A stretch of 27,145 nt of DNA from a virus, in IMG/VR virus record IMGVR_UViG_3300046811_000023, positions 1-27,145 of that record. The stretch is one strand, 5' to 3'. Below are positions 1 to 27,145 of the stretch, piece after piece. Every line of letters starts with the position of its first letter. Position 1 is the stretch's first letter. The translations under genes were made by a program, and so were the position numbers. The notes under the pieces were generated by a model that did no database searches, was not told where the DNA came from, and worked only from the letters and a program-made list of their open reading frames with translations.

Positions 1-613
1 GACCAATCGACTTGACGCATATCGCGCAGGCTTTAATGACAATAAGCTCAACAGTGGTAACCTATCCAGTGAGGATATGGCGAGCCTTCGAGCGGGTATC
101 CACCTTACAGAGAACCTGCCCACTATGGTAATCTCTGAGGACACCATGACTATCACAGCAATCAGTGCCAAATGTGATGTGGTGGACCCTGATATCGTTA
201 TTGTTGATGGTGCGTACATGCTGGACGACGAGAAGGGTGAGACCAATGGTTCGCCACAGGCTCTGACCAACATCGCCAAGGGGTTGAAGTTCCTGGCCAT
301 GAGGCGTAAGATCTGTATCGTTGCAGTAACGCAGTCCACACCAGCACGTACCAAGGGCGAGTCTCTGAACACTGACTCCATCATGGGTAGTCGCTCCTGG
401 GCTCACTACTCCAATGTTGGTCTTGGTATTGAACGTACTGAGGATATCAAGATCCGTAAGGTTCGAATTCTGTTCTCTCGCTCTTGTGCCCCTACGGACG
501 TTATGCTAGAGTTTGATTTCGATACAGGTACCTTCCAGGAGATTGAAGGTATGGAAGATGTAGATCGGGAACTTGGAGAGTTGCTAGATGGGGAGTTCGC
601 GGGCAGTTACTAA
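1..613 (+). CDS. DnaB-like replicative helicase, C-terminal part (5' end outside window)
   Basis: The reading frame is open from the first bases of the window, so the gene begins upstream; about 204 residues are visible. The stretch PDIVIVDGAYML is a Walker B strand and IVAVTQ is the following RecA-fold strand ending in the sensor glutamine of DnaB-type helicases. The later segments GSRSWAHYSNVGLGIERT and VRILFSRSC fit the C-terminal RecA-like core, and an acidic tail follows. DnaB-family proteins are hexameric 5'-3' helicases that unwind DNA at the fork and bind primase. The primase gene overlaps its 3' end by 26 bases, which supports this role. Walker A lies outside the window, so a RecA-like ATPase of another kind is the alternative. 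Confidence 0.75.
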   Translation, partial: TNRLDAYRAGFNDNKLNSGNLSSEDMASLRAGIHLTENLPTMVISEDTMTITAISAKCDVVDPDIVIVDGAYMLDDEKGETNGSPQALTNIAKGLKFLAMRRKICIVAVTQSTPARTKGESLNTDSIMGSRSWAHYSNVGLGIERTEDIKIRKVRILFSRSCAPTDVMLEFDFDTGTFQEIEGMEDVDRELGELLDGEFAGSY

Positions 614-1589
614 AGGTTGGGGTAGCGGAGTATCCTGGGTACCCAAAAATATTCCAGAAGCTCTGGAAGAACTGGGTATGATAATCCAGAAGATCAGCTA
701 TAACGAAGCCTGGTCATACTGCCCCGGACATGCTAGACTACTGGGACGCGACAACAACAAGCCTAACAAGTGGTCGATCAATATAGAGACAGGTATTCAT
801 AGCTGTTTCTCTTGCGGTTTCTCCGGTAATTTCATCACCCTGGTTCAGGAGGTCAAGAATTATGATCGGGACAAAGCAGAGCAGTGGACGCGTAGTCATG
901 GTGGAATTCCCCGACTCAGTGGATCTTTGGGAGTTTCCTCTCACCGTGTCCAGCGCGACCAAGGGATACGTCAACGACCTGCGGAGTGGAACGAAGCTCG
1001 ACTGGCGCTCTTCACTGACCCACCTCCCGAAGCTCGATCCGGACGACGAGTTTCTTCGGGAAGTGTAGATCACTACGGTATAAGGTGGTCTGATGGGGAT
1101 GATCCTTTCTGGGTTCTTCCCATCAGAGATCCTTACACAGGAAAACTTTGGGGATATCAAGAGAAATCAGAAGACGGTTGGGTATCCAATAAACCCTACG
1201 GAGTAGTAAAGTCTGCAACTCTATTCGGCGTAGATATCTTTAATTACCCATTCGTGCTGGTTCTTGAATCTCCTCTGGATTGTGCAGTAGCCTACACGGT
1301 AGGAATTCACGGAGCTGTCTCCACATATGGTTCCAAGATCAGTGATTCACAACTGGATATTCTCTTTGATCTAGATGTACCAGTTATCTTCGGCATGGAT
1401 AATGATGCTTCCGGTATTAAAATGTCCATGAAGATTCGCGAGAAGTACATCCGCAGTGGTTATAGGATAAAGTTTCTCAACTATTCCCACATACCAGATA
1501 AAAAGGACATAGGAACTGACGGAGTTTCTCCACAAGATATACAAAAGGCTGTACTTACCGCAATACCTATGGTAATGTTTAATCCATGA
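588..1589 (+). CDS. DnaG-type DNA primase (CHC2 zinc finger + TOPRIM)
   Basis: This 333-aa protein should make RNA primers for lagging-strand synthesis. The N-terminal zinc finger has C45-P-G-H48 and C73-F-S-C76. The catalytic TOPRIM fold shows E227 in VLVLESPLD and the D271-N-D273 acidic pair in FGMDNDASG, which bind metal. Between them lies a linker and the segment FWVLPIRDPYTGKLWGYQEK, typical of phage primases. It is shorter than bacterial DnaG and shows no helicase-binding domain of usual size. GGAGAG at 572-577 sits about 10 bases before the ATG. The stop overlaps the next start as ATGA, so the helicase, primase and SNF2-like genes are probably translationally coupled. Confidence 0.93.
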   Translation: MGSSRAVTKGWGSGVSWVPKNIPEALEELGMIIQKISYNEAWSYCPGHARLLGRDNNKPNKWSINIETGIHSCFSCGFSGNFITLVQEVKNYDRDKAEQWTRSHGGIPRLSGSLGVSSHRVQRDQGIRQRPAEWNEARLALFTDPPPEARSGRRVSSGSVDHYGIRWSDGDDPFWVLPIRDPYTGKLWGYQEKSEDGWVSNKPYGVVKSATLFGVDIFNYPFVLVLESPLDCAVAYTVGIHGAVSTYGSKISDSQLDILFDLDVPVIFGMDNDASGIKMSMKIREKYIRSGYRIKFLNYSHIPDKKDIGTDGVSPQDIQKAVLTAIPMVMFNP

Positions 1590-3160
1590 CATTCTTAGGT
1601 ACATTACGCCCTTACCAAGAGGCAGCGTCCGAACTAGTTACGACTAGGGGGCGCTGCCTACTTGCATTGGATCTGGGAACAGGTAAGACTGTAGTATCTA
1701 TCCATGCAATTGAGAAACTACGAGAAGAAGGGAAGATAAAGTGTGCCCTACTGATAATGAGTTCGAGTCTCACAAAGCAATGGGAGGAGAGGATAAATCA
1801 ATTTACGGATTCTACTGTACTAGTTATGGATGGCTCTACTTCACCCAAGAAGCGATTGAGCATTTTAACAGAGTGTATAAAGAACCCACCCGACTATCTG
1901 ATCCTTGGAATTCGTCAGGTTATTTCGGAATTCCAGTCTCTACAATTGATCAAGCCGGATCTTGTCCTTGTGGACGAAGTGACAAGCATAAAGAATTTCG
2001 GTACACAGCAGACCAAGACAATCAAGAAGCTGAAATCGACTTATCGTATTGGCTTGACCGCAGAGCCGATTGAGAACGGTAAGGCAGAGGAACTGTTCTC
2101 CATCATGCAGTGGATTGATCCTGATCTCTTCGGGGATTGGCGGTCGTTTGAACGATCTTATATTAATAGAAACAGCTACGGAATAATTACTGGCTACGAA
2201 AATATGGATCAGCTTAATGCCATATTGATGGAAGCCTGTGTCAACAAGAGAAGAACTGACAAAGACGTGGCAGAATTTATGCCAACCGTTGAAGAATACG
2301 ATATCTATGTGGAGATGGATAGTGGAACTAGCGAATTATATAACCATGTGGCAAGAGAACTACTGGCAGAATTACGTAACGCAGGACCACGTGCGTCAGC
2401 TAATCTTGAACAATACTATTCCGGTTCCCGAGAAAATTCAGAAGCTGACGCATCTACTGGAAGAATCACTTCCCGATTACTTGCGCTCCAACTACTACTA
2501 GATTCCCCATGCCTCTTAGAAGAGTCTGCAAGGCGGTATGAGGACCCTAACGACCCCAGAGGCTCCCGCTATGCCAACGAGCTGTGGAAGGCCGGGAGAC
2601 TGCCCTCTACGCCCCTTCTAGGGGCAAAGATAGAGACCTGCGTAGAGCTGGTTGAGGAGTACCTAGATCAACATCCTGAGCACAAGGTGATTGTCTTCGC
2701 CAGATTCAAGGGAATACTCCCACTCTTGGCCGAGGAGCTTGACTGCTACGGTTCTGTACTGTTTACTGGAGATCTTAATGGCAAGCAGCGTGGGGAAGCC
2801 ATAGCTAGTTTCACTCATGATCCCGATGTCAGGATCTTCCTGTCATCCGATGCGGGTGGTTATGGTGTAGATCTTTATATCGCTAGTCATCTGATTAACT
2901 TTGATCTACCCATGTCTTCTGGTACGTTCAAGCAGCGTAATGGCAGACATGTGAGAGCAAGCTCTAAGTTCAGAACCGTCTATGTTGACAATCTGATCAT
3001 AGAAGGTAGCGTTGAGGAATATCAAAAGGCTCGCCTCAACTACAAGGCACGCGTAGCTGCCGCTGCGCTGACTGGACGAATGTCAGAGCGGGATGGTAGA
3101 GTTACTAATGATGTACAGAGCCTCACTAAATTCTTAGAAAATTACTTGGAGAAGCAATGA
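1586..3160 (+). CDS. SNF2-like superfamily 2 helicase/ATPase
   Basis: This is a 524-aa SF2 translocase. Walker A is LDLGTGKT (K34). Motif II is D130-E131-V-T, a variant of the DEAH box. Motif III is GLTAEP. The second RecA domain starts near KVIVFARF and contains SSDAGGYGVDL (motif V) and motif VI QRNGRHVRA (Q450 to R457). LRPYQ at residues 7-11 acts as the Q-motif-like start of the fold. SNF2-like phage proteins act in replication, recombination or repair as dsDNA translocases; the exact role here is inferred from its place next to primase. Start and stop both use ATGA overlaps. No nuclease or methylase domain is fused to it, which argues against a restriction subunit. Confidence 0.92.
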   Translation: MTFLGTLRPYQEAASELVTTRGRCLLALDLGTGKTVVSIHAIEKLREEGKIKCALLIMSSSLTKQWEERINQFTDSTVLVMDGSTSPKKRLSILTECIKNPPDYLILGIRQVISEFQSLQLIKPDLVLVDEVTSIKNFGTQQTKTIKKLKSTYRIGLTAEPIENGKAEELFSIMQWIDPDLFGDWRSFERSYINRNSYGIITGYENMDQLNAILMEACVNKRRTDKDVAEFMPTVEEYDIYVEMDSGTSELYNHVARELLAELRNAGPRASANLEQYYSGSRENSEADASTGRITSRLLALQLLLDSPCLLEESARRYEDPNDPRGSRYANELWKAGRLPSTPLLGAKIETCVELVEEYLDQHPEHKVIVFARFKGILPLLAEELDCYGSVLFTGDLNGKQRGEAIASFTHDPDVRIFLSSDAGGYGVDLYIASHLINFDLPMSSGTFKQRNGRHVRASSKFRTVYVDNLIIEGSVEEYQKARLNYKARVAAAALTGRMSERDGRVTNDVQSLTKFLENYLEKQ

Positions 3161-3438
3161 CCGACCAGTCCAGCGATTCGCTGATCGATTATGATAACTC
3201 CATTGCCAAGTTGAATAAGCAGATCGATGATCTTACTCAGCAGAAGTCCGACCGTATGAGGATTTTGGCTGATCCCGAACGTCGTGATATCTATACTGCT
3301 TATGCTACTATCGCTCGTTGTATTGATAAACTCGATACTCTGGGTGAAAATGTTTCAGCTTCTGGTAATGTTGCAATCGAGATCTACGGTAAGACTTTCA
3401 GTTATATTAACGGTGTAATTAAGGAGAATAATGTCTGA
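3157..3438 (+). CDS. Small coiled-coil protein, unknown
   Basis: This 93-aa protein is not recognised. Residues 13-45 (SIAKLNKQIDDLTQQK onward) have heptad-like spacing of hydrophobic residues and many charges, so a short coiled coil is likely. The C-terminal half is ordinary soluble sequence. It starts in an ATGA overlap with the helicase gene and ends 8 bases inside the next gene, so it belongs to the same transcript. A structural or accessory role with the helicase is possible but not shown. Confidence 0.75.
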   Translation: MTDQSSDSLIDYDNSIAKLNKQIDDLTQQKSDRMRILADPERRDIYTAYATIARCIDKLDTLGENVSASGNVAIEIYGKTFSYINGVIKENNV

Positions 3439-4000
3439 TAATATCCTTGCTGGACTTCAGGTGGCTACCCAAAAGCCTTCCATGCATGGTACCTATGTTC
3501 CCACGTGGTCTGCTTTCTCTCCAGCAGCTTCCGGTGTTGTAAAGTTTTCTGGTCCGACTAGGTTCATTGCGGATAGTGTTATCACTTTTGAGGTTACGTA
3601 TTACCATGACAATATTTCAAATACAGATACCTTTTCTAGCAAGGACAAGGCATTTGATTTCATGGGTAATAAGCTGGAGGATGGCTATTCTGTATCCTGT
3701 AGGAAGCGGGAGCTCACCCCCGCAATTGATGACGTTATCAAGGGTCGTAAGCTTCAGTACCGAGTTCTTAGTGGAGTCTTTAATAACAACTGGAACGATC
3801 TTACTCGTATGAGTAACGAGCTTACCTTTAATGGAGGCGTGGAGTTCCGTATTCGTCCGGACTATTTCCATGTTGTAACTACCATTAGTATTACTAGTGG
3901 TTCCATTACCTTCGAGGATATTGAGGACCTTGCTAAGTACGTGGACAAGCGTATCCGTACTAATGGTCTGGATTTCTATGTACGTAAGGTAAAGTACTGA
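3431..4000 (+). CDS. Hypothetical protein, 189 aa
   Basis: Not recognised. The protein is rich in beta-forming and aromatic residues. A central segment (FSSKDKAFDFMGNKLEDG) is followed by a basic stretch, CRKRELTPAIDDVIKGRK. Near the C-terminus an acidic helix, FEDIEDLAKYVDKRI, precedes a short basic end. There is no signal peptide or membrane segment. GGAG at 3422-3425 precedes the ATG by 5 bases. The stop overlaps the next ATG as TGATG. Its codon use (frequent GTT, GAG, CTT) matches its neighbours, so it is probably a genuine, long-resident gene. Confidence 0.75.
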   Translation: MSDNILAGLQVATQKPSMHGTYVPTWSAFSPAASGVVKFSGPTRFIADSVITFEVTYYHDNISNTDTFSSKDKAFDFMGNKLEDGYSVSCRKRELTPAIDDVIKGRKLQYRVLSGVFNNNWNDLTRMSNELTFNGGVEFRIRPDYFHVVTTISITSGSITFEDIEDLAKYVDKRIRTNGLDFYVRKVKY

Positions 4001-4452
4001 TGGATTTAGTACAGCATAAGGTAGCGCAGTACTTATTGATGAGCCAAGAGATCAAGGAACTCAAGGCTTCTCAGGAGCGTATTAAGTCTGAGCTTGAGCC
4101 CTATCTTCAGGCAGCAGAGACCAACACTCGCGGCTCGCATGTGATAGGATTCGATGAGCCGTTGGAAGTCTTCGGTACCCGCTACTCAGGCTTGCAGAAG
4201 GTGCGCAAGGAGAGTAAGGTACTCAATGAAGAGCGGGTCAAGGACTGGCTCTTTGAGAAGCAGAACAGTGAGTCTGTGAAGGATAGCTACTGGGATGACC
4301 TTATCCGTAATAGTGATATCTTCATCACTGTTCGTCATATCGACCAAGACGTACTGTGGGACTGGTTTGTACAGGATTATATTGACGAAGAGACGTTGAA
4401 TAGTTTCTTTGATGTTACTTACTCGTATGCTTTCCTCCCAACTAAGGAGTAA
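4000..4452 (+). CDS. Hypothetical protein with N-terminal coiled coil, 150 aa
   Basis: Not recognised. Residues 1-40 (MSQEIKELKASQERIKSELE region) form a probable coiled coil; a globular part rich in Trp, Asp and Glu follows. The N-terminal helix followed by a small beta region (GFDEPLEVFGTRYSGLQKVRK) is reminiscent of small phage accessory proteins, but no motif assigns a function. It is joined to the upstream gene by a TGATG overlap and is followed three bases later by the lipoprotein gene. Confidence 0.75.
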   Translation: MDLVQHKVAQYLLMSQEIKELKASQERIKSELEPYLQAAETNTRGSHVIGFDEPLEVFGTRYSGLQKVRKESKVLNEERVKDWLFEKQNSESVKDSYWDDLIRNSDIFITVRHIDQDVLWDWFVQDYIDEETLNSFFDVTYSYAFLPTKE

Positions 4453-4455
4453 ATA

Positions 4456-4737
4456 ATGAATTCCCTTAAGATTATCGCTGGTGGTCTTACTCTTATGGCT
4501 GTTATGGGTAGCGCTGCTGCCTGCTCTTCCCAGCCCACTGGCCCGGTTGATGTTCTTCAGTATGGCTATTACACTCCTTCCCATGTTTACGTTACGTACC
4601 CTCAGCCGGTTGTTGTTCACGTGACGCGTTCGGTGTATAACTCTGATCACCGTATGTACTCCACTCCAACCTATGAGCGTACGTACATCAAGACTCACAA
4701 GGTTACTCGCACTACCACGACTACGATTCATCACTGA
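4456..4737 (+). CDS. Candidate secreted lipoprotein, 93 aa
   Basis: The N-terminus has one Lys (K5), a hydrophobic core (IIAGGLTLMAVMGSAAA) and Cys23 followed by SSQ, which is the layout of a type II signal peptide. The lipobox is imperfect (Ala rather than Leu or Val at -3), so lipidation is likely but not certain. The mature part is Tyr/Val/Pro-rich beta-type sequence and ends in a Thr-rich, basic tail with two His residues. AAGGAG at 4444-4449 gives a good start. Known phage lipoproteins often block superinfection at the cell surface; that role is an inference here. A structural protein is unlikely because of the export signal. Confidence 0.7.
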   Translation: MNSLKIIAGGLTLMAVMGSAAACSSQPTGPVDVLQYGYYTPSHVYVTYPQPVVVHVTRSVYNSDHRMYSTPTYERTYIKTHKVTRTTTTTIHH

Positions 4738-4829
4738 TGGGAATTCTTTCTGGTTGTCATCGCTGCGGTGGTCGTAAGGAACACACCAAGAATTGTCCAC
4801 TTCGTCCAGTACCCTTTAAGGAGAGCTAA
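4737..4829 (+). CDS. Zinc-knuckle-like peptide, 30 aa
   Basis: This tiny gene begins in a TGATG overlap with the lipoprotein stop and ends in a TAATG overlap with the next start. The product has C7-x2-C10-GG-x3-H16-x3-C20-P, which is close to the CCHC zinc knuckle (C-x2-C-x4-H-x4-C) with the His moved by one position. The outer Cys spacing (13) equals that of true knuckles. It is basic, so nucleic acid binding is plausible. The double overlap and the ligand pattern are the reasons for calling it. It could be a chance frame, but the fit on both ends argues against that. Confidence 0.6.
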   Translation: MGILSGCHRCGGRKEHTKNCPLRPVPFKES

Positions 4830-5101
4830 TGGCATACATTCTTACACTTACCAAGGAGCAGGGTAAGGAGCTTGACCTACCTTGGTCTTGTCACACTGAA
4901 TGGTCTCTTGGTTCTCGCCGTTGGCATGAGGATATGAGGGGTGTATTCGAGTACGAGGGTAAGCACTATATGATTGATTGGCACATGGGTCTTACTGAGT
5001 ACCAGGAACACGAACTTCCATGGGAGTGGAATGATGTTATCGAGTGTCCTGAGGCTGAGAAGTATGAGATTGTGGAGACCAAGTGGCGAGTCAAGAAGTG
5101 A
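4829..5101 (+). CDS. Hypothetical protein, 90 aa
   Basis: Not recognised. A Trp- and Glu-rich soluble protein (SLGSRRWHEDMRGVFEYEG, then HELPWEWNDVIE). AAGGAGAG at 4818-4825 precedes the ATG. The sequence suggests a small beta-rich fold and shows no membrane segment. It lies in a string of small overlapping genes between the SNF2-like helicase and the SSB candidate. Confidence 0.72.
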   Translation: MAYILTLTKEQGKELDLPWSCHTEWSLGSRRWHEDMRGVFEYEGKHYMIDWHMGLTEYQEHELPWEWNDVIECPEAEKYEIVETKWRVKK

Positions 5102-5316
5102 CCGAGTGGAATGACTTGCATATGCTGGTACCCGTTCAAGTAGATCCCTATATCCTTATTGATCATCTCCATAAGAATGCTTCTTACGAAGAGATTATGG
5201 ATTTCATCGTAGCAATCGATGAGATTATGGCAGATTGGGATTTTACTAAGCTCCTTATCGATTATGCCGAAACTCAGCAGATAAAGCTTGAGGAGGAGGA
5301 ACGAGGTGGATGGTAG
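5083..5316 (+). CDS. Hypothetical acidic protein, about 72-77 aa
   Basis: Not recognised. Mostly helical and acidic; it ends LEEEERGGW. Two GTG starts are possible. The one at 5083 has GGAG 5 bases upstream. The one at 5098 forms the GTGA overlap with the preceding stop that is used often in this genome. Either gives the same core. Ile and Asp are frequent (FIVAIDEIMADWDF). The gene is followed at once by a TTG-started gene. Confidence 0.68.
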   Translation: MASQEVTEWNDLHMLVPVQVDPYILIDHLHKNASYEEIMDFIVAIDEIMADWDFTKLLIDYAETQQIKLEEEERGGW

Positions 5317-5682
5317 TTGAACAGTTGGTATCATGCCAAGTCTTCTACCAACAAATGGGGAGGTAGTCCAGAAGATTATCTCCCTATACATGAATTTATT
5401 GATAGTTCCAAGAGATTTATTGGTGATGCCAGACACCGTATGTTTTACCATCACACTGAGGGTTGCTGGATGGCACAGGATAAGTTTGGGGTAACTATCA
5501 AGGTAGGTTCCCGAGATGTACCTGTGCGGGAAATTGCCCAACAGCATATCGAAGAGGATCTTGGTTGGCTACCTAGCGTAACTGATTATGTTGAGGGCGT
5601 ACCTCTTCGTCCTTGGATGACGGGTAAGAAGATGCGAGTAATGGGAAGTCCGGACGATATATTTGGAGGAAATAATGAGTGA
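5317..5682 (+). CDS. DUF6915-like protein, 121 aa
   Basis: The start is a TTG immediately after the previous stop. GAGG at 5303-5306 is the likely ribosome site and no other in-frame start is available. The pattern YHAKSS...GGSPEDYLPIHEFID...DARHRMFYHHTEGCW with several conserved His and Asp residues resembles, from memory, the DUF6915 family found in phages and bacteria; the His/Asp spacing suggests a metal site. Function is unknown. The His-Arg-His region near residues 38-46 is the best place to look for catalysis. A search against Pfam would settle the family. Confidence 0.7.
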   Translation: MNSWYHAKSSTNKWGGSPEDYLPIHEFIDSSKRFIGDARHRMFYHHTEGCWMAQDKFGVTIKVGSRDVPVREIAQQHIEEDLGWLPSVTDYVEGVPLRPWMTGKKMRVMGSPDDIFGGNNE

Positions 5683-6193
5683 TACTTTTATGGGGATCTC
5701 GATTGAAGGTCTTGATAAGACCTATGGTCGTTATCAGCGTGCAGCACAGGAGCCTATAGAGAATCTGTATCCTTATTTCAAGGATGCTTTCGCCAAGGGT
5801 GTCAAGGCTGTCGGTTGGCGTCAGTGGACTCCTTATTTTAACGATGGTGAGCCCTGCGAGTTCTCTGTGGGTGACTGCGGAGTGACTAATGATATTAATG
5901 CCGCCCGCGCTTGGCTTAATGATGAAGGATATACTCCGGAGGATTATGTAGAGCCGGATCAGTACGATGACAACTTTGATTATCGCGAGAGTGACTTCTA
6001 CGATTACACAATCAATTCTCAGAGCTGGATCGATAAGTATGGTAATAGTCACCCGGATAACCTTGGCCCGGAGTGTTCCGTTCCTGTAAGTGAGGAGCGT
6101 TTTGATGATGCTCTTCGGTCCACTTTTGGGGACCATGTTACCGTTGTGGTTACGCCTGACAAGGTTGTAGTCTTCGAGTATGATCACGAATAA
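5675..6193 (+). CDS. Hypothetical acidic protein, 172 aa
   Basis: Not recognised. GGAGGA at 5665-5670 places the start at the ATG 5675 rather than at an upstream TTG. The protein is strongly acidic and Tyr-rich (YTPEDYVEPDQYDDNFDYRE), and the N-terminus MSDTFMGISIEGLDKTYGRY looks like a helix. The C-terminus (VTVVVTPDKVVVFEYDHE) is beta-rich. It is soluble and has no signal. It overlaps the preceding gene by 8 bases. Confidence 0.75.
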   Translation: MSDTFMGISIEGLDKTYGRYQRAAQEPIENLYPYFKDAFAKGVKAVGWRQWTPYFNDGEPCEFSVGDCGVTNDINAARAWLNDEGYTPEDYVEPDQYDDNFDYRESDFYDYTINSQSWIDKYGNSHPDNLGPECSVPVSEERFDDALRSTFGDHVTVVVTPDKVVVFEYDHE

Positions 6194-6201
6194 GGAGAAC
6201 A

Positions 6202-6612
6202 GTGGAGTCAGGATACTTTCCTGGGTCCACTACTCCTCTTAACTTCGTAGCGATACGAACTGCGCAAAAAGATATAGCAGACTCATGGGATGAAAAACCA
6301 CTTGTCTTTACAGTCAAGGGAGTCCCCATGGAATTTTTCACTATCGGTCAGCTCGGTAAAGCCTTGGGTAATCGATCCAGTAACACCTTGCGTGCGTGGG
6401 AGCGAGAAGGTATAATCCCTCGCTCCCCGTACGTCAAGCCTAGCGCAACAGTAAACGGTAGACGCCGTATGTACTCACGTGCTATGGTTGAGGGACTGGT
6501 TAAGATTGCAAGAGAAGAGGGTATTCTCTTCCCGGACAAGGGTAAGCGTCTTTCCGATACCAAGTTCACTGTCAGAGCTGTAGAATTGTTCAATGAGTTG
6601 AGAGGAAAGTAG
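6202..6612 (+). CDS. MerR/excisionase-like DNA-binding protein, 136 aa
   Basis: Residues 46-75 (FTIGQLGKALGNRSSNTLR then AWEREGIIPRS) form a MerR-type winged helix-turn-helix: recognition helix, then the W-E-x-x-G-I-I-P wing. The basic GRRRMYSRAM near residue 87 is the second half of that wing, as in helix-turn-helix 17 and MerR-like phage proteins. There is no effector domain, so it is more likely an architectural protein or simple repressor/activator than a metal sensor. It starts at GTG 6202 with AAGGAG 4 bases upstream. The target site is not known. Confidence 0.82.
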   Translation: MESGYFPGSTTPLNFVAIRTAQKDIADSWDEKPLVFTVKGVPMEFFTIGQLGKALGNRSSNTLRAWEREGIIPRSPYVKPSATVNGRRRMYSRAMVEGLVKIAREEGILFPDKGKRLSDTKFTVRAVELFNELRGK

Positions 6613-6896
6613 TGGCATCCCGAGATGTTAAGCCAGTTACCTTAGAGGTAACGCCAGTAGATGGTAATCTAAAGATCTCCGTAGTCTCAGAGATCACTGT
6701 AAGTACTGGTAATTATGAGAGTAAGAGATTCGGCGGATCTATTGAGGGAATCTTTGATGCTTCCCTAGAACCAGAAGCGGTTGGTGAGTACCTTCTGGAT
6801 TATCTGTATGCCGCCATTGATGATGAGCTGTCTTTGGCAAAGACTTTTGCTAAGTTCAACCCTAAGTCTGTAATTCACCACATCGTTCAAGACTAA
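6612..6896 (+). CDS. Hypothetical protein, 94 aa
   Basis: Not recognised. The GTG start overlaps the previous stop (TAGTG). The N-terminal half is beta-rich (VTLEVTPVDGNLKISVVSEI); the C-terminal half is a likely helix ending LAKTFAKFNPKS. It sits directly before the SSB candidate. A 45-base AT-rich gap with AAAGGAG follows. Confidence 0.72.
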   Translation: MASRDVKPVTLEVTPVDGNLKISVVSEITVSTGNYESKRFGGSIEGIFDASLEPEAVGEYLLDYLYAAIDDELSLAKTFAKFNPKSVIHHIVQD

Positions 6897-6941
6897 TAAA
6901 AATAAAGCGCGTCGATTGCGCAACTTTAAAGGAGAAAATAT

Positions 6942-7646
6942 ATGGCTACTCGTTCCCGTCGTATCGCCGTTCCGGCTGATGACTATGATGAGCCTGAGAT
7001 GGACGACACTACTGAGGAGCTGCCGGTAAAGCGTTCCTCTGCTTCCTCCATTGGTTCTGGTTGGGGTGCTCCGCAGCAGGAGCGTCGTGACACTGTTACC
7101 GCTCCATATCTTGATATCAAGAAGGGTAAGCTTCTGATCAAGATTCTGGAGGATGAGCCTTCTGCTAACTTCCGTCAGCACTTTGTGCAGTCTACCAAGT
7201 CCTACCACTCCTGTAATGAGGTCGTGGAGGATGGTCGTGTTACTGTGCGTTGCCCTCTATGTGATGCTGGACATGCCAATACTCAGAACTTCCGCATGAA
7301 TGTTGTGGATATGTCTGAGCCCACAGAGGTAAAGGTCTGGACCTTTGGTTGGCTGGTTGCCGGTATTCTTCAGGGTCTTTCCTCTGACATTCCTCTGTCC
7401 GATCCTAACCGTTACTTTGAGGTTTGGCGTTCCAAGCCTAGGAATGGTGGGGCGTGGGCCTACACTATCCTGCCTATCAAGGGCCGTGATCTTGTGGCGG
7501 ATAAGGAGACTGAGCCTCTGACTGAGGGAGAGCTTGACTTCCTCTCCACGAACCTGTACGGTGAGGAGACTGTTTGGATCACTGCGGATAAGAAGCTCCG
7601 TGAGGCTGCGGACAAGCTGATGGAGATTGACTTCAAGAAGAACTAG
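6942..7646 (+). CDS. Candidate ssDNA-binding protein with zinc site, 234 aa
   Basis: The layout is a basic N-terminus, an acidic spacer (DDYDEPEMDDTTEE) and then a core. The core contains H89-x-C91 and C104-x2-C107-x3-H111, which form a probable structural zinc site, with aromatic and basic residues around it. This arrangement recalls T4 gp32-type phage SSBs, in which zinc sits inside the OB-fold core; the identity is inferred from this and from its place among the replisome genes. AAAGGAG stands 7 bases before the ATG. Codon use is strongly biased (CGT, GGT, AAG), as in highly expressed genes, and a hairpin terminator follows directly. Both fit an abundant SSB. Confidence 0.6.
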   Translation: MATRSRRIAVPADDYDEPEMDDTTEELPVKRSSASSIGSGWGAPQQERRDTVTAPYLDIKKGKLLIKILEDEPSANFRQHFVQSTKSYHSCNEVVEDGRVTVRCPLCDAGHANTQNFRMNVVDMSEPTEVKVWTFGWLVAGILQGLSSDIPLSDPNRYFEVWRSKPRNGGAWAYTILPIKGRDLVADKETEPLTEGELDFLSTNLYGEETVWITADKKLREAADKLMEIDFKKN

Positions 7647-7655
7647 TGGACAACT

Positions 7656-7702
7656 GAGCCCCCTACTGATAGGCTGTAACACATCAGCCCAGTAGGGGGC
7701 TC
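7656..7702 (+). terminator. Hairpin terminator after the SSB candidate
   Basis: GAGCCCCCTACTG (7656-7668) is the exact reverse complement of 7690-7702. An inner stem GGCTG/CAGCC (7672-7676 with 7685-7689) extends it after a 3-base bulge. The following bases are only mildly T-rich, so it may act as a partial terminator or as an RNA 3'-end stabiliser. It lies 9 bases after the stop codon. Confidence 0.75.
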
Positions 7703-7719
7703 CTTACTTAGGAGTAACA

Positions 7720-7956
7720 GTGGACAGCAGCATGCTGTATGTAGCGATGTGGGAGTCTTGGCATGAGGGTGAGGATTGCGTAGGTGGTGATCTTTTCTAC
7801 ACTCATGATGAGGATAAGGCTATTGCGTTTCTTCACGCTCTTCCGAAGCGTTCGGATTTTCTTTGGGATGAGGAGGAGATGATGTATGTGTACAGGAATA
7901 AGTACGAGTGGGATAAGTACTATGTAGATGAGCGCCCTATGGAAATGGAGCTGTAA
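7720..7956 (+). CDS. Hypothetical protein, 78 aa
   Basis: Not recognised. It starts at GTG 7720, with GGAG 5 bases upstream, just after the terminator. The protein is acidic and Trp/Tyr/Met-rich (MWESWHEGEDC, then TYVYRNKYEWDKYY-type ending). The segment DLFYTHDEDKAIAFLHAL resembles small phage proteins with a beta hairpin and one helix. The next gene, also about 80 aa, has a similar layout (a short strand, then a helix around DRAQTWL), so the two may be distant relatives. Confidence 0.7.
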   Translation: MDSSMLYVAMWESWHEGEDCVGGDLFYTHDEDKAIAFLHALPKRSDFLWDEEEMMYVYRNKYEWDKYYVDERPMEMEL

Positions 7957-8198
7957 TGTCTGACTGTTATGTAGTTATGTATTCTCTACATCAAAGTAAT
8001 TACAGTTATGACTCGGTGGCTGCTGTATGTTCTTCGTTGGATAGGGCACAGACTTGGCTGGTAATGGAGCGTTTGGGAAAGCCTTGGACTGAACTTAGTC
8101 ATATTGAGGGAGAAGGTCTTAGTATGCGTATCATAACGAACTTTAATGAGGCAGACTGGAGTGCTTACTATATTCGCAAGTATCATATGGAGGATTAG
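7956..8198 (+). CDS. Hypothetical protein, 80 aa
   Basis: Not recognised. It is joined to the previous gene by TAATG, and its own stop overlaps the polymerase GTG start (TAGTG). The protein begins CYVVMYSLHQSNYS and contains a helix SSLDRAQTWLVMER, then a polar C-terminus with Tyr/Trp. Tight coupling to the polymerase gene suggests co-translation. Confidence 0.7.
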   Translation: MSDCYVVMYSLHQSNYSYDSVAAVCSSLDRAQTWLVMERLGKPWTELSHIEGEGLSMRIITNFNEADWSAYYIRKYHMED

Positions 8199-10237
8199 TG
8201 GAAGGCGTAATCTTTACTGAAGAGCAGCTGCATAAGGAGGTTGAATATTTTCTAAAGCAGCCCGCATTTGCGTGGGACACGGAGACTATGGATGGATCTA
8301 TTCCAGGAACTCGTGGTATTCCTACGCAGAATCGTATCGTATGGATCTCCCTGGCAACTTACGGACGAACCATTGTTATCCCCATGGGTCATCCCAACGG
8401 TGATGTACTTCTTCAGCGGGCACATAAGAAGAAGGATAGGGAAACAGGTAAATTTGTAAACTATCCTGCCATATACAATGATCCGCCTAAGCAGCTGAAG
8501 CCAAGTGTTGTTTTCAAAATTCTTGAGCCTCTGTTCTTCTCCCCCACCATTATAAAGATTGCGCACAATAAACCATTCGATGCAATCTCTATCTTCAAGT
8601 ACTACCAACGTCTCATATCTCCTCCGTACGCTTGTTCTCTGACAATGCAGTGGCTTCTAGATGAGAATATTGGGGAAGCTGTTGGCGGTCCCAAGCGTCC
8701 GAGAGGTAAGGGTCTCAAGGATCTGGTTGACTGGTACTACGGAATCCGATACGATAAGGAGGAAGTTGGTAAGCGCATTGAGGCACACCCCTTCAGTAAG
8801 GTAGCCCGCTATGCTCTACTTGACGTTGTCTATCTGTGGGGACTCTATCAGAAGTTCATAGAACGTATCGGCGCAGAGGCTCTAGAGCCCATCTGGGAGC
8901 TTGAGAGTGCCGTCACGGTAGTATGTACAGCCATGGGCGTGGCGGGCGCTCCTGTGGACGTACAGGCTATTCGTGACCTGGATGAAGTACTGACTGCACG
9001 CATGGAGATTATTGAAGCGAGAATTTATAAAGCAGCGGGAAAGACTTTCAATCTCAATTCCCCTAAGCAGAAGCAGGAAGTTCTCTTTGGGCTGAAGAAA
9101 GATGGTGGGCAGGGTCTAAAGCCTAGAAACCTAACCAAGGGTGCAAAGGAAAAGAAAAAACTAGATCGTAGTTTCAAGCCGGATATTTACAGCTATTCTA
9201 CAGATAAGGAATCTCTGGAGTTCTTCATAGGTAATCCAGTAGTCGATGCACTATTGGAATACTCGGAGATTGATAAGCTTCGGGGAACCTATATCCGTGG
9301 TTACCTGGGAAATCCGGATGATCCTACCAAACCCTGCTTGATCTTCAATGGTCGAATCTATACGGATCTGGTACAGTACGGAACTGTTACAGGACGATTC
9401 TCTTCTCGATCACCCAATCTTCAGAACATTCCGGCTCCATCTCCTGATCCCGAAGCGCTAGGTACTCTTGTACGAGGTCTGTTCCGTGCTCCTCCAGGTT
9501 ATAAACTCTTGGTGGCTGACTATGGTCAGATGGAACTCCGAATTCTGGCTAGCTATATCGGATTCGGCGGCCTTTATGACGGTTTCATGGCCGGAATTGA
9601 TGCCCACACTCAGACTGCTGCTCTGGTATTCGGTGTAGATATTGACAAGGTTGAGAAATGGATGCGTTCCGCAGCCAAGACTCTTAACTTTGCTATCGTA
9701 TATGGTGCTGGTCCGGATAAGGTTGCCAATATGCTGGGCATGTCTATTGATGAAGCCAAGGAACTACTGGCCAACCATCGTAGGGCATTCCCTGAGATCT
9801 ACGCTTTCAAGAAGACAGTAATTAAGAAGGCTACTGAGCGTGATATTCCGCATATTCGTACCATCCTTGGTCGTATCCGTCGTGTCTGGGATCTTCGCGG
9901 ACATTCGGGGGACGAACTATGGAAGCAGTGGAAGGCAGAGCGTCAGCTTTTCAACAGCTTGATTCAGGGAAGTCTTGGGGATATTATCAAGCTTGCAATG
10001 GTACGGATGCATAGGCTACTATCAGAAGACGCAGTAAAGAATCCAGGTCGAGAGATCACCATGATTCTTTCCGTTCATGATGAGCTGGTTCTCCTGTGTC
10101 CCGAGGATCGCACTGAAGAAGGTAGCAGAATCCTTTTGGAAGCTATGATTGGAGAAGAAGTGCAGAATCTTATCAAGGTTCCTCTTGACGTAGGAAAGGT
10201 GGCGGTGGTTGACAAGTGGTCAGAGGCCAAGTCTTAG
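8198..10237 (+). CDS. Family A DNA polymerase (Pol I-type, with 3'-5' exonuclease)
   Basis: This 679-aa protein is the likely phage replicase. The proofreading exonuclease shows Exo I AWDTET (D27, E29), Exo II IAHNKPFDA and Exo III YALLDVVYL. The polymerase domain has motif A VADYGQMELR (D441; Gly replaces the usual Ser), motif B with R490, K494 and Y502 in RSAAKTLNFAIVYG, and motif C SVHDELV (D628, E629). No 5'-3' exonuclease domain is present, as in T7-type polymerases. The start is a GTG inside the stop of the preceding gene. A 16-base gap follows before the next GTG. Confidence 0.96.
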   Translation: MEGVIFTEEQLHKEVEYFLKQPAFAWDTETMDGSIPGTRGIPTQNRIVWISLATYGRTIVIPMGHPNGDVLLQRAHKKKDRETGKFVNYPAIYNDPPKQLKPSVVFKILEPLFFSPTIIKIAHNKPFDAISIFKYYQRLISPPYACSLTMQWLLDENIGEAVGGPKRPRGKGLKDLVDWYYGIRYDKEEVGKRIEAHPFSKVARYALLDVVYLWGLYQKFIERIGAEALEPIWELESAVTVVCTAMGVAGAPVDVQAIRDLDEVLTARMEIIEARIYKAAGKTFNLNSPKQKQEVLFGLKKDGGQGLKPRNLTKGAKEKKKLDRSFKPDIYSYSTDKESLEFFIGNPVVDALLEYSEIDKLRGTYIRGYLGNPDDPTKPCLIFNGRIYTDLVQYGTVTGRFSSRSPNLQNIPAPSPDPEALGTLVRGLFRAPPGYKLLVADYGQMELRILASYIGFGGLYDGFMAGIDAHTQTAALVFGVDIDKVEKWMRSAAKTLNFAIVYGAGPDKVANMLGMSIDEAKELLANHRRAFPEIYAFKKTVIKKATERDIPHIRTILGRIRRVWDLRGHSGDELWKQWKAERQLFNSLIQGSLGDIIKLAMVRMHRLLSEDAVKNPGREITMILSVHDELVLLCPEDRTEEGSRILLEAMIGEEVQNLIKVPLDVGKVAVVDKWSEAKS

Positions 10238-10253
10238 AGATGAGTAATATCGA

Positions 10254-10673
10254 GTGATTGATCCCTTTGAAGAAGTGGAGCCGCTACCTCCTTTGGATGA
10301 GGTAGCGGTTCTTACTCATAGCCTTGAACGTTCTATCATGTGGGACATTATCGGACCGTACAAGATGCGGGACAATCCCACTGATTTCGGGCAGAATCCA
10401 GCATCTCCGGATGTACTGGCAGCAGAATACGCGGACTTGGTAAAGCGGCAGAATTCTCTGTTCAAACTAGGACCACAGCTGTCTCTCATGTGTTATATCG
10501 CTGCCAATTCCGCATCTGATGCCCTACTGAAGATAGACAGAAAATACGAAGACATGCCCGAAGAGGAGATCGTACAATTCAGGACGCACAATATTAATAT
10601 AGGCGCAGCCATTGTCAGTTCTGTTCTGGGTCAGATGATACAACAGGGACTAATACATACAGGAGATCATTAA
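10254..10673 (+). CDS. Hypothetical protein downstream of polymerase, 139 aa
   Basis: Not recognised. The first 20 residues are acidic and Pro-rich (FEEVEPLPPLDEVAV). The rest is probably helical (LAAEYADLVKRQNSLFKLG, then NIGAAIVSSVLGQMIQQG). An in-frame TAA at 10245 makes GTG 10254 the first available start; the ribosome site is weak. The stop overlaps the next gene (TAATG). Confidence 0.68.
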   Translation: MIDPFEEVEPLPPLDEVAVLTHSLERSIMWDIIGPYKMRDNPTDFGQNPASPDVLAAEYADLVKRQNSLFKLGPQLSLMCYIAANSASDALLKIDRKYEDMPEEEIVQFRTHNINIGAAIVSSVLGQMIQQGLIHTGDH

Positions 10674-11065
10674 TGTCATATTGGGCCAACAAGTTAAACA
10701 ATCAACCTGTGTCACAACCAAGTGTTATGTCACGAGATTTATATCCTACAACTCCCGTATATACCACTCCACAGGTTCAAGCACCAGCAGTATCCGAGGA
10801 ATACGTTCCCTCGGTTCGTCTAATAGAGGGTAGTGTTTGCCCTGGTTGTGGCAGCGATAGTTACAGAGGTGCTATAGGCTCCCGCGCAGTATCCTGCCCC
10901 ACATGTGGATATCATCCACGCTTTGAACAGTCAGGTTATGGTACCCCTAGTCTTCCTGGGAGCAAGGGTGATGCTACTCCTGCCAGACAGATAGATGCAG
11001 CGGGTACTTCTATCAAAGCTTCTATCGCTATTCTTAATGCTGGTGGCGGAGATCATATTAGATAA
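10673..11065 (+). CDS. Zinc-ribbon protein with disordered flanks, 130 aa
   Basis: C56-P-G-C59 and C75-P-T-C78 (the latter in CPTCGYHPRF) form a classical zinc ribbon in the middle. The N-terminal 50 residues are Pro/Thr/Val/Gln-rich and likely disordered; the C-terminal 40 are Gly/Ala/Ser-rich. Zinc ribbons of this type bind nucleic acid or protein partners. The gene lies between the polymerase and the RNR. Confidence 0.72.
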   Translation: MSYWANKLNNQPVSQPSVMSRDLYPTTPVYTTPQVQAPAVSEEYVPSVRLIEGSVCPGCGSDSYRGAIGSRAVSCPTCGYHPRFEQSGYGTPSLPGSKGDATPARQIDAAGTSIKASIAILNAGGGDHIR

Positions 11066-11119
11066 CTTAATATTTTTATTAGTCTAACCTATTTCATACT
11101 ATCCATACGGAGTTATGTC

Positions 11120-12745
11120 TTGACTACAGCCATGCCTAAAATAGCACCCAAAGTAGAAATGTCGGTCTTTTCGGAGACTATTTATAAGAATAAGTATGCT
11201 CATCCCGGAGAGAATTGGGAGGATACGGCGAGACGTGTAGTTGAGACAGTAGTTTCTCCCTACTTCCCCGAGGATGTAGAAGAGTTAACCCAATTCGTCG
11301 TAGATAGAAAGTTCATGCCTGGAGGCCGCTATTTATACGCTACTGGTAAGCCTTTCCATCAGACGCAGAATTGTCTTCTCTTAGACGTAGAGGACAGCCG
11401 CGAAGGTTGGGCAGATCTGATGTACCGAATTACTTCAGGTCTAATGACTGGAGCGGGTATCGGAGTAGTCTACTCCAAGCTGAGAGGTAGTGGAGAACCC
11501 GTTAAGGGAATGGGTGGTAAATCTACTGGTCCCCTTGCTCTTATGAATATGGTCAATGAGGCTGGCCGTCATATTATGCAGGGTGGTTCCAGACGTTCCG
11601 CTATTTGGGCGGGACTTCATTGGAATCATCCTGATATTTTTGATTTTATTGCTGCCAAGAATTGGTCCGAAGATATTGTTGCCCTGAAGGCAAAGGATTT
11701 TAATGCCGTAGCCCCCTTGGATATGACCAATATCTCTGTCATTCTTGACGACGATTTCTTTGCTTTTTATGAGGCTGGAGATTCTTGGGCACATAAGGTC
11801 TACTGGTCAGTAGTAGAGCAGATGTTGCAGACTGGGGAACCCGGATTCTCTGTGGATATCAAGGAGAATGCTGGTGAGAATCTTCGCAATGCGTGTACTG
11901 AGATTACTTCTAGAGATGACAATGACATTTGCAATCTCGGTAGTATTAATTTGGCAAGAGTGGAGAACCTTGAAGAGATGATTCGGGTAACCGAATTAGC
12001 CACTCGCTTCCTACTTTGCGGAACTCTGTACTCAAAGGTTCCATATCAGGGTGTAGCAGATACCCGAGAGAAGAATAGACGTTTAGGTCTAGGATTAATG
12101 GGTATCTACGAATGGCTCGCCGTACGTGGGAAGCCCTATGCGCCCGACAGAGAGCTTGAGACATGGCTTGAGGTCTACGCCACCAGCACGGAGATTGCGG
12201 CTGCTGGTGCGGCCGTTCTGGGCGTTTCTGAACCCATTAAGACCAGAGCCATAGCCCCCACCGGAACCATTGGGATCATCGCAGAGACCACGACTGGACT
12301 TGAGCCTCCCTATGGACTAGCATACAAGCGTCGCTACTTGAAGGGGACGGAGTGGTTCTTCCAGTATGTTGTTGAACCTATGGCGAAGAAGTTTGCTGAG
12401 CAAGGTGTGGATGTTGACACCCTTGAGACAGCATTCTCTCTTGCACAAGATCCTGCGCGACGACTAGAATTCCAGTCATGGTTGCAGAAGTTCGTAGATC
12501 ATGGCATCTCTTCCACGGTTAACCTCCCTTCAAAGGAGGAACAGAGCTTTACAACCGAGGAGTTCGGTACTATGCTTCTTGAGTATCTGCCGCAGCTTCG
12601 CGGAGTTACTGTATACCCCGATGGATCTAGAGGTGGGCAGCCCTTAACTGTTGTGCCCTACTCTGAAGCAGTTGACTGGGAGGGTTACGAGTATATGGAG
12701 TACAGCAATGAGGTAGTTTGCCCCGGAGGTTCCTGTGGTGTATAA
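11120..12745 (+). CDS. Ribonucleoside-triphosphate/diphosphate reductase, class II (B12-dependent) type
   Basis: This 541-aa enzyme reduces ribonucleotides to deoxyribonucleotides. Visible active-site elements are redox Cys85 (QNCLLLD), the N257-x-C259-x-E261 catalytic triad (NACTE), redox Cys271 (CNLGSINL), the phosphate-binding APTGTIG loop and a C-terminal relay pair in CPGGSCGV (C534, C539). No beta subunit (NrdB) or activase gene lies in the window, which favours the class II NrdJ type. The start is TTG 11120 with CGGAG 7 bases upstream; an ATG five bases before it runs into a stop after two codons. It supplies dNTPs together with ThyX. Confidence 0.88.
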   Translation: MTTAMPKIAPKVEMSVFSETIYKNKYAHPGENWEDTARRVVETVVSPYFPEDVEELTQFVVDRKFMPGGRYLYATGKPFHQTQNCLLLDVEDSREGWADLMYRITSGLMTGAGIGVVYSKLRGSGEPVKGMGGKSTGPLALMNMVNEAGRHIMQGGSRRSAIWAGLHWNHPDIFDFIAAKNWSEDIVALKAKDFNAVAPLDMTNISVILDDDFFAFYEAGDSWAHKVYWSVVEQMLQTGEPGFSVDIKENAGENLRNACTEITSRDDNDICNLGSINLARVENLEEMIRVTELATRFLLCGTLYSKVPYQGVADTREKNRRLGLGLMGIYEWLAVRGKPYAPDRELETWLEVYATSTEIAAAGAAVLGVSEPIKTRAIAPTGTIGIIAETTTGLEPPYGLAYKRRYLKGTEWFFQYVVEPMAKKFAEQGVDVDTLETAFSLAQDPARRLEFQSWLQKFVDHGISSTVNLPSKEEQSFTTEEFGTMLLEYLPQLRGVTVYPDGSRGGQPLTVVPYSEAVDWEGYEYMEYSNEVVCPGGSCGV

Positions 12746-12757
12746 CTAAGGAGTTAT

Positions 12758-12922
12758 ATGAAGACTCGTCCGTTCAGTTCTACAAAGCTTTCTAGGGTTA
12801 GGGTTAAGTTTCGTGGTGCCTCACATGGCTTTTCAACTACGTATTGTGTGGATTGTGGAACTGAGTTCACATATGGTAATCGATGTGTTCGATGTGCATG
12901 GGCAGAGCGTAGCAATAAGTAG
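12758..12922 (+). CDS. Basic zinc-finger peptide, 54 aa
   Basis: AAGGAG precedes the ATG at 12758. The product is basic in its N-terminal half (KTRPFSSTKLSRVRVKFRG) and has C30-V-D-C33 with C43-V-R-C46, a four-cysteine ribbon. It is too short for standard gene calling but has a clear ribosome site, matches the codon use around it and ends before a hairpin. DNA or RNA binding is plausible. Function is unknown. Confidence 0.68.
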   Translation: MKTRPFSSTKLSRVRVKFRGASHGFSTTYCVDCGTEFTYGNRCVRCAWAERSNK

Positions 12923-12939
12923 GATGGATAAATGACAGA

Positions 12940-12971
12940 GGTCCCGTATCGAATAAAACCTATACGGGACC
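12940..12971 (+). terminator. Hairpin, probable terminator between RNR and RecA units
   Basis: GGTCCCGTAT (12940-12949) pairs with ATACGGGACC (12962-12971), a perfect 10-bp stem with a 12-base loop. The 3' side (ATTACTTTG) is only modestly T-rich. It lies 22 bases upstream of the RecA-like ATG, so it could also fold over and tune translation there. Confidence 0.6.
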
Positions 12972-12992
12972 ATTACTTTGATCTGGAGAAAT

Positions 12993-14042
12993 ATGACAGA
13001 GCAGTTGGACAAGTTGAACACATTCATGGCTACCATGAACAAGAAGCTTTTGAAGGAGGGTCATCCACCGTTACTTGCAGCATCTGATATCGTAATCACT
13101 CCCAAGCAGACTTCCGGGCTTTCTGCCTTAGATGTAGCCTTGAATGGAGGCTGGCCCACTAATAATTGGGTTGAGTTTGTTGGTGAGTCCAGTGCCAGTA
13201 AGACCACTCTTGCTTATCGTACTATCGCTGCTAATCAAGCCATTAATCCGGAGTATTCGGTATTCTGGGTAGCTAGTGAACCATATAATCCCGAATGGGC
13301 CGAGAATAACGGTGTAGATAACGCTAGAGTTTCTGTATTCAAGCATAATAATATGGAACTCTGTTTTCAGCAGGTTCTTGACGCTGCTGAGGCTGATCTC
13401 TACGATTGTATAGTCATCGATTCTTACCCTGCTCTCATTGCTAGTGATGAGGAGGAGAAGGATATGGATAAGTTCACTATTGGTAGCGGGGCGAAGAGAG
13501 TTGGTCAGTTCTTCCGAAAGATCCCCAGCACCTACAGTGCTGAGCGTCCTTATTTGGGTATATTTATCAATCAGTATCGTGATAAGGTAGGAGCCTTTTC
13601 TCCGTACGGAACTCCGAAGACTGAGCCTGGGGGTAAGGCGAAGAATTATCAGTTCTACGTTCGCGTAGAAATTGCTAGGGATGAATATATTGAGGAATCC
13701 AAGGAGAACCTTGGCAAGGTAAGGGTTGGTCAGACTGTGGCCTACAAGGTTATCAAGAATAAGCAGGGTGTTCCTCACCGTACCGCAAAGGCCGATCTCT
13801 ATTTCGATTCTTCCGAAAAGGGATTTAAGGGAGGTCAGTTTGACATCATTAAGGATCTCTGCGCAACGGCTCTCCTATATGGTGTGTTCGAGCGATCAGG
13901 AAATTGGCTGTCCTTTATCAGTCCTACAACTGGCGAAATCGTAAAGGGTAATGGTATTAAGGGAATCTCCGAAGTCATTCGCGGTACTATAGAGTTGGAA
14001 GAGGAGATCCGTAAGGAGATCCTATTTAACGCAACTCAATGA
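12993..14042 (+). CDS. RecA/UvsX-like recombinase
   Basis: This 349-aa protein should coat ssDNA and drive strand exchange. Walker A is G64-ESSAS-K70-T71: the second glycine of the usual GPESSGKT is replaced by Ser, a departure also known in T4 UvsX. Walker B is CIVIDSYPAL (D143). The L2 region keeps N193-Q194-x-R196 and the GTPKTEPGGKA segment that RecA proteins use for DNA contact. GGAG 5 bases before ATG 12993 makes this the start rather than an upstream TTG. Partners in the window are the Cas4-like nuclease, SSB and RuvC-like resolvase. Confidence 0.92.
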   Translation: MTEQLDKLNTFMATMNKKLLKEGHPPLLAASDIVITPKQTSGLSALDVALNGGWPTNNWVEFVGESSASKTTLAYRTIAANQAINPEYSVFWVASEPYNPEWAENNGVDNARVSVFKHNNMELCFQQVLDAAEADLYDCIVIDSYPALIASDEEEKDMDKFTIGSGAKRVGQFFRKIPSTYSAERPYLGIFINQYRDKVGAFSPYGTPKTEPGGKAKNYQFYVRVEIARDEYIEESKENLGKVRVGQTVAYKVIKNKQGVPHRTAKADLYFDSSEKGFKGGQFDIIKDLCATALLYGVFERSGNWLSFISPTTGEIVKGNGIKGISEVIRGTIELEEEIRKEILFNATQ

Positions 14043-14048
14043 GGTATC

Positions 14049-14441
14049 ATGAGCTTTACTTTTACCGGTGAGAAGACTATAGTCGTTACCGGAACATACA
14101 AGAACTTCATCAGTGGTGCTGGAGAGAATGGATTCGTTGAGTTCATCCCCAATATCAAGTCTTTCCAGGACTCCACTGATAAGTTCGTACTTACTGTCCC
14201 GCCTTTCATTGCGGCTCTGCCTGGTACTATCGGCGGTAACAACAATCAAAGCGGGACAGGTTCTTTCTCAATCATTGTTCCTTGCACTGATAATACTGAG
14301 CTGGTTCCGCAGGGATTTACATACACTATTATCGAGAAAGTTTCCAATATGGGAAATCGTACAACCCGTGGAGTCCAGATTCCATCCACACTAGGTTCTA
14401 CTGTGGATATCACCACAATTCTTGCACCGTATCTTAGTTAG
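14049..14441 (+). CDS. Ig-like/minor-tail-like beta protein, 130 aa
   Basis: The order of segments is that of the small beta-sandwich modules at the front of actinophage minor tail or receptor-binding proteins: VVTGTYKNFIS, FVEFIPNI, FVLTVPPFIAALPG, GSFSIIVPCTDNTELVPQG, TYTIIEKVSNM, and RGVQIPSTLGS with DITTILAPYLS at the end. That resemblance is by eye. Here it is a stand-alone protein inside the recombination cluster, six bases after the RecA-like gene, with a GAGG ribosome site. It may be a virion protein out of place or a module of different use. Confidence 0.7.
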   Translation: MSFTFTGEKTIVVTGTYKNFISGAGENGFVEFIPNIKSFQDSTDKFVLTVPPFIAALPGTIGGNNNQSGTGSFSIIVPCTDNTELVPQGFTYTIIEKVSNMGNRTTRGVQIPSTLGSTVDITTILAPYLS

Positions 14442-14448
14442 GAGAGTA

Positions 14449-14667
14449 ATGCAGGGCCTCCGGGAACTTATGGGTGAGGCTAATCAACTGGAATACCAGA
14501 TGAGAAATCTCAATCTTACCTTGGTTGATCTCAAGAATCTCCGCCATCTTATTGTAGACTCTGCCCAACGTGACAAGATTAACTTCTTTGAAGCGGCTGT
14601 GTCTTTTAACGTCATCAATAATCTGGCTAATCACATCACTAACTCGACTATTAATCTGGAGAAGTAA
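14449..14667 (+). CDS. Small coiled-coil protein, 72 aa
   Basis: Not recognised. GGAGAG at 14441-14446 selects the ATG 14449 rather than an upstream TTG. The whole protein is helical with heptad-like spacing (LMGEANQLEYQMRNLNLTLV, then LKNLRHLIVDSAQR). It ends directly before the RNA ligase ATG, so it may be co-translated with it. Confidence 0.7.
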   Translation: MQGLRELMGEANQLEYQMRNLNLTLVDLKNLRHLIVDSAQRDKINFFEAAVSFNVINNLANHITNSTINLEK

Positions 14668-15285
14668 ATGTTTTTTGAGAAGTGGCCCAGCATTCCCCGC
14701 CGCTCCAAGGAGCAAATGACTATTACTGAGAAGATCGACGGTACCAATGCTGCTATTCTATTCTTTCCTTTGGATGCTGTAGAGGGTGGTGCGACCCCTA
14801 TCTGTACGGTAGACACCAACGATGGTCTCTATGGTGTCTGGGCTCAGTCTCGTACCCGCTTTATCTACCCTGACTCTGACAACTTTGGCTTTGCCCGATG
14901 GGTTTCGGATAATGCTCAGGCCCTGTACGATGTGCTTGGTATCGGACGCCACTACGGTGAGTGGTGGGGACAAGGTATTCAGTGTGGCTATGGTCTGAAG
15001 GAGAAGCGTTTTAGCCTCTTCAAGGCGCCCCGCTGGCAGGAAATTATCGGTGCCTTTGAGGACACGACGCCCGTAAAGGGCCTTCGTACGGTACCAATTC
15101 TTTACTCTGGCAAGTTCCTTGACGGGGACATGGATCGGGTTGTAGAGACCCTTTCCAAGGGCTCCTTGGCCGCTCCTGAGTTCACGGGTATGCCTGAGGG
15201 TGTGGTAGTGTACCTGCGTGAGGCCAACACAAGCTACAAGATCCTGCTGGAAAATGATGACATCCACAAGTGGGAGGTAAAGTAA
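14668..15285 (+). CDS. RNA ligase (Rnl2-like nucleotidyltransferase), 205 aa
   Basis: This protein carries the nucleotidyltransferase motifs of ATP-dependent RNA ligases. Motif I is EKIDGTNAA with K22 as the adenylated Lys. SRTRF at 61-65 is motif Ia-like. Motif III is HYGEWWGQG (E98), IIIa KRFSLFKAPRW, IV PEGVVVY (E177) and V YKILL (K191). There is no C-terminal domain, so this is a minimal ligase. It would reseal 3'-OH/5'-phosphate RNA ends, for example tRNAs cut by host defence nucleases. No polynucleotide kinase is visible nearby. The ATG follows the previous stop with no gap. Confidence 0.88.
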   Translation: MFFEKWPSIPRRSKEQMTITEKIDGTNAAILFFPLDAVEGGATPICTVDTNDGLYGVWAQSRTRFIYPDSDNFGFARWVSDNAQALYDVLGIGRHYGEWWGQGIQCGYGLKEKRFSLFKAPRWQEIIGAFEDTTPVKGLRTVPILYSGKFLDGDMDRVVETLSKGSLAAPEFTGMPEGVVVYLREANTSYKILLENDDIHKWEVK

Positions 15286-15428
15286 TGCTTGCTAAGGGTT
15301 TCGCATGCCCAGCTAATGAAGGTGGTCACATCTACGAACCAGATGGTGACGGGCGACAGCGATGTGTACACTGTACACGTGTAGTGTTCTATGATCCCAA
15401 GACGCGGGAGTGGAAGCCCCTTCGGTAG
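15285..15428 (+). CDS. Small zinc-binding peptide, 47 aa
   Basis: It starts in a TAATG overlap with the ligase stop. The product has C8, H15, C27 and C30 (FACPANEGGHIYEPDG, then CVHCTR) and ends in a Trp-Lys-Pro-Leu-Arg tail. The spacing fits a zinc ribbon. The gene is short but its overlap and ligand set are convincing. No function can be given. Confidence 0.65.
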   Translation: MLAKGFACPANEGGHIYEPDGDGRQRCVHCTRVVFYDPKTREWKPLR

Positions 15429-15457
15429 TTGCTTGCTTCGTTACTCTCCTGTAGAGT
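15429..15457 (+). promoter_or_regulatory. Possible sigma70-type promoter
   Basis: TTGCTT (15429-15434) and TAGAGT (15452-15457) are 17 bases apart, in a 60-base gap before the ATG at 15489. The -10 matches TATAAT at 4 of 6 positions; the -35 is weak. TACTCT/AGAGTA across 15442-15458 also forms a small dyad that could be an operator or hairpin. Confidence 0.3.
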
Positions 15458-15488
15458 AGCGTTGCTGGTCACTACAAAAGGAGACAAT

Positions 15489-15671
15489 ATGCTTGAGGCA
15501 CTGTACAACCTCTCCATTCTCGCTGAGACAGGGGTGTTGACCTACCTTACCAGCAAGGTTTACCTTGACTGGGCCTGGCAGAAGACGGTAGAGTTCTTCT
15601 GTAAGCACAACGTCTGGGATATTCCGGAGATCGAGATGATTATGTCTATCTTGATGAAGGAAAAGAATTAA
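15489..15671 (+). CDS. Hypothetical helical protein, 60 aa
   Basis: Not recognised. AAAGGAG stands 6 bases before ATG 15489, and the sequence upstream of it looks non-coding. The protein is probably two helices (LEALYNLSILAETGVLTYL, then DWAWQKTVEFFCKHN), ending in a helix IEMIMSILMKEK. The first 20 residues are hydrophobic enough for a weak membrane association, but no clean transmembrane segment is present. Confidence 0.68.
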   Translation: MLEALYNLSILAETGVLTYLTSKVYLDWAWQKTVEFFCKHNVWDIPEIEMIMSILMKEKN

Positions 15672-15686
15672 ATACTATGGAGAATA

Positions 15687-16028
15687 ATGGCTACCTATAA
15701 GGATAGCCAGAAGCAAGAGGCCCGCCTAGCTAAGCAACTAGGCGGGACTCGTAATTCTGGTTCAGGTAATGGTTGGATTAGAAAGAGTGACGTACGATCT
15801 GAGGATCTATTGGTGGAGGCCAAGATTACTTCCGCCAAATCTTTCTCCGTGAAAGACGATGAGCTTCAGAAAAATATCGGTTACGCTATTGTAGATGGAC
15901 GAATGCCGATCTTTCTGGTAGAGTTCAAGACTACTGGTAATTCCTACGTTATCTTGGCGGAGGATGATTTCTTGGACTTGAGAGAAAGAGCAACGAATGG
16001 TCATGGATCTACGGAAGACGGCACCTAG
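15687..16028 (+). CDS. PD-(D/E)XK endonuclease, Holliday-junction-resolvase-like, 113 aa
   Basis: GTRNSGSGNG then RKSDVRSEDLLVEAKIT matches the phage resolvase/nuclease signature, with candidate catalytic residues D35, E44 and K46 (D...E-x-K). The N-terminal helix QKQEARLAKQLGG is also typical. The family cleaves branched or recombination DNA. GGAG is 6 bases before the ATG. The 3' end overlaps the WhiB-like gene by 32 bases in another frame. A second, RuvC-type resolvase is encoded at 22486-23001, so the two probably differ in substrate. Confidence 0.8.
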   Translation: MATYKDSQKQEARLAKQLGGTRNSGSGNGWIRKSDVRSEDLLVEAKITSAKSFSVKDDELQKNIGYAIVDGRMPIFLVEFKTTGNSYVILAEDDFLDLRERATNGHGSTEDGT

Positions 16029-16335
16029 ATGGTTTGATGACAGTAATCCCGATAAAGAGGCTAGATGTATCAAGTTTCCAGCCGATTCGAAGTATGACCC
16101 GTGGTTTCCGGAAGAGGACATGGAGCAGACCTACCTTGAGGCCAAGGATATTTGTCTTGGTACTTATGTAGGATCGCCATGTCCTCTTCTTTCCCAATGT
16201 CTGGAGTTTTCATTGGTGAACAACGAAAGGCACGGATGCTGGGGAGGTACCACCCCCGAAGAAAGAATTGCTATCAGAAGGGAAAGACGATTACAAATAT
16301 TGGCAAGGGCTGGGGCAAGCCCAGCGGTAGGCTAG
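15997..16335 (+). CDS. WhiB-like iron-sulfur transcription factor, 112 aa
   Basis: Four cysteines (C24, C53, C62, C68) would bind a [4Fe-4S] cluster, followed by the HGCWGGTTPEER turn and a basic RRERR patch that contacts DNA. This is the WhiB (Wbl) signature, known only from actinobacteria and their phages. The second and third cysteines are separated by eight residues (C-LGTYVGSP-C), not the usual two. An extra Cys81 is in the turn. Wbl proteins bind the sigma factor region 4, so it may redirect host transcription. An in-frame ATG at 16003 is an alternative start. It overlaps genes on both sides. Confidence 0.93.
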   Translation: MVMDLRKTAPRWFDDSNPDKEARCIKFPADSKYDPWFPEEDMEQTYLEAKDICLGTYVGSPCPLLSQCLEFSLVNNERHGCWGGTTPEERIAIRRERRLQILARAGASPAVG

Positions 16336-17306
16336 CAAATTATATCAATGCAAGTAAGGGAACTGTCCTACTCGGTGACATTCAGGCCCACATGCTCAAG
16401 GAAGCCGCCAAGCCGAGCACCCGCAGACAGGACATAATCCACCCCTCAGAGACCGCAAAGAGCGATTGGTGCCCCCGAGCTACCTACGGTCGCATTAGGG
16501 CCTGTAGAGAGGCTTCTAACCCCTTCCTGAAGCCTTCTGAGAGCTATGGTGTCCAGCTTCTCAACATCTTTGACGAAGGTCACTATATTCACGACAAGTG
16601 GCAGAAGCGACTCCGTGACATGGGAGACCTATGGGGAAACTGGAGCTGCGATAACTGTGGGACACTTTTTCGGGACGCTATATACCCCATAGAGTGTGAC
16701 GGCTGTGGCAGTATCCGTTTGACGTATACAGAGATTCCATTGCGAATGGAGTCTCATCTTATTTCTGGTCACGCTGATGGAGCTATTCCACGTCTTGACG
16801 CTCTTATCGAAATAAAGTCCGTGGGCACGGGTACAGCTAGAATAGAATCTCCAGAGATTTTTAAGAAGAATTCCGAAGGACAGTCCATAAATCTACAGGG
16901 TCTGTGGAAAGATATCACAGAACCCTTTCCGGCACATATTCGTCAGGGTCAGCTTTATCTGGCTCTGTGCGATTATATGGGACTTCCTTTTGATAATATT
17001 ATTTTTCTTTATGAATCAAAGTTCAATCAGGGGGCAAAGGAATTTCAGGTCAAATATGATCCTAAGGTTTCCGCTCCCATTATTGCGTCAGCCAGAGAGA
17101 TCAGTAATGCTCTTGACGGTTTGATCGATCCCCCTAAATGCCCCTACGGTTCATGTAAGGATTGTGAAATTTATGGCGTCAAGAGCAGTACAAACAGGGT
17201 GGGGAACATCAACACCTCCAGCCCAAAGTCAATTCTCTCAAAGAGGATTACGAGCCCCGTCAAGACCGTCGGAGGAAGCTCCAGAACTTCCAAGCGGCTT
17301 GTCTGA
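16236..17306 (+). CDS. Cas4-like 4Fe-4S exonuclease (RecB/PD-(D/E)XK family) with zinc-ribbon insert
   Basis: Numbering from ATG 16236 (356 aa). C79 (DWCPRAT) with C302, C307 and C310 (CPYGSCKDC) are the four Fe-S ligands of Cas4/AddB-type nucleases. The catalytic core shows H179 in GHADG, D188, and E192-x-K194 (ALIEIKSV), then the Q motif HIRQGQLYLAL. An inserted zinc ribbon has C138, C141, C154 and C157. Such phage nucleases resect DNA ends for the recombinase. The start is uncertain: ATG 16236 has AAGG 7 bases upstream but overlaps WhiB by 100 bases; the next ATG, 16392, lacks a ribosome site. The last 45 residues look unstructured and overlap the next gene. Confidence 0.88.
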   Translation: MLGRYHPRRKNCYQKGKTITNIGKGWGKPSGRLANYINASKGTVLLGDIQAHMLKEAAKPSTRRQDIIHPSETAKSDWCPRATYGRIRACREASNPFLKPSESYGVQLLNIFDEGHYIHDKWQKRLRDMGDLWGNWSCDNCGTLFRDAIYPIECDGCGSIRLTYTEIPLRMESHLISGHADGAIPRLDALIEIKSVGTGTARIESPEIFKKNSEGQSINLQGLWKDITEPFPAHIRQGQLYLALCDYMGLPFDNIIFLYESKFNQGAKEFQVKYDPKVSAPIIASAREISNALDGLIDPPKCPYGSCKDCEIYGVKSSTNRVGNINTSSPKSILSKRITSPVKTVGGSSRTSKRLV

Positions 17307-17673
17307 CCTTATTGACGACCAGTTGATGAGACTATACACTGATTTCATCAACTGGACAGGCTATGCAGGGTACTTGGCTGCTGAAGCCGCCATTGCGGAG
17401 CGCAAGGCTGAGAGAGCTTTACAAAGAGTCTCCGATCGGTATAGTATTATCCATAAGTCACAGAAGACCGTAGCAGCTACGAAGGCTATGGTTCAGCAGG
17501 AACCTGAATATCAGGATGCTGAAGATATTGTGGATGAGGCATATGCGTATGCTAAGCTTGTAGGATCTCTATATACCCATTACGAGAAATGCAGTTCTAC
17601 TGTCTCTCGTGAGCTTTCCCGTAGACTTGCCCGTAACGACAATGAACGTAGAAATAGTAACTACACTACATAA
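17173..17673 (+). CDS. Coiled-coil protein paired with the Cas4-like nuclease, 166 aa
   Basis: The segment SGLSDLIDDQLMRLYTDFIN followed by WTGYAGYLAAEAAIAERKAE is, by memory, a layout common to actinophage genes next to Cas4-like exonucleases; no function is established for them. Residues after about 60 form a long helical region up to VSRELSRRLAR. The N-terminal 45 residues are Pro/Ser/Gln-rich and overlap the nuclease gene in another frame by 134 bases. AAGGA at 17157-17161 lies 11 bases before ATG 17173; GTG 17164 is a less likely start. A role as nuclease partner is inferred from position. Confidence 0.75.
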   Translation: MASRAVQTGWGTSTPPAQSQFSQRGLRAPSRPSEEAPELPSGLSDLIDDQLMRLYTDFINWTGYAGYLAAEAAIAERKAERALQRVSDRYSIIHKSQKTVAATKAMVQQEPEYQDAEDIVDEAYAYAKLVGSLYTHYEKCSSTVSRELSRRLARNDNERRNSNYTT

Positions 17674-17681
17674 GGATGTTA

Positions 17682-17858
17682 ATGGGAATCTTTAATACTA
17701 CCCCGAAGGTTGGGGACAGGTACTCCATGAAGGGCGATCCTAATCATACCTACACTGTTGTGGAAGTAGGCTCCACAGTGTCACTGGAGTCTAATTTGGG
17801 TATTTATGGTGAGTACTCATTCGCGGATCTTAATAAGCACTTTAAGAAGATCAAGTAA
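17682..17858 (+). CDS. SH3-like mini-protein 1, 58 aa
   Basis: AAGG at 17672-17675 fits the ATG at 17682 better than the ATG at 17676. The protein reads as a small beta barrel: KVGDRYSMKG, YTVVEVGSTVSLES, GIYGEYSFADL and a closing basic helix NKHFKKIK. The next two genes have the same order of strands and a similar closing helix, so the three look like diverged tandem copies. Function unknown. Confidence 0.7.
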   Translation: MGIFNTTPKVGDRYSMKGDPNHTYTVVEVGSTVSLESNLGIYGEYSFADLNKHFKKIK

Positions 17859-18028
17859 TGATTAGAATCTCTAAGAAGAAGGAAGACAAGTACAAGGACA
17901 ATATTCTTGGCGTTATTTATATAGTCAAGAGTTGGGAAGGCGCGTACGTTGTTCTGACAGACGGCAAGCGAGATTTTCCAATAACCCATAAGAAGCTCAA
18001 TACCGACTTTACGAAGGTGGAAAACTGA
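17858..18028 (+). CDS. SH3-like mini-protein 2, 56 aa
   Basis: It starts in a TAATG overlap with copy 1. After a basic N-terminus (ISKKKEDKYKDN) it has strands VIYIVKSWEGAYVVLTDGK and RDFPITHKKL and a helix NTDFTKVEN. It aligns with its neighbours at the Y/F-x-V strand, the V-x-L strand and the closing L-x-x-x-F element. Confidence 0.65.
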   Translation: MIRISKKKEDKYKDNILGVIYIVKSWEGAYVVLTDGKRDFPITHKKLNTDFTKVEN

Positions 18029-18029
18029 T

Positions 18030-18173
18030 ATGAATAAGAAGTATCGTGAGAAGAGTACTGGTAAGATTTTTACAGTCAAGACTACCGGCAATATGGGCAT
18101 CGTTCTTGTTCACAACGGAGAAGAGCGTATCGTAGGCCCTGCGTTGCTCAAGGCTTTTTACGAGAGCGTCTGA
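18030..18173 (+). CDS. SH3-like mini-protein 3, 47 aa
   Basis: It starts at ATG 18030, two bases after copy 2; GGTGG at 18016-18020 could be the ribosome site. The strands are GKIFTVKTTGNMGIVLVHNG and EERIVGPALL, then the helix KAFYESV. It is basic at the start and acidic at the end. Length, order and the IFTVK and GIVLV strands match copies 1 and 2. Confidence 0.65.
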   Translation: MNKKYREKSTGKIFTVKTTGNMGIVLVHNGEERIVGPALLKAFYESV

Positions 18174-18182
18174 GGAAATAAA

Positions 18183-18872
18183 TTGAAGGTAACACTTATT
18201 GCGCAGACTCAAATGGTTGACCTACCTGATTCTGTGGCAGGAACAGCTTTTGCTGACTACGATAACAGTTCCTTCTCCTTTGATGCGGATCGCCTCGCAC
18301 ATTTTGCGGGGCGTTCCTGCTATCAAGCATGGGATATGCCAAGGGAGGAAACAGCCAATGATGTGGGCTATCTGGACAATATCATTAAGCAGGGTCACTT
18401 CTCGGTTCTTGAGCATGCTTCGGCTACTTTCTATATTGAAGGTATTAGTAGAAACCTTACACATGAGTTGATCCGCCACAGGCATCTGAGCTATAGTGAG
18501 CTGTCTCAGCGCTTTGTAGATGTGTCCGAGATGGACTTCATCACCCCTCCTGCTGTGATTGATGGTTTTCCCCATAAACTCAAGGGTGCTCATATGGCAC
18601 TTGACGACTACGAGTATGCAGTGTCACAATTGACTGCACAAGGTCTTACAGGCAAGAAGCTTCGGGAAGCGACTAGAGCCTATCTACCAAGCGGTATGGA
18701 AACCAAGATCGTAGTCACTGGTAATCATCGTGCTTGGCGTGATATGCTCCAGAAGCGCTACAGTGTCCATGCAGACGCTGAAATTTGTGAGCTGAGTTCT
18801 ATTTTGTTGATTAAACTACGTGAACTAGCTCCCGCCACCTATCAGGATTTTCCTAAGGAGCCATTTCAATGA
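18183..18872 (+). CDS. thyX: Flavin-dependent thymidylate synthase
   Basis: This 229-aa enzyme makes dTMP from dUMP using FAD, NADPH and methylene-tetrahydrofolate. The ThyX signature RHRHLSYSELSQR lies at residues 98-110, and GHFSVLEHASATFYIEGISR precedes it as in the family. The C-terminal YLPSGMETKIVVTGNHRAWRD segment is also typical (here the middle is shortened to YLPSG and GNHRAWRDMLQ). The start is TTG 18183 with GAGGAAA upstream. With the RNR it gives the phage its own thymidine supply. Length is normal. Confidence 0.96.
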   Translation: MKVTLIAQTQMVDLPDSVAGTAFADYDNSSFSFDADRLAHFAGRSCYQAWDMPREETANDVGYLDNIIKQGHFSVLEHASATFYIEGISRNLTHELIRHRHLSYSELSQRFVDVSEMDFITPPAVIDGFPHKLKGAHMALDDYEYAVSQLTAQGLTGKKLREATRAYLPSGMETKIVVTGNHRAWRDMLQKRYSVHADAEICELSSILLIKLRELAPATYQDFPKEPFQ

Positions 18873-19033
18873 AAATATGGTCTTTAGCGCAGTATGCACC
18901 GGAATTTCAGGTAGGAATGGATATAGGATTTACTCCTTGGACTACACCTAAAACTCTTGATGAACAAGAAGAGCGAGAAGCAGTAACTAACCTAATTTCG
19001 GGTCTTATAGGAGGAAATAATGGCAATGATTGA
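18869..19033 (+). CDS. Hypothetical peptide, 54 aa
   Basis: It starts in an ATGA overlap with thyX. The product MKIWSLAQYAPEFQVGMDIG continues with a Thr/Pro segment, an acidic helix (LDEQEEREAVTNLI) and a Gly/Asn tail; no family is recognised. The last 14 bases overlap the next gene, whose ribosome site GGAGGA lies inside it. Confidence 0.6.
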   Translation: MKIWSLAQYAPEFQVGMDIGFTPWTTPKTLDEQEEREAVTNLISGLIGGNNGND

Positions 19034-19253
19034 TACCTTTAAGTACGAGCAGCGGTGGTACGTGCATGGTGAGAACGATGCGTACTATGATGGCGAGGAA
19101 TATATCTCATTGGATGGTGCTACAGAGGCTGCTAAGACTGAAGCTGCGTACGGTATTGATAATTACGTTTACGTGGTAACTGAGGTACTTATTCGGCAGG
19201 TCAAGCGAACCCAGACTATTGTCAAGCGCACGGTTGAGATTGAGGATATCTGA
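19020..19253 (+). CDS. Hypothetical protein, 77 aa
   Basis: GGAGGA is 5 bases upstream of ATG 19020. The protein has an aromatic, acidic first half (FKYEQRWYVHGENDAYYDG), a helix SLDGATEAAKTEAAYG and a strand-rich, basic end (VTEVLIRQVKRTQTIVKRT). Not recognised; soluble. A 19-codon frame starting at 19253 in a TGATG overlap follows it and could be a further peptide, but evidence for that one is weak. Confidence 0.7.
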   Translation: MAMIDTFKYEQRWYVHGENDAYYDGEEYISLDGATEAAKTEAAYGIDNYVYVVTEVLIRQVKRTQTIVKRTVEIEDI

Positions 19254-19292
19254 TGAACATTAAGATTACACCTTTTGAAGCCAGCGACTATA

Positions 19293-19460
19293 ATGGTTTC
19301 CGTGTTCAGTGACTACACACCTACTATGGTTTGCATAACGCATATGGCCTTTGTACCGTGTAGGCATGGAGAGCCACACAGCCCTTGCCAGACTACGAGC
19401 GAGGGTGATAAGGTAGAGCTTGTCAGGAAGCATCAATCGAAGGAGAATGACAATGACTGA
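19293..19460 (+). CDS. Cys/His-rich peptide, 55 aa
   Basis: From ATG 19293 the frame contains MVCITHMAFVPCRHGEPHSP followed by Cys, so it has three Cys and three His in about 20 residues, a plausible zinc site. The C-terminal half is charged. The start lacks a clear ribosome site and GTG 19302 is an alternative; the stop overlaps the next gene by 8 bases. It is called because of its Cys/His pattern and because the stretch is otherwise empty. Confidence 0.5.
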   Translation: MVSVFSDYTPTMVCITHMAFVPCRHGEPHSPCQTTSEGDKVELVRKHQSKENDND

Positions 19461-19647
19461 GCCCGTTCTGATGATCCGTGCCAAGGACTTCCGTCCGAAG
19501 CCTACCAGCCGCTACGCTTCTGGTAGTTCCACTGGTAGCGGAAGCAAGAAGCGCAAGAAGACCCCTAACAAGGTTAAGCCTACGCACCAGCACGTTATGG
19601 TTATTGGCGCCAACGGTAAGACCAGTTGGATTTGGCGAGAGATTTAA
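19453..19647 (+). CDS. Highly basic small protein, 64 aa
   Basis: AAGGAG stands about 7 bases before ATG 19453. The N-terminus (TEPVLMIRAKDFRPKP) leads into a Ser/Gly linker, then a basic block GSKKRKKTPNKVKPTHQH, and ends in a strand HVMVIGANGKTSWIWREI. The charge suggests nucleic acid binding. No family is recognised. A strong terminator follows directly. Confidence 0.7.
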   Translation: MTEPVLMIRAKDFRPKPTSRYASGSSTGSGSKKRKKTPNKVKPTHQHVMVIGANGKTSWIWREI

Positions 19648-19652
19648 TCGGT

Positions 19653-19688
19653 AAAGGCCCCATCTAAGGAAGGTGGGGCCTTTTCTTT
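19653..19688 (+). terminator. Strong rho-independent terminator
   Basis: AAAGGCCCCATCT (19653-19665) pairs with AGGTGGGGCCTTT (19671-19683) with one G-T wobble and a 5-base loop. It is followed by TTTTCTTT. It lies 6 bases after the stop of the basic protein and ends the thyX-led group. Confidence 0.9.
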
Positions 19689-19701
19689 AAAGGAACATAA
19701 A

Positions 19702-19851
19702 TTGACTGACGAAGAGCTTGATAAGATAGCCAATAAAATGCGCTTTATGGTTGATATTGACTACGCATGGTTCGATCCTGAGTTTCTACGTGGTGTCGAT
19801 GAGTGCATTAGGATTGTCAATACTTTTAAGGAGAATAATGGATCTTCCTAA
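19702..19851 (+). CDS. Hypothetical acidic peptide, 49 aa
   Basis: It starts at TTG 19702 with AAAGGAA 7 bases upstream, directly after the terminator. The sequence MTDEELDKIANKMRFMVDID is helical and acidic and is followed by YAWFDPEFLRGVDECIRIVN. The last 14 bases overlap the next gene, whose AAGGAG site lies within it. Not recognised. Confidence 0.62.
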   Translation: MTDEELDKIANKMRFMVDIDYAWFDPEFLRGVDECIRIVNTFKENNGSS

Positions 19852-20188
19852 GAATTTCAAGAAGAAGGAATATATTGAGATCTGGTATAGCGATCTCGGT
19901 AGGTTCTTTGGTGAGTATTTTGGCTGTAAGTTCGAAATGCACGGTCTACTCGACCATCCCAGTCAGAATAGCTATTTCACCTATGAGGTTCCCAGTTACC
20001 GTGATTGGGAGTGGGAGTGGAACGAAGAGATGAAGAAGCAGATTGACAATCCCAATAAGGGAGACGAGATTCGCGCGGCTCTAAAGAATGGTGATACTTC
20101 TGAAGCTTCTATGGAAGCCCTTTTGGATATTCTGCATGATAATGGTGTAATTCCTACTGGAGACTATCTAGTCACCGTGTGGTGGTGA
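19838..20188 (+). CDS. Hypothetical protein, 116 aa
   Basis: AAGGAG selects ATG 19838. The protein is Trp/Glu-rich (SYRDWEWEWNEEMKKQ) with a helix SMEALLDILHDNGV near the end and a final strand DYLVTVWW. It has the same Trp/Glu flavour as the 90-aa product at 4829-5101 (LPWEWNDV), but homology is not shown. The stop overlaps the next ATG (TGATG). Confidence 0.7.
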   Translation: MDLPKNFKKKEYIEIWYSDLGRFFGEYFGCKFEMHGLLDHPSQNSYFTYEVPSYRDWEWEWNEEMKKQIDNPNKGDEIRAALKNGDTSEASMEALLDILHDNGVIPTGDYLVTVWW

Positions 20189-20352
20189 TGGAACCTCCGA
20201 TATGCCCTAAATGCGGGACCAGGGAACAAGTTTTCCGTATAGTAGACACATATCATGTACGACTTCGTGTGATAAAAATCAATATACCCATTGCGCATGA
20301 ACTTGATGGATGGCTTTGTTACTCATGTGCAGTTTATATGGATAAGGAATAA
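20188..20352 (+). CDS. Zinc-ribbon peptide, 54 aa
   Basis: It starts in a TGATG overlap. C6-P-K-C9-G and C44-Y-S-C47 form a four-cysteine ribbon with a 34-residue beta-rich middle (VFRIVDTYHVRLRVIKINIP). It is the first of a run of mini zinc genes reaching 21177. Function unknown; nucleic acid or protein binding is the usual role of such ribbons. Confidence 0.68.
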   Translation: MEPPICPKCGTREQVFRIVDTYHVRLRVIKINIPIAHELDGWLCYSCAVYMDKE

Positions 20353-20353
20353 A

Positions 20354-20572
20354 ATGCGCGTATCTGAGCTTATTGAACTTCTCTCGGAATTGCCTCCGCA
20401 GCATCAAATCCTTTTGCAAAAGGATTCAGAGGGCAACGCATATCGCCATCCTACAGGTGCTTGCGTAAGCTACACAACTTCGCTAGACTTTGAGGAATAT
20501 GAACCCGAGTTTGTATATGATGATCCTGACGGCGAACCTGAAAACTATATGGAACTGGTGATAATCTGGTGA
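20354..20572 (+). CDS. Small conserved-looking phage protein, 72 aa
   Basis: AAGGA is 7 bases before ATG 20354. The opening RVSELIELLSELPPQHQILL followed by QKDSEGNAYRHP is a pattern seen, from memory, in many phage and prophage small proteins, where a helix, the double Pro and the D-x-E-G-N loop are kept. Their function is unknown. The second half is acidic (DFEEYEPEFVYDDPDGEPEN). Confidence 0.75.
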   Translation: MRVSELIELLSELPPQHQILLQKDSEGNAYRHPTGACVSYTTSLDFEEYEPEFVYDDPDGEPENYMELVIIW

Positions 20573-20661
20573 ATATACTTCCGTGGAAGTGCGAGAATTG
20601 CGGTAAGATCAATCATTCCAAAATGACATATTGTACCTTTTGTAAGGAATTGCGCCCCTAA
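20569..20661 (+). CDS. Solitary RanBP2-type zinc finger, 30 aa
   Basis: The GTG start overlaps the previous stop (GTGA). W6-K-C8-x2-C11-x3-N15-x6-C22-x2-C25 matches the RanBP2-type finger consensus W-x-C-x(2-4)-C-x3-N-x6-C-x2-C at every position, and the whole protein is that finger. In eukaryotes such fingers bind single-stranded RNA or ubiquitin; what it binds here is unknown. The exact match is hard to explain by chance in a junk frame. Confidence 0.7.
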   Translation: MNILPWKCENCGKINHSKMTYCTFCKELRP

Positions 20662-20739
20662 ATGTGTCCCATTTGTGGTAAGGATATTATAGGTGGCGGA
20701 ATTCTTTGTAGAAAGTGTAGGGAAGTAAGTGGACGATAA
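20662..20739 (+). CDS. Minimal zinc ribbon, 25 aa
   Basis: The ATG directly follows the previous stop. C2-P-I-C5-G and C16-R-K-C19 are joined by a Gly-rich loop (KDIIGGGIL), so the product is little more than a zinc ribbon. A ribosome site is not clear (AAGGAA is about 13 bases upstream), so it may rely on re-initiation. The next gene starts within its last 11 bases. Confidence 0.5.
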   Translation: MCPICGKDIIGGGILCRKCREVSGR

Positions 20740-20857
20740 TAACGATAAGAAATGTTGTATTTGTGGGAAGTTAGCCGCAAAAATGTTGAGTTCCCACGAG
20801 TATCCAGGGCCGAATTGGTTCTGCACTGATCACGCAAAGGAGTGGCAAAATGGCTAA
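20729..20857 (+). CDS. C2-CH zinc-finger peptide A, 42 aa
   Basis: The GTG at 20729 has AGGGA 5 bases upstream. After an acidic start (MDDNNDKK) come C9, C10, C12 and C32-x2-H35 (CCICGK, then FCTDHAKEW). It resembles the peptide at 21019-21177, which has C-x2-C-G then F-C-x2-H, so the two may be related. Function unknown. Confidence 0.62.
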   Translation: MDDNNDKKCCICGKLAAKMLSSHEYPGPNWFCTDHAKEWQNG

Positions 20858-21011
20858 GCATGCTAAGGAAACGGGCGTGGCACCTGCGTACACGCGGGAT
20901 CTGTCGCCCACTAATGTTATAAAGAACGGAGAGGATCTGGCCAATAGCGTTAAGGTTATTGACGACTCCATTGCCAAGCATCCAATTCCGCCCCCAACTG
21001 TCAAGGAGTAA
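20850..21011 (+). CDS. Hypothetical peptide, 53 aa
   Basis: AAAGGAG lies about 7 bases before ATG 20850. The sequence opens MAKHAKETGVAPAYTRDL and ends in a Pro-rich tail (KHPIPPPTVKE). No motif is seen. It separates two related zinc peptides and overlaps the first by 8 bases. Confidence 0.6.
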   Translation: MAKHAKETGVAPAYTRDLSPTNVIKNGEDLANSVKVIDDSIAKHPIPPPTVKE

Positions 21012-21018
21012 TACATAT

Positions 21019-21177
21019 ATGGGTTCTCACGGTGAAGAGGCTTGTGTGAAGTGCGGACAGAAAGAAGGCTTAACCTGGATTTCTTGGTATCAGACCAAGA
21101 GAGGTAAGGGGGCCTTGTTCTGTGAGCAGCACGATGCCGAGGAGGTCGAGCGCTTTATGGAGGAAAGACGATCATGA
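21019..21177 (+). CDS. C2-CH zinc-finger peptide B, 52 aa
   Basis: AAGGAG is 10 bases upstream of ATG 21019. C9-V-K-C12-G and F-C35-E-Q-H38 are the probable zinc ligands, with a Trp/Tyr-containing loop between them (LTWISWYQTKRGKG). A charged helix AEEVERFMEERRS follows. The ligand pattern and the helix match the peptide at 20729-20857. Confidence 0.68.
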   Translation: MGSHGEEACVKCGQKEGLTWISWYQTKRGKGALFCEQHDAEEVERFMEERRS

Positions 21178-21362
21178 CAAAAAAGCTCAATAAGAAGGAT
21201 GTTGAGCGTCAGATTGCCGATTTACAAAAGCAATTGGAGGATATCAAGCACAAGTATCGTTTTCAGCATATACATTCCTATGACAAGCCCGAATACGAGC
21301 GGCTGGAAAAGGAAATTATTGCAGGTATTGCCAAGGCTAAGTCATCACTACGATACTTGTAA
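21174..21362 (+). CDS. Coiled-coil protein, 62 aa, probably extended by stop loss
   Basis: It starts in an ATGA overlap. Nearly the whole protein is a charged coiled coil (KKLNKKDVERQIADLQKQLE, then EYERLEKEIIAGIAKAKS). The last residues SLRYL appear to be an extension: changing base 21346 from C to G would create a TGA stop at 21345-21347 and, in the same bases, an ATG for the next gene. Not recognised otherwise. Confidence 0.7.
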   Translation: MTKKLNKKDVERQIADLQKQLEDIKHKYRFQHIHSYDKPEYERLEKEIIAGIAKAKSSLRYL

Positions 21363-21751
21363 CAGGAAGTCGTCATTTCTCTTGGGATAATCGTCTTATC
21401 GTATTTCAGGCTTTGAACAGGGCAGGTATCAATGGTAAGGACAATATTCTTATTCATGGTGCCTGCCCTGTTGGGTCGGACGTTCCATACAACCCCTACA
21501 AGGGTGCTGACGGCCTCGCAGACCTCCATGCACGTCTCCTTGGATGGAAAGTACTTCCCCACCCTCCCAAGCCGTCTGAGGGCCGTTCTAGGGCTCAGCA
21601 GTTCGCCATGCGGAACCAAGAGATGGTTGACTTACTGCCCCATAAGGTGCTAGCCTTTTATGTACGCGATGAGGAGAATCGCGGAACGAAGATGACCGTG
21701 GAAATGGCTCGTAAGAAGAATCTATGGATAGTGGAGTTCTGGAATGAGTGA
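21344..21751 (+). CDS. SLOG-fold (DUF2493/YspA-like) protein with non-canonical start
   Basis: The frame encodes TTILVTGSRHFSWDNRL, the nucleotide-binding first strand and G-S-R loop of the SLOG/DUF2493 family, then ILIHGACPVGSD, a DGLADLHARLLGW helix, and AFYVRDEENRGTKMTVEMAR, all as in the family. No ATG, GTG or TTG precedes the G-S-R loop; the first is TTG 21413, which would remove it. ATC 21344 has AAGG 7 bases upstream and is the best candidate start. SLOG proteins bind nucleotides or related ligands. The upstream stop/start junction may have been damaged by one substitution. Confidence 0.75.
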   Translation: MTTILVTGSRHFSWDNRLIVFQALNRAGINGKDNILIHGACPVGSDVPYNPYKGADGLADLHARLLGWKVLPHPPKPSEGRSRAQQFAMRNQEMVDLLPHKVLAFYVRDEENRGTKMTVEMARKKNLWIVEFWNE

Positions 21752-21935
21752 CTATACAATATACGCGGTAGCTTGTGCTGAACAGCTTGTCCCCAATGCT
21801 ATAGAGGACGGAGACTGGTTTGGTTCTTTGATGGCGGCCTTTTCAACGGCAGATCAAATGTCATTTGAAATGAATGATGGTCCATATAAGGTTTATGAAG
21901 TAGTAATTAGGGAGCTGACTGATGGGCTGGAATAG
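21744..21935 (+). CDS. Hypothetical acidic protein, 63 aa
   Basis: It overlaps the SLOG gene by 8 bases (ATGAGTGA). It opens SDYTIYAVACAEQLVPNAI and continues with a helix SLMAAFSTADQMSFEMN. It resembles the layout of the small proteins at 7720-8198 (strand, then helix, then strand) but homology is not shown. Not recognised. Confidence 0.65.
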   Translation: MSDYTIYAVACAEQLVPNAIEDGDWFGSLMAAFSTADQMSFEMNDGPYKVYEVVIRELTDGLE

Positions 21936-22173
21936 CGCCAATATTTATTTCGATGTGGTTGTTGAGAAGCTTCAGAACCACGATATTGATTCAGATACTC
22001 AATATGACATACTAAAGGCTTTGGCCAAGGAGCTTACGGATAACGATTGGGATACTCTTGATGAGTCTCTGGAAGCCTTCCCCAGTAATAAGGCTGTTAT
22101 TCGTGTAATGGAAGAGTACGACGTGTATCTTCCCTGTACTTGTAAGTGCTGTCCGCATGAGAGGAATTGGTAA
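21922..22173 (+). CDS. Small helical protein with C-terminal Cys cluster, 83 aa
   Basis: The start GWNSANIYFDVVVEKLQ with the later TDNDWDTLDESLEAFPSN resembles, from memory, a small actinophage family of unknown function in which the D-W-D-T-x-x-E-S motif is kept. A C-terminal CTCKCCPHERNW adds four cysteines and a His, a possible metal site. It overlaps the previous gene by 14 bases. AGGGAG at 21908-21913 is the likely ribosome site. Confidence 0.7.
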   Translation: MGWNSANIYFDVVVEKLQNHDIDSDTQYDILKALAKELTDNDWDTLDESLEAFPSNKAVIRVMEEYDVYLPCTCKCCPHERNW

Positions 22174-22301
22174 TGACTGACTATTTCGGTGACCTGGATG
22201 AGGACGACGAGTTTTATCCAGATGACGATTACGACGAGTATGATTACGATGATTACGGTGACGAGTATGATGATGATGAGGACGAAGAGGGGGATGAATA
22301 A
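22173..22301 (+). CDS. Extremely acidic peptide, 42 aa
   Basis: It is joined to both neighbours by TAATG overlaps. By direct count 26 of 42 residues are Asp or Glu, seven are Tyr, and none is Lys, Arg or His. Such composition in phages often marks DNA mimics (Ocr, Gam-like or other anti-restriction and nuclease inhibitors), but those are longer and folded. It could also be a charge shield for a zinc or basic partner. Function is inferred only. Confidence 0.62.
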   Translation: MTDYFGDLDEDDEFYPDDDYDEYDYDDYGDEYDDDEDEEGDE

Positions 22302-22504
22302 TGTCCCTTGTATTCTATGAGCAGGAATGGCATGACGGTAGTCGTTCTTGGCATCGCAGTCCTTCTGATATCCTTGAGTTCGCCAGGAATCAGGAGACTG
22401 TTCCTACTCGATGCGGTACGCACAAGGCAATTCGTACGGATAACCCCACCCAGTTACACAAGATTAAGAATAGTGGATTAGGTATATGGGTGAAGCAATA
22501 CTAG
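22301..22504 (+). CDS. Hypothetical protein, 67 aa
   Basis: TAATG start. The sequence opens SLVFYEQEWHDGSRSWHRSP and ends HKIKNSGLGIWVKQY. It is basic and Trp/His-rich. GGGGGATG at 22289-22296 could be the ribosome site. It overlaps the resolvase gene by 19 bases. Not recognised. Confidence 0.65.
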   Translation: MSLVFYEQEWHDGSRSWHRSPSDILEFARNQETVPTRCGTHKAIRTDNPTQLHKIKNSGLGIWVKQY

Positions 22505-23001
22505 GGGAGCTACTTAAGCCCGAACTCTGGATTGGAGTAGACCAATCGTACTCAGGGTTCGGGCTTGTTATGCTGGACAATGACGGCTATACGGTAAAAT
22601 TATGGAAATTCAAAAACTCAGGATCGGAGTCCGGAAGACTTTATGAGATTTACGAGACTTTACGAGCGTGCTTCCAATGGTGTGAAGAGAATTACTCGCG
22701 CGTGTATATGGCTATGGAAGGATATGCACATGGATCACGATTCAATCGTGAGAAACTGGGAGAACTTGGAGGGATTGTCAAACTCGCGTGGTATTCCATC
22801 AACGGGACAGATCCTACTGTCGTACCGCCGACCGTACTGAAGAAATACGTAACAGGTAAAGGTACAGCGTCGAAAGATCTAATGGTTTCAACTGTCAATG
22901 ACAGGTGGGCAGTTGGTATCAAGGACAATAATGTGGCCGATGCTATCGGCCTGGCACACTATTTGAAGGATAAGCATGGCGATATTCAAGAGGACTTGTA
23001 A
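22486..23001 (+). CDS. RuvC-like Holliday junction resolvase, 171 aa
   Basis: The RNase H-fold catalytic acids are D19 (IGVDQSYSGFG), E78 (YMAMEGYAHG) and D147/D152 (KDNNVADAIGLAHY). Helix IYETLRACFQWCEEN and the segment VVPPTVLKKYVTGKGTASKD also follow the RuvC layout. The enzyme resolves four-way junctions made by the RecA-like pathway, and is a separate enzyme from the PD-(D/E)XK protein at 15687-16028. Start ATG 22486 lies 19 bases inside the previous gene and has only a weak ribosome site. Confidence 0.88.
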   Translation: MGEAILGELLKPELWIGVDQSYSGFGLVMLDNDGYTVKLWKFKNSGSESGRLYEIYETLRACFQWCEENYSRVYMAMEGYAHGSRFNREKLGELGGIVKLAWYSINGTDPTVVPPTVLKKYVTGKGTASKDLMVSTVNDRWAVGIKDNNVADAIGLAHYLKDKHGDIQEDL

Positions 23002-23038
23002 TGATCCCCATCCGGCTAATGCTGGGGAGACAACTCAC

Positions 23039-23116
23039 ATGCGCTTCTGTGCTAGATCTGAAGGTCACACAGGCAGTCATTGGGTGACAATTGATGACGT
23101 GAAGTACTTCTGGTAA
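23039..23116 (+). CDS. Possible His/Cys mini-peptide, 25 aa
   Basis: GGGGAG at 23024-23029 is about 9 bases before ATG 23039. The product MRFCARSEGHTGSHWVTIDD has Cys4, His10 and His14, a small metal-site-like pattern, and ends VKYFW. A competing 28-codon frame starts at 23001 in a TAATG overlap, but it has no recognisable composition. The terminator follows 5 bases after the stop. Confidence 0.42.
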   Translation: MRFCARSEGHTGSHWVTIDDVKYFW

Positions 23117-23120
23117 GCAG

Positions 23121-23158
23121 AAGCCCGAATACTCTATACTGGGTATTCGGGCTTTTTT
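23121..23158 (+). terminator. Strong rho-independent terminator
   Basis: AAGCCCGAATAC (23121-23132) pairs perfectly with 23143-23154 around a 10-base loop and runs into TTTTTT. It ends the long early transcript and isolates the unit that begins at 23212. Confidence 0.93.
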
Positions 23159-23160
23159 AT

Positions 23161-23190
23161 TTGACTGTATAATCAAAGAAAGATAATAAG
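23161..23190 (+). promoter_or_regulatory. Candidate promoter of the SpoVS/DUF1003 unit
   Basis: This AT-rich gap lies between the terminator and the next gene. It holds a perfect -10 hexamer TATAAT (23168-23173). TTGACT (23161-23166) is also present, with GATAAT (23182-23187) 15 bases and TAATAA 17 bases downstream. Which pair works cannot be decided by eye. TTTGGAGAAATA before the ATG is the ribosome site of the first gene. Confidence 0.5.
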
Positions 23191-23211
23191 TAACACCAAT
23201 TTGGAGAAATA

Positions 23212-23493
23212 ATGGATAATACGACTGTACATGAGACCCTGTTGAAGGTAAAATCTTCTTCTTCCGCAGCCAATCTGGCAGCAGCCATTGCCAATAACAT
23301 TTACGAAGGTCATGAGGTAACTCTGAGAGCCATTGGAGCCGCCGCTGTAAACCAGTCAATGAAGGCTATTGCTATTGCCAATGGATACGTAGGACCAAGA
23401 GGATATAGACTTTCCACGCTACCCGGATTTACCACTGTAGTAATGGAAGATGGAGCTATCTCCGCCATGACTTTTAAAATTATCGTCTCTTAG
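23212..23493 (+). CDS. SpoVS-like protein, 93 aa
   Basis: The sequence runs LLKVKSSSSAANLAAAIANN, then VTLRAIGAAAVNQSMKAIAI, ANGYVGPRGYRLSTLPGFT and AISAMTFKIIVS. This is the order of the small Alba-like SpoVS fold: strand L-K-V, helix, A-I-G-A-x-A-x-N-Q helix start, A-I-A-x-G-Y/F-V-x-P, then P-x-F-T. SpoVS acts in sporulation of Firmicutes and related proteins occur more widely; their molecular role is unclear, and Alba-type proteins bind DNA or RNA. Family membership is by motif order. GGAG is 6 bases before the ATG. Confidence 0.8.
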   Translation: MDNTTVHETLLKVKSSSSAANLAAAIANNIYEGHEVTLRAIGAAAVNQSMKAIAIANGYVGPRGYRLSTLPGFTTVVMEDGAISAMTFKIIVS

Positions 23494-23502
23494 GAGCTTC
23501 TT

Positions 23503-23751
23503 ATGGATACCGAATATAATGGAGGTATGACCGTAGGAATCAGACCATTCGCACAAACCAGTACTCGTACCGGAGAATTCATGTCTGGAATGTCATCTAC
23601 AGTTAATCCTGGAAATACTGCAAGAACAATGCAGCAGACTAATCCGGGAAGCTACAGACCTTCTTCGGTTATCAATCAATTCATGGGTAGTCCCAATGGG
23701 CAGAGTTCCCATACCTATGAAGCAAATCGCGTACTTAATATGTATCGTTAG
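23503..23751 (+). CDS. Disordered-looking protein, 82 aa
   Basis: Not recognised. Gly, Ser, Thr, Asn and Gln make up much of it (TRTGEFMSGMSSTVNPGN, then RTMQQTNPGSYRPSS). There are no predicted long helices. It is followed by AGGAG and the next ATG. Its composition suggests a flexible virion or condensate protein; that is inference only. Confidence 0.68.
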   Translation: MDTEYNGGMTVGIRPFAQTSTRTGEFMSGMSSTVNPGNTARTMQQTNPGSYRPSSVINQFMGSPNGQSSHTYEANRVLNMYR

Positions 23752-23759
23752 GAGATACA

Positions 23760-24077
23760 ATGACTGCTGAACACGGAACAGGTTCATTTCCTACTATGGG
23801 TATGTCCGCAGCCCAGCTCTCCCATGTAGCGCAGCCCGAGAAGGGCCGTAGTCGCCCCCGTGGCGGCTCAAAGGGAGGGTCTACGTACCCTGAGACCACC
23901 AAGGCTAACAGACGCCAGGAGCACGGCCGTATGGGTGCTTCCCTACACCCTACAACAAAGCTATATGAGCAGAATGCGGCAGAGGCTTCTCAGACGTGCC
24001 GTAATGTTGTACAGATGCCTTCAAAGTCTTCCTGGACTGACAATTGGAGAAGCGCAGCCAAAAGATTGCAGGGATAA
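23760..24077 (+). CDS. Basic disordered protein, 105 aa
   Basis: GGAG lies 6 bases before ATG 23760. The N-terminal half is basic and Gly/Pro/Ser-rich (EKGRSRPRGGSKGGSTYP); a helix LYEQNAAEASQTCRN follows, then a basic end SAAKRLQG. No family. An overlapping frame in 23860-24077 lacks a sensible protein and is treated as a shadow. Confidence 0.65.
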   Translation: MTAEHGTGSFPTMGMSAAQLSHVAQPEKGRSRPRGGSKGGSTYPETTKANRRQEHGRMGASLHPTTKLYEQNAAEASQTCRNVVQMPSKSSWTDNWRSAAKRLQG

Positions 24078-24078
24078 T

Positions 24079-24435
24079 ATGGCTGATAATATCCAGGCAC
24101 CCGAAACTTTATTCGGGGACAGATTAGCGGATAAGTCTTCCAACCTATTTGGTTCGTGGAAATTTATCCGCCAAATGTCTGCAGTAATTCTTATCTGGAT
24201 TCTGTGGAATACTTTAGGGCCAGCGGGTATGCGATTTGATAAATATCCCTTTATCTTTCTTACATTCGGATTATCCCTACAGGCATCCTATGCCGCGCCG
24301 CTTATTCTCCTTGCCCAGAACAGACAAGCTGCTCGTGACAGAGTCAGAGCGGAAACCGACCTTGCCACAGATTTGGAAACCTTAAGATTACTTAAGAGTT
24401 TCGCTGTACATTTCGATATCCCTATTGAGGAGTAA
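24079..24435 (+). CDS. DUF1003 family membrane protein, 118 aa
   Basis: TLFGDRLADKSSNLFGSWKF followed by VILIWILWNTLGPAG, then FDKYPFIFLTFGLSLQASYA, PLILLAQNRQAARDRVRAE and a final ETLRLL helix is the DUF1003 pattern: F-G-D-x-x-A-D, a first membrane helix, F-D-x-Y-P-F-I-F-L, a second helix and A-P-x-I-L-x-x-Q-N-R-Q. Two transmembrane segments lie near residues 34-50 and 62-82. The gene starts at ATG 24079, two bases after the previous stop, with AGGGA upstream. Function is unknown in any organism I recall; here it sits with SpoVS-like and disordered proteins. Confidence 0.88.
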   Translation: MADNIQAPETLFGDRLADKSSNLFGSWKFIRQMSAVILIWILWNTLGPAGMRFDKYPFIFLTFGLSLQASYAAPLILLAQNRQAARDRVRAETDLATDLETLRLLKSFAVHFDIPIEE

Positions 24436-24437
24436 TT

Positions 24438-24953
24438 ATGGCTAATTGGTCGTATAATTCTCCCGTCCCCCAGCAGGGTTCCACTACTGTTGGTGGTGGC
24501 GGTGGCTTGCCTCTAGCGGGATTCCGTAGTATTCTTGATGCTCGTATTGCCATGGGACAGGGAAAGACTCCTGAAGCCCAATATCCTGACGGATATCTTG
24601 GCTCTGTTATTGACAGAAGACAGGACAAGCTACTTCAAACTGTTAGAAACAATGCTAGAAGCTACACCAGAGGAGTTCACAAGGGTTCCCGCATAGGTAC
24701 TCAGGATTATTTCTGGACCGATGATTTCCATCCATATATTGTGATGGAGAAAAGAATGGCCAATCCTCACGGGCCTAAATGGACTGCTCCCGGTAATCCC
24801 ATTGAGAGACTTGTCCATTACGGTAAGGGCATGAGTCAAGCTGAATCCAACCAGCTTCGTCAGGAGCTTAATCTTCCTATGGACCCTCAGATGAAATTGG
24901 TTGATGGAGATGTTATCCGAGCCAATAAACCTAATCTCCCTCGTTGGCAATAA
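24438..24953 (+). CDS. Hypothetical protein, 171 aa
   Basis: Not recognised. The first 27 residues are flexible with a run of five Gly (TTVGGGGGLPLAGF). The remainder has SILDARIAMGQGKTPEAQYP, an Arg-rich helix DRRQDKLLQTVRNNARSY and DYFWTDDFHPYIVMEKRM. There is no signal or membrane segment. AGGAG at 24428-24432 serves the ATG 24438. The stop overlaps the next ATG (TAATG). A virion-associated role is possible but unproved. Confidence 0.7.
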   Translation: MANWSYNSPVPQQGSTTVGGGGGLPLAGFRSILDARIAMGQGKTPEAQYPDGYLGSVIDRRQDKLLQTVRNNARSYTRGVHKGSRIGTQDYFWTDDFHPYIVMEKRMANPHGPKWTAPGNPIERLVHYGKGMSQAESNQLRQELNLPMDPQMKLVDGDVIRANKPNLPRWQ

Positions 24954-25282
24954 TGATAAATAATAAAGCAAATACTAACTATGATCCCCAAAAGAGGGAA
25001 CAAGAAGTAGATGTGTACCAGGATCAGAGACCATCAGTTTCCTATTCCGAACAATTGGTATCCCTACGATTGTTGGCTAATGCTCAAGCAGATGCTGCTA
25101 GTATTCGCCCTCCTATTCGTAATATAGGTAAGACAGCAGCAAGATTCGGATATCGAGTGGGAACTCCTGATATTCTTGATATCTTGAGTGTGGATGATTA
25201 TGACGCAAAATTCGGAGACTATTCGGGAACTGCTGGACAAGGTTATGGTGGTACTTCCTACCCAAGTGTTCCCCAGATATAA
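24953..25282 (+). CDS. Hypothetical protein, 109 aa
   Basis: Not recognised. Start ATG 24953 is preferred over TTG 24944 because of the TAATG coupling. The N-terminus is polar and Asn/Gln-rich (NNKANTNYDPQKREQEVDVY); then comes a helix SEQLVSLRLLANAQADA, a basic part, and a Gly/Tyr-rich end (FGDYSGTAGQGYGGTSYP). It shares the flexible Gly/Asn/Tyr composition of other members of this unit. Confidence 0.68.
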   Translation: MINNKANTNYDPQKREQEVDVYQDQRPSVSYSEQLVSLRLLANAQADAASIRPPIRNIGKTAARFGYRVGTPDILDILSVDDYDAKFGDYSGTAGQGYGGTSYPSVPQI

Positions 25283-25291
25283 GGAAATAAC

Positions 25292-25450
25292 ATGACTAAG
25301 TCAGAACCAAGACGCGCAGATGACAAGCGTGTGTCCAAGGGACGAGTTCCCAAGAAAGTAGCAGCGGCAGAGGCAAAGGGAGCACCCAAGCCTCTTGCTG
25401 TTGTCAAGCCCAAGCGTCCCCGCGCTGGAAGACCGAAGAAAGTGAAGTAA
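25292..25450 (+). CDS. Lys/Arg-rich peptide with AT-hook-like motif, 52 aa
   Basis: AAGGAAAT precedes ATG 25292. By composition about one third of residues are Lys or Arg; Ala and Pro make up much of the rest (VPKKVAAAEAKGAPKPLAVV). The end KPKRPRAGRPKKVK contains GRPKK flanked by Arg and Pro, close to the AT-hook core R-G-R-P. It resembles the tails of histone-like proteins. DNA binding or packaging is likely; it has no globular domain. Confidence 0.66.
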   Translation: MTKSEPRRADDKRVSKGRVPKKVAAAEAKGAPKPLAVVKPKRPRAGRPKKVK

Positions 25451-25451
25451 G

Positions 25452-25700
25452 ATGGCATATCCAAGATTAAGAAGTATGAATTCGGATCTCAATCGTGGTA
25501 TTACTGAAGGTAGCTACAAGACTGTTGCCCCGGATCGTGGTGGTGTGGTAGAGTCTTCCTATCTGGAGATGAGGGAGTCCCTAGACGACGTCTGGCATGG
25601 AATCCATGAGCGTCCGATAAAGTACGTGTATGGTCGCTGTATCGAAACGACAACGCCGGATTATCTTCCCACAGCTGCACCAGATATGACCAAATGGTAG
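25452..25700 (+). CDS. Hypothetical protein, 82 aa
   Basis: Not recognised. It starts one base after the previous stop. The sequence includes LRSMNSDLNRGITEGSY, an acidic helix SSYLEMRESLDDVWHGIH and RPIKYVYGRCIETTTPDYLP. Soluble. It is the last gene before a long hairpin and promoter region. Confidence 0.68.
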   Translation: MAYPRLRSMNSDLNRGITEGSYKTVAPDRGGVVESSYLEMRESLDDVWHGIHERPIKYVYGRCIETTTPDYLPTAAPDMTKW

Positions 25701-25713
25701 TATGCTACCGGGT

Positions 25714-25779
25714 GTAACAATACCGCTCCAAATGTAACAGACTTGACACTGGTACGGATGGGGCGGTATTCTTGTTACC
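25714..25779 (+). terminator. Long imperfect hairpin, probable terminator/attenuator
   Basis: AATACCGCTCC (25719-25729) pairs with GGGGCGGTATT (25760-25770) with one wobble, and GTAACA/TGTTAC (25714-25719, 25773-25778) extends it after a small bulge. The loop is about 30 bases and contains the TTGACA of a candidate promoter. The 148 bases 25701-25848 hold no convincing gene other than the start of the Rpf gene. Confidence 0.5.
25743..25772 (+). promoter_or_regulatory. Candidate sigma70-type promoter of the Rpf-LysM gene
   Basis: A perfect -35 TTGACA (25743-25748) is followed after 18 bases by TATTCT (25767-25772, four of six matches to TATAAT). It overlaps the hairpin, so reading through from upstream would hide or fold it. 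TGTAACA occurs at 25713-25719 and 25733-25739 as flanking direct repeats. Confidence 0.5.
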
Positions 25780-25803
25780 AAGCACAACGGCGGAAACGCT
25801 AAG

Positions 25804-25818
25804 AGTCACACCGTGACT
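25804..25818. promoter_or_regulatory. Operator-like dyad AGTCAC-ACC-GTGACT
   Basis: A perfect 6-bp inverted repeat with a 3-base centre lies about 30 bases downstream of the -10 candidate and before the Rpf gene start. The position suits a repressor site or a leader RNA structure. No binding protein is assigned. Confidence 0.35.
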
Positions 25819-25833
25819 ATCCTTATTGTCTAA

Positions 25834-26481
<648 letters not shown>

Positions 26482-26487
26482 CACCAA

Positions 26488-26518
26488 AAAGGGAGTGTCT
26501 TCGGGCACTCCCTTTCTG
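26488..26518 (+). terminator. Rho-independent terminator with UUCG tetraloop
   Basis: AAAGGGAGTGTC pairs with GGCACTCCCTTT (one wobble) around the loop TTCG at 26500-26503, giving the very stable cUUCGg tetraloop, followed by T-rich sequence. It ends the Rpf-LysM transcript. Confidence 0.93.
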
Positions 26519-26552
26519 TTATCATGGAAGAAACTACTATACGGAGAAGCAA

Positions 26553-27128
26553 TTGTCAGAAATACTATTCGATCCAGAGAAGAATATCGGCATGACCGAG
26601 AGAATCGTTGGGATCTATGTATGTTTCCAGTGTAAGGAAATCAATGAGATCTATGATTACAATCCCAAGGATGCCGATAATGATACCCGTATCGGCTATT
26701 TGGTAGAGATGCATCTACAGCGTCACCCATCTTTGGCCGAACGAGTAGTAACCGAATGGTCCCGCCTAGGATTCATTCCGGAGAAGATGTGGAAGAGCGC
26801 AGAATACCGTAAGCAGATCACTGATGAAATCCTCAAGGGAAACAACCAGAAGGGCTTTGATTCCGAAACGTATTCCATTATGGATACTCTCAAGGAAGAC
26901 GCCATGAAGTGTTTCCAAGCCCATGGACGACCTGTTTACAAGGCTCCTGGCTGTCAGGATTTTCTCTCCGCTTCTAAGGAGATTAAGCCTAAGACTGGTG
27001 TGGAGCGCAAGGCGGCTGGTCTTCCATCGTATGACGAGACCAAGGTAAAGCGCAGGTTCCTCTGTGAGCATTGTCCTTATTTCAGTGACGCACAGTCCAA
27101 GATCCGAATAGAGAAAGCTAAGAGATGA
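26553..27128 (+). CDS. Cysteine-rich conserved-looking phage protein, 191 aa
   Basis: The TTG at 26553 has CGGAG 7 bases upstream. C24-F-Q-C27 near the start and C120, C134, C171-E-H-C174 later are likely metal ligands. The order MKCFQAHGRPVYKAPGC...FLCEHCPYF is, from memory, common in actinophage proteins of unknown function near replication genes. A helical, acidic middle (SLAERVVTEWSRLG) separates the Cys clusters. Zinc or Fe-S binding cannot be distinguished by eye. The stop overlaps the next ATG (ATGA). Confidence 0.78.
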   Translation: MSEILFDPEKNIGMTERIVGIYVCFQCKEINEIYDYNPKDADNDTRIGYLVEMHLQRHPSLAERVVTEWSRLGFIPEKMWKSAEYRKQITDEILKGNNQKGFDSETYSIMDTLKEDAMKCFQAHGRPVYKAPGCQDFLSASKEIKPKTGVERKAAGLPSYDETKVKRRFLCEHCPYFSDAQSKIRIEKAKR

Positions 27129-27145
27129 CCTATAACAAGAACAGA
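27125..27145 (+). CDS. Start of next gene (truncated by window end)
   Basis: ATG 27125 overlaps the previous stop as ATGA, and the frame stays open for seven codons (MTYNKNR) to the window edge. Nothing can be said of the product. Confidence 0.55.

Follow-up and report, generated by a model that had tools for sequence, protein, structure and literature searches.

An array of one-zinc mini-genes at a conserved locus of Streptomyces-phage relatives, with families that differ between lineages

Why should a phage carry, within about 1 kb, several reading frames that each encode little more than one four-ligand Cys/His site, and are these frames genes at all? The window analysed here is a virus record in IMG/VR, 27,145 bases long; it covers part of the genome of an uncultured soil relative of Streptomyces phages. 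Its DNA polymerase shares 67-69% identity with the homologues of GiJojo, Alone3, LuckySocke, pSt2308 and BRock, whose genomes of 112-116 kb keep their main genes in a common order; further uncultured relatives (among L007-L024 and L089-L108) were collected from IMG/VR via ThyX and RuvC. The trees of these two flanking proteins conflict, as is expected for mosaic phages, and both are weakly resolved.

A sequence-only reading of the window had claimed five zinc mini-ORFs of 25-54 aa between 20188 and 21177. All five begin where it had placed them and carry one four-ligand site each (Table 1), which puts them in the descriptive class of one-domain zinc mini-proteins (fewer than 70 aa, a single four-ligand Cys/His site). 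The tight junctions that it had described are likewise present, with TGATG at 20186, where the array joins the gene upstream, GTGA at 20569, an 11-bp overlap at 20729 and ATGA at 21174; the overlaps of the array measure 11, 8 and 4 bp, and at 20662 an ATG comes immediately after a TAA. When ORFs of 20-90 aa with the pattern C..C-n-C..[CH] were counted, six lay on the plus strand of the window and none on the minus strand, against a mean of 0.165 and a maximum of two in 200 dinucleotide shuffles of the window; 2000 shuffles of the 1-kb region never yielded more than one zinc ORF, against five observed. The ORFs at 20569 and 20662 share a frame with a single TAA between them (20569-20739), so that reading through this stop would fuse them into a double zinc ribbon. 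In relatives, however, 20569 occurs without 20662; such a fusion is therefore not general and was rejected.

Table 1. Features of the thyX-ruvC interval and its borders (window coordinates)
Feature	Position	Strand	Remarks
ThyX, left border of interval	18183..18872	+	
Outlying Cys/His mini-gene, family H	19293..19460	+	C-x2-H ... C-x-H ... C; 64% identity over 44 aa with L008:11472
Zinc mini-gene, family G	20188..20352	+	54 aa; C-x2-C-x34-C-x2-C; homologues L008:11236, L022:10938
Conserved gene, no zinc motif, interleaved	20354..20572	+	72 aa; homologues in most relatives, including BRock and pSt2308
Zinc mini-gene, family F	20569..20661	+	30 aa; W-x-C-x2-C-x10-C-x2-C, RanBP2-like motif; homologues L007, L008
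Zinc mini-ORF, no homologue	20662..20739	+	25 aa; C-x2-C-x10-C-x2-C; in frame after 20569, one TAA between
Zinc mini-gene, family E	20729..20857	+	42 aa; C-x2-C-x19-C-x2-H; homologues L007:11425, L008:12687
Gene without zinc motif, interleaved	20850..21011	+	53 aa; homologue L007:11706; AAGGAG 7 nt before ATG
Zinc mini-gene, family D	21019..21177	+	52 aa; C-x2-C-x22-C-x2-H; predicted treble clef
Coiled-coil-like gene separating array from SLOG gene	21174..21362	+	62 aa
DprA-like/SLOG gene (YspA, cpYpsA-related)	21341..21751	+	PF10686 at E=2.6e-6 (27.6 bits, cut-off 28.2)
RuvC-like resolvase, right border of interval	22486..23001	+	GiJojo counterpart annotated RuvC-like
Strong terminator-like hairpin closing the block	23119..23156	+	16 pairs, T-rich tail

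Conservation of the Cys and His positions in relatives had been set beforehand as a test of the array. Homologues of the window peptides were reached through flanking genes and not by direct tblastn of the named phages, which gave no match for the 20188, 20729 and 21019 peptides and only a chance-level one for 20569. Four of the five ORFs have homologues that keep most or all of the ligands, the single exceptions being confined to L008, in which the family F member lacks the fourth Cys and the family E member reads C-x3-C; both families keep all four ligands in L007. Family G was also recognized weakly in L003/L004, and family D was found in L007, L008 and L022 with C9, C12, C35 and H38 invariant. 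A profile search of 14 related genomes detected family D in L007 and L022 only, and D is thus lineage-restricted. No homologue of 20662 was found among the relatives. In all eight families measured, pN was lower than pS in every non-identical pair across relatives, most clearly in family C, whose GiJojo and pSt2308 genes differ at 11 third codon positions but encode the same amino acids; because synonymous changes have reached saturation in most pairs, these ratios show constraint and not its strength. The ORFs at 20188, 20569, 20729 and 21019 are real genes under amino-acid constraint. The similar peptides that had been pointed out elsewhere in the window fared unevenly: 19293 is clearly conserved in L008 and 15285 partly so (L008, L019), whereas no meaningful homologue turned up for 4737 or 12758, and 23039 proved to be an ATG inside a longer ORF starting at 22976, for which no homologue was found either.

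The zinc genes are concentrated at one place. Across 17 genomes, the interval between thyX and ruvC holds 40 zinc ORFs in 48.7 kb (0.82 per kb), against 11 in the remaining 423 kb of the same sequences (0.026 per kb) and 0.030 per kb on the opposite strand; at least one lies in the interval in 15 of the 17 genomes, and at least two in 12. Because these genomes are kin, the ratio of 0.82 to 0.026 is a better guide than the nominal binomial p of 5e-30. In the relatives the sets lie within the interval, mostly directly upstream of the DprA-like/SLOG gene, which adjoins the array in most of them; GiJojo, pSt2308 and L007 have three zinc genes each, BRock has two, and Alone3 and LuckySocke have four each plus one three-Cys relative. 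A scan of 336 strand-loci (both strands, some overlapping) returned eight with at least three zinc ORFs per kb, all but one from this phage group. Which families occupy the site depends on lineage, with A (33 aa), B and C (both about 45 aa) in the named phages and D, E, F and G in the window and its kin. The observation thus holds, and is stronger than the sequence-only reading could know. That reading had called the array a store of minimal binding modules, and this part of it is supported: the genes are real and constrained, and they occupy one fixed site whose families change.

Many members of these families carry no annotation in GenBank. Conserved mini-genes without a feature lie at L002:23421-23796 (GiJojo), L005:28833-29208 (pSt2308) and on the complement of L006:22453-22599 (BRock); the family A gene has no feature in GiJojo or pSt2308, and family C is unannotated in GiJojo. 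Of the genes that do have labels, GiJojo gp159 (family B) is called helix-turn-helix and BRock gp56 an ISH4-type transposase domain. Even where annotation passes over them, as it often does, very short phage zinc genes can be recognized with confidence by where they lie, by their ligands and by selection.

In profile comparisons, families B and C are homologous with a probability of 97%, whereas comparing D with B or C, as unrelated pairs, gave 0.8-2.8%. Cross-matches also link G to B and C, and a weak match links D to E. These relationships point to sets that grew at least partly by duplication, and as judged from sequence the A/B/C/G group and D/E appear unrelated. Net charge is +5 to +9 in A, B and C and -2 to +3 in the window's own members. 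In the model of family D (pLDDT 83.8), a knuckle is followed by a hairpin (18-35) and then by a helix (36-51), at whose start the second ligand pair lies; this order predicts a treble clef. The model of family G is beta-rich and of low confidence. Foldseek returned nothing at E<=0.001 for either model; the nearest viral folds of D were HNH-type proteins (best E 0.038), which we took as support for the treble-clef shape only; no nuclease motif is evident in D.

No zinc protein of the window exceeded a curated cut-off in Pfam, PHROGs or NCBIfam, all matches being sub-threshold. The zinc-ribbon names that such searches returned were scattered, reflect shared cysteines in part, and were not adopted; A, B and C resemble the zinc ribbons of Fpg, transposases, TFIIS/RPB9 and primases, all below threshold. 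The RanBP2-type zinc finger (PF00641) was matched by 20569, which fits W-x-C-x2-C-x3-N-x6-C-x2-C (E=1.8e-4), but at 21.2 bits against a cut-off of 27; this assignment was rejected, and the Asn is not kept in L007 or in L008, which also lacks the fourth Cys. Similarly, the L007 member of family E resembles DUF7455 (PF24254, E=0.0034) in its C-x2-C...C-x2-H layout, but scores 15 bits against a cut-off of 27, and no window protein matches that family. Among PDB sequences, family D matched antibody and TCR chains only, taken as chance, and the top matches of family F, short C2H2-finger fragments of the 'KCxxCGK' kind, were discarded.

How might such proteins work? The reading that we favour, to which we give about an even chance, is that the array is a lineage-varying, nin-like accessory block of separately translated one-zinc adaptors in a DNA-metabolism operon. 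One polycistronic message would span the block, with coupled translation; promoter- or terminator-like sites showed no clear excess over shuffles, and separate promoters within the array were discounted. Each mini-protein would fold round one zinc ion, as a zinc ribbon in A, B, C and G and as a treble clef in D and E, and so stabilised would act as a small adaptor. Judged solely by net charge, the strongly basic A, B and C probably bind nucleic acid, and protein is the probable partner of the near-neutral D, E and G found in the window. As a group they may modulate the handling and transcription of phage or host DNA, while no single one would be indispensable. The zinc proteins matched neither a curated family nor, at a significant level, a known fold, so that their zinc binding and their targets are inferred; of 49 similar one-domain zinc proteins in Haloferax, most of those tested bind zinc and several do not (PMC11241148), so predicted zinc mini-proteins can be metal-free.

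The closest parallel is the nin region of phage lambda. NinD (57 aa) and NinF (56 aa), like the array products, carry one C-x2-C...C-x2-C site per small protein; ninD, ninE and ninF are overlapping small genes in which NinE separates the zinc pair, much as the array is overlapping and interleaved; and NinD/NinF lie between NinB/NinC and NinG in a delayed-early operon, with NinB and NinG as the recombination genes beside them, and the array too has recombination genes as neighbours. To our knowledge, about a quarter-century of lambda work has yielded no function for NinD or NinF. The two loci differ in that nin has two zinc genes and the array up to five, and in that NinF is strongly acidic (-10) whereas A, B and C are basic. 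The window thus has the overlapping small zinc genes beside recombination genes of a nin-type block, but a Pfam scan gave no NinD or NinF match for any of its proteins, and the array is consequently nin-like in working at most, and not nin. Lambda still forms plaques when its nin region is deleted (PMC10695390), and in a lambda interaction map the partners of NinD and NinF are scattered and mostly single-vector (PMC3224144). The haloarchaeal C(P)XCG micro-proteins are likewise below 70 aa, with little beyond one zinc site and many per genome, and their deletions in Haloferax give varied, non-redundant phenotypes (PMC6562870); they differ in being cellular archaeal genes not described as arrays, and no homology is claimed. 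One-zinc mini-genes as in lambda nin are already known; what is new is larger, lineage-specific arrays at a conserved site, and searches of open-licence papers for arrays of zinc mini-proteins in phages found no such locus described. Because culturable Streptomyces phages carry the locus, fixed in place while its families change, the role of NinD/NinF-kind mini-proteins during infection becomes directly testable.

The sequence-only reading had suspected host takeover, and lineage-specific sets at one site would suit an island of host-directed proteins, aimed at RNA polymerase, at restriction or other defences or at nucleases, and replaced in the course of an arms race. There are precedents for small zinc proteins by which a phage acts on its host: TraR-type proteins, including lambda Orf73, are of the DksA kind, bind host RNA polymerase and can reprogram it (PMC9239242). 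Those proteins, however, have about 73 aa, including a helical part that binds RNA polymerase, and no window protein matched the DksA/TraR family at E<=1; PADLOC gave no match for the window zinc proteins, and a single family C member matched Lar (PF14354) at E=0.0061, below threshold, an assignment that was not retained. The families are constrained, with no excess of amino-acid change, and the array sits in a replication/recombination operon, its place beside thyX, SLOG and ruvC suiting a DNA-metabolism role at least as well as takeover. We therefore regard a takeover or counter-defence island as possible but rather unlikely. A bolder form, in which the site is an exchange locus where each lineage maintains a varying set of two to five independent one-zinc adaptors against different host targets, seems to us doubtful; if true, it would make the site a counter-defence or transcription-control island built of the smallest possible proteins.

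The constant neighbourhood, and the ATGA overlap between the final zinc gene and the dprA-like gene in GiJojo, Alone3, LuckySocke and pSt2308, would fit detached zinc domains or subunits of the SLOG/DprA-like, RuvC-like or other recombination proteins. Yet L011 and L012 carry the dprA-like gene and ruvC without an array, L007 carries an array without a detectable dprA-like gene, and the neighbours remain constant although the zinc families vary, which makes this reading improbable; we favour the nin-like accessory block over it, as over takeover. That the array consists of chance ORFs or of remnants of a broken multi-zinc protein might be argued from the shortness of the ORFs, from ribosome sites that are weak or absent for several of them, and from 20662, in frame one stop after 20569 and without a homologue. 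The shuffle controls, the site-specific enrichment, the ligand conservation and pN<pS make such an origin most improbable, and for 20188, 20569, 20729 and 21019 it is contradicted.

Several neighbours of the array merit mention. The SLOG frame is open from just after the TAA at 21338 and encodes VTGSR within 21338-21413; once this stretch is added, the E-value against PF10686 falls from 0.13 to 2.6e-6. Before VTGSR there is no ATG, GTG or TTG (the codons are GTC ATC ACT ACG ATA CTT GTA ACA), and either a rare start such as ATC or ATA or an assembly error would account for this. Scanning with the SLOG gene for further relatives confirmed none. A basic 64-aa protein with a KKRKKTPNKVKPT stretch (19453-19647) is kept near the array in most related genomes. 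At 21922-22173, an 83-aa gene has a C-terminal CxCxCC[PE]HE motif conserved in L020, L022 and L091, likely another metal site in an operon shared with the array. In L008, cysteine-rich acidic small ORFs with 8 to 14 Cys (L008:13853-13987 and L008:14179-14391) lie between the dprA-like gene and ruvC. Upstream, at 15997-16335, a WhiB-like iron-sulphur regulator (PF02467, 42.9 bits) overlaps its neighbours and is present in the named relatives too.
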